Below are positions 1-64,000 of a DNA stretch of 64,000 bases, piece after piece. The notes beneath the pieces are model-generated. The model was not told the DNA's origin. It saw only the letters and a list, made by a program, of their open reading frames with translations, and ran no database searches. Made by a program: the position numbers and the translations under genes. Positions within the stretch are counted from its first letter, which is position 1, and every line of letters begins with the position of its first letter. This stretch comes from Liolophura sinensis (Eukaryota > Mollusca > Polyplacophora > Chitonida > Chitonidae): positions 32,532,402 to 32,596,401 of the forward strand of contig NC_088301.1 in NCBI RefSeq assembly GCF_032854445.1, in the 5' to 3' direction.

Positions 1-120
1 AGTGCTTGCACCATCATGTGTACAAAGTGGGCTTCATGGAACATAAACAAGCTTCTACCTGGGCATAATAACTAACAAGTGTGGAAATACCAATATTAGA
101 ACTGGTAAATGTCAGCCAAA

Positions 121-282
121 TATTTATTTATTTATTTATTCGATTTGTGTTTTTTTTGCCATACTCAAGAATATTTCACTTATACGACAGCGACCAGCAT
201 TATGGTGGGAGGAAACCCATGACCATCTGCAGGTTGCTGACAGACCGTACCACTTACGGCCAGACAGGAAGACAGCAAGAGC
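121..282 (-). repeat. SINE (family 1), minus orientation, head missing
   Basis: Reverse complement of the family 1 element. It reads from the TATTTATTTATT-flanked tail through the CATACTCAAGAATATTTCACTTA and GCCAGCATTATGGTGGGAG-type blocks to the ACGGCCAGACAGGAAG block. The tRNA-like head is absent. It lies in the first coding intron of the FAM135 gene. The rest of 1-479 shows nothing further. Confidence 0.75.
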
Positions 283-349
283 TTCACTTGCCGAATACAA
301 AAAGGACAGACATACACAGCTTCTTAATATATCTATTATGTTCTGATCA

Positions 350-2897
<2,548 letters not shown>

Positions 2898-2938
2898 TAA
2901 CGGTGGATTCTAGCAGATAGGAGCTCCAGGGAGGGAAA
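2898..2938 (-). other. Candidate 5' UTR exon of the FAM135 gene
   Basis: On the minus strand, a pyrimidine-rich acceptor (cctttcctctag) and a consensus donor (gtaagt) bracket 41 nt. No long frame is open, which fits a leader exon. It lies between the coding exon at 556 and the CpG-richer block near 3.7-4.0 kb. The evidence is splice consensus only. Confidence 0.25.
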
Positions 2939-3137
2939 CTAGAGGAAAGGTTGGAGAATGAATGCTTCATTTTTTTTTACTTCAGAGATATTGTATGGTG
3001 CCGGTTGAAGTGTTCTCCTCAACAGAAAATTTTCGCCATGCTGGTTTTCAAACATGTTCAGACTGTCAGTAGAGCCATTCAGTTTCAGTATCAAATAATC
3101 TCGGGTCCTTACCACCTAAGAAATAACCACTGGACAT

Positions 3138-3600
3138 TTGTGCTCAACAGACGAAAAGGTAAGAAGCGTAAGTGTCAGCAAACTTCAGGCCACGGAGACG
3201 AATTTTGTGGGAACTTTTCCTTGCAAATGCTGTGACAAACTGTCACAGGAACTGCATCATGTTTTTCAATCGAGCATGCCCTGGTGTTGTTCAGGGCCAT
3301 CCTTAGTCATACAAAATTTAGCCAAAACTAACGTCAGCGAACTAAGGGAACGGCGGACTCTCGGACATTGCTTGGGGCCATACACAGGCGCCAGCACTAT
3401 ACGGATGAATACATTACAACTAGGATACATGCTACAAGGGCTGGCGTCTGTGGGCCATCCTTGGCCAAACAAAATTTTGCCAATCCTAGCAACGTCTGAG
3501 CAATCTCAGGGAAAAAACCCTATCTCTTTTTCTGGGCTACTCTGTCAAAGAGTTGGACGTTGTTTCGTAGGTAAATTTCAGTAGGTTTATATGCGCAATC
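3138..3600. other. Unassigned stretch with a short direct repeat
   Basis: Two related segments about 160 bp apart (3294-3340 and 3453-3502) share GGGCCATCCTT, ACAAAATTT, a GCCAA block and AACGTC. A 148-codon plus-strand frame crosses them but resembles no family I know. It is probably fragments of an old dispersed repeat. Confidence 0.3.
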
Positions 3601-3665
3601 AATACAGTCAACGTCCTTCATTTTGAATCCACAGGCTCCAATAAAATCAACACTATCGTACCTGA

Positions 3666-4060
3666 ATGACACGCTGATTTATTGAGGGGATGGAAGAGAA
3701 GACGGCCAGTCAGGCGTGAAGCCATGACATTCTCAAACAAGGGACTGAGACAGGAGCGCGAGATGGCATCGACAAGGTGCACACTTCCGAATCTTCCACG
3801 ATCAATTTCAAGAAGACGATTACGAATAACGGCCAGCTTACCTTCCCAAATTAAGACATCCCTTAGCGTCGTACCCAAACTCCTTGCCTTGTTGTTCTCT
3901 CAATCTTCAGTTGTTCTTTATAGAACAACGGAGAGCAACATCACTCGACTGTTGTTTATCCCATTTTCTTCCATTTTGTCTTCCGACGCATGCGTGCTCA
4001 GAAGTGATTCATATCTGAACGTGCATAGTTACTGCCCCTTGACCACGTGTCACCATCTGT
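3666..4060 (-). promoter_or_regulatory. Possible promoter and leader exon of the FAM135 gene
   Basis: This block is richer in CpG than its surroundings. It contains an NRF1-like GCATGCGT near 3988-3995 and a CACGTG E-box near 4044. On the minus strand it ends in a plausible donor, CATTCAG|gtacga, at about 3666. The only long minus-strand frame there lacks a convincing start codon. The coding exon at 556 begins right after an acceptor, so an upstream leader exon must exist, and this is the best candidate seen. No polypyrimidine acceptor precedes it, which fits a first exon. Confidence 0.3.
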
Positions 4061-5784
4061 CAAACCTCGCCTACGCGTTCAACTTGTATTTCATTTCAAC
4101 GTGGCATTGAAAAATAATTGTACTCATGGGAACAGTGAAAACTTTAATAGGATCATACGTTAAACATTGGAATAAAATGTACGACAGAGTCAAACCATAC
4201 GTTTCTGACATTTCTGTTAACACAGGTCTATACACACATGCTGACACTATACATACTGTAAGTGTATCTAATAAACAGTTGTAAACTTAATAAGAAACAA
4301 AAATCCAATAAGCACTTATTTTACTCCTTTGCCTTATATTGGATCACCGGTAATTAACTGGTATAAATATTAACGTACTGATTTAATAACAATTTGAAAC
4401 GTATTTTTCTTATGGTGTTGTTGCGTGCAGTTCCAAAGCTATAACTGACAAGGGCTCTGGTATGTGGACACCTCTTACGACTACCAATAATCTTAATAAT
4501 CATTAGCCTGGTTATTGTTATATGGAGAGATTGACGTAAAACAAAGGATTGAGCACAGAGGGTTGAGGGTGCAAGCCTCAACCGACACTGTCTGTCACAC
4601 ACTTCTACCTCCGCTTACTTTTAATTCTGGTTTTGGAACATACCGATTTACATATATAGGTGTTGTGACTTGCGCTGGCTTTACATGCTGTAACAAAGGC
4701 TTCCGAGGCCCTCTGGTGCCCGTCACTGCTAAATGCCAGTTTTTGTTTTTCAATGAATAAAAGTATTTAGTGGTCTTCTGCATATTAATGGGGGAAATAT
4801 TCTTGACCACGCAGCAAAGCTGACGAGTCCACCAGGATATCAAATATATATGCTAAGGATTAAACCAATGGAAATGACTATGACAACACATCTGTATGAA
4901 TTGTGCATGTCTTTTTTTAAAACTACAGATCGGATATATGAAGAATGCAGCCTACAACAACACTCATTCCAAGAGATCGAGAATATGTGTATAGCTAGGT
5001 TATATACGCTGGTACATATCGCGTTGGCAACAATTGGCATTGTTTTCATATCATACAATATATCCAATCATCATACATCATACAATATATTCAATCATCA
5101 TACATCATACAATCATCACACATCATACCATACAATCTATATGTACATAAAATTAACCACAGGTCACCCGCAATTCAGGCTTACAATATGCTTAGGCCTG
5201 GTTTTATTCACGTAATTACCTCTGTAAATGAGATGTGGCGTAATATAGATAAGGTTTATGCACGTAAATTCGTTATAATTAACTGACATGCATCATTAGA
5301 ACAACGGTTTGTGCATGCATGCGTATGTTACACAAATGACATGAGGCGTTACTGGGTTTACACCTCGTCTCTCAGCCTGTCATTCTCATTATCCGTCACG
5401 AAAAACTGTTTCTGAATACCTTCACCATGCTACTTTAAATACAGATCAAGTTTCAGACCATTTCATCAATTTTCAACAAAATTATGTCCCTTTTTCTCCA
5501 GTTATATAGTCTTCGCTTCTGTTATTCTGGGGACCCAAATCGATAGTGGACACGTAGGCCCTATGTATTACTTTTGCAGTTCTGGTACTTTCAGAATGCT
5601 TGTTTGAATATGGTATGCATGCATGATACGTTTTACACTGGATGCGACGTAGCCTACGCAAGGGGTTTGAATGGGGCTTGTGGTATATAAATACGTCCTA
5701 TACAAGCGGAGATATACGTACATATTCGCCATTATAAACAAGATATAGTTTATGGTAGGCCTATCTGTTGCATGTGGCCAGCGG

Positions 5785-6095
5785 CACACGTACGCATTTG
5801 AATAAGGTTTATGGCCCATCATTTAAATGTGAGTGACGCACCTCTACGTCGTTTGAATATGATGTGTGGTCTGTTTTACATGGGAGGGGGTACCTATGCC
5901 ATTTGGATAAGGTTTATGGTTCGTCTTTCAAATGGAGCTGACGCACTTATGTGCCATTTGAATAAGGTTCAAATGGTCCATCTTTCAAGTGGAAGCAAGC
6001 GATCGATGCACCCACGCCATTTGAGTAAGGTCTATGGTCCGTCAAGTGAGTGGCGGTGACGCATGTATATCATTTGAATAAGGTTCATGGCATAT
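5785..6095 (+). repeat. Degenerate tandem array, about 60-bp unit, about five copies
   Basis: Each unit carries CATTTGAATAAGGTTTATGG followed by a CATC/GTC-TTTCAA-TGG block and GTGACGCAC or a close variant. Copies start near 5794, 5850, 5908, 5957, 6019 and 6069. Divergence is high, so the array is old. Confidence 0.6.
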
Positions 6096-7194
6096 GGGTA
6101 TAGCTTGTGTGGAAGACTTTCACTCTCAAGATGACGAAGGCCTCGACGGAGAGAAACAAGCCTGTAAAGATATCATGTAGCGAATTATAGCCGCTTGTAT
6201 ATACCAGTCTGCCTGGGTAACGATTTTGTTAGCTTCAGCGTCAAAGGAATTCAGACATTTCTGTGTTTTTGTTCTGAATACTTAGAGTAATGCAGAACAG
6301 TTTGATGAATTATATCCATATAGATTAGCTCGCATGTCACGGTGACCTCATTTATATATTTTCGCTTATCGGGTTTATCATAGTCTGGTAAACTATTAAT
6401 TATCCCAGGGATGTGATCAATAAAAGAGGCAAACCACAGTAATTATATACATTTTGTTTGGATATGAATTGAGGTCTAACCATGCAATATACGTTGAGCC
6501 ATTTTCGCTGTATCTATAAACATTTTATTCGAGGACTTAGCCTAACTGCGAACGAGCAGAATTAATCGCTCAAGGACAAATGTAATTTAATTAGAACAGG
6601 TCTGAGTACATAATGAGCTTGTGTCCCTGTATATACAGCCACATTATATGTACACAAACCTAATGTCTCCTCGTCGTCATATGATTGAAAATTGTCTTTA
6701 CACTAGAGAAGCTTGATTCCTTTGATCGCTGCATCACATGGTATACACATTTCCTTTATGACCGAGTCACTCATTTTTCTCGATTCTAAGGGCTCTGCTG
6801 TTCTTATAAATATCTTTTGAGGTTTGTCTCAAGGTAGAGGCTGATATCGTACCTGGAAAATGTAGGTTTTCAGCATCAAAAAGATAATTTGTGACCTTTA
6901 TTTTCCTCCAAAAATGCACTATCGGGGAATTTTAAATCTTTCATGGAGACGGTACATTATACGAAGACATGAAGAAAAACTGCGAAGAAAAAATTGTGCA
7001 AAAAATGTGGAGTAAATGTCTAGCGGTTTTCTTAAATTTAGGTGTATTCTCAATTCCATTCTGGTTTTCAAAGAGTCGTTATGCCTGTACATGTATATAC
7101 CTCGAAGTGAATGATATTTTTCAGTAATAATATATAAAGTACTCATACCTTTATTACTAAAATATTGCTAATTTTAATTTTGCACTCGTGATTT

Positions 7195-7725
7195 AGATCT
7201 GATAAGTGTAAGGAGCCGTAAAAGGGATCTGACGGTTTGCTTTTTTTTAACCGTGCGTTTTTAATTTTTTTCACTTTTACTATTTTTTTTTTGAGCCCCC
7301 CCCCCCCCCCCCGCAAAAAAAGAAAGATTTCCAGAAAATGAGATTGGATTGGAGTTTGTCTTGTTTTTTTAAACAGCTGGAAAAAAACACCCGGAAATAG
7401 ATCTTGGGCCCCGAGATAATAAGCTAATCGGATTACGCTTTGCTTCACGCTTTTGTTGAAACATTCATGTATGTGACACTATAATTGCCTTATTATCTCG
7501 GGGCCCCTGATCTTTTTCTGGAAGTTTTTTTCTTTTTCTTTTTATTTCTTTGTCTGCTTAAAAAACAGAAAAGCTCCAACCCGACCTCTTTTTCTGGGAG
7601 TTTTTTCTTTTTGTTTTGGGGCTACTTAAAAACAAAAACAAAAAAAAACTCCAAAAGTGGGGAAAAAAACGTACAGTTAAAAAAAAAAGAAACCGCCTCG
7701 TCCCTTTTACCACTCAGTACACTGT
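7195..7725. repeat. Large imperfect palindrome (foldback element)
   Basis: The left arm (about 7195-7430) read on the minus strand matches the right arm (about 7485-7725) read on the plus strand. Shared blocks in order are TTATTATCTCGGGGCCC, GATCT near TTTCTGG or TTTCCGG, a TTTAAAAAA run with ACA, CTCCAA-CC, TTTTCTGG, a T-rich run, a TTAAAAAAAA run and TCCCTTTTAC. The spacer is about 55 bp. The left arm holds a run of about 17 C (7297-7313). No coding capacity is seen; it could be a non-autonomous foldback transposon. Confidence 0.6.
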
Positions 7726-8535
7726 TTAAAGAGGCTATACCGGAGATTTTTTTAATAAAAATCGAAAAGAATAAATCTAATAGATCTTTTTTGCCAGTAG
7801 TTTATAATGCCAAGATTATTATCTTTCACTAAATATCGGCCTCCTCTGTGAACATGTTACCGTTCAATATCGGTAATAAAGATGGCCTGCCTGTACCTAC
7901 ACGTAACATTTCGGGATGCGTTTTGAGTTTCTAATTAAAATTTCTAATTGAAATCCATATCAATTGGAAGAAACATATATTGAAAATATAACCCTATAGA
8001 CACTAATAAAAACATCACCATGGTAACCTATGATATTAAACGCGGGGATAAAAACGATATACACCAAGAGGAGGTCCCAGACACCCAACATACAAGAAAT
8101 ATTTTCAAATGTACTTGCTTTTATCCATTTTTAGGAAATTGAAACACCTTGTTTACTTATAATTTTTCCCACCTTTTCATCTCATCTGCATTATTTTTTA
8201 TGTTTTCTTCTCTTTTACACACTTTCTGTCTTAAATGTAAAAACTCTTTTCACCCCTTCCACTATTATATATCTTTATCTTTATCTATATCAGTACGGTA
8301 GCTTATTTGTAACGATCGCACTGGCCATAGGTGTTCATTGTAAGTATCATGCAGTAGCTGACGACAAGTTAGTTTTTCAATTGAAGAAAAACTTGAATGT
8401 GTCGATCTGCCCATGTTTACTAAAATAATTAAATATTATAATATAAAATGTCATAAGAAGAGACTAACGTGAAAAGCTCAAATCACACATATACACGAAC
8501 TGACAGTGTGCATGTATTCTGTAAGACGGATCGGA

Positions 8536-9002
8536 CGATAGAGACCACGTGATCTCCTTAGTAACAAAAACGGCGTGAGTGAAAAAAAACGGTTCTACCA
8601 AATGCCTATTTTTCAATCGCTGTCATCGATCTTGTATCCGTTGTATTTGTATAATTGTCAGATTTCCAGATAGTCTGAGTATTTCTGCAGAGCTTTCGTA
8701 CCGTTATTTTGTACAACTATGCCCTGCTGGTCGCTTGCGAAGTGGCGGCCATTTTGTTTGAGACGTTGAAGGGCGGTCACGTGACTTACAACTTCCGACC
8801 CATCTTACAGAATATATATGCATTTATTACTTTAACCGCAGAGAAACGAAGTCAGAAATGTACCAGTCTACATACTTTCATTTTTGAGAATACGAAACGC
8901 GGCTAGGAATGTGAAGTGACTACGTTCTCACAACCACAACAACAGATGAGCAAGTTACCCTAACAAGACGATATTGTTCTAAAACCAACCAATCTCCAAA
9001 TA
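8536..9002 (+). promoter_or_regulatory. Putative HECTD3 promoter and 5' UTR
   Basis: CACGTG occurs at 8546-8551. An X-box-like pair of half-sites (ATCTCC, AGTAAC) follows at about 8552-8565. A YY1-like GCGGCCATTTTG lies at 8745-8756, and a palindromic GTCACGTGAC (USF/TFE-type E-box, CLEAR-like) at 8776-8785. No TATA box is evident. YY1 plus E-box motifs upstream of a housekeeping-type ATG at 9003 suggest a broad TATA-less promoter; the function is inferred. Confidence 0.45.
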
Positions 9003-12000
9003 ATGAGCGTCCCAAGGGCTCGTAGGCGCTTGGCAAGGATAAGATGTTTACAGGACTGTGCAGATCGATTTCAAGAAAACGAACCTCTTCCGAGGAGTTT
9101 GTGTTTCGTTCCCTCGGAAGTCCACTTCAAATGCCCGAACAATTCTGTCATTCCTTTATATTCCGAACCTAACAAAGCAAAGAACAAAAAGGTTCAGGAA
9201 ATTATATGCGCTGCCGACGCTAAAGTCATTGTGTCAGGAGAAGAGTTTTACAATAACTTTGGAAAATGGGTGAAAGGGAAAAAGGTGAAACTCATATTAC
9301 ATTAATTAAACAACTTAAAATGTACTACCTCGATATTTGACATTTCTGACATTCATTCCGTCAGTAAAGTAAATGTCAGAATGTTCAATAAGGAGAGAGA
9401 TCATTTAGACCGCTGAATTAATATTGCAATAGTTGAATTAAATTAAACGTCGAATGTGATGATTTTTGACGATCAACGAATTGACGGTCACAATCAAAGA
9501 TTATTTGCTTATTTAAAGGGATACAAAATCGTCACTGATTGGTTGGTGCGAGAAATAGGCAAGGACATGCTATGATTAGCCTAATGTTAATTTGTGGCAT
9601 GACACTGCAGATTGACAGCCAGTCAACATTTCTCTATTCTCTAATTACACACAGCCATTATTAATATGCTCCAGTTTCTATTATCTATACCCTGTTCTGA
9701 ATAGACACATAGTTCAAAGAAATTAAAAGTCGATTTGTGGCGATATTTGAAAATCTGATAGTTATCCGGCCATCGACTATCAGATCATCAAATATCACCA
9801 CAATCGACGTTTAACTTCATTGAACTACATCAACACAGTCATATGCTGAAAAGGTCCTGTATGTGTGACAAAACAATGGTAGGCTTACAGGCTATCATCA
9901 CCCTCACTTGCATGAATAATGGGCTTTGCATTAATACTGATCACCCAGTCCTGTACATCAGGGCAAAGTGCCAATCGGAAAATGATGGAGATATGCCTTT
10001 TTCAAATGGGATTAATGGCTTTTCTAATTTTGCTTTTTATCAAACCTGCGGGCTGTATAGAACTTTTGCTAGCGAGACTGATAAATGGGAGATTTCAAAA
10101 TGCCACACACAGTCGATTGTCCATCTAGATGTTTATCCCTATGACTTCCTCAATTAAGTGTATTGTTCATCCTGTCACTCCTCTCCATCATGAAACAGGA
10201 TGGGCAGGACATGGACACATTAGGATTACTACAACAAACAAAACATGATCTTGATGTTCAAATGTGTCTACTTATTATAACCACTCTTAGCCTGAATTTG
10301 TTTTAACTATATGGCATATATGTATAGATTGCGTAGCAGGTTCAGATATCAAGCTTTCTTTTGTACAAGATGCTAAGCTAATCACAACAGTGGGTGCTTT
10401 TTTGCTTATTGCTATGAAATGCAAATAATACAAGCTACACATATAACTGCAGTTAATCTGTCAAAAGTTTCTCTCTTGGGTAAGCTGCTGTCATATCTTG
10501 CAGAAAGTCCCAATATACCATGTGTTTGTATGACTTATTTCTCAGTTGAATGAATTCTTGGGCAGATTGTATTTTGACCTGCATGTCTCGTTTGTTTCAG
10601 TATCAACACAAAAAGACTGGAGAGTTTATCAGTCTTCCTGAGGATTCCTGGATACTGCTGATCAGTCCAGGGAAATCCCCTGGGGAATCCCCTCTTTTAG
10701 TGCCTGCACATGATAGCTCTTCCACCACCTTGACGAAAGCTGATGGAGGGTCACATGGAAAGAAAACTCATTTATCTAGGTGAGATAAAACGATAGTAGT
10801 TTTGAATACTTTTATTTTCTGCTTGATCTTGATTTGGAAATTTTTAGGTACCCCTGTGCCTTGGTACAGTAAGATGTTGATGGTTCTTGTGGGGCCATAA
10901 AGATATTAGTACAGCCTGTGTTCATTGAAACCACTTGTCTTTCACCAGATGTAAGCATTGCATTATTTGACCAGTTGAAGACTGTCTATAAGTGCTATGA
11001 CATAACTGAAACCTGTATTTTAAAGTATAGTCTGTGGCCTGTCTTTTAGCTTTAATTCACTGGATCACATGGCTAAAGTGTTGATCTTAGTGCAGACAAT
11101 CAACTGCTGAAAATGAAATTCAGCTGTAGCTGGTGGTGTACTTCAAGCACTCTGGTTTTCTCCACCTGTAAACCTGACTGTCATCGCATATGTGAAAAAT
11201 TCTTGAGGGCAGTGAATTAGCACTAGTCAAATAAATAAAAAACAGAACTGTCTTTAAGACTCTCGACTTTCACTTTCAGTTTTGAAGAGGTGGTAGAGTA
11301 CAACTATTCCCTGAAGCTGAGTAACAAAGCCGATTTGATTCAGGAAGATGTGGAAGCTGTGAACAGATTATGTCAGGTGCCAGTCAACTGGAGCTTAGAG
11401 AATGATGAAGCACTTGTCAAACTGCTCTGTGATCAAATGCCTCCAGATAATGAACAGCTTGGCAGCATTAAGAACTATGTGGATTCCATTGACGTGTCCT
11501 CCTTTGTAAGTTTGTGAGGCTAGTTTGTAAGCAGTCATATTTTCAATTTTGTAACTATGGTAAATGACTTAAAATTTCACTGCTAATTTAAAAGGGAAAG
11601 AGTTTTGTTTACTGAGACAGGTGCTTTAAGGTTTGTTTCGAAGATAGGGAGAAAATTTTTAATCCAAAATTTGTCATTTTTCAAGTGATTTTTTGTTTGT
11701 TTCTGATTGATTCATCTATCTTGCAGAGTTACTATAAAGTTGTTTGTGCAGTTTGATAAATTTCTTATCAGAAAAACTTCATGTGTTGGTATCAAAAGTA
11801 TATTTCACATGCATATCTGAAAGTGCATTTTTACATACAAAACTTTAGGTGAAATACAGTGAATTAAATTTTTATAAAATTTGGCTGTCCGAAAATTGCC
11901 TTTTTTATTTCTTAAAATCATACCTATAGGGCTTTTTGCACTTTTGGGCTTGTGTTTCAGGACGAAGACGGCCCTCAGAATTTGACAGACGGAGATCCTG

Positions 12001-15000
12001 AAACCTACTGGGAGAGTGATGGTAGTCAGGGCCAACACTGGATCAAGCTCCACATGAAGAAGGGGGTTATAATCAAGTAGGTGCTTGGTATCTGACAGTG
12101 AGTGAATGATTGTGATTCTTAACGTAAGGTTCAAATAAGTGTATCTTTTGCCAACGTGTAAGTATGATTTAGACAGAGGATTCTAACTATTATACATCAA
12201 AAGGTATGGAAGCCATATTGAAAAACACTATCTGTTGAAGGGCCATTATTGGATAGAGAAAAAATTGCATTTGTATGTTCTCTTTCATTACTGACCCACA
12301 TTGGGCAGATTAAAATCTTCAAATTTAAGGACTGTAAGGCTCAGGAAGATCAGTTTATTCACATAATTAATTTGTTTGCAGAAAGCTTTGCCTGACTGTG
12401 GACACCGCTGATGATAATTACCTTCCTGTGATGATGTCAGTGATGGGTGGGGAGCCTGACACCATGAAACTCCTCAACACCATCAATCAGGACTGGTGAG
12501 TACTGCCCCTCGCACCCATGTCTTACCTCTTATTACAGTCCGGAGTATGGCTTTTGGTTTCAGTTCAGCTCAGACTCTGACTTGGTTAACAAAGGTCATA
12601 AAACAACTTTACTCTCTCTTTTGTTTTAGGTTACATAATTAGCACATGTTTTCATTTCAAGATGGAGAACTACGGAGACTACATGTACTATTATAAGTCA
12701 TCATTCTGCTTTTTAGTATTGTGCAGTAATTTTTTATGTTAACTCTGTAAGTTAAAATTCTGTGCAAAAGAAAAAGAAAAAAAAATTATCTTACATTGAT
12801 AGGTTTCTCATGTTGTGTCATTTTGAAGCTTATATTCCTCAGATTCTCAGAAAATATTAAGGAAGCATGGTCTCAACAGATTTCATTTTAGCTGCACACA
12901 TATTTACTCACTTCATTTTTTTCAGACTTTTTTTAGGAAAAATTAAGGAAAACAAAAGGATTTATCAGGTTTGCAGGGCTTCATACACATCAATTTTAGA
13001 TCTCAGTATTTGGTAGTAAAATTCAGTTATAAACTGAATATTTGCATTAAAAAAAAATCGAGTCTGTGTATTTCTGGTGCAAATACTCAAATTTTGGATG
13101 AAAACTGAATTGCTTTCGAAACTAAGCGCTTAGAGATAAGCAGTCGACTTGCCAGCGGGTGCATGCATGACAAACAGAAGTGGTCATGTGTGTATTAGCT
13201 GTAATTAAATTAAAATTAGGCGTTAAATGTATTCAAACTATGGTGATACGGCTAAGTGGGTATAAAACAATGTGGGAGTTCGTTCGTATTTAGTTTGATC
13301 AATCTCCGGTATGTGGGGAAAGTGAAAGAAAAGTAGGTACAACACATGCTGGTTTCCCATGAGTGTCGCTTTGATACACGCAGTCCTGTTGGCCTGTATA
13401 TCTCCTGTGGACCACTGACCGTTTGACAGCCATACGTAATGCGTAATAGCGGTTTCTGACTGGCTACTGAGGATGATTAAAACCGAAAACTATCCAAAAC
13501 TAAACATGTTGCTTGGTTGTGTTGATCAGTCATGAATGACGGGCTCCGATAATGGTGAATTTACGTTTCATATTCAACTGCTTATAAGGTGACAGGTCAC
13601 TTTGACAGTTGATTAAAAGTACTCACTCGACAGTTAAAGGCTGATTCAAAAAAGTTACACCTCTTTGAATACTGCTCATACTGGCACGAATGTGGTTTTC
13701 TTACAGTGATAATCCATGCCCCATTGTTTTAATCTCTGATCCAGATTACAAGGATTAGTGACACCTCAAGAAACAAAAGAGGATTATAGCCACCTTAGAT
13801 AATACCTGTGTGACATGCTTGCGTAAATTTTGCCATATTATAACTGGGAAAGTTAAACAGTTTTAAGATTTTTTTTCAGTATTCCCTTGATTAATTACTC
13901 GAAAATTAATTCCTGCCAACCCATTTTTGAAGTAAATGTGCAAAAATAAAAATACTTTGCCGTTAATAGCTCAGATCAGAATAATTCTTGTCTTTTGTGT
14001 TTGTAGGCCTATATAGGTTTATTTTTTATGTAATATTTTTTAGTTCCTTTTTTCTTCTAATATTTGTAATAACCAACAACTGAACATGCATGGTTTATTT
14101 CACTGTATGCCTCTTAGCAGGATAAGCCTTATCTTGCCTTATCTTACACATGTTTATTTTTGATATGATGTTTGTTAGTTCCTGTCTTTCCTTTAATATA
14201 ACAACCAGCAACTGAACATGCATCACCATGGTGTATAACTGTTTTATTATATACAATGTATATCTCTGATCAGGATAATATACTTGTAAAAGTAGGTGTA
14301 TGTACCAATAATAAAATCATGATCAAAATGAACCTCAAATGAAATTAAACTTCCTCTCTCTCATATGTATATACATACTGGTATATCATATATACTTTCA
14401 CATTCACAAAATTACCGGTTGCTAAAGGGGAATTAAACTCAATAGTCAGCGTTTAGAATACAAATAAACTCAATCTGGACCAGAAAAAATCTCAGTTTGA
14501 ATTTCCCATTCTAATTTGGACTTGTATGAGTCCCTGGGTTTGAGAGGTTCCAAGAATGTCTCTGGTGCTCACAATATTTGTGAATGTGATCCATTCCTCA
14601 AATGTGTCTGTATTGGAATATTGCAGTAATGTCTCTGATACCCGTGATATTGGTTAATGTAATTTGTGCCTCAGATTGGTCTGCCATGTGTTGTGGGAAC
14701 ATCTCTGACACACATGATATTGGTTAATGCAATTTGTGCCTCAGATTGGTCTGTCATATGTTGTGGGAACATCTCTGACACACATGATATTGGTTAATGC
14801 AATTTGTGCCTCAGATTGGTCTGCCATGTGTTGTGGGAACATCTCTGACACACATGACATTGGTTAATGCAATTTGTGCCTCAGATTGGTCTGTCGTATG
14901 TTGTGGGAACATCTCTGACACAGATGATATTGGTTAATGCAATTTGTGCCTCAGATTGGTCTGTCGTATGTTGTGGGAACATCTCTGACACACATGATAT

Positions 15001-18000
15001 TGGTTAATGCAATTTTTGCCTCAGATTGGTCTGCCATGTGTTGTGGGAACATGTCTGACACACATGACATTGGTTAATGCAATTTGTGCCTCAGATTGGT
15101 CTGTCGTATGTTGTGGGAACATCTCTGACACAGATGATATTGGTTAATGCAATTTGTGCCTCAGATTGGTCTGTCGTATGTTGTAGGAATGTCTCTGATA
15201 CACATGATATTTGTGTTCTGGAGAACCTGACAGAGCATTACCCCATTATCATGATCAAGATACAGGAGTGCAAAGGTAGGTCCTTTCACACACGTTTCGC
15301 AATGTATGTGTAATGGCTCAAAAGTAAAATACATACAATGTATGGCAAGCACTATGTTTTCGCAGTTTGTTCTCACAAAGGTGAACTATGAAATTGGCTG
15401 GGCGTGGTATACTGGAATTGGCTTGTTTATTCATGTGTAAAGACGAATTTGCCCTTGAATTGCTGGGAGATGAAAGATATTTTCAACATCAGTATTCTAG
15501 ATTACTGGCAAACTTTTTTTCCCAGCAGTTTTAAAAAGCCCTTCATCAGTTCATAAGCGCATAAATTCTTCATTATGTTGTGAATAACAGACCACTGAGT
15601 TGCATAAAAGCTCAAACAGTCATATCTGCCATTAGCAGTCAAAGGTGAAACAGCAGCAACAAGATGTACCTAGTTCAACTTATTACATTTGAATTACTGC
15701 AGCTATGGGGGTGGGCATCTACAGTATAGCAGTTTTTTACAATCATTATTCCCTGCGGATTGCTTGTGACGTTGTGTTTTTTGCTCTGTGTGGGTGTTTT
15801 TGCAGCAGGTGGTATTGACACAAGAATCCATGGTATAACAATCAAGTCAACGGAAGAAAGGGTACTTGGTTTCAGCACTGAACTTTTCACAAAGGACAGT
15901 CTTGTGCGCTACCCTAAACTGGAGCCTTATTCCCCTGAAGTTCTGTTTAGAAGGGCGCTGTTATTACACAGGTATGTACAGCAGACACACCCGTTGAGTG
16001 ACCAAGTTATGGGAAGCCAAATGCCTGGGACACATTTTTATTTTTGCACAATGTTATATTGGTTTCATGTGTAACTGAAAGAAAGCAAAAAGAAAAAAAA
16101 AAAATATGGTCATAAGTGGATAGACCACTGAAAACTAAGTATCTCCAAAACTGCCTATGTTAATTGACCTGAATTTCATCCTTGACCAAGTCGCTCTCTG
16201 CGCTTGATTTTGAGCGTCCATTGATCTAGAAAGGTGTTTTGATGTTTGTTTGGGAGATGGATGTAATGATATCATACTAGAAAATGTAAGTTTCCAACAC
16301 CAAAATTGATAGTTTATGACATTTATTTGCCTCAGAATCATGTAAAGTGAGTAACGTTGTCTTGGATGAAATACTAGTTCAAATACACTAATTGCAGAGA
16401 AATAAAGCAGTTGTCTTTATGTTGATGTTTACTTTTTTATGTTTTTATTTTTTTTTCTTTCTTCACTTTGTCTCATTACCTTGTTCAAGGTTTGATCTGT
16501 GAAACAAATAGATACAAGAGTCATCTATTTCCATACATGTATATGGTAATACCCTGTCACATAGATTTTCTTGTACAGCTGAGTTCAGTGTCCGCAAGGC
16601 ATATCTCCTGGCAGAGTATCCCTTTCTGTTATACAGCATTTCATGGATATTTTCTTTCTACCTCTGGAGATACACTATTTTGAAAGATATAAATAGAAAT
16701 CAACAGTAAAAATTGTAGGCAAATATTGAGTTTTATGGTCACATAACATCTTCACCCAATAGCAAGCTTGGACAATTTTCAACAAAAAAGTCCTCAAGAA
16801 CAAGTTGAACATGCCAAGGCTGTGTGCCGCTGCAGTTTAAATTTGAGCTTAGTCGCACGAGTCATTGAACAATAAAAAGGTATCACTAATTTCACATATT
16901 TTTATAGAACAGTTTTTATTGTCTTTCAATTTAAGATTTGTCACCATTTTGGACAGTGTGTTACCATACATAGTTCCGGCCTGGGAGTATTCAGTTGGTT
17001 CTTATGATGCCCTTGAGGTAACACATATAATCCTCAAATATTTTCTTATACATAGTACATTTAGTGTTAAATGGGATCCTGATGAGAATGGCTTCCAATT
17101 CTGATGTTGTAAGCTGATTAAATTTGGTGACAGGAGAATCGTTTTCAAACACAGCATTAAAGAACAAGCAAGTAAATACAATTTTTCAAAGAATGAAATA
17201 GTAATTATATGACTATGTATATTCCCTGCTATCACTGTAGAAGCCTTAATAGCAGAGAGCATCAAACACAGGATTGCCGTCTTACTTTTGTTGCTTATAT
17301 CTTGTCTTCCTCCAGTATGGCATGGAAGTCTGTGGAAGTCTCATGTGGGAAAGTTCGTCATTAACTGCCTGAAGGCTTTTCGGTTTCCTCCACCAATAAA
17401 ACTGACTGCCATCATAAAGTGAAAAACTCTTGAGTATGTCATTAGACAACAGTCTTTGTTTTCTGTGTAATCCCATAGTTATTTTTTCAGGCTCTTCGTC
17501 AGCTCCTGCCGTTGTCCAAAAAGAGGCTGTCGTTGATTGATACCTTCTTGAGGGATTCCTCACTTGGGTAAGCAGCACTTTTACGCATTGGAACAGGACC
17601 ACTTAATGGTTAAAGCATCCACCTTAAAGTCTGGAGTGGCCCAGTTGGTTAGCGCGCTAGCACAGCGTAATGACCCAGGAGTCTCTCACCAGTGCAGTGG
17701 CTGTGTGTTCAAGTCCATGCTGGCTTTTTCTCCGGCTGTACGTGGGAAGGTCTGTCAGCAGCATGCGGATGGTCATGGGTTTCCCCAGGGCTCTGCCCGG
17801 TTTCCTCCCACCATAATGCTGGCCGCCGTTGTATAAGTGAAATATTCTTGAGTACAGCATAAAACACCAATCAAATAAATAAATCAAATAAATTGGAGAC
17901 CCAAGATCAAACTTAATTCATGTCATACCAAAAACCTTAGAATTGGCACAAAGCTAGGCAGCACTGAGGTTAGAGCAATTAAACAGCATTGATTGGCCTG

Positions 18001-21000
18001 GAGTCAGTATAATGTAACTGGGTGGTATCATGTCTAGTGTCTTTGGCATGAGAAATTTTTGTTTGTTTCTCAATAAGCCTTCTATTTTATTCATATTCCT
18101 CGTCAGTTGTTGGGAACATTCTGAAATGATGTGATCAATAAACATTGAAAGCAGGACCAACTTAGCGCCAACAATTCTGGCTGTTTCAACAGCTATCACT
18201 ATTCACATTACCGCATCAGGTTACTTATTTTCTGGACTGACTACTGGAGCCTAAGGAAAAGTCTAGCTTAAAGCCTTTTTTTTTACACTCAGAGAAGCTT
18301 TTTTGGACTTTTATATGTTAGGCCAAATCCTAAACTCCATATTAAGAAATGAAAAGCAAGCATTCAATTTATCCTGTAAGCTCCAATCAAATGAATAAGT
18401 AAAGTAATTAATGTATCCTTTATTTAAAACATTTTCCTCGTGTTTGCTCTCGTCAGTCAACCCTCAGACATTCCCAAGCTGTACATAAATCGCCGTGAAG
18501 CAATGGAGCACAGATGTGATCCATCCCAGGACCCGGAATATAAACACTCCATCTTCACCCAGATGTACGAGGGATTGAAACCACGAGATCGCTTTACCAA
18601 GCCACTGGACTACAGGTAAAACTTTGCCTATATTGAAGGTTTTCATTGCACAGGCTAATAAGGTACAGTTCCCCTCCATCATGCGTCTCAAAAACATCTG
18701 TGCCTATGTTAAAAGTTTTCAAGGCCCTGACTAATAGGGTACAGTTCCCCTTCATCATGCATCTCAGAAACATCTGTGCCTATGTTAAAAGTTTTCATGG
18801 CACAGACTAATAAGGTACAGTTCCCCTCCATCATGCGTCTCAGAAACATCTGTGCCTATGTTGAAAGTTTTCATGGCACAGACTAATAAGGTACAGTTCC
18901 CCTCCATCATGTCTCTCAGAAACATCTGTGCCTATGTTGAAAGTTTTCATGGCACAGACTTATAAGGTACAGTTCCCCTCCATCATGTCTCTCAGAAACA
19001 TCTGTTCCTATATTGAAAGTTTTCATGGCACAGACTAATAAGGTACAGTTCCCCTCCATCATGTCTCTCAGAAACATCTGTGCCTATGTTGAAAGTTTTC
19101 ATGGCACAGACTAATAAGGTACAGTTCCCCTCCATCATGTCTCTCAGAAACATCTGTTCCTATATTGAAAGTTTTCAAGGCCCTGACTAATAAGGTACAG
19201 TTCCCCTCCATCATGCGTCTCAGAAACATCTGTGCCTATGTTGAAAGTTTTCAAGGCCCTGACTAATAAGGTACAGTTCCCCTTCATCATGCATCTCAGA
19301 AACATCTGTGCCTATATTGAAAGTTTTCATGGCACAGACTAAAAAGGTAGGCCTACAGTTCCCTTCCATCATGTGTCTCAGAAACATCTGTTCCTGTATT
19401 GAAAGTTTTCATGGCACAGACTAATAAGGTACAGTTCCCCTCCATCATGTCTTTCAGAAACATCTGTTCTTATATTGAAAGTTTTCATGGCACAGAATAT
19501 TAGGTACAGTTCCCCTCCATCATCTGTCTCAGAAACATCTGTGCCTATATTAAAAGTTTTCTTGGCACAGACTAATAAGGTATAGTTACCCCCCCCCCCC
19601 CCATCATCTGTCTGAGAAACATCTGTGCCTGTGTTAAGAGTTTTCATGGTACAAAATAAGAATGACGTTTACAATCCTAAGCAAATACATATAACAAAGA
19701 AGAAAAACGTGATTGAATTTAATACCAGAATAGCCATAGATTATGTGGGTGAGTGCTGATGGATTAGAGGTCTTCTAATTTTCTAATTGCTTGGACACAG
19801 AAAATGTTTGTTCAACCCCTGCTATGGAGAGGAAAGTTTTAAGATTGCCTTTCCTTCATTGTTCTGGAGGCCTTGAAGGTACATGTAGTAAGTGATTCAC
19901 AACACGATCATTTGTGTGGTCTTACATGAGGTCCTGAATATCACTTGGCTTCTGCATACACAATGAGCGCACTTAAGGTGAAAATGTGTAATTTGCATAT
20001 TGGAATATTGGTCAGTGATTTTCCATGTCACTGACTGCTGACATAAAGGTAAAATATTCTTGCATCTGTCATTATATACCAGTCAGTCAATCAATCAATT
20101 TTGACTATTTCAGGTGGCCAAGTCGTTACGACCAGTGGTGGGAGTGTAAGTTTTTATCAGAAGGTATCATCGATCAGGGTGGAGGATTTCGTGACAGCTT
20201 GTCTGATCTGTCAGAAGAACTGTGCCCTAGTAGCATGGACACACCCGTACCCCTTCCCTTTTTCATCCGTTCTCCAAACCAGGTGACTTGCCTCAACTTA
20301 AACACTGGTTAAGTGGTCCAAAATTGTTTCAGAATAAATAAAAACTGGAAAAGCATTTATCAACTTTCTTTTTCAAAATACTCATCAAGTTTTAACTCGG
20401 CCTGCGGCCTTATCCTCAAACAGAGGGCATGTCTGTTTTTCTGGCATTTATCTTTTAACCATTTTTGAATAAATCTGCTTGATACATTAGTATTATTGCA
20501 TTGTCAGAAATGAAAAACATAAAATTGCAAGGAAATGGAAAAAAAATATATAACCACGCATGCACATATACTGAATAATTAAAGCAGTTTTATTATGTGG
20601 TTTAACATGAAGTTAAAAAAAGGGGTAAAGGTTGTGATGTTTTCTGATAGTTATCTTGTTTTCCATTTAAAATTACATGAAGTCCAATGAAGATTCAAAT
20701 GTGAACAAAGATGTGTATATACCAAACCCAAGCTGTAAGGAATTTCAGAAATATGAGTGGATCGGACAGCTGATGGGAGCGTGTCTAAGGGGAAAGGAAA
20801 ATCTGGTGAGTATACATGTCAATAAACATCAGTAGAAATGCTCTATGTGGGCATTCTGAATCTTTTCTCCACAAAGCTGTCTCAGGCTTTAGCATTAAGT
20901 TGTATTCCAAGTTAAACTCATAAATGTATACATCAAATCAGTAAAATTTGGAGCGCTGGGTTCTGTGCTAGAAGTCTGCTAGTGGTGTTTTTGTGGCCAG

Positions 21001-24000
21001 CCACTAGTCTGCCAATGGCTTGTCTGTAGACAGCCACTAGTCAGTCAGTTGTTTGTGTGTCCAGCCTTCAGCCAGCCAGTGATTTGTCTGTGGCGAGGCA
21101 CTAGTCTGCTGATGGTGTGTGTGTGACCAGCCACTAGTCTGCCAGTGATTTTTCTGTAGACAGTCTATGGTGTGCCAGTTGTTTGTGGCGAGCAACCAAT
21201 TAGCCAAGAGTTTGTCTTAGGCCAGCCACTAGTCAGCCAGTTGTTTGTCTGTGTGGCCAGCCACTGGTCTGCCAGTGGTTTTTCTGTGGCCAGCCACTAA
21301 TCTGCCAGTGGTTTTTCTGGGGCCAGCAACTAGTCAGCCAGTGGTTTGTCCTTGGCCAGCCACTAGTCAGCCAGTGGTTTGTCCTTGGCCAGCCACTAGT
21401 CAGCCAGTGGTTTGTCCTTGGCCAACCACTAGTCAGCCAGTGGTTTGTCTGTGGCCACTAGTCTGTAATGATTTATAGTTAATCACAGCCTGGTATCTGG
21501 CTGATTAGCCATTTTGTGGAGCAGATGTAATCACACTTTCTTGAACAATTAGTGGTGATCTAAGGTTTTACCATAACTCTCATTTCAGGAAATGCCTCAG
21601 TTGTAGAGATGTATTTAGGGTACATACTCAGATCAACAAAACTTCTCTTTGTTACAGATTCTATCTCTACCATCCTTTGTGTGGAAGAAATTGTCTGGGG
21701 AAAAAACTAATTGGCAGAGGGATTTCTTCACCGTGGATGCAGCAGAGGTGAGCTGTTCACAGAGAAATGATATTGTGTAAGGGGTGCATATGGTTAGGAC
21801 TGGTGTCTTTCAATGGCTAAAACACAGGTTCAATCCCAGCCTTAGATGTTGGTGGGACCATGGTGAAATTAAGTTGACGATGCTCGTGTGGCTGTTTGTG
21901 CAGTCTAGCATTCATTGAAGACCATTTGACTTTCACCAGTGTATTGTGCATGTATGTATGTCACAGTTTGTCAGTAGCTTGGGAAAGGTCAATGGTTTAC
22001 CTCGGTTTGCTCTACCAATAAATTGGATAGCCATTGTACAAGTGAAAAAATCTTCAGTATAGTGTTATACAAAATGTCAAATGAATAAAATAAATGAATA
22101 TCATGGAATAGTGGGACAGATTTGTAGTCTTTCGCATTTTCAAAAAAAATCAACCGCAAGTAAGTTTTCATGATACCAGCACAAAGATCCCTAGTTGTAA
22201 GATATATGAAAGTTGAATTGCCAATTTTAAGTCTTATTCTCAAGCAGACAGAATACAGAGCATTGCACAAAGAAATAAAGACGTTAAATCCCAAGCACTC
22301 TCACTCAAACAAATAAAGAGGGGCTGTGTAGTATATCCTGGGGGCCTCCGTGGCTCAGTTGGTTAGCACGCTAGCGCAGTGCAATGACCCAGAAGTCTCT
22401 CACCAAAGCCTCTCTCTCTCATTGTTTCTCATTGGCATTTAACATACTGTAAATCTTCGACCTTTTCAACCTCTAAAGCACCTTTTTCAGTGGAATTTAT
22501 GCATAGTTATTATGATAATGATGCTAGATTGATTTGTTTGTGTCACTAAAGAATTAAGATACAAGCTTCATAAAAAGGTGCACCTTATTTCTCTCCACTC
22601 CATAGCTCTTTGAAAATGTTTCAAAATATTGGTTGCGGAAGCAATGGACAAGGTTGAAGAATTAGGGTAAATGACATTCTTTAATTTTATGCTTTGGTAC
22701 CTTTTCAGGTAAAACTCATTGACATTTTGGAGAGCATGGAAGAGAGTGAGTTTAATGTAAAGATAGCTGGGAAGAGGACTTGGTCAACTTTCTTGAGTGA
22801 TGGCACTGTTATACAATTAAAGATCAGTGCTGATGGTACTTCCCCAGAGCTTTCATACACCGACAGGGGAGACTACTGTCAGGCAGTGAAGAAAATACGC
22901 ATGGCTGAATCAGACTTACAGGTAAACACCAACTAGGACATGTTTGTTAGGGTTAGGGTGAATAACCTAAAATTTCACCCAAGAAAAGTGCATTTATGAA
23001 GAAATTTAAATGCCATAAAAAATATTACTTGTGATGCTTAAGCTTACATTTTCAATTCGCCTTACCAAGAAAGGAGAGGTATTGTGAGGGCCATAGGAGG
23101 ATCAGATGCTGTCAGTGGTATTGGCAATGTCCAGCTTGGTTAAAGTTTTTGGCCAATCATTGGGTTGCAGTGGCCACTCAAAGTACACAGATAGCCAGTT
23201 ATCGATAGCGATTTGCATATCAAAGACTGGTGCCTCAGTGGCTCAATTGGTTAGCACGCTAGTGCAGCATAATGACCCAGGGGCCTCTTATCAATGCAGT
23301 CGCTGTGAGTTCAAGTCCTGCTCATGCCGACTTCCTCTCCAGCATTACGTGGGAAGGTCTGGCAGCAACCTGCAGATGGTCAAGGGTTTCCCCCAGCTGT
23401 GCCCTGTTTCCTCCCACCATAATGATGGCTGTCGTCATAAAGGTGAAATATTCTTGAGTACGGCATAAAAAAACAATCAAATAAATATCAGAGACTAATG
23501 AAGTCTTACCTCATAGCTCAATATTTTGTTCAGCTATTCACAGTGTTCCCATAGTACATTGACTCTCAGATGCAGTTCGCAATTGCACATCAGAGACCTT
23601 TGGGGTAAATTTGTGCACCAATTCCCCCACAGTGTCTTTTACCACCACAATGATTTACAACTCTACAACTTATGATGTCGCTGCTCTGCAATCCTTACAC
23701 ATAGGATAAACAGTCATAGTTGTGACAGTATAATAATTTTGGTCTTTCTTGTTGATTAAACGTTAGGATCTTAGCACTGTATAATTAGATGATAATATAT
23801 TGATGTGATAATCAATCAATCACAGCAGTGTCAATCATTCAACTTTTTGGGGGGTTAAGAGGTCAGTATTTGAATGTATCCCTTGACTTGAACATTATGC
23901 AATTTTACAAACTGCTCAGTCAGGTGAGCTACGGGTATTCTCTGAATACTTTGTTCCACTAGCTTCCAAACAAACTACCTTCCAAACGAACTACCTTCCA

Positions 24001-27000
24001 AACGAACTACCTTCCAAACAAACTACCTTCCAAATGAACTACCTTCCAAACAAACTACCTTCCAAACAAACTCCAGAATAGCTTTTTGAGATGATTAAAA
24101 CTCTCAGAATCAGGCAAAATGTGGAGCTAAGTCAAGGGTAAAACTTAGGTCATTTGCTGTGTTACAACTAAAATGGCCATTTGTACATAACAAGCTCGCA
24201 CCTAATGTTTCCTACCATCAGAAGAGCACCATTTTTACAGATGAATTATTCAAAAATATTTAGCAGCAGCACACCACTGGGGTTTAGGTCTGAGAAGAAT
24301 TAAGCTAGAAGACTTTCAGATTTGACAGTTTTGGTCCATCCTTGTGCTTCTAATTTTTTTTTTTTTTACAGTTTTTAACTAATACATACCGGTATGCAAT
24401 TGTAATAGGAATACATAGCTACTCGTTAAATCCATTTGATGAAGAACATATCAATATCTTTACTTTTCCGGGAAAAAAAGTGATACATATGCTATTTGTA
24501 GCTTTCAACACTACTAATATCTTTCCTATAAATCCAAAGAATTGTTAGCTGTCATTCGCTATCAAGATGTCACCATTTCTGGTAGCATGGTGTATATGTT
24601 AAGTTCATGTTAATGGTAAAAAGGTTGTTACACCCCTATGGTGGTAGCATGGACAAGCCAGCCCCCGATTTCATACAACAGAAAACAATGCCTGACTGAC
24701 TGCCTGCAACTTATCCATAAATGAAACATCAACACTTAAAACCCTATCCAACAAACTTTGTAAAAAAAATACCTCATTACAATCTTCAGTCCCTTTTTGT
24801 TCAGATATACAGTCACAAGTGTTTTCTCCATCTGTGATTGATATATTTATGATTTATTTTATTTGATTGGTGTTTTACGCAGTACTTAAGAATAGTTCAC
24901 TTAAACAACGTCAGCCAGCATTATGGTGGGAGAAAACCGGGCAGCACCCAAAGGTAACCCACAACCATCCACAGGCTGCTGACAGACCTTCCCACGTACG
25001 GCCGGAGAGGAAGCCAGCATGGATATATTTATAAGCCACATCTTCTGCTTTCACCTATCAAAATAGCTTTCAACCTGGCTCGGGTTTCCCAATCATCCAA
25101 TCAGAATACAGAAATCTGACCCTGTGAACCACTTTTGTGCTATATTCCATAGAGGCAGAAATAATAATCCCAAGTTCCAATACGGCATAAAACACAATGA
25201 AATAAATAAAATAAACATATCATACAATAGAAAAAAAAATACATTCCACGAAATTTAGGAGCAGTGTTCTTTATTAAAGCCAAGGTGAAGTCAATTTTCT
25301 AAAAATATTCAATACAACTATATTAAAAATCATACAGCCAATCTTCCTGAATATATTTTACGAACAAAATTACCAAAGACAAAGACTTGCACCTAAACTG
25401 AGCATGGTGAGGATCAATAGAAAGCCTCCTTGTTTGTCATCTTGCTTGATCTACTTCTAGAAGCTTATTTACAAAGAGCATGGAGGTCCTGCTATTAATG
25501 CTGACTTCTTTGATTTCATCTACTTTAATAGGTCATGGTTTACTTTATCATAAATATTTGTGGGTGACATTTCCTTGCTGTGACAGGTAAAGCTGTCTTT
25601 TGGCCAAGGGAGACAATTCATTCAGAAACTTGTTTACTCCATTTTTATTCTTGCAAGCTAGCTGAATGTACTTCTTATCTAGTGGAATGTTCACGATATT
25701 TTGCAAATTTCTCAACCTTCTCATCATTCATCATACACATGATTGATTCCATTAAATGGAAAACTTTAATGGATCTGAAGCTACATGTATCTATTCTGAA
25801 CTTTCAAAGGTGGGATGGTGAGGAGTGGTGATGGGGGGTGGAGGGCATTGTGTCTAACATTTCATATTTCACAAATATGTGTATCCGTCATGTATAATAG
25901 GATAAACAATTTGGAAAAGAAAAAGAATTGGTGTGCTTGTATAAATGGTACAAACATATACAGGTAAAACATATTCTGAGCACATGTATACCAGTTATTA
26001 TGCCTATGCAATAATACTAATGCTATAGTAACAAAAGAAATAAAGAAAAATGTACCACTGTTATACACATAGATCTATAACTAAAATATGATATGTCATC
26101 TTGAAAAGAGAAAATGCTGTAAATTGAAAACAATACCATCTGAAAGTTGTCTCTTGACATTTGATGGCCTGCAGTTGGCCCTGCTTGATCGAAGTGCATG
26201 TATGTCTATAGATGTACTAGTATGTATTTGGCCTGCAGTTGGCCCTATTCTGTAAAGGTACATGTCTGTGTATTTGGCGTGTAATTGGCCTTACTGAGTC
26301 AAGGTATATCTAAGTATTTGACCTGCAGTTGACCCTGTTCAGTCACAGTGTGATTCGGTATTTGACATGTAGTTGGCCTTGCTCAAAGTACATCTATACC
26401 TGTTTGCTGACTTTTCATGCTGAGTCAACAGGCACCTATGCAGTGTTATTTGCCCTGGCACAGTGCCACGCCCCAATTTCCAGCGCCACGCCCCAATTTC
26501 CAGCGCCACACTACCCCCAAACAATTCTCCTCATGTCCCTTTCTCCAGACCCCTCACTAGTGTTATTTTTGCAATCTCCAGAATTCAGGTGTTGTTAAAA
26601 CATGATTTTGTCCATGCTGTAATTTGGCAAAATCCCAAATCATAGTGAATTCAATGTATGAAAATGCCTTGGAATCTGCAACTGTTACTGCTAATGTGCC
26701 TTGTGAAACGTCAAAACCAAAAAAATCAAAACATTCTATAGGAAAAGAAGCAGTTTTAAGTCTTAATTTTGACTAGCTTTTAATTTATTATGAATGGAAT
26801 GACAAAGCCAAAGCTGACATTGCGATGTCATACTGTGCCCTGTGTCATAAACACAAGACATACGCTCCAGATGGGAACAAAACATGGACAGCTGTTTCAT
26901 ATAATATTAATGATTTAATTGTGGAAGACTACAAGACTTCCCATGACTTTGGCATCCTTTATGTCAATTCAGCATAACACTTCATGATTCAATTTTATTC

Positions 27001-28029
27001 AAGTGAATAAACCTTTTATTCAGTTTATATTTTTCTTGACAGTATTTTACTTGGAAGTGATTTTTCAGGGTAAATTATGTAACAACATTTCATTGGCATG
27101 ATTGATTGCTTTTTTACATTCACCGCAGTAATACTCTGTAGGCAAAATTAGGGTTGAACGCAGGGTCTTTTTGCGTCTTTCAAAAGGGTTCTTCCAAAAA
27201 AGACAATGCACTTAAAATTTACAAACAAAATGAAATTCAGAAATTCTGAATTTTTTGCACTTTGAAAATGGTTATCTGCAAAAGGATGAATAGAAATGTT
27301 ATATTTGCACATTAAGTCAGCATAATTACACCAAATTTATCTTCAAGTTTTCAGTTTACAAGTGTCATTTGATTTGACGCTACAAAAATTCCTGGATTTG
27401 ACACTGACTAACTGTGAAAAACTGTTTTTCTCCACATGAAATATAGTGAAATTCTGGTAAAATTTAATGGCTATAAATGGCTTAGATTGCATCTCAGAGC
27501 ATACCTGGACCCCGGCCTTATAGTGACACTCACTACACTCACGGTGCATGCCCTTTAAGATAGATATTCCACCGTGCCCTTTTCAAATCCTGGCCAGGGG
27601 TCTGGTCAAGAAATCTGTGTGTGCTTGGCCCTGCTGAGTCAAGGCCTGTCTGTGTGCTTGGCCATCCTGAGTGAAGGCATGTCTGTGTAGTTGACTGTCC
27701 TGAGTCAAGGTACATGTATGTCTATGTGGCTGGTCCTGCTGAATCAAGGTACATGTAGGTATGGCTGGCTGTGGTGAGTCCAGGTATGTTTGTGTGGTTG
27801 ATCCTGCTGAGCCATGGCATGTCTGCGTGGTTGGCCGTGCTGAGTCAAGGTACATGTATGTCTGTTAGACTGGCCCTGCCCAATGAAGCTATCTGTATTG
27901 GGCCATGCTCTGGGTAGGCTACTAAACATCATATATATGTATATTTCTTATAATTATATAATAATACATATAATTTTTATCACGAGGGACATAATTTTGT
28001 TTGGGCCATGCTCTGTGTAGGCTACTAAA

Positions 28030-28069
<40 letters not shown>

Positions 28070-31000
28070 CTTATAATTATATAATAATACATATAATTTT
28101 TATCCCATGGGACATAATTTTGTTACCTTTTTTTGATACCATGGTAATGAAATTACCCCTTTTGAGAATACCCAATCTAAACTTGATAAAAATACTTATG
28201 TAGAGGACTTAACAACAAGATGTTGCCTCTGTGTATCATATTTTCTATTCTGCTGAAGTTTATTATCCTTCTGAGACTGTGGAACAGTTTGATGTAAAAT
28301 CATTCACTCCAAAACCAGTGAGTCCCAAGTCCTAAAAGTTTATATATGCATACCCTTCTAAAATAAATGTGAAACAGTCTCAGGTGTAAACTTCATTTAC
28401 CCATCTAATACCTTTGAAATGCCCCAAGTCTGAAGAAGTTTATATACCCTTTAGAACCAATGTAAAAGAGAGCCTTGTCTTGCAAAATTAGTTTACCCTT
28501 CTAAAAACTGCATGAAATGCCAGAGATCTGGAGAAGTTTATATACCCTTTTGAAAAAATGTGAAACAGTCCTAAGTCTGATAAAGTCTTCACATTTCCAG
28601 ATCCAGTGAGGAAATTCAGAAATATTATACCCTTATGACCATGAAAGTACGGTAAAAGTTTTAGTAAAATGGACATGATTAAGGGCAATATTCAGTGTAT
28701 GTAAATTAAAACTACTTTCATTTACTCAGCATTTAAAGTTAAAAATTTAGAGTTAAGGTATGTTGTATCTTTGGTCCCCTCAAACTAAATGGTAAACAGA
28801 CTAGTATAAAGAAAGTGATGTGATTCCTTTGGGAACTGATATCTGGATATCTGGATACCAGACTCACAACCATATGAGTTAGACTCACAGCCCTGATAAC
28901 ACAGATGGCGCATGTGTATAATGCTGTAGACAGAAACACATAGTTTTACCTTTGGTTAGATTCTGCTCATTTGCGTCGCTTTCGCCAGAACACCATAAAA
29001 AATATAAAAAATATCACCCCTACGTCGACAAACATGAGTAAGATGGCAAACATCCACACATTGTTCGTCTGCACTTCAGGACTTTGTGTAACTTCCAGGC
29101 CCACAGGAAACTTGCCCAGGGGAATGGATTGGTCTTTTGACTGCATAATCGTCCTCCATAGGGAGCGCATCATTGAGGCTTCCTTCCCAGCAAAGTGATA
29201 GTCCAGTATTCCTATCATGATTGGGCCGTGAGCGTACGAAGGGTGTAAATATGTTGCCATCACAGAATCCTTGGTGGAAATGCCCACATATGCCTCAAAC
29301 GTATCCTTGAATTTCAAACCCAATTTTTCCACAAGGACACCTGTCCAGGCATCATCAGGCATAAAAGAAGGTGTGTCAAGGGACATTAGGTAGAGTTTAG
29401 TGATGATGTCAGATGACACAACATAAGCTGTTCCTGAACAATAGGCAGGATACGCTGAACCGGGGTACTTTTTAACAGACACGGCGTATTTAGAACGACC
29501 GTGGATGGCCCTGGTGCAGCATGGGAATAGATAACACAGTGTGAAGTGATCCTTAGTGGTCTCCAAGGATATCTCAGAGAGCAAGTACTGGACAAGTTTG
29601 TGGGTGTCGACTATAATAGAGTCATCGCCTACCATGACAAAACTGGCATGAGGACAGTAGGTTTTGGCCCATTTCCATGCCATGACAGTTTTCAGGGTCA
29701 AGTTTGAGTAGGACTCTTCAAAGTCTTCCTGAATAATATCATCGAAAATTTGGCTCTCTCTGGTAAGTGCCCTTTGGATCTGTGTGTCTGCTGGCTGGGC
29801 GAAAAGAAAGACAAATTTGACGGTGAGATTCTTGAAGTTCTCTTGCATGGCCCAGGTCTCCCTCATGGCCATGCGGCGGTCATAGTGAGAGAAGATTGAG
29901 CGGATCATGACCAGCAGTAACACCTCTTTGTGGTCCAGGCACAGAGTAGGCTGGTTGATGATGTAACTGTAGTTATGAGGGTTACAGTTATGGGGAGCCG
30001 TGTAGAACTGGAGAGGGACAGCTGACTCCTGGGGTCTTGGTATAGCGGGGATATGCTTGTCCTTACCATCACTTAGTCTCTTTGTCTTCTCCTCATCCAG
30101 TTCCTGAAAACCATCTTCCTCCACTTCTTCTCCAGCTCTCCTGGCTTGGCCTGGCCAGGCCAAAAAAAGGGACACATTACTTTTAAGCTTACAAAATGCA
30201 AGAGGATTTAGTTTACAGGTTTGGGTCACCTTATTTTAGCACAGAAACATTGATGGGTATCCTTTTTTGTCACAATACTGTTCAAATCCAGCACTTGTTT
30301 GCACATAAATAGTTATACACAAAAAATACATATACTGTACCAAGAAAAGCCACTCTTTTGAGATGATGTATGTTTCTAATGTCAACACTGGAATATTGAG
30401 TTTATGTATATTTTAACTGAATTCCTGTAATACATTCGTTTTCATGATGTATACATATACATCTTTTATAAAGATTTTAATCAAAGGTTATGAAGAACGA
30501 CTTGTCCTCATATAAACAAATGCTGCTTGATCTGTAAGATATATGTAGTTAATTACTGCACAACAATTCATGCTTTTGGGTGGAAGAAAGCGGAGTTGTA
30601 TTGGTGGAAGCCATGAATAAACTTTGTGTATGATGACACAAGAAAATGCTCTTTAACACTTATTGCCACTAAGGCCCTGAAAAAGATGTCTCGGAATAGG
30701 ACTGAACTCACATGCCGGCTGACCTATTGATTGAATGGCATATTACAGTTCCATATTTTACATAACAATGTTCATATTTACCTTCATGGTTAAGTCCAAC
30801 CACAGCACAAACGAATAGCAGTTTACCAAACCAACCCAGCATTATAGCACACATCCACATTCCAGAATCAGTACATGACCACTCATTGTACAGAAGAGTT
30901 TAGACCATGAAGATGTAAGTACTGTAACTTTCTGTAGAAAACCAGAACAAAAAAGCAACAATGTGTCATATGCAAAATTCTGCTGTGAAGCAAACTATAT

Positions 31001-34000
31001 GTATTAGCATTACAATGTAAAGAAACCTCTGCGAAACTTTATCGAATCCAACTGTTCATTATACATGTGGCATGCCAATTTTGCTGCCAGTACACCCCAC
31101 CCTCAGTGCAATGCAGATGTTGGGGGACAAAGCTGCCTTCTCTGGTTAAAGTGAAGCATATTGTATGAAGTTTGTCAGCTACTAATAACATCTGATATAT
31201 ATGATATAGGAACATACATTGTGTGATTCTGATGAGTCTTTACATGATAACCAAGCTTCAAAGTTTTCTCCACTGAAACTTTTGAATGTGTGCACATACC
31301 TGTGCATAAATTTGAAGGACCCATCTGTGACTGTTTAATATTGAAGGATGTGTTATAAAGAAGTGTGCTATATAAATGACATGAATGAGGGAGAGGTGTA
31401 TTCCAGACTATGAAGATGTCAACAGCTGTTCACTTAAATGGAGTTCAAGCCAGTTCAGTCTTACAAAGTACATGCCTGAGTGGAAAGGGGAGGGTCACAA
31501 TCACACCTGTCGCACAAAGTGTAACACGAATCTTGCACGAGCTAGAAGATTTGGACAACAACTCTACACTGTGTAAATTAATACACAGTTTGATGTGTGA
31601 TACATTACGTACACAACCAGACCTACCAAAGGCCTTCTTCCTCACCACCGATAAATCACTTAACAGAGCCTTGAATGTCCTCTAAGTGCCCTACTACACC
31701 GAAAGGAATGTTGACGTCTTGAAGCACATACCAAAATATGCTTTGTGTGGCAGTAAAATTAAAACATGTTTGTGTTGTGATGTTTGTTGTGTATTGTGCA
31801 GACAAGTTTATTTTTCAACGTGTACAGTACATAGCGTAGGTCTAGTTGTGACTCAGTTCTTGTCAAAATAAAGACCACACCAGTACTAGGTACCCCAAGT
31901 CACCTGATAGTTGATGGTAACTCTTTAGCCCTACCTACCAACAACAATTAATGTAAACTTCCTGTCTTCACGAACTCTGCAGTCTCGAACTGATAAGTAA
32001 AACTGCATCTCATACACAAAAGTTTCTCGTAATTACCATGCCACGCATACATATAAGCCTAGCATGGCTTACAATGCCTAGCATGTCTTACATGTATTTT
32101 CACCCCATCTCACGGATATAGATATATATCTGAGTGTAGGCCTATATATATTTTGAATTCTTTAAGCAAGCAAGGGATGTCAATGAATCACGCCAAAAAG
32201 AACGTTATGGCGGTTACACCTGTCCTTTAGCCAGTAGGCCAGTACGACCTAGTAATAGTAACGTTGGACACGGTTGACCTGTCAGTGCTACCGTACAGTA
32301 CTAGCCTGAGTCGGCTCACGCATACATGCATTAAACTGAAATTGATCTTAAGCTCATTTGCGTCGATATACAAGCTGTTGAAGTACTTGCAGTCAAAATC
32401 CATCCGAATGCGCTTGTCCATTGTCCTTTAGAAATTCCAAACGCTTCAAGGAAACGTTTTGCTGGGGGGTTTTTTTTTGGCATTCGATCGTAGCGTTAAC
32501 AACAACACATCTCTCCTACCAAAGACCTCTTCAAGGGAAGTAACTCCACTTGGTTATCAGGTATCGCACTGGTAAAGACGGACAAAAGAATTCGAATTTC
32601 TTCCAATTACTTCCAGTTTTTTGGTTGCTTCTGGATCTCACAAATTTTGAATAGAGTTTTACATGTATTACTAGTTGATTGTTATTTATGGCCGATTAAT
32701 TTCTTTACATTGCTCGTCTTGAAAGGTCAATATAATTCCATGGAATGCCTAATTTTTTTTGTTCTATTCAAATATGTATGGACAAATCTGTCAGATCACA
32801 CGTGAATATTTTTTCTTTTCTGATGAGTCTACCACATTCTGTGCCGGAGCTGATAGTCTGTCAGTATACCAAAAGGATGTCAAGAAGGGAACATGTTTCT
32901 TTTTTTTTTTTTTTTATTAGTTCCCTCGCCATGCTAAAGGGAACTATTGGCTTGCAGGTTATCTGTCACAAAGTTTTTCTTTTTTCAAAATAGTTTAATA
33001 TATTGAATTGAAACATGGTATTTATATATAACAATAACAATTAAGACTAGGCTAAAGGGTCAGTTTGACCATTTCATCTGTTTTCAACAATATTTTGATG
33101 GACTTTTTTGGTTCATTTTGGGCTATGACATAGCTATTATTCTGATGGCTCAAACCAGTAACAGATATGTAGTGCGTCTGTAGTGGTCTGAGAATGCTTG
33201 TTGGTTTAGTTATACAATCCTTTACTTTCAGGCCAGATGATTTAGGCCTACATCTAAAGGCACGGCATTCGCAGTGTTGATATATTCCTTTGATTAAGCT
33301 GTGGGGTGTACTGGTATCGGGATTACACACTCCTGTTACAGGGCATGTGCCACTCTCCACACTCACTTCATATCACTGCCACCATTAGACAAGCTTAATC
33401 TTTTGAGCCTGTGCTGTGTGCGTAGTCTTGTTCAGACTTATACTGCTTTCCTCTTATGGAACTACATATATTTAATCATCATTCAGCAATAGAGTAGAAT
33501 AGTTTCATATGTTGGTTAGAATCGGGTTGTGAGTACGGTACTTCAGAGAATGCTTTAAGGTGTATGTATGGGAATATTCAAAATGACTACTTTCAGATCC
33601 AGGCAATCAAACAAGGTCTGCTAAAGGTAGTACCGCAAGCAGTGTTAGACCTTCTCACATGGCAAGAGCTGGAGAAAAGAATTTGTGGGGATCCAGAAAT
33701 CACATTAGAAGCTCTGCGAGGAACGGGTAACTTCAGTCATGATCCTTGTTTTGTTTTGTCTTTTTGTTTGAAAATTAGCAGGACATGTTATAAAAGTTGG
33801 TTTCCCTCAGTTTCCTACCATCATAATTCAAGATACTGTTGTATCAGCGAAATATTCTTGAGTATGGTATAAAATGTCAAGTAATTTAAGAAATAAATGT
33901 TTTAGAAGTTTTAATTCATATTTTGTTAATTGTTGAAGACTTTCTGAGTTAATGAAGGTTATTGCAATTATGTCATTAGAAACTCAATGCAGGTTCATGT

Positions 34001-36126
34001 TGATATTGATGTATGTATTCATTTGCCAAATTGTTGAATAATTATTTTCATAAGTAATTGTATTTATGCGTCATCTGAGCTGGTCTTATAAGGTTATAGC
34101 TTTGAATATACATGTGTGAATAATGATTTAATGTAAGCTGGATAAATAATGATACTGTGGTGTCATTTTGTGTTATATGATAAGGGCTAGCCCACAGGTA
34201 TTTTATATCATGAATGGTTTTTTATACCAGCTTTAATATTAGAGAGTTTTTTTTAGTTTCCCGTGCGTCCATTGTTTTACATATAGATGCCATTGGTGAC
34301 AATAAGTGTTGGACAGCACCTATAATGTGTTGTGGTCATTTAAGTGGTGTTACATGAAGCTTAGCGGATCACTTGCCTTCCACTAATATGATATTCACAT
34401 TAAACTGGTGAAAATCATTGACTCATATGTGTGAAAATTTTCAGGTATCTCTCAATGCCCCATGATTTGCTGTACACTGTTTAGCACTCTGGTCTCCTCC
34501 ACCCATAATAGTGGGTGTTTTCATCTAAGTGAAATATTCTTGAGTGTACCAGTAATATCAGATATATTGAAGTAATTACCTGTTATATTTCATGGTAAAT
34601 TTGCAGTTCACTATGATGACCTAGAGGAGACAGACATGAGGGTGAAGTACCTGTGGGAAGCATTAAAAGCTTTCTCTAATGAAGACAGAAGTCGTTTTTT
34701 ACGCTTTGTCACTGGTCGCAGAAGATTGCCAGCCCCAATGTATGTGTGTCAGGGCAAAGGGTGAGCAACTTGTCCATGTATAATAGTTTAGTTAAGATGC
34801 AGTCCTTTCCAACAGGGTTATGCACAGCATCTATTTTCAGCTGAACCACGTGGATACATTGGAACATGGACAAGATTTCGTTATGGCCCATACAAAGTCA
34901 TTAAAAATGACCATCCATTATTGCAGAACCTTTAGAAGAACTCTGAAATAGACCTGAAGTGACAGATTTACTTTCGTCACTAGATTCTTAAAGCGCAAAG
35001 CAAATAGAAAAACTGTGGCATTGAATAAGACCGCTCAGTTTCCTCCTCCGCCCATAAAGCTGACGGACCATAGTCTTGTAAGTGAAATATTCTTCAGTAC
35101 AAGGTAATACCATGATCAAATAAATGAATAATTGAAGCCATCATTGTATTTAGGATAGGCACTTGTGGTTGAATTAAGTATTTGGAATTGAATGTGAATT
35201 TTCGCAAAGTAATGACAAAGCCCTGGACTGTGATCTCTGTTTCAGAGATGCTGTAGATGTCTTGCCTGAGTCATCAACCTGTGGAAACATTCTCTATCTT
35301 CCTAGTTATAGCAGGTACTGTCATTTGTTGGATTGCGACTGGCATAATTTTGTATATCAGTCTTTTTTTATATGATTTAAGGTAAATTTCTGTCATATTA
35401 TAACAGAACTAACTAGGTAAAAAGCCAGGAGATGAGCAGTATTTTATAATACATGAACCTCAGGACTGCAGAGAATTTCCCCTTTAGCCTAGTGGTAGAA
35501 GTGTGGACTGGAAATTTAGACATTGGTAGTTCACTTCCCTGGGTGGTAAAAACCAGTTACGCTCAGGTACAGCTTGAGTGGAGCAGAAATCATTTTGGAA
35601 GTTTGGTTTCTTAGAAAGTTAATCAGGGACTTGATGGTTTTCCCCAGGCTCTGCCCAGTTTCTCTCACCCATAAGCCAGGCTAACACAACATGAAACATC
35701 AGGGGAGTTAATAAAGAAATAAATCAATACAAATATTTTATCCATTATAAAGGAGGCATTTTATGTTGCTTGATGTACCTGTATATCTGTGCATCCATAT
35801 TAATGATATGCAAATTTAAATTTAAGTTTTATGTTGAGACTTAGAAAGGCCTACGTACAACTTACTTAAGGAGTATTAATGACTGTGTGTTCTTGCAGGA
35901 CACTTGGCTTTTTGATTGGAATATATTAAAGAAGGGTGCATTTCTTTTGTAAAATCTATTTCATTTTTGATAATTTGAACATAGGTAAATTGTTTCAACT
36001 TCCCAAACCATCTAATCATTATTACATCTTTTTTTTTTCAGTGGTAAAGTGGCTGAAGAAAACATTCGCTATGCAGCTTACAACTGTGTTGCTATTGACA
36101 CTGATATGTTTCCATGGGATGAATGA
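9003..36126 (+). CDS. HECTD3: HECTD3 E3 ubiquitin-protein ligase (18 coding exons)
   Basis: Exons: 9003-9284, 10601-10779, 11280-11505, 11961-12076, 12382-12495, 15187-15275, 15806-15971, 16936-17017, 17491-17567, 18457-18615, 20114-20282, 20683-20805, 21658-21747, 22709-22921, 33597-33726, 34607-34760, 35246-35314, 36042-36126. They sum to 2523 nt, all phases agree, and the product is 840 aa (vertebrate HECTD3 about 861). A DOC/APC10-like domain lies at about residues 225-385 ([26 protein letters not shown]). The HECT domain begins near residue 500 ([20 protein letters not shown]) and ends at PWDE. The catalytic Cys is in PESSTC, residue 802, codon 35280-35282 in exon 17. HECTD3 transfers ubiquitin from E2 to cytosolic substrates. 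The start is the first ATG and the N-terminus aligns with vertebrate HECTD3. Exon 6 begins inside a minisatellite, exon 7 has a tandem acceptor, and intron 14 hosts an antisense gene. Confidence 0.95.
9285..10600 (+). other. HECTD3 intron 1
   Basis: Donor AAAAAG|gtgaaa, acceptor tttgtttcag. A 104-codon plus-strand frame at 9843-10157 has no family resemblance and no splice borders in phase. Near 9743-9820 a GATATTTGA-ATCTGATAG block is followed about 40 bp later by its inverse, a short hairpin. Confidence 0.7.
10870..11245 (+). repeat. Diverged SINE (family 3) in HECTD3 intron 2
   Basis: It shares GTTCATTGAA-ACCA-TTGACTTTCACCA-type blocks with the copy at 21781-22100. The end resembles family 1 tails: CTCTGGTTTTCTCCACC, TGAAAAATTCTTGAG and TCAAATAAATAAAA. 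Confidence 0.5.
11737..11905 (+). repeat. Dispersed repeat copy in HECTD3 intron 3
   Basis: It shares TTTCTTATCAGAAAAAC, then a GTTGGTATCAAAAGT-type block, GTGCA-TTTTTACATAC, AAACTT and ATACAGTGAATTAA with a second copy at 37120-37285. The two copies are diverged. No terminal repeats were made out. Confidence 0.55.
12496..14557 (+). other. HECTD3 intron 5, repeat-poor part
   Basis: AT-rich intron sequence with nothing coding seen. Two related segments with TGTTAGTTCCTG or TTTAGTTCC, an ACAACCAGCAACTGAACATGC block and ATGGTT/ATGGTGT recur at about 14035-14130 and 14165-14280, a local duplication. Confidence 0.55.
14558..15213 (+). repeat. 70-bp minisatellite whose last copy forms the start of HECTD3 exon 6
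   Basis: The block rTCTCTGAyACaCATGAtATT recurs at 14631, 14701, 14771, 14841, 14911, 14981, 15051, 15121 and 15191, exactly 70 bp apart. A looser copy lies at 14558. The copy at 15191 lies in exon 6 (15187-15275). Units contain GGTTAATGCAATTTGTGCC and TCAGATTGGTCTG. Where exon 6 has the acceptor ttgtAG|GAAT, the copies from 14701 to 15121 have ttgtGG|GAAC. The copy at 14631 has ttgcAG|TAAT. Confidence 0.9.
15276..17490 (+). other. HECTD3 introns 6 to 8 with small exons
   Basis: Intron 6 (15276-15805), intron 7 (15972-16935) and intron 8 (17018-17490) show no further coding exons. Exon 7 is preceded by the tandem acceptor tgcagcag. The exon 8 acceptor (caatttaag) is weak but gives the phase needed for [16 protein letters not shown] tail remnant with CCTCCACCAATAAAACTGAC and CTCTTGAGTA lies at about 17388-17440. 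Confidence 0.6.
17631..17894 (+). repeat. SINE (family 1), near full length, HECTD3 intron 9
   Basis: The tRNA-like head reads CCCAGTTGGTTAGCGCGCTAG, with a GTGTTCAAGTCC box B. The body contains TGTACGTGGGAAGGTCTGTC, a GTTTCCTCCCACCATAATGC block and ATTCTTGAGTACAGC. The tail is ACACCAATCAAATAAATAAATC. It is one of the most complete copies and sits in sense orientation 64 bp downstream of the exon 9 donor. Confidence 0.85.
17895..18456 (+). other. HECTD3 intron 9, remainder
   Basis: No feature was recognised apart from the acceptor of exon 10 (tgctctcgtcag). Confidence 0.5.
18616..19655 (+). repeat. About 77-bp minisatellite starting at the HECTD3 exon 10 donor
   Basis: About 13 tandem units: TGCCTATRTTGAAAGTTTTC, ATGGCACAGACTAATAAGG, TACAGTTCCCCTCCATCATG and TCTCAGAAACATCTG. 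The first unit starts within a few bases of the donor (ACAG|gtaaaac) and already reads TTGCCTATATTGAAGG. A C-run (about 19589-19602) interrupts the last units. Units split into ATGGCACAGAC and AAGGCCCTGAC variants. Confidence 0.9.
19656..20113 (+). other. HECTD3 intron 10, non-repetitive end
   Basis: Plain AT-rich intron after the 77-bp array, ending at the exon 11 acceptor (actatttcag). No other feature was seen. Confidence 0.5.
20985..21470 (+). repeat. 33-bp minisatellite in HECTD3 intron 12
   Basis: The unit is GCCAGCCACTAGTCAGCCAG then TGGTTTGTCCTTG. The last five units (about 21300-21450) are nearly identical; earlier ones are degenerate and vary in length. There are about 14 units in all. 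The frame across the homogeneous part repeats an 11-residue block ([11 protein letters not shown]); because 33 is a multiple of 3 the frame stays open, so this is not evidence of coding. Confidence 0.85.
21781..22100 (+). repeat. SINE (family 3) in HECTD3 intron 13
   Basis: The tRNA-like head carries GGTTAGGACTGGTG and a box B-like AGGTTCAATCCCAG. A middle block TTCATTGAAGACCATTTGAC follows, and the end resembles family 1 tails (CTACCAATAAATTGGATAGC, AAAATCTTCAGTATAG, AAATGAATAAAATAAA). A CACTCTCACTC tail of another element follows at about 22280-22312. Confidence 0.6.
22340..22410 (+). repeat. SINE head fragment (family 1)
   Basis: Only the tRNA-related head is present: GGGGCCTCCGTGGCTCAGTT then GGTTAGCACGCTAGC, AATGACCCAGAAG and CTCTCACCA. 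It breaks off into a CTCTCTCTCTCATT tract. It keeps box A but has lost box B and the tail. Confidence 0.75.
22455..22659. repeat. MITE-like element, copy 1 (HECTD3 intron 13)
   Basis: The ends are inverted: CTTCGACCTTTTC at the left, and AAGGTTGAAG at the right (reverse complement CTTCAACCTT). The interior shares TTTTCAGTGGAA-TTATGCATA, TGATTTGTTTGTGTCACTAA and TTTCAAAATATTGGTTGC with copy 2 at 36272-36438. There is no coding capacity. Confidence 0.65.
23226..23487 (+). repeat. SINE (family 1), near full length, HECTD3 intron 14
   Basis: The head is TGCCTCAGTGGCTCAATTGG, with GTGAGTTCAAGTCC as box B. The body has ACGTGGGAAGGTCTGGCAGC and CTCCCACCATAATGATGG, with ATATTCTTGAGTACGGC and an AATCAAATAAAT tail. 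It lies about 300 bp into the intron, in sense orientation. Confidence 0.85.
23953..24075 (+). repeat. 16-bp tandem array
   Basis: AACTACCTTCCAAACR is repeated about seven times with A/G or T variation at the last positions. Divergence is low, so recent expansion is likely. Confidence 0.85.
24841..25022 (-). repeat. SINE (family 1), minus orientation, 5'-truncated
   Basis: It reads tail first on the plus strand: TTATTTGATTGGTGTTTTACGC, CAGCCAGCATTATGGTGGG, CACAACCATCCACAGGCTGC and CCCACGTACGGCCGGAGAGG. The tRNA head is missing beyond AAGCCAGCATGGA. Confidence 0.8.
26160..26420 (+). repeat. Degenerate array with GGCCTGCAGTTGGCCCT units
   Basis: Units of roughly 45-60 bp carry TATTTGGCCTGCAGTTGGCC, a CTG/TTC-TGATCAAAG or similar block, and GTACATGTCTGTG. 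They are related to the units at 27592-27895. Confidence 0.55.
27592..27895 (+). repeat. Degenerate array with TTGGCCCTGCTGAGTCAAGG units
   Basis: About seven units of 36-46 bp. Each has a GGC-CTGCTGAGTCAAGG core followed by ATGTCTGTGTG. It shares vocabulary with the array at 26160-26420, so both probably descend from one repeat. Confidence 0.6.
27899..28124 (+). repeat. Tandem duplication (about 104 bp) with an expanded TA run in the second copy
   Basis: GGGCCATGCTCTGGGTAGGC recurs as GGGCCATGCTCTGTGTAGGC 103 bp later. Both copies continue through CTACTAAACATCATATATA, TTATAATTATATAATAATAC and GGGACATAATTTTGTT. The second copy contains a pure (TA)n run at about 28034-28066 where the first has only ATATATATGTATA. 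Confidence 0.85.
28967..30860 (-). CDS. GT31 beta-1,3-glycosyltransferase, nested antisense in HECTD3 intron 14
   Basis: Exon 1 is 30860-30782 (26 codons plus 1 nt, donor GAAG|gtaaat). Exon 2 is 30150-28967 (acceptor ggcctggccag). Together they encode 420 aa. The N-terminus is hydrophobic ([17 protein letters not shown]), a signal peptide or anchor. GT31 landmarks: RRMAMRETW (118-126), [14 protein letters not shown] (168-181), [13 protein letters not shown] (260-272) and PDDAWTG (291-297). Three N-glycosylation sequons are visible (NYS, NLT, NLT). The metal-binding motif, GDDDVFVNTH in B3GNT-type enzymes, reads [10 protein letters not shown] (201-210). A second hydrophobic segment (about 391-415) is followed by WRKRRK at the C-terminus. 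The family adds Gal, GlcNAc or GalNAc in beta-1,3 linkage in the ER/Golgi; donor and acceptor cannot be read here. A minus-strand AATAAA lies at 28264-28259. Confidence 0.85.
30861..33596. other. HECTD3 intron 14, right part; 5' flank of the nested GT31 gene
   Basis: No HECTD3 exon is present. The 31.4-31.7 kb plus-strand frame and the minus-strand frame starting at 32421 are discussed as weak candidates. CpG dinucleotides are commoner at about 32190-32560, which may mark the GT31 promoter. T-runs occur at 32470 and 32900. Confidence 0.5.
31410..31685 (+). CDS. Unrecognised small open reading frame (91 codons)
   Basis: It starts [11 protein letters not shown] and ends [10 protein letters not shown]. 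Composition is protein-like rather than repetitive ([26 protein letters not shown]), but no family is recognised, no splice sites tie it to HECTD3, and the opposite strand is also open over much of it. It could be a small intronic gene, a retrocopy fragment or chance. Treat it as an unproven hypothetical. Confidence 0.15.
   Translation: MKMSTAVHLNGVQASSVLQSTCLSGKGRVTITPVAQSVTRILHELEDLDNNSTLCKLIHSLMCDTLRTQPDLPKAFFLTTDKSLNRALNVL
33727..34606 (+). other. HECTD3 intron 15 with SINE tail remnants
   Basis: Remnants of family 1 tails lie at about 33803-33885 (TTTCCTACCATCATAATTC, GAAATATTCTTGAGTATGG) and 34487-34545 (CTCCTCCACCCATAATAG, GTGAAATATTCTTGAGTG). Nothing else was recognised. Confidence 0.6.
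34761..36041 (+). other. HECTD3 introns 16 and 17 with SINE remnants
   Basis: A family 1 tail remnant lies at about 35036-35130 (TTTCCTCCTCCGCCCATAAAG, GTGAAATATTCTTCAGTAC, GATCAAATAAATGAATA). A separate tRNA-derived SINE lies at about 35480-35725: CCTTTAGCCTAGTGGTAGAAG (box A-like), GGTAGTTCACTTCC (box B-like), and an ATAAAGAAATAAATC end. Confidence 0.6.
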
Positions 36127-36271
36127 TGCAGATGGTGAACTACAAAGGGCGATAAAAGTCTCTTAAGATAAATCCAAAGTTTGTCAGCTTTTTGACATGG
36201 TGTGTAAAAGAAGTGGTGACTTATTGGGCTTTTCCATAGAGCACCATGGACTTGTTATAGGAACTGTTTAT

Positions 36272-36438
36272 CTTCAGCCTTTTCGACATCTAATGCACTT
36301 TTTTCAGTGGAAATTATGCATACAGTTATTTTGAAAATGAGACCAAATGATTTGTTTGTGTCACTAAAGATGCCAACTCCATAAAACCTATAGAATATTT
36401 CAAAATATTGGTTGCAGGAGTGTTTGAAAAGGTTGAAG
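36272..36438. repeat. MITE-like element, copy 2 (just downstream of HECTD3)
   Basis: The left end is CTTCAGCCTTTTCGA. The right end is TTTGAAAAGGTTGAAG (reverse complement CTTCAACCTTTTCAAA). The interior matches the copy at 22455-22659 with a shorter middle. It starts 146 bp after the HECTD3 stop and so probably lies inside the 3' UTR. Confidence 0.7.
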
Positions 36439-37119
36439 AATGAAGGTATATGTTTTTAGCTGTGGCTGACTTTTGTTCTGACTGCAGACATTGACCTCAG
36501 TTGTTGATTGATGAACAGTGGAAAGTGTGTAATAGTGATAGTTACATTTATGTTGTTGTCAGTGCTCAAACCGGAAAGAGCAGGCTCGTGTTTTCTGAGT
36601 TGATTCAATTTTAACAGTACTTATGTACATTCACATAAATGTATTTTTAATTCATTGACATGAAAGGTCTAATTTAGTAAAAAAAAAGTGTTCTCTGTCA
36701 ATTTAAAATGTGATAATTTTTCAAACTTTATTGTTTTCTTTCTCATGTGCTTATGTTACCACTATATCTGCAGTTCTAAGCCCTGGATATATATTTAATT
36801 TTGTATGCATTGTTGATGTCTAATTTCTTCTACAGTTTGGTTAAAAAGTCATTGGACATATTTTAAAATGCTTATGATTCCATGTAAATAGTAAGGAGTC
36901 TGTTACGTGTTAAACTTTTGGCACAGTGTTATTTAACTGATATCAGTTTATGCATAACATTATCATATTTATAGTGCTTCTGCTAAATCTTCATTGTTTG
37001 TTATTTCTTCAATTTAGTCAACTGCATTTCACCCAAAGATAGCTTTTTTAAAGTTACACATATTGCTTGATTCTTATTTGTTCATCCACGCTATAGTGTC
37101 ACTCAAGGTTTTTCTGGGG

Positions 37120-37285
37120 AGTTTTATTAATTTCTTATCAGAAAAACCGAAGTGGTGGCATCAAAAGTGTCACTGTGAGGCTTTTGTGCACTTGTTAGTA
37201 GTGCACTTTTACATACCAAACTTCACATGAAGTACATTAATTTACTTTTTAAATGCCAGTGTTTGAAAATAATACACCGAAATGA
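37120..37285 (+). repeat. Dispersed repeat, second copy
   Basis: It shares ATTTCTTATCAGAAAAAC, GGCATCAAAAGTGT, GTGCACTTTTACATAC and GAAGTACATTAATTTA with 11737-11905. It contains a short extra hairpin (GCTTTTGTGCACTTGTTAG). Confidence 0.55.
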
Positions 37286-37610
37286 TTTGATTTTAGACAT
37301 GTGCATGTGTACATGGAAGTACATGTATTAGGGTGGCAAACCAAGTGAAAAACATTTGTATCAGGCTTGTTTGGGCTTCTCACCCCAACAAAAACCGGAT
37401 GCCTTCTGAAGTCTTAATGCAGTTTTATCTCCCAAAATTGTAAGAGTGCAAGGAAACTATCTGATTGTTTTTTAACGCCATACTCAAGAATATTTCATGT
37501 ATACAATAGTGGTCAGTGTTATTGATGAAGGAAATCTGAGGTATGCCCAGGGTTAAACCACTGACATTTGGCAAGTTACTGATGAACTTTCCATGTTTGG
37601 TCTCCAACAA

Positions 37611-40600
37611 ATCTTATACTGTACTAAAGGTCACATAATCGGTGTTGATCGCATATTGTCGCCCAGGCCTCAAAAGCAAGAAGAATGCAGAAATCAACAA
37701 AATCCCCATCCAAGGCCAGTTTTGAACTGACACCTCACATGTACCAGCAATTTAATGTCTAGTACCTCAACCACCACCTGCTCACCAAGAAAACATATAG
37801 GCCATGTACTATATAACAATGTAGAAAGAATACACAACAAACTTTAAAAGTCATAATTACAGCACTTTTATTAAGCCTTTGTCTCAAAGGTTTTCAAAAT
37901 ACCCCACAGCATCAAAATAGCTTTACAACATTAATTTGTACATATATGGTACAACATATACATGATTTACACACTTCTCACAACATCAATGACTGTGATG
38001 TACCAACAATACAGCACAGCCAATGACAACTGTTACTGTTCATAATGCCAATATAGAAGTATTGTAATAATTACCCATTAATTTTGACGACATTTAAACA
38101 TAAATCATGTCTATAAAAAGGTGAAAAGAGAGTTTTGAAAGCAACATTAATAATAATTTCACCTGTTAATTAGCAAAGCACAATCTATTTGATGTTGACG
38201 TATTTAGTTAACACAAGTCTAAACAGATGAATGATATTCGATCATTTAAGCGTTTGCCAAAAAAAGCTCTTACTTGCCTAAATCTAAGAAGTCACAAATC
38301 TTAAAAGTCGCAATAATTACATAATCACTTCATGCATTGTATTCCTGTTCTCTCTGCCTTACTTTAACGTATAAGTCAATGTTTCGCCTGCACCATAACA
38401 TCAAACAACAACATTTATGACTAGACCTTACTTCACCACTGCAAGAAGGATGAGATGAAGAATTTAACATCACGAAAAGGAATGATTATGAAATTTGGAA
38501 GCACTTGTACCAGGCCATTACAAAGTTATCTTCATGTTTTATTAGCCAAAGAAAGGGTTAATAATTACTTCCATCTTAGCAAACAAGTTTGCAGGTCTCT
38601 TTGCAGTGTAATTTATTCATTTATTTGACTTGTTCAATGCTGTAATGCTTTCATATGTGTGAATACATGTCTTACTGGGAAGATCAATGCTATTCACAGA
38701 TATATATGCGTTTGTGGGTGGAGGAACCCGGAGTGGCCAGAGTAAACCACAATCCGTCGCCAGAAATCTGATAAAGTTCCCGAATTAAAATCAAGCACTA
38801 ATCATGCCTATACATGTTTCTGCACAAGCATAACCTTCATTAGGCCATCATTAAAAATATGTTGGTTGGGGATAACCCAACAGACTCTCCAATAAAAGGG
38901 AAATGATTATTTGGATTTACAGTAGTTTTTCTTTTCTCTCCATGTTGATTTCGGAAAAATTCGTCTAAAATAATAAAATTGGCTAAAAATAAAATTAGCT
39001 GAAATAAAAACAAGAATTGCTTATCAACTGACCCTATTTTTTCAGATAGGGTTGAGTTGCACCAAACACATAATTTGTTGAAGTATAGCCTTGCACACTG
39101 TGACATGCAGGGCAGTAAGTAGTATGTCACTGGGCTGCTGCAACTCCATTTTGGACCCAAATAACCACTGGGGGATACTGTGTATGTCCAGACCCAGAGT
39201 GGCTGACAAAATAATATTTACGTGTGATGTCAATCATATATACAAGCGTAGCCTGCTGTACAACACAACTCTTAGTCATTGATATACAGATTATTTACAA
39301 CATTTTGCATTGCAACAGTCACTGATATACATAATGGGTTTGGGTTTGTATCACATGAAAATACATTACAATGCCATTATGCCAAAAGGGGAAGAAAATA
39401 AGAAAGGTAATAACTATGGGTACCCAGAATCCACATAATGAATAGGGTTGGGGGCGGGGATCAGTTGTATGAAAGTTAATATATATAATATTCAACATAT
39501 TTATCTTTATTCTTCAATAAATCTACAGTTATTATACTTTGCCCTCTAAACCTGCGTAACATTAAGAATAAACATTTGAAGCTTTTTCCAAACATTAACA
39601 GCTGGCTGTTCTTCACACAGCTGTTTCAACTCTAATGCTATAAATTTTAAATTTAAATATTAAATATGAATACCCCATTCTGTCTCATTCTCTTTGCCTC
39701 ATCATTTTAATAAACAAGAACATTTTGGAACACATACAGGAAAGGTGAAACCTAATAATACATGCATGTGCAATGCCAGGCAACTCTGGTATTGTAAATG
39801 TCATGATGAACACAATCTGATGATACAAGTATTTAAAACCACAGTCATCTGTCTAGAGAAAGTAAGGAATAAATAGTACGCGGACAGAGTCTATCCTCCA
39901 AATTTGTTGCTATAGAAACCATGAAAAAAGAAACAGTGATGTACACAACACATCTTTACTGTGAAATTTCACCTAAATACAGTAAGCGTTCACAGGAGGA
40001 CAGTAAACATTCACGTCCAAACCATGAGACCCTGCAGCCTTCTGGGCTGAAGGCAACAAAGTAATTAGTGATTAGTGTTTTTTTTTTTTTTAATAGCAGT
40101 TGGTGGAGGAGGAAGCAAAAGCTGTATTGGAGCCTGTGACCTTATTGGCCAAGGGGCAATAGGTTGTTCTGAGGCAAATGCTTTACGTAACTTAGGCATA
40201 CCAGGGGCCAAGTCCACAAAGCTCTTTCTGACCTAAGTCAAAATGTAAAAACTCTGTACGATGCTTAACTTTTGGTACTGGAAGTTGAAATTTGGACACA
40301 TTTGTCTTAAGATAACACTGATGAGCGGTACAAAATTTTAATTTTTAAAACCCAAAACAAGCTTTGAGATGGCTTTGTGGAATTGGCTCCAGGTCCCTTA
40401 TCTGTGTCGTGTATGTTGTCGTGCAAAAGAGGTAGTACAACAATATTAATCACCACTACATTTTAGTGAGTCAGCACTGAAATCAGCCCATAAATGCCTT
40501 AGCTGACAATAATAAGTGCAATTTCTATATAACAATACATACTTTTATGATATTACTTATATACAAGAACTTATGCCCTATGATGTCCCACAATGCAAAT

Positions 40601-42376
40601 GCCTCTCTCATGAAAAATAAAATCTGAAAAGCTGTCTAAAATTTAATGACTGGCAAGAGTTCTGCATTTCTCATTGGCTAATCACCTGTGTCAGTTTGGG
40701 AGTATTACTGTAAGCTATCTTGCTTAAAAAATATCAGAAACTTGATAAATCAGCCTCCTCCAAGAACCAGCCCACTTTTAAAAATAACAGAAACTAAAAC
40801 TGCAAGAAAAGAGTTGATCTATAAGTGTATTTTGAATGAAGCGATCTATGAAGTGATGATAATCTTCACACCCAAGCACTCTACTGCTCAGTTCAAAACA
40901 ATTATTTTCAGAGCCAAGGTAGTTCATGTTTCATATCTGGGAGGTTTATTTGAACAAACTATAAATAATACCTATTGATAATAATAACTATTGCTTAGAT
41001 AATTGCTCTCTAAATGTTTAACAAGTTTATGAGCGTAAAGGCATATGATGAAGCATAAGTAAGCTAATAGTGAATCATAATCATGAGTGTGGAGTAAAAG
41101 TACATTTGCCAAACCATTCAGGCTCAGCCATAATGGGCAACTTGTGATACCCTACAATCCCAGCATTAGATTATTAAATACCTTGTACTAGTACATTGTA
41201 ATGGCTTATAGAATTACAGTGTTTTTTAGCATTTTGCCACTGGAACTCACCTAAATACAAATCCTAGATGTGTAGCCAAGGAAAAATGCCTTTTCTCTCT
41301 GAGGTTTCAATACTGTACATGAACTGTCATAATATTGCCTTATAAAGAACTGTACATGTATATAGAAAATGTGACATTACAAGAAACACAAATTGAACTC
41401 TAGCTTTTGGACTGTTTTGTTTACAAATGAGTTCTCCAATATGTAAAATGTACATGCATATCGGTAGAACATAACCCTGCTGTTTGAAACAAGATGGCTG
41501 AACTGACTTTAACTAATTCTGAGTACAAGCTTAACCAAAGGAGTCTAGGCCCTGGGAACATGAAGTAATCTTAGACTTAAGTCAAAATTATTTCAATCAT
41601 TAAATTTGGTATGTTTCTATCCTTTATTTTAGCTGACATTTGTTGAACAGTAACTTACCCAGAATTTACGTTGTCAAGCAATATTTTTTACCTTACTACG
41701 TAAGAAATAACACTTTAAGAGTGATATGAAATTTTGACTTCAGTCTGAGATGGCTTTATGATCCTGGAGCCAGGCTCTTACTAATCGAACAATGTAAGAC
41801 TTAAGTCAAAGACTGCAGTGTTTCAAAAGTCATACTGGCAACAGGAAAGAACAAAAACTGTGTTTGGTACGTGTACATAGTTCTGCAGTAAAGAATCAAT
41901 GTACAAATTTAGAACTTCCAAGAGCAAAACATTATTATTCTAGTGGGTTTGAATTTTTGAAGCAAGTTAGTTTGATAAATATGAGCCCAGCTGTCTGAAG
42001 GGAGGTTGAATCTGTCCAATCAAATTTGATGTTTTCAAACATAGCTCAGAACTTCTCTATGTATACAGTTGAACGTGAGATGAAAAACAAAAGTTTTGGG
42101 ACTCCCCACTGAAAAAATTTTGGACACTCTAGAGTCAACTTGTTGCCACTGTTCTGGTGAGCAAAGGAGGTTGTTTCTATATGTCTAACATGAGAGATAA
42201 GAGCCTTATACATTTCATCATCATAAACGAATACTAATAACAGTCTATTCTGCATGTCACTGTTGTAATTCACATGCACAGCTCCAAAGCCCTCTTCGCC
42301 GAGTCATTTGTCTTGACAAAAAATGGTAATAAATTTTTTTTTTTAAAATTCCACCAACAGCTTGAAGAGAGGAGTA
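37611..42376 (-). other. FAM91A1 3' UTR and convergent intergenic region
   Basis: The first canonical minus-strand AATAAA downstream of the FAM91A1 stop is at 41628-41623, which gives a 3' UTR of about 0.77 kb. Further ones occur, for example near 37872-37867, which would extend it to about 4.5 kb. Plus-strand frames here (39694-39876, 40688-40978) show no family resemblance. Contents include two MITE-like elements and a poly-T run at 40078-40092. Confidence 0.45.
40203..40394. repeat. MITE-like element with GGGGCCAAGTCCACAAAGC ends
   Basis: The left end is GGGGCCAAGTCCACAAAGC then TCTTTCTGACCTAAGTC. The right end is GAGATGGCTTTGTGGAATTG followed by GCTCCAGG, roughly its inverse complement. 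There is no coding frame. A more decayed relative lies at about 41545-41772 (GACTTAAGTCAAAAT near the left, GAGATGGCTTTATGATCC near the right). Confidence 0.65.
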
Positions 42377-45300
42377 TCACTGGCCATTCCACTTTTGAAG
42401 TTTCCCCTTGGCAAATACCAAGTTTTGTGTGGGGTAGGGGATGACTTCAGAGAGGTCTTCAGATAGAGATTTGTCTACTGAGGGCTCAGCTTGACCCGGA
42501 ACATCCTGTTAGTGATGAAGAAAGAAGAGATAATTAAGGCATGAATATTCTGCTGAATCATTTCCTGACTCCCTCGCACTTTAACAGGTGTCTGACACAC
42601 CTCCTAACTCCCAGGACAGGTGGAATCTAGATTCAAACACATCACCTCATCATTAAACATTTCCTGACTCCCTCGCACTTTAACAGCTGTCTGACACACC
42701 TCCTAACTCCCAGAACAGGTGGAATCTAGATTCAAACACATCACCTCATCATTAAACATTTCCTGACTCCCTCGCACTTTAACAGCTGTCTGACACACCT
42801 CCTAACTCCCAGGACAGGTGGAATCTGGATTCAAACACATCACCTCATCATCAAACATTTCCTGACTCCCTCGCACTTTACCAGGTGTCTGACACACCTC
42901 CTAACTCCCAGAGCAGGTGGAATCTGGATTCAAACACATCACCTCATCATTAAACATTTCCTGACTCCCTCGCACTTTAACAGGTGTCTGACACACCTCC
43001 TAACTCCCAGAGCAGGTGGAATCTGGATTCAAACACATCACCTCATCATCAAACATTTCCTGACTCCCCGCACTTTAACAGGTGTCTGACACACCTCCTA
43101 ACTCCCAGAACAGGTGGAATCTAGATTCAAACACATCACCTCATCATCAAACATTTCCTGACTCCCTCGCACTTTACCAGCTGTCTGACACACCTCCTAA
43201 CTCCCAGAACAGGTGGAATCTAGATTCAAACACATCACCTCATCATTAAACATTTCCTGACTCCCTCGCACTTTAACAGGTGTCTGACACACCTCCTAAC
43301 TCCCAGGACAGGTGGAATCTAGATTCAAACACATCACCTCATCATTAAACATTTCCTGACTCCCTCGCACTTTAACAGCTGTCTGACACACCTCCTAACT
43401 CCCAGGACAGGTGGAATCTGGATTCAAACACATCACCTCATCATCAAACATTTCCTGACTCCCTCGCACTTTAACAGGTGTCTGACACACCTCTTAACTC
43501 CCAGAACAGGTGGAATCTAGATTCAAAACACATCACCTCATCATTAAACATTTCCTGACTCCCTCGCACTTTAACAGGTGTCTGACACACCTCCTAACTC
43601 CCAGGACAGGTGGAATCTGGATTCAAACACATCACCTCATCATCAAACATTTCCTGACTCCCTCGCACTTTAACAGCTGTCTGACACACCTCCTAACTCC
43701 CAGGACAGGTGGAATCTAGATTCAAACACATCACCTCATCATCAAACATTTCCTGACTCCCTCGCACTTTACCAGCTGTCTGACACACCTCCTAACTCCC
43801 AGAACAGGTGGAATCTAGATTCAAACACATCACCTCATCATCAAACATTTCCTGACTCCCTCGCACTTTACCAGCTGTCTGACACACCTCCTAACTCCCA
43901 GGACAGGTGGAATCTGGATTCAAACACATCACCTCATCATCAAACATTTCCTGACTCCCTCGCACTTTAACAGGTGTCTGACACACCTCCTAACTCCCAG
44001 GACAGGTGGAATCTGGATTCAAACACATCACCTCATCATTAAACATTTCCTGACTCCCTCGCACTTTACCAGCTGTCTGACACACCTCCTAACTCCCAGG
44101 ACAGGTGGAATCTGGATTCAAACACATCACCTCATCATCAAACATTTCCTGACTCCCTCGCACTTTAACAGGTGTCTGACACACCTCCTAACTCCCAGAA
44201 CAGGTGGAATCTGGATTCAAACACATCACCTCATCATTAAACATTTCCTGACTCCCTCGCACTTTAACAGGTGTCTGACACACCTCCTAACTCCCAGAAC
44301 AGGTGGAATCTGGATTCAAACACATCACCTCATCATCAAACATTTCCTGACTCCCTCGCACTTTAACAGCTGTCTGACACACCTCCTAACTCCCAGAACA
44401 GGTGGAATCTAGATTCAAACACATCACCTCATCATCAAACATTTCCTGACTCCCCCGCACTTTAACAGGTGTCTGACACACCTCCTAACTCCCAGAACAG
44501 GTGGAATCTAGATTCAAACACATCACCTCATCATCAAACATTTCCTGACTCCCTCGCACTTTAACAGCTGTCTGACACACCTCCTAACTCCCAGAACAGG
44601 TGGAATCTGGATTCAAACACATCACCTCATCATCAAACATTTCCTGACTCCCTCACACTTTAACAGGTGTCTGACACACCTCCTAACTCCCAGAGCAGGT
44701 GGAATCTGGATTCAAACACATCACCTCATCATCAAACATTTCCTGACTCCCCCGCACTTTAACAGGTGTCTGACACACCTCCTAACTCCCAGAACAGGTG
44801 GAATCTAGATTCAAACACATCACCTCATCATCAAACATTTCCTGACTCCCTCGCACTTTACCAGCTGTCTGACACACCTCCTAACTCCCAGAACAGGTGG
44901 AATCTAGATTCAAACACATCACCTCATCATTAAACATTTCCTGACTCCCTCGCACTTTACCAGCTGTCTGACACACCTCCTAACTCCCAGAACAGGTGGA
45001 ATCTAGATTCAAACACATCACCTCATCATCAAACATTTCCTGACTCCCTCACACTTTACCAGCTGTCTGACACACCTCCTAACTCCCAGGACAGGTGGAA
45101 TCTAGATTCAAACACATCACCTCATCATCAAACATTTCCTGACTCCCTCGCACTTTACCACCTGTCTGACACACCTCCTAACTCCCAGGACAGGTGGAAT
45201 CTAGATTCAAACACATCACCTCATCATTAAACATTTCCTGACTCCCTCGCACTTTAACACATGTTTAATCAAGAAGATAATGGGACAAGAGGAGAAAACT

Positions 45301-48300
45301 CAGAAACTGTACAGTATTGGCAAAGCTTGGCACTCACTGAGAACTTAAATGTAGATAGAGGAACATTGAAGATGTTGCCAAGAGGATATAAACCAGCAAG
45401 TGTACAGTACTGGCAAATCCATGCACTCACCGAGAGCTCTTCCTCCAATTATCGGTATTAATTATAATATCACCCTTTTACAAAATAGGTTACCTTAATA
45501 CACCTTCACTACACTACCTACCTCTTCCCCAAATTTGAAAAAAATGATAGATTACCTGGTACTGAGAAATGAAGTTCAAGAGTTGTAAAGACAACTTCCG
45601 ACTGGAGTGGAGTAAATCTTGCAAGCTGTGGAAACAATATCAAAATACATATATTAGTTTCTTCTCTGAAAAGGTAAATGTATGCATTACTATGTTGTAT
45701 TTTCTTAGTTTATAGTTAAAAGAAATAGAGATCAAACAAGAAGAGCTAAGTTGTGGCGATCAACTTATACTGTTGAAATTTGATAAGATGGTCATTCTGA
45801 AATAATACTTTCCACTGCATATTACAGTACAATCTTTTAATTTTTCTGAAGTTATGTTACACTCATTATTTCCTGATAATGGCAAAGCAGAAACATCACT
45901 TACATACAGAAATTACAGAAGTTAAAACAATCTTACAAGACTAAAATTTTTGATTTTATTTATGATTAAACTTGTTTCATTTGCAATGTTATTATAATAC
46001 CATAATGATGTGTCATATGTATGATGCTAACAGTGTTTTATACTGCTATAAGATTCTGTTATTGTGTTGCCAAAATTGTTTATTTATTTGATTGGCGTTT
46101 TGCGGCATATTCAAGAATATTTCACTTATACGACGCTGGCCAGCATTATGGTTGCCAAAATTAAAACCTGTCAATTACATTTTGGAGTTGTATTTGTTAT
46201 TCTTCTTTTTCTCGTCCTACTTTCTTTCAAGCAATTTTAAAAAACTTGGCTTGGCTACCTAGAGGGCCACCACTAAAACTGACCTTGAGAGCCCTGGATT
46301 ATTGTAAAATTATCCTGGCAGTCAGATTTAAAAAGGGTGAAATGTCTGGACAAAATGGAGGGTAGACTGGCTGTGAAACGCAGCCTCAAGCACGAGTATG
46401 CCGCTGATCAACAACTCTGCTTCAAAGATCATCCAAACAAAGTCATATACTCTCCACATTACATTTATTTGCTTGGGGGTCTGATGGCATGTTCAAGAAC
46501 ACTTCAGTAATACAACTGTACAAGCAGTCGGCTTTACCACACTTCCATGTGACCCATCAAAGCTTTCAATATCCTGTAAGATGAATTTCAACAGACCACA
46601 CCAATACTGACAGTGAGCTACTGCGATCACCATGCATGGTCCTGAAAAAGGATAAATTTTGTAATCATCACAGTTTTATGCTTTTACCTTTCTTTTGTGC
46701 ACAGACTGTTTGAGGATATTCGCTGACAGACTTCCTTGTTCAAATCAGAGTCAAATAGTGGAACTCCAAAAAAGCAGTCAAGCAGACACCAGTCTTGTTC
46801 TCCTAATCCATCAGCTGCTAACGGACCCTTAGCATCTGTCTCTGCCAGATTTAATGTCAATTTGTCCCTTTCCTGGAGAGATTCCTTTTCCACAGTAGCA
46901 GGATCTAAAGAATCTATTTCAGAAGCCAGCATTTCTGCAGACATTAAGTCTTTTATGCCATTTGTTGGTTTGTCAATGTTTTCAGAGCTTGCACTGACAG
47001 ACGATCCCCCACTGAGTTTTGGAGTCTCCATGAATGGATCATATTCAGCTTGTCTCCCTCCAGAGTAAGGGTGATACCTTCCCTGATTCAGCAGAGTGAT
47101 GTAACCACAGGTATGTTTCAAGTCAAGGAGAGAGGCAAGTTTCTGTACTGCGGAATGATTATGTAAATGATGTCTTGAAAATGGACCTGGAGAAAAAAAA
47201 AAGAGGTTAAGATGTAGAGAAAAAGTTATCCATAAAGATGACTGATTGATAGTTATAAAATCATTTCACAATTATTTCTGTTGTAGACAAGAGTGACTCA
47301 CATCTTACTAAATGTGGATCTGGTAGACAATTCATATAGTGGCTTGTCACTAAATACATATTAAGGAACACCTTTTCTCACTCCAACTGAAATTACGTAA
47401 CAATGATTCTGAAAGAAGGATACCAGTTTAACAGGCTAGACCCTTGCGTTAACTCAGATCTAGCCAGTGACAAGTTTATGTATCATATTTAGGTATAAAA
47501 TTATGATTTTTCTGACGTGGAGAAATCATAAAATAAGAAAAGAACTGAGCCATTCTCAACTTCCTATACCTTCGTATCCTGATCAGTTTCAAACATGTTG
47601 GCCTTATCAAGGAATGGAGTACACTTTTTATCTGTTTATTTGTAATTCAACACCATACCCCAGAATTTGTCACAGACATGATGCAGTCAGTATTGTGGAT
47701 GAAGCAGACCAGAGGGTAAACTACTGATCTTTGGTAATATGAACAAAAATAGGGTTGGGTTTCATCCACCAAAGAATTCTTTAAGGCTGCCTTATACCTA
47801 AAGCCCGACACAGAACCTTGTGACTTCAATAGAGCAATTGGTTTTAGTCGATCTACACAGGTTTTTGATCGTCGACAATTGTGGGCAATTTCTGCAACTC
47901 AAAGCATCCAGCTATATCAAGGTTGGTTTTATCTATGCACAAAAAAAATTGAATCTGAATCAGAAGCTCACAATCGAAAAGTTTTCTCAAACTTTTTGAC
48001 AGAAACGATACGTGCATGTTGGTGGACTTTGTCGAATTTGAACCAGTTGCTTATCGGCTGGGCTATAGGGGGTTTAGTAAAGTACATACCTGTGTCCTTC
48101 TGCAGCGGGAATGGTACAAACACAGTTTGGTCCTCTGAATGGCAGCCATGACCCTGCTCACACATAAACAACTTCAGTTTTATCTTCGACGGTTGGATTT
48201 GTGTTTAAATTTTTTTTAAATAGTACTGTGACACTGCTTTTACACAAACAACAACTTTTATCCTTAGCAGCGGTTGGATTTGTGTTTCTTTAATTGGTAT

Positions 48301-49079
48301 TGTGACCCTGCTCACATACAAACAACAACTCCAATCCATGTTATTGGATAACATGAGATCAAATGAATAACAGCTCAATACTGAAGTAAGAATCACTTAA
48401 CAACTGCTGATAAGTATATAGTATTTTTACTCTTATTTTAGATTCTTTCTAATGGAATAAATGCATTCAATTGTTTGAATTCACAAGTTCAATCACCGGT
48501 GAAATTAGTGAGGACATTACTTAAATTATCTATAACTTTTGGGTTATAAGAGCTATTTCACCATTAAATGCTGTGATTATAGTGGGGAAATTTGTTTGCA
48601 ACGTCAGAGTAACTCAACCCCTGCTATATGGTAAATAAAGCCCATCATATCATTCAAACACATGAATGCATTTAACTTTCTTTGAAAAATTGTTAACAAT
48701 TAGTGGACAAACATGTACATGTATTTTTACATGGTTTTCAGTTGTACATCTCATGAACTGTAGCTTTTTTCACTTCAATTCATCAAAAACAAGACATCAA
48801 AACATGTGGGCGCCAAGCTTAAAAAGATAGTTTTGCAATACCAATATGTTATAGAAAGACAATTTTCTGGCAACTAACCTGTATTAAAACAGCTGAGTGT
48901 GTCAGGGCATCATTCAATGTTAACATGATGTTAGAGGTGGCTATCACACCTGGATCATGGCCCCATGTTGTCACCAGTAGACGGTCACAGTCCTCAGAAC
49001 ATACACAGCATTTATTTAATTGGTGTTCATTTCATTTTATTCACCATATATTTAAAACCTGACAGAAGTATACATATAC

Positions 49080-49110
<31 letters not shown>

Positions 49111-52100
49111 TTCAGCTTTTGGTTCCAAAGAACTTGTTCCATCCCCAAATCAGGAAACATTGATAGTGACATGCAACAACTATCCAAGGTGAATAATTCT
49201 GATATGCAACAATAAGGTAGGATTAAACACAGGAATCACATATTTATTTATTTATTTGATTGGTGTTTTACGCCCTACTCAAGAATATTTCACTTATACG
49301 ACGACTGCCAGATATTATGGTGGAAGGAAACTGAGCAGAGCCCGGGGGGAAACCCACAACCATCCGCAGGTTGCTGCCAGGCTGAATCACATCTTTAGTC
49401 ACCAAGTATAAAATGATATGTCACTTTAGCTAACAGAGTGATGTAGAATTGATAGACATTAAACGCAAGGTGTTCTTCAGAAAATTTTAATTAATTTTGG
49501 GTGAAGGAGCCAGATTACCTAGAGTAAACAATTGGCATAACCAACTACCTGAAAAAATGTCGACTTAAAAAGTCGTAGTCAAGTCAGCAGTGACTAGATT
49601 TGAACAAGCAAACTTTTGTCATTCTTGGCACTCGGCCAATCCAAGTAAAGTGCTTCAAAGAAAAAGGTCATTCCTAATACAGTGATACATCGATGAATAA
49701 GATACTTGATTTTCATGAATACCCAACTTTTCATTCAATAGTATCACCACAGGGAAGCTTATTTTACCAGATGTTTGAAAAATTCATACAGGTAGCTTGT
49801 ATTTATCTGATTGGTGTCTTACGCCATACTCAAGAATATTTCATTTATATGGTGGGAGAAAAACTGGCTCGAGGGACCCCAGGTTACCAACAGACTTTCC
49901 CATGTATCACTGGAGAGGAAGCCAGCATAATGAGCTGGACACGAATTGGATGTAAGATCACCAAGAATGGTTCAGCGACTACCCTAGTTCCTCAACTTTT
50001 TCCAAATGAAAGACAACTTTCAGTGCAATCTATGCACATTCTTAATTTGATTTTCGAGACAAAACAACATTGGTTAGATTGACCAATTTCAGGGCTTCAC
50101 AAAAATTATAACTTTATCAGTCTACACAGAATAAATCCTTCAGAATATGCTGGAATAATCACCTTGCAAACACGCGAAAAGGCTGTAGAATTATGACAAA
50201 CATACGGACATAAAGCTACAGCTGAACCAACAGGAGATGGATTTGAACATGTGATCCTCCTGGGCCAAGGGCAACTATTCTGAAGTGAGAATGATACCTT
50301 TACATTGATTTTATTTTTTTCAGGTTTTACGCCATACGCGTAAAGCATTGTGGTGGGAGAAAACTTGGCAGAGCTCCGGGAAAACACACAACCATCCGCA
50401 GGTTGCTGACAGACCTTCCCATGTATGGCCAGAGAGGAAGCCAGCATGAATTCAAAACGACCGCAATGGTGAGAGGCTCCTGAGTCATTGCGCCGCGCTG
50501 GCGTGATAGCCCTATCACCCACAGAGGGCCTCTAGTCACCATGAATATACAAGTTCTAAGACAATACCTGCAGTACTTTGGGTAACTTTCGCAGTTTGGT
50601 GCCTTTTACAAGCAACACTGAGGGAGGACCATTTCCAGTCAGGTGGTAAATGTACAGTTTAAACCACACTGAATTCACCTGTAACATACAGTAATCTTTC
50701 AGTAGGGAAAATGCAAGAAACACAAACAAATTCTACTTCACTTTCTTAACAGATTAAGGATCAATCCGACAGGCAGACTGACAGAAGAGTTGATAAACCT
50801 GTCATGTTCTTTTCTGGTACCGTAAAGGAACTAATAAAATTAAATGCTTACTGTGATAAGATGTGGTAACACAAGGAAGACTAGGGGATTCAGCCCTTAC
50901 CTCTGGTATGGCTGGTCCTATATGCTGGGGAGTACAGCTACTAACTGGTCTAATCTCATTGCTGAGGGGTGCCATGGATACCAGCAGCCTGACCGAGGAA
51001 GAACACATGGAGGTGTATTTGTGTATCAGATTCAATTTGCCATAAAGTTTTTTTCACAATGGGGCCAATTGTTCAAGTACACATTGGTCACTGACTGTAG
51101 TAAGGCATATAGCTACAGCCATACATTGGTTTTCATTGACTTCTTTGTAGTTGTTTGACTAATTGGTGTTTTTAATGGCATTCACTGGATTTTCTCCATT
51201 ACTGTATTTCACCTTAAGAAACACACATAGGCCTTAGATTGATCCATATGATACCAACACTTAACTGACTTGATAAAAAAAACCTGTTAAGTGGCCCTAA
51301 AAAGTGGATGAATCAGTCGGAATCAAGCAAACTGTGTCACTTTGAAAATGCTGAAATACAGTGTATAAGACAAGTAAGTGCCATGGATGGAGAAAACTAA
51401 GGAGCCTGAGGTCCACAATCCACCTTTGCATTTGTGTGAGTGTTTGCCCATTCTGTTGAAATATGAAGAAAAAAAGCATCCAAAATTTTTTAAAAAATTT
51501 TCAAATTTTCAAAAAAAAAAACATCATATAAGTCCTTTAGAGCTCATTGAACCTCAATTTATGTATAATAATACAAGTCTGAACCTTGACAAAGCCTTAA
51601 ACAACTGTGGCCATTTTGTTGACATAAGTGAAGAACATACATATAGTTTTTGTTGAGCACTCTGGCTCTCGTGGCTGGGTCCAAACCGAGGAGACTTTCA
51701 CAGCGAATCAGGTCAATAGCCAGGCCCGCGGTCAGCTGATCTGGGTCAGGACATAAGCTCTTGTTGTGACGCAAAAACCTGATGGTGTCCCTCAGTGTGA
51801 TAGCATGATCAAAATACCTGCGAGCCTCACCCTCTGCATCATCACCTACCTGACAATCAGAGTAAACAGTGTGGGCATCATTTGCACCAATTTAAAATAC
51901 TCCTGGAGTTTTAAAACCTTACACATTACATTCCTGATTATGGTACTTGTTAGTACTAATTTTATATACAAAATTCAAAAACTTTTCACTTATATATAAG
52001 GCCTAGATCATGTTTCTAGGACGAAACCAAACGGAACCGTTCGGAAACCACTAGAATTAGCCAGGTATAAGAAAAACTTCCCACGACTAAGACGCAGGCG

Positions 52101-55100
52101 GAACCACACAGATCTCAAGGGAACCACTGCATATAACCATCTAACCAGGTATAGGACAAACTTCACAAAAGTAAGATGTAGGCGGGAGGAAACCAGATCC
52201 CAGAGGAAACCACTGCATAACACCATCTAATGAGAATAGGACAAACTTTCCGAATTCTCGAAGCAAAGTTTCAGGGTGAAGGAATCGCACAGATCCCAGA
52301 GAAAACCAGTGCAAATAGCCACGTATAGGGCAAACTTCCCAGCCTAAGATGAAGGGTGGACGAAACCAAAAAGATTCCCAAGGAAACAGCTATATATCAC
52401 CATCTAACAAGGCACAGGATAAACTTTCCAAAGCAAAGTGACAGGGTAAAGGAACCAAGCAGATCCCAGAGGATACCACTGTCATTAGAAAGATAGGACA
52501 AACTTCCCAAGGCTAAGTGTGGAGAGCATCAGACAGAAGGAAACCAAGGAAACCACTGCACCCAGCCTGATAAAACTAAGTCACAGCAGAACTAGCAAGT
52601 ATTGGATTCAAGCCTGTGGTCTCATTGTTCAAAGAATACTGGTTTAAATTGAGGTTTTGTCTACATTGATCAGCCAGCATGGGTGTACTGTAGCAGTACG
52701 CAGGCAAATCCTAACTGTTCTAAACATTAGTCAAATCTAAAAGTGAACGCAATGATACACATGCGACTGCAACACTCACCTTCTCCAACTCTGCCAAAAA
52801 ACTGTCTAAAGACTCATCACTGAGTTTTCCCACCTCAAACATTGTTACTGCATGGCTCTTCAGTCCCTGAAATGACCACAAAAATGACAGTTTTTGACCA
52901 CAAACTGCATACGGCAGTCAGGAACTATCCACTGCATCAAACCCAGCACCTGATAAATCCTATTAAAATATGTCCACAAGAGAGGTTTCAAAGCTGTATC
53001 TGAAGTCACTGAACCACACTGTTCAAGGCTAGTACTCTGATAGGACATCCACATTCACATTTGTCTCTAGCACTGACTATATTTCTTATACAACAAGGCT
53101 AGACATGGCAGGAATACCATTCTGTACACATTATACAGATAGTGCATGCCCTGGGATGGGATATCCAGAATTGTCAGCCAGACACAAGTGATGTTCAATG
53201 AGTCCACACTAACTGATACTTAATATTTATAGTATTTAATATTAAATACTGCCAAGGTATTTCAATATGAAACCAAAGTACAACAGGCAGTCAATGCATG
53301 ACAGATCTGTCAGCCAACTACGGATGGTCGTGGGTTTCCTCCCGGGCCTTGCCCAGTTTCCTCTCACCATAATACTGGCTGCGGTCTTATAAGTGAAATA
53401 TTTTTGAGTACGGCATAAAACAGCAATCTAAAAAATTAATAAATCAACACATGATAGTCAGATGAACAGAAGTGACTCTCGCACAGTGCTTTCTATGATG
53501 TAAAAATATGCTGTGATCCCCGAGACTCTCATTCAATACCATGGCATCCATTCAAAATAGACAAGCTGTCAATACTTAGTGATACAAACAGCCAGACTGA
53601 GTATGTTTACCGGTGACAAATTGCCCATCATGAGGAATGCTGTGAGTGTGGAGTCGAAGAGAAACGCCACTCTTTTTGTGCCTGCCACTGGTGCTGCTAT
53701 CTGACTAGAAGAGCTGCTGGACTCTGCTGAAAATAATTAATATAATTTCCTCTAATTAGTTAAATGTTTTTAACATACAAGTTTTGACCATTTGATTATG
53801 TAATGAAAAATTTACTCAAAAACTAATACTCAAATTTCTGCAGGAATAGTTTATCACACAAAACATTAAAGAAGATGTGAAAATGTTTAGAAACATACTG
53901 GTAAGTCAAAAATATTTACACTGTTATTCCAGACATTATATTCATTTTAAGGAATACACTGTTTTATACACAGCAGCTTACAACAGCAAAGTGATAACTT
54001 TTCATTATGAGATAACACCCCATATTATAAGCAAGGGTCATTTCCAAAACAGTGTTTCAAAATCGTCAGTTTGGAGTTTTCAGCAGTGTTGGAGGCAAAA
54101 ACACAACAGATGGGATGTGCTAGTAATAGTCACAATGAGGTGTAACAATGAGGATGAGTTGTTGTAGTAACAATGAGGCGTAACAATGAGGATGGGCTGT
54201 GATACTCACAATGAGGTGTAACAATGAGGATAAGCTGTGATACTCACAATGAGGTGTAACAACAAAGGAGAGCTGTGATAGTCACACTGAGGTGTAACAA
54301 TGGGGATGAGTTGTGGTAGTAAAAATGAGGTGTAACAATGAGGATGAGTTTTGATAGTCACAATGAGGATGGGCTGTGATACTCACAATGAGGTGTCACA
54401 ATGCGGATGAACTGTGATACTCACAATCAGGTGTAACAACAAAGGAGAGCTGTGATAGTCACAATGAGGTGTAACAATGGGGATGAGTTGTGGTAGTAAC
54501 AATGAGGATGAGTTTTCATAGTCACAATGAGGTGTAACAATGAGGATGAGCTGTGATCATCACAATGAGTTGTAACAATGAGGATGAGTTTTGATAGTCA
54601 CAATGAGGTGTAACAATGAGGATGAGTTGTGGTAGTCACAATGAGGTGTAACAATGAGGATGAGCTGTGATAGTCACAATCAGGTGTAACAACAAAGGAG
54701 AGCTGTGATAGTCACAATGAGGTGTAACAATGAGGATGAGCTATGACAGTCACAATGAGGTGTAAAAATGAGAATGAGCTGTGATACAATGAGGTTTAAC
54801 AATGAGGATGAGCTGTGATCGTCACAATGAGTTGTAACAACAAAGATGAGCTGTTATAGTCACAATGAGGTGTAACAATGAGAATGAGCTGTGAAAGTCA
54901 CAATGAGTTGAAACAAAGAAGGTGAGCTGTGATAGTCACAATGAGTTGTAATAACGAGGACGAATTGTAAGTCACAATGAGGTGTAACAACGATGAGGTG
55001 TAACAATGAGGATGAGTTGTAAGTCATAATGAGGTGTAACAACGATGAGGTGTAACAATGAGGAGGAGTTGTAAGTCACAATGAGATGTAACAATGATAA

Positions 55101-58100
55101 TGATTAGACTCACCTATGACCCCCTCCACACTGCTGGTCTCTGGTGAAGTGCTGCTAGTCTCAGCATGGAGGGACATCTCTGTCAGCGTGGTACTTGTCC
55201 AGTCTATCAGCATGTGCTCCTCACTTGTCCTTGATGGTCTGCGCAGTACAAATGAATGGAAGAAACTTACTTGTCTCACACACTGTTTTACTTGTAAATA
55301 TGATGCCATGGAAAGCCAGCAAAATAAGTTATGTAAAACCAGAGATTCCCTGGAATCTCTTAGCACTCATGTCTGCATCTAGGAAAGCATGCTGAATTAC
55401 CATGACGGTTACAGATGCATCTCCAGATTTCATACACAATTATTTATCCTCTGTGATTTCAGAAATATAAAAATAGTAAGTATAATAAGACAGAGAGAAA
55501 ACTTGTACAGCACAGCTCAGACTAAAAGTCAATTGTTTACCGCTCAAAATCGCACTCCGAGATACTGAATAAAGCTCTACTGACACAACACAAACCCTCT
55601 AGTGAACTGTGTTGGTGACCTGCTGGGACGCATAGAATTATCGTCAAAGGTGTGAATAAAATTCCGTCTAATAACTAACACTAGCTAGTTTGCAAGCAAA
55701 GGTGCAGTCCTCGTGTATTCAGCTATGTGAACATATATTAACTGTGAAAAGTGGAAAGTTTATGTAGCAATATGTAACCTATCTCAGCAAAATAAAATCA
55801 GTTCATCTGCTTGATTAAGTGATTTAAGGGAGAAAATATGCAATAGAAGTCACCGATTGGTGTCGACGGTTGGCGTACTAATTTTGATACAGGCCTACAT
55901 TGAAGTTATGCCATATAGAGCTGTACAGCAGACACAAATCTTCATATAAACTTCACAAACTGACACGAATTCCTTTTGGCTAAAGCATATGCAATAAAGC
56001 GTGCCTCTCGCCTAGAATACTGCCCCAACACAGGCAGGCAGCAGTCTCGTGTGGCCGTGCCTTTGCTTGATCTTTCACACTTGTGTCTTAACATTTATTG
56101 CATTTGTAAAAAAGTCACATCTAAATAACATTATGTATTTATATTACTGTAAGAATCGAACCAAAATGCCACCCAACAAGTTGTAGAGAAGAGGGATTTA
56201 CAAAGAAACAGTAAATTCAGCCACAGCAGTTTTTGAGAGATAAACTCATTTCTATTCACCAGCCAGATAGCACAGATGGTAGAGTATCACTTCAGGAGGC
56301 GGTAAATTACTGAGTCAATCCTGCATCGAGTCACACCTAAGACGTTAAAAAAGGAAGTTATAACTTCTCGCTTGGCATTCAACATGAAGGGGATTGTGCA
56401 ATGACTGGTTGACCTGTATCAGTATAATGGCTCGGGGCGGGGCGGCTTACTTGCCTTCAGTACGGCACCTCAGTGAAGCAGCACTAGATAAAAGAGTGCT
56501 GAAATCCATCCTGCAGCAAGGAGGTACATTACATGCACTCTAAGGATTCCTTCGTCGTCATACGACTGAAAAATTGTTCATTACAATGTTAAACCCCAAG
56601 CACTCACTCACTCATTTCTATTGTTTAAGATTTTCAAAACCATACAGTCTGTGTCAGTTGATAAAGTCTGACACTTGTAAGTATTATTTACTTACTCCAG
56701 TACCACATGCCTACTGTTCTTCAATCTTGGCAAAATGTGGACACTAAGACTTCATGAGTTATTCATCCAGGCCTTTGCGCGAAGCTTTAGAGTATTTTAA
56801 TTAAGCCTACAACAATCCACTTTGCTGTTGCTATTAACATCCATGATATTTTACACAAATATAGTATACACCAAAACATTACTGTCCAAACCCCAAAAAA
56901 ACCAACTCACAAACATATGTTATTGATACACCTATAAGCTATTCACATACAGTTTGCTTCAACTTTTATTCAAGTTCACAATTAAATTTGATATGCAATT
57001 TCATCTGAGTGTTCGTTCAAATAATGTATTGTTAAACATAAATTAACAGAGCGAAATTACTCCCATGAAGGCATTTTCTAGTTAATGCGAGTCAGTAAAA
57101 GGAAATATTTAAGGTACAGTGTGCCTCGTAAGCAAAACATTCAAATACAGAGTACTGATGCAAATGGAAAATTAGCCTATTTCTTTTTCTGTGAAAAAAA
57201 CCTTTCAAACGAATCATTTTTTTTCTCCTTCATGTGTTTGTTGTGTGGGTGCTTTTCCTACATGGTTTGATACGTACTACAAATTCTCCATATAACTTAT
57301 ATAGACAAAATCTGATTTGTCATTTATGGTGTTTTCATTTATTACCACTATTCGCACATGAAATTAGTGCTGTAACACCGCACTGTTGTTGTTGTTGCTC
57401 GGCATGTCGGCGTGAAAGTGTCAATTTAGTCTTGTAAATTACTGAGTGGAAGATATTTTTTCGCTGGTAAGTGACACAACAAGGAAAACCTTCTACGAAA
57501 GAAACGAAAGATAGCTTTGTTTGTCCACTTTTTAGGAGAGATGAAGAATGAGCTAGTTTTAGTAGTCGAGGTGATCCACTACGAATCTCGCACGGATTCC
57601 GTCATAAATCACTACTTTAACAGAAGACTGCCACTTCACCATCAAAAAGATATACATCATATATTTTACTTCAGTTTCATGTATGGTGTCATTCTTTCAA
57701 AAATACTTTTAAATCATTCAAACAAAGAACTAGATTTTCTGTTGTTAACTTTCCACAGCTTGCGCGTAGGCATATCAAAGTTCACCCATGTGTGTGTGAT
57801 CAGTCAAAGTGGACAGATCACTGACTCGGCAGGAGGGCCTCTGCACAGGTGCCCTACAAACCCTCTACAAACTATCTACAAACTCTCTAAAGGACCTCTA
57901 GGATCGCACTAACCTCCTGCCTGGCTTTGACTTTTAGCCTGAGCTGTACTGTATTTCTGCACTCATTTTTTAGTTTTCAGTTACATATGGCCAAGAAAGT
58001 TTCCTCCAAGATGAAAGGGTGTACGGTTTATATTTGTTTTTGTTTGTGGGTCTTGTTATATACTCCACGTGCAGAAGGCAAACTAACCACTATTATAACA

Positions 58101-61100
58101 TCATCAACACATAATGTAGTAAATCCAGACAAATATACAGCTTACTTTGTTATACCATGATTCAAAAGAGAATCTTAAATACTGTAGGTTAAAAAAAAAC
58201 AAAAAAAAAAAAACAATACTTTTCCTGTAAGACTAGAGGAAGTTGATAAATTTGAAGTTACTTACTTTGGTAAGTTTTAAAGATTTTTCAGTCTTACTTT
58301 TTGGCTGATGACTGAGCACCTTTCCATGAAGGGTGAAGATCTTCCTGAGCTGACTCCACTTGTTTCTTTTTGGCAAATCCCAAGCGGCAGAACATCGAAA
58401 CAGCATTCTGGGTAAATTTAAACAAACACAGATAACAGTATTCTACAAAGTCGTAGGATAATAAAATTAGACAGCAGTAAGATTATATAATATATTCTAT
58501 ATAACAGAAAATGGTCATTGACTATCTCCATTCAAGGTGAAGACATTTTGGTAAGCATTAATGACTTCATCATAAAAGAATCTTCACCACTGCCTCAAAT
58601 TCTCTGACTGACTTGTTTCAATATGACAATATTTCAATTATAAAATGACACTCAGTCGTAGGATAATAAAATTAGACAGCAGTAAGATTATATAATATAT
58701 TCTATATAACAGAAAATGGTCATTGACTATCTCCATTCAAGGTGAAGACATTTTGGTAAGCATTAATGACTTCATCATAAAAGAATCTTCACCACTGCCT
58801 CAAAATCTCTGACTGACTTGTTTCAATATGACAATATTTCAATTATAAAATGACACTCAGTTTCATGGGTGGAGGATACCTCAGTGTCTGCAGAAAACCA
58901 CTCGCCTCGGGCAAGTGAAAAGAAACTCTCCATTTGATATAAACGGATTTCTACCCACAGGAAGAGAGAAATGTGTTTGTTATCTTAGTGGTAGGCAAGT
59001 AATCTGATTCTATGTTGAATTGCAACCTAAACAATCCTATTTTAACTAAGGCTCTAAGAACAGAACTTTCGGGAGTTCTTGAAAGTTCCCTGACTGAGGC
59101 CATAAAAATATATTTTTTAAGAATTTTTTCTACCTATTAAAATACATTTGAACCTATATATTCTACTGTGGTCTTTTCTGACCATACTGGGACCAGTGAC
59201 GCCACATCAGGGTATTGCCACTTTACACAAACAGACTTCTAGATTATACTGTTCTGAATACATTTACATATAGACATATATATGTACATAATGCATATAC
59301 ATATAGATCTTTGAATGCATTTGCAGAATGGACACTGGAACGAACTACTTCGAGCAAAAATTATGGATATTATGTCACTGATATGGTCTGGGTCACTACA
59401 AACCACCAAAAGTTTAATGGTCTTTCATCTGATATATACTTCATTTTAGTTATCTTTGCTTCGCAACATTTTTTCTGTAATATCCACATTACCTTACTGC
59501 TTTGGGTAACAATTGCTATCATAAAAGGAAAGTGATGAAAACAATGGGAAGCATGCAATGTAGAAAATGTCCATGCATATATGAAAATTTTACCTTGACT
59601 AGTTGTAGGTCAATTTCAAGAACAGTTGCCAGCTGAAAATAAAACAGTGTCATATGCAGTTACATTGTTTAGCAAGCGTCCCATTCTGCTGCAAATGAAT
59701 ATCGGTAACCATGTATTAATAGCACCAAATATACCAAATTGGGGGCCTCCATGGCTCAGTTGGTTAGCGTGCTAGCATATTTGGAAAGGTCCGCTAGCAA
59801 CCTGCGGATGGTCGTGGGTTTCCCTTGGTTTTCCTCCCATCATAATGCTGGCCGCTGTCTTATAAGTGAAATATTCTTGATAAAACACCAATCAAAGAAA
59901 TAAATAAATAAATAAAATACACCAAATTTGATTCTCATTTCTCATCAGTGAAATCAGTTGGGGGAACTCATGACTTAAAATGCTAAAAGTAGAGGCCCAA
60001 GACTTGTCTGTTTCAAGTATACATGTAGTTACACAGAGTAAATACATTTCCATCTCCTTTTCATCGGCTTGACGATAAATCTACTATATTTCACAGCCTT
60101 TTACAATCATGGACAAGGTACACATACATTTCTGTATTATTCTCAAAACACTGAGTGTTACTGAAGCATCATTCAAACCAGTCTAAATTTAGTGCTTGTG
60201 ATGAAATGGCCCTTGGCTGGTAGGTCCTTTTTTCCAAACCCGATATAAATCAATTCTCAATCATTCACTGTTGCACTCTACAGGGATGGTTTAGACCTTC
60301 ACAGACATGGTACAGAGATGACATCAAACCTATTCACCTTGATAAAATCATGTGACAGCAACATTTGTATGTAATACTACAGGTGGAACTTCTTAACACA
60401 CTAAATCAAATAGCAACACTTTATCTTCAGCCAATGTTTAGATCTAAAAATTTACTGTTTTGTTTTAAAATATAGCCAGGACTTACAGAGACAATACAGC
60501 TACATGTATGTCCAAAATCTGTTCATACATACCTCACTGACTGGAGTGTGTTCATCAATGGACACAAATATTTTGTACAATAATGTTTCAAAGTAATCTC
60601 CCAGTACTCTGTTCATTACAAAGCCTTCCAGTGGAGGAACTGAAATTACAGATCAACATTATACAAGTCATACAAGTCACAAAGCAAGAAATACATCAGA
60701 AATAAATGTATTAATACATATTCCCACATTTTTATCCTGATTTACTACAAAATACAATTGAGTACTAATCAAAACATGGGTAAGAATGTTTACCAAACAT
60801 ATGAACAAGCTCATTTCACTTTTTTGATTTATTAATTTATTTCATTTTATGAGATCTAATGCCATACTCATGACTCTGCATTTCCACACTGTGGGGTAAA
60901 CCCACAACCATTGGCAGGTTGCTGTCAGACTTTCTCATGTACGACTGGTGAGGAAGCTGGACTTGAACTCACAGCGAAAACATTGGTTAGAGGCCCTTAG
61001 GTCATTGTGCTGTGATAACAAGCTAAAGACTAGGCCACAGAGGCCCCTATTAACATCTGTATACATAAAGACTTTTTATTTACCTATTATGCAATCATCA

Positions 61101-64000
61101 TCTGAGACTGGGACGTCCAAGTAGACCAGACCTTTCCTGTACAAACCTGAACAACAGCAAAACAAAGGAATGTACACAGAATTCCTACTGATCAATATGT
61201 CACATATTCTCCTGTGTAACCACAATAATAATGCACCATGATTCTGGACACCATAAATGAAATGGCACTTATATTCAAAATTACACAATATGGAATTTCA
61301 TAGAGATACGAGGTTCTCAACTGAATACAATCAAATTTATCTTGAAAGGCCGGTGTTGCCAGATTTGGTTGGTCATGAAAGTTCGTAAGTTTACGAAGAA
61401 AACTAGCTGGATTTGGCCAGTACCACAGACGTTTTCAATCGATCATTAATGCCTTATAAAACCTAGGCAGAGTTCATTGCATGTCCTGTGACAAAGTGTA
61501 AAAGCAGGACCAGAACATATATGGCACACAATGTTTTAAATATTTTCTCTTCAAATAATAAAACATCATGCAAATGTTATGAGAAGCTTTTGCCTTGGAA
61601 TATGCGTTATTCCTTCTAATGCGTAAAATACATTCAGAGCTGTCCACAAACAGAACTTACATTTACACAGTTTAAGTGGGATGCTGATTCAAACATAATC
61701 AAATTCTACTGAAGAGAGCTTTATACAATCATGGGACATGCAAATGTATATCTCAGATAAGTGTTTATACAACAATGTTTTGAGTTAAAGGGAGGCAACT
61801 CACTGTGGAGAACCCTGTAATCCAGATCACCAGCTGTCTGTGTTCCACTGTCTATGATGACATCAATGACACTTTTCTCAATTATCATACACATCTGAAA
61901 AATAACAGATTATATTTATTCATTTTTTTCATTGGTGTTTCAATAATTTTTACCTACAAGACCATGGTCAGCTTTACTGTTGAAGGAAATCGGAGTAAAC
62001 CACAGAAGCATTGCCAGGTACTTGATAAACCTTACAGCCAAAACAGCCAGAGCTGCATTCAAACCCCAAGGATCAAGGACCTAACACTCACAATGAGTCA
62101 GTCCATTAACCATCACAGCCAGTGAGGAATCTTTTTTTAAGTAATCATAACATAGAGAAAACTTGTGCCTAAATCAATATCAGTGCAAGTGAAAACTTTA
62201 AGAAAACCAAGTAAGGGATATTGACAAGACAAGTGAAAATATTAATTTAGACTACCTTTACTCACTTTCACTGATTTAAATGTGGCTAAATGTTTGGATT
62301 ATGTTTTGGGGTTTATGTATCACTTTTGGTGTCAATGAAGCTTTTTTCACCCACAACATTGTATTCAGTTATGTATTATCTCCCTTAGTGAATGTGAACA
62401 AACCATATCATGAACAAACATTATTGTCATAAGGAACATGTACATTTGCAAATTGAAAGAGAGCAAAGTATAAATAAATTTTACAAATAATAAAATAGCA
62501 AAAATACAATTCATAACATGAATTTCAGAATCTGGTGCCATACTCTCACCTTGATGTCATCTTCTGTGATATACCCTATGTTGACAAGCCACCAGCTGTC
62601 AATGCTCACAGACTCTACAGGTTGGGTTGGAAGTAATTCCTTCACCGGTTTCTTACGGAAGAATTTCTGTTTAAAGAAGTAGAATTGAAATTAAGAAATC
62701 TACATTATCCAGAAATTAGAGGATTTTCAAGTCTAATACTTATTTTTATACGCTTCTCCGACACAGAAAATAGATTTACTCTGCCTATAAATTAACAATT
62801 AAAACTGATTTGGCTTGAGATTATACAAACCTTTGAGGAACGACACTGATTCATCAGGTCAATGTACTGATTCCTTCCTATGCCCAGCAGACGTAAGCCT
62901 GTCATAACAGATAACAATCAATGAAGATGTGGATTTGTTCACCTAACACCTGAAGTACAGCACTATTTTGCCAGTAATTTAACTGTACATGCAAGTACTC
63001 AATCCTTAGTTTTCACATCAAGTAATAAGATTTGAAAGAGCATACCAAAACTTTCTTTCTGATTTACATATACAACAGCAATTTATTGCATTTAAACAAA
63101 TAAACAGAGCACCTTGTCAAGATATTTCACAATTAAAAGAAGTTTTTAATTTTTTTACAAAATATTTTCGAAGTTTGATAAAATATTCGATAAAAAAAAA
63201 AGAGAACAAAACCACTTCAGTAAGCCAATATTTGCACAAGGGGGACATAATTTTAGTCATTCAGACATGTTTGTATCAGTAGAAAACTCAAACGATATTC
63301 ACTCATTCCCTTGCCAAGATAATAAGCAAGCTAATAGGTAGCTTCCCCCAAAGAACTTTCACACCTTTCCAGTTGATTACGCATGCTTTCTGTAGGACTT
63401 TGAATGCATTAAAACCCTCCTCAGCTTGACAGATAAAACACTGATATGGAGAAACCAACATGTACACACCTAACTATTATTGTTGAACATGTATTACATT
63501 TATTCAGTTATTTACTTTATTGGTGTTTAACAATAAAATCTTCATTTATCGGTGGAGGAAACCTGTAAAGGCCAAGTAAAACCTTTGCCCATTACCATAA
63601 AAATCTACTGCCTTAAACAGTACGTGAAGTAATAAGAACAGAATTTAAGCCTGAGAGCTCATCAGTAAAGGAGAAGGTAAGCTGTGGGAGACAGACATCA
63701 AAGCTTAATAAGCCAGTAAGAGTCCTGTCTCTACCATACATCCCTGACGAATTACAATTTAACCAGGTGCAATCTAATTCATCAAATTATTGAAATTTTC
63801 TAGTTTCTGGGGAGATGCTTTGAACTTACAGTCAGCTGCTGTGAAATTGGGTAAGGAGTCATAGCTCTTCTCCTGGGTCATTATGTCTGACATGATGCTG
63901 ATATAGTAGGAGAAGGGCGTCACCCTGAGGCCCTTGACAATCACGTCTGACAGGTGGTATGGGTACAGCATCAGGTGATCTTGGCTGTATTGCAGCAACT
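42377..64000 (-). CDS. FAM91A1: FAM91A1 (WDR11-complex / TGN tethering factor), 5' end beyond the window
   Basis: Nineteen exons, in transcript order: 64000-63830, 62898-62831, 62666-62550, 61894-61804, 61146-61084, 60639-60533, 59632-59594, 58407-58298, 55238-55114, 53726-53611, 52866-52780, 51849-51641, 50988-50901, 50678-50568, 48992-48879, 48153-48090, 47186-46688, 45625-45556, 42505-42377. All phases agree: 791 aa plus a split first codon; human FAM91A1 is about 838, so only the start is missing. Landmarks: [88 protein letters not shown] and [12 protein letters not shown]. The protein works with WDR11 and TBC1D23 to capture endosome-derived vesicles at trans-Golgi golgins. Exon 17 (499 nt) carries a family-variable, Ser/Glu-rich linker. 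The C-terminus ([12 protein letters not shown]) is shorter than I recall for vertebrates. Confidence 0.95.
42558..45260. repeat. 99-bp minisatellite, about 27 copies, in the last FAM91A1 intron
   Basis: The unit contains CATTTCCTGACTCCCTCGCA, CTTTAACAGGTGTCTGACAC, ACCTCCTAACTCCCAGGACA, GGTGGAATCTAGATTCAAAC and ACATCACCTCATCATTAAA. Copies differ at a few recurring sites (AACAGG/AACAGC/ACCAGC, GGACAG/GAACAG/GAGCAG, CTAG/CTGG, ATTAAA/ATCAAA), which makes it suitable for tracing unit duplications. It fills about 89 percent of the 3050-bp intron (42506-45555), ending about 40 bp before the acceptor region of the last exon. Confidence 0.95.
45261..46687 (-). other. FAM91A1 introns 17-18, remainder
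   Basis: Apart from exon 18 (45625-45556), no coding sequence is seen. A direct repeat, TACAGTATTGGCAAAGCTTGG versus TACAGTACTGGCAAATCC with CACTCACTGAGA/CACTCACCGAGA, occurs at about 45310 and 45401. The intron between exons 17 and 18 holds a truncated SINE (46081-46152) and another SINE-like remnant near 46470-46560. Confidence 0.55.
46081..46152 (-). repeat. SINE tail fragment (family 1), minus orientation
   Basis: Only the tail half is present: TATTTATTTGATTGGCGTTT, TATTCAAGAATATTTCACTT and ACGCTGGCCAGCATTATGG. Confidence 0.8.
47187..48878 (-). other. FAM91A1 introns 15 and 16
   Basis: Besides exon 16 (48153-48090), the region shows only AT-rich intron. Between about 48140 and 48340, GACCCTGCTCACA-AAACAACAACT and GGTTGGATTTGTGTTT segments are repeated twice or more, a local duplication just upstream of exon 16. 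Confidence 0.5.
49241..49380 (-). repeat. SINE (family 1), minus orientation, truncated
   Basis: TATTTATTTATTTATTTGAT, TGGTGTTTTACGCCCTACTC and AGAGCCCGGGGGGAAACCC are followed by CACAACCATCCGCAGGTTGC. The head is missing. Confidence 0.8.
49799..49932 (-). repeat. SINE (family 1), minus orientation, with internal deletion
   Basis: TATTTATCTGATTGGTGTCT and CATACTCAAGAATATTTCAT lead to ATATGGTGGGAGAAAAACTGG; the GCCAGCATTATGG block is lost. It ends in GAGAGGAAGCCAGCATAATG. Confidence 0.75.
50307..50535 (-). repeat. SINE (family 1), minus orientation, near full length with head
   Basis: Read on the minus strand, the element runs from a TRNA-like head (GAGGCCCTCTGTGGGTGATAG, GCGCGGCGCAATGACTCAGG) to the GGTTTTACGCCATACGCG tail side. 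It is in sense orientation to FAM91A1 and stops about 32 bp from the exon 14 donor (50567). Confidence 0.8.
51850..52779 (-). other. FAM91A1 intron 11 with a degenerate array
   Basis: From about 52010 to 52570, five or six diverged units of roughly 100 bp recur. Each has AGGACAAACTTCC, an AAG-AAGATG-AGGCGG or similar block, a CAGATCCCAGAGGAAACCAC block and TGCATA-CACCATCTAA. No coding sequence was seen. Confidence 0.55.
53301..53445 (+). repeat. SINE (family 1), plus orientation, 5'-truncated
   Basis: GATCTGTCAGCCAACTACGG, GGTCGTGGGTTTCCTCCCGG, CTCACCATAATACTGGCTGC and TGAGTACGGCATAAAACAGC, then an A-rich tail. It lies antisense to FAM91A1 in the intron between exons 10 and 11. Confidence 0.8.
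54100..55100. repeat. 38-40-bp minisatellite beside the FAM91A1 exon 9 donor
   Basis: About 25 units of AGTCACAATGAGGTGTAACA, ATGAGGATGAGCTGTGAT, with variants (AACAAAGGAGAGC, GTTGTGGTAGT). On the minus strand the array begins a few tens of bases downstream of the exon 9 donor (ATAG|gtgagt, 55113). Unit length slips between 36 and 41 bp. Confidence 0.85.
55239..58297 (-). other. FAM91A1 intron 8
   Basis: 3.1 kb without recognised exons. The frames at 57517-57912 and 55076-55366 are chance or overlap exon 9. It contains a family 2 SINE (56261-56617) and an A-rich run at 58188-58214. Confidence 0.6.
56261..56617 (+). repeat. SINE (family 2), tRNA-derived, CACTCACTCACTC tail
   Basis: Box A-like AGCCAGATAGCACAGATGGT then AGAGTATC, and box B-like GAGTCAATCCTG. 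The body includes AACTTCTCGCTTGGCATTCA, GGTTGACCTGTATCAGTATA, ATCCTGCAGCAAGGAGGTAC and CGTCGTCATACGACTGAAAA. It ends GTTAAACCCCAAGCACTCAC TCACTC. A GGCGGGGCGG-type block (about 56436) stands out in an AT-rich intron. Confidence 0.75.
58451..58860. repeat. Near-perfect 205-bp tandem duplication
   Basis: 58451-58655 and 58656-58860 both run from TCGTAGGATAATAAAATTAG to TATAAAATGACACTCAG. I found one substitution (CTCAAATTCTC versus CTCAAAATCTC). It starts about 45 bp upstream of FAM91A1 exon 8 on the transcribed strand (exon start 58407), that is, in the intron just before its acceptor. Confidence 0.9.
58861..60532 (-). other. FAM91A1 introns 6-7
   Basis: Apart from exon 7 (59632-59594) and a SINE at 59741-59918, only AT-rich intron is seen. 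The plus-strand frame 59215-59535 has no family resemblance. Confidence 0.6.
59741..59918 (+). repeat. SINE (family 1), plus orientation, internally deleted
   Basis: An intact head (GGGGGCCTCCATGGCTCAGT, GGTTAGCGTGCTAGC) jumps directly to GGAAAGGTCCGCTAGCAACC, losing box B. The tail is complete (TATAAGTGAAATATTCTTGA, AACACCAATCAAAGAAATAA, then TAAATAAATAAATAAA). Confidence 0.85.
60829..61048 (-). repeat. SINE (family 1), minus orientation, diverged, with head
   Basis: ATTTATTTCATTTTATGAGA and CATACTCATGACTCTGC blocks precede CCACAACCATTGGCAGGTTG. GGACTTGAACTCACAGCG (inverted box B) follows, then AGGCCACAGAGGCCCCTA (inverted head start). It is more diverged than the other full-length copies and ends about 35 bp from FAM91A1 exon 5. 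Confidence 0.75.
61910..62130 (-). repeat. Diverged tRNA-derived SINE, minus orientation, FAM91A1 intron 3
   Basis: TATTTATTCATTTTTTTCATTG, GTGTTTCAATAATTTTTACC, AAGGAAATCGGAGTAAACC and GCATTCAAACCCCAAGG (inverted box B-like) run in order, followed by a head-like block near GTCAGTCCATTAACCATC. Confidence 0.55.
62899..63829 (-). other. FAM91A1 first visible intron
   Basis: AT-rich intron between the exons encoding TAAD and CLRLLGIG. A SINE-like remnant with TTGGTGTTTAACAATAAAAT and GGTGGAGGAAACCTG lies at about 63500-63610. Nothing else was recognised. Confidence 0.55.

Follow-up and report, generated by a model that had tools for sequence, protein, structure and literature searches.

Background

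Mirages are exon-edge repeats of amphioxus in which the repeat unit spans the edge of an exon and either end of the intron can be affected (PMC3087553; PMC3902484). In the parts of these reports drawn on here, many of the copies, not all, keep the AG or GT of the splice site, and the inner units co-evolve while the border units are excluded (PMC3087553; PMC3902484). The authors take RT-PCR to suggest regular splicing (PMC3087553), and the mirage papers include haplotype data (PMC3087553; PMC3902484). The published mirages that were found belong to a few amphioxus genes only (PMC3087553; PMC3902484); repeats of PGBD5 have been likened to mirages. A literature search, part of whose queries gave no return, found no report of a mirage in a mollusc; a paper on a Lucina globin had no bearing on the question.

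The amphioxus mirage is the closest known system to a 70-bp minisatellite at exon 6 of HECTD3 in the chiton Liolophura sinensis. This array lies in a window of 64,000 nucleotides (assembly GCF_032854445.1, contig NC_088301.1, positions 32,532,402 to 32,596,401 of the forward strand). All coordinates below are positions in this window, which is carried by a genome assembly of 609 Mb. One contig of the genome has eight consecutive matches to a haemocyanin domain family of molluscs (PF14830), in keeping with a molluscan origin.

Methods

Ninety-nine introns (25 from HECT genes, 61 from myosin and kinesin genes and 13 from HECTD3) were called from neighbouring matches to HECT, myosin-head and kinesin models, together with phase and splice scores. 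Of the HECT matches, 59 of 62 were used, leaving out two in the HECTD3 gene of the window and one further locus. Myosin matches (43 of 81 used) were picked by eye as neighbouring groups, and neighbouring kinesin pairs numbered 53, less two whose introns measured 7.9 and 8.6 kb. Introns with unsure splice sites were dropped (1/26 HECT, 13/74 myosin and kinesin). An edge copy was scored where the first or last 25 nt of an exon recurred at 18/25 or more identical positions inside its own intron. Splice matrices were initially trained on HECTD3 itself; the acceptor matrix used for decoy scoring was built from the 98 other introns, excluding the exon 6 site. Stop codons following entry at repeat copies were read at the register position and not at AGs displaced by a base. 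Array placement was simulated simply, with array centres placed uniformly within their own introns.

Results and discussion

HECTD3 and the repeat at exon 6

The gene model and the parts of the array nearest to exon 6 are as follows.

9003..22921, + strand: HECTD3 coding exons 1-14 as modelled (phase-consistent joins, match to human HECTD3)
12382..12495, + strand: exon 5 of the gene model, donor CTG/gtgagt
15184..15186, + strand: TAG serving as the exon 6 acceptor; it scores 7.3 on the matrix, at the 21st percentile of the 98 other acceptors
15187..15275, + strand: exon 6 (phase-consistent model; peptide matches human HECTD3)
15187..15214, + strand: part of exon 6 homologous to the repeat, about 25-28 nt, with the codons for NVSDTHDI
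14554..15211, + strand: 70-bp minisatellite crossing the exon 6 acceptor (TRF 14632-15211, register table, and a diverged extra unit)
14697..15141, + strand: exon-like halves from core unit 7 to core unit 1, all seven with GG at the position of the acceptor AG
14627..14651, + strand: exon-like half of unit 8, with AG kept at 14625-14626 and exon-type bases at +4, +5 and +13
14554..14578, + strand: exon-like half of the outer unit that has diverged most (20/25 identical), with AA in register

Exons 1-14, joined in phase, give an open frame of 695 aa that matches PDB entry 9r85, human HECTD3 (E 6.4e-205), and the gene name given in the initial annotation is therefore correct. A single intron (12496-15186) separates exons 5 and 6 with phase kept: the register table places the acceptor G at 15186 and the first base of exon 6 at 15187, and that leading G completes the codon TG/G begun in exon 5. 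Phase, protein homology and splice scores point to this innermost acceptor as the predicted site in use. The alignment to human HECTD3 is poor at the NVSDTHDI codons and has a 2-residue gap there (two extra residues in the chiton protein), so this edge of the exon is probably tolerant of change. Given the insertion, it may have been reshaped at the birth of the array.

TRF calls the array at 14632-15211 (period 70, 8.3 copies, 93% matches). By this call it passes the acceptor and takes in 25 nt of the exon, with scattered identity to about +28, and the register table places unit starts every 70 bp upstream of the acceptor. Aligned without gaps, the first 25 nt of exon 6 have 20-22 bases in common with each of the nine upstream copies; under the same procedure, copies were found in 1/990 shuffled edges and 0/594 foreign introns. 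The exon-like halves of core units 1-7 start from 14697 to 15117 and all read GG at the acceptor position, and the unit at 14554 has AA there, although shifting by one base downstream gives an AG. An AG is thus present in register in one of the nine upstream copies, and within 2 nt in two of the nine. In a search of the one assembly, the array DNA matched its own locus only.

These results bear out what the initial annotation had read from the letters: a repeat that runs through the acceptor and into exon 6, about the first 25 nt of the exon (25-28 nt by homology) being repeat sequence, and seven copies with GG in place of AG. It had also described the copy at 14625-14626 as the outermost one and as still having AG. 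The AG is there, and a more diverged copy lies further out, from 14554. Entry at 14627 was said to meet an early in-frame stop, and it does so at codon 11 if the split codon at the junction is included in the count.

History of the array

15054..15184, + strand: exact identity over 131 nt to the sequence 210 bp upstream, the trace of a 3-unit duplication

The exon unit differs from the core consensus at -11, -2, +4, +5 and +13. Four of these states (-2 A, +4 T, +5 G and +13 T) are common to the exon and unit 8 and are absent from all seven core units; the intronic half of unit 8 is itself diverged (31/45 positions differ). With the direction of change polarised by parsimony inside this one array, the exon and unit 8 would keep ancestral states, and the core units would be descendants of one ancestor that carried four changes. 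The seven GGs of the core are linked to the three other core-wide changes and so represent one ancestral change from AG to GG, not seven.

At a shift of 210 the array matches itself at 307/314 positions, with an exact run of 131 nt whose last base, 15184, directly precedes the AG; at none of the other shifts tried was an exact run longer than 65 nt. The units thus form a 3-unit higher-order pattern (5-4-3 and 2-1-0), and the last visible growth step was a 3-unit (210-bp) duplication. A 210-bp duplication of the type of units 6-5-4 reproduces units 3-2-1 with 3 mismatches, and 2 mismatches remain if the first copied unit starts as the intronic half of the exon unit, switching to unit 6 at -10 or -5. 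Breakpoints, tried in steps of 5, gave 3 mismatches each at -15, further upstream and at 0; this one-mismatch difference is weak and places the exact 210-bp breakpoint only loosely.

The initial annotation had offered two histories, growth of the array out of the intron-exon junction or homogenisation of the exon edge by the array. The four states that the exon and unit 8 share, and that the core lacks, uphold the first. The second, in which the array was born in the intron and later overwrote the exon edge, is unlikely, though it is the best of the alternatives to growth from the junction. It draws on the intronic half of the exon unit, which is identical to core units 1, 3 and 4 at 44/45 positions, and on the repeat-derived codons lying in the poorly aligned stretch with its two extra residues. 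The 210-bp duplication accounts for the 44/45 identity to unit 3 with no need for the exon to have been homogenised, however, and the exonic half of the exon unit has three fixed differences from the core, all common to unit 8. Homogenisation of the exon edge is unsupported, since none of the three diagnostic positions within the exon (+4, +5 and +13) has taken on the core state.

Decoy acceptors in intron 5

14669..15164, + strand: eight CCTCAG decoy acceptors (scores 6.0-7.5; stop TG/A at the junction)
14674, 14744, 14814, 14884, 14954, 15024, 15094 and 15164, + strand: positions of the acceptor G of each CCTCAG

Acceptor scoring was among the checks proposed in the initial annotation. The AG of unit 8 scores 3.1; the eight CCTCAG sites, which had been overlooked, score 6.0 (six sites), 6.4 and 7.5, compared with 7.3 for the true site of exon 6. 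Joined to any CCTCAG, exon 5 runs immediately into the stop TG/A (codon 1); joined at the in-register places, it meets a stop at codon 11 (units 1-8) or codon 26 (unit 9). The products of these competing sites would, from their reading frames, be truncated, and would presumably be cleared by nonsense-mediated decay.

Edge copies in other introns

Edge copies were found at 10 of 198 exon edges, at 6/99 acceptors and 4/99 donors. Setting aside the index intron leaves 9/196 edges, and setting aside every HECTD3 intron leaves 9/172. Seven of the nine are strong, namely those of L005, L010, L015 (at both ends), L024, L033 and L034, the case of L033 having one extra copy only and being a plain duplication. 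The other two are weak single-copy cases (L038, 19/25; L054, 18/25), in which AG or GT is kept in 0/2.

In the seven strong cases AG or GT is kept in register in 43/49 copies and within 2 nt in 48/49, these counts being of copies and not of independent events, as the copies of one array share descent. Acceptor copies have the AG in register in 15/20 (L005, 3/8; L010, 2/2; L015, 8/8; L034, 2/2) and donor copies have the GT in 28/29 (L015, 11/11; L024, 16/17; L033, 1/1). Within 2 nt the figures rise to 19/20 and 29/29, with 7/8 in L005 and 17/17 in L024: the AG lies one base on in four of the five out-of-register copies of L005, and the lone off-register donor of L024 has its GT two bases earlier. 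Since AG and GT are regained within 2 nt, the near misses are one-base indels or shifts; loss of the sites as a family is confined to HECTD3. In L015, where the second-best splice pair scores 16.0 and the best 17.5 so that the exact sites are less sure than most, seven of the extra acceptors score 14.4, equal to the true site, and the eighth 13.6; the eleven extra donors range from 3.1 to 3.5, compared with 3.1 for the true donor.

The initial annotation had suggested that decoys were purged, selection having stripped the acceptor AG from each intronic unit and so blocked early entry of the spliceosome. This is improbable, more so than overwriting of the exon edge. It has on its side that 8/9 upstream copies of HECTD3 are without an in-register AG, and 7/9 without one even within 2 nt, but the GG is a single inherited change linked to others of the core family, and the eight CCTCAG decoys of near-equal strength persist. 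The wider test also fails to support a purge: L015 retains all of its extra acceptors (13.6-14.4) and donors, L010, L034 and L033 all of theirs and L024 all but one, and L005, with 3/8 in register, regains the AG within 2 nt in 7/8. HECTD3 is atypical among the cases here in that its in-register decoy AGs are lost, and lost as a family. The loss of the core AG was probably a hitch-hiking mutation rather than a purge.

A rule that restricts surviving decoys to places where splicing to them leads to an early stop was also considered. L010, L034, L024 and L033 fit it; L015 fits apart from its first extra donor, use of which would extend the frame by 26 codons with no stop among them. Neither HECTD3 nor L005 fits, six of the eight in-register entries of L005 reading to the end of the stretch without a stop. 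The rule is not claimed. Decoys are neither kept only where they are harmless nor lost only where they are dangerous.

Placement of arrays relative to exon edges

18622..19592, + strand: second HECTD3 array, 76 bp x 12.7 (TRF), downstream of exon 10 (exon end 18615)

In the 99 introns TRF found 32 arrays of period 20 or more, covering 21,442 of 83,248 intron bases (26%). Ten edges are crossed by at least 10 nt, one of them marginally (L061, 10 nt), compared with a mean of 12.8 under random placement in this simple simulation (P(sim<=obs) 0.16, P(sim>=obs) 0.92), and neither a hot spot at edges nor clear avoidance of them is claimed. In a genome this dense in minisatellites, exon-edge arrays need no special cause. 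The second HECTD3 array begins at intron position +7 (by alignment) or +10 (by TRF). No homology was detected across the exon 10 donor (960/1000 shuffles scored as high), and on both grounds this array was not counted as crossing an exon edge.

That the exon 6 array is retained because it has a function, such as regulating the inclusion of exon 6 or serving as an alternative exon, is very improbable. The idea has on its side the many acceptor-like places in the array; entry at any of the nine in-register places or the eight CCTCAG sites leads to an early stop (codon 1, 11 or 26), though, and array positions in the sample fit random placement. Chance resemblance or an assembly artefact has a negligible probability, for although a single assembly was used and no second haplotype was seen, the control counts argue against chance, and ordered substitutions between units and the 3-unit higher-order pattern would hardly be expected of invented copies.

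Proposed explanation

We consider it probable that the array at exon 6 is an acceptor-type exon-edge minisatellite that grew from the junction and lost its core AG once. The repeated segment takes in the last part of intron 5 together with 25-28 nt from the start of exon 6, and its copies stand in tandem upstream, with the diverged units outermost. Growth would be driven by unequal exchange or slippage regardless of the exon edge, placing copies of the edge into the intron while the exon retains one full copy. The array would be tolerated because the extra copies are all intronic and, by exon definition, the innermost acceptor beside the full exon and its downstream donor would be used; the protein would be unchanged provided that this innermost acceptor (or, in the donor cases, the innermost donor) is chosen. 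Since copies can have equal scores, position must decide between them, and exon definition from both sides would be the simplest reason. The richness of the genome in minisatellites would then leave a few per cent of the sampled exon edges caught in arrays.

The HECTD3 array can thus be described as a mirage in another phylum, and mirages are apparently common in this mollusc. The 9/196 edges beside the index intron suggest that mirages arise wherever minisatellites are dense. The frequency of edge arrays, and the loss of in-register AGs in HECTD3 by one inherited change, may be new. Somewhat short of even confidence, we propose that gene structure here has exon-edge minisatellites as a standing feature, involving a few per cent of edges, many with runs of identical full-strength sites. 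If so, what decides splice choice at such edges must be position, in the sense of closeness to the full exon, rather than the strength of the signal; the genome would amount to thousands of natural tandem-splice-site assays, and the arrays would steadily give rise to slippage of exon starts and to growth of introns. The L015 intron, where the eight additional acceptors match the true one in score or nearly so and eleven additional donors are present, puts a direct question of exon definition to the spliceosome. In genomes of this kind, exon starts may be misplaced by gene predictors and by short reads.

Comparison with known systems

Ordinary intronic minisatellites share with the HECTD3 array its period, homogenised core, diverged edge and 3-unit higher-order block; they differ in that the last HECTD3 unit is coding sequence that holds the predicted working acceptor. 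In the intron gain by tandem duplication described for potato RdRp (PMC4974935), intron-exon borders and splice signals are, by the part of that report used here, duplicated along with the segment, as they are in HECTD3. The extra HECTD3 copies, however, are confined to one intron and the exon order is unchanged; the gene model and the human alignment reveal no new intron between duplicated exon segments and no duplicated protein segment.

With the amphioxus mirages, so far as the portions of those reports used here describe them, the array shares a tandem repeat that spans the exon-intron boundary and counts the real exon edge among its units, and inner units that evolve in concert with the border units left out. 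It differs in being found in a mollusc and not a cephalochordate. As for the splice signals that many mirage copies keep, nearly all in-register AGs are lost in HECTD3, which has 1/9 in register (2/9 within 2 nt) together with its eight CCTCAG sites, whereas the seven other chiton cases keep theirs in 43/49 copies.

Exon-edge arrays in sampled introns

Two introns from the HECT, myosin-head and kinesin intron sample of the same genome carry the following arrays:

L015, 6992-8841, - orientation: intron with exon-edge arrays
L024, 735-1367, - orientation: donor-type array, 31 bp, 17 copies

In L015, each end of the intron carries an exon-edge array. Eleven extra donors, spaced mostly 72-79 bp apart, all retain an intact GT, and eight extra acceptors, spaced mostly 83 bp apart, all retain an intact AG. 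The array takes up most of the L024 intron; the GT is in register in 16 of the 17 copies and lies within 2 nt in all 17.

Two neighboring exons of L021, another locus of the genome (G000, C1:26642195-26642299 and C1:26643291-26643386), align to nearly identical stretches of the myosin head model (positions 118-152 and 121-152), a pattern that resembles alternative exons.

Other features of the window

18622-19592: 76-bp array after HECTD3 exon 10, with its start at +7 to +10 of the intron
42559-45259: 99-bp array, 27 copies, 97% matches
15800-15812: CAGCAG (NAGNAG) acceptor of HECTD3 exon 7
28967-30235, - strand: 422-codon open frame, Pfam Galactosyl_T match (E 4.8e-40)
~17635-17895, 22340-22410 and 23230-23300: dispersed repeats

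Comparison of the 76-bp array with the exon 10 donor found no homology across the donor. The 99-bp array is the longest in the window. At exon 7, the upstream choice of acceptor gives a gap-free alignment to human. The dispersed repeats start with GTGGCTCAGTTGGTTAGC or similar, and in appearance they resemble a tRNA-derived SINE.
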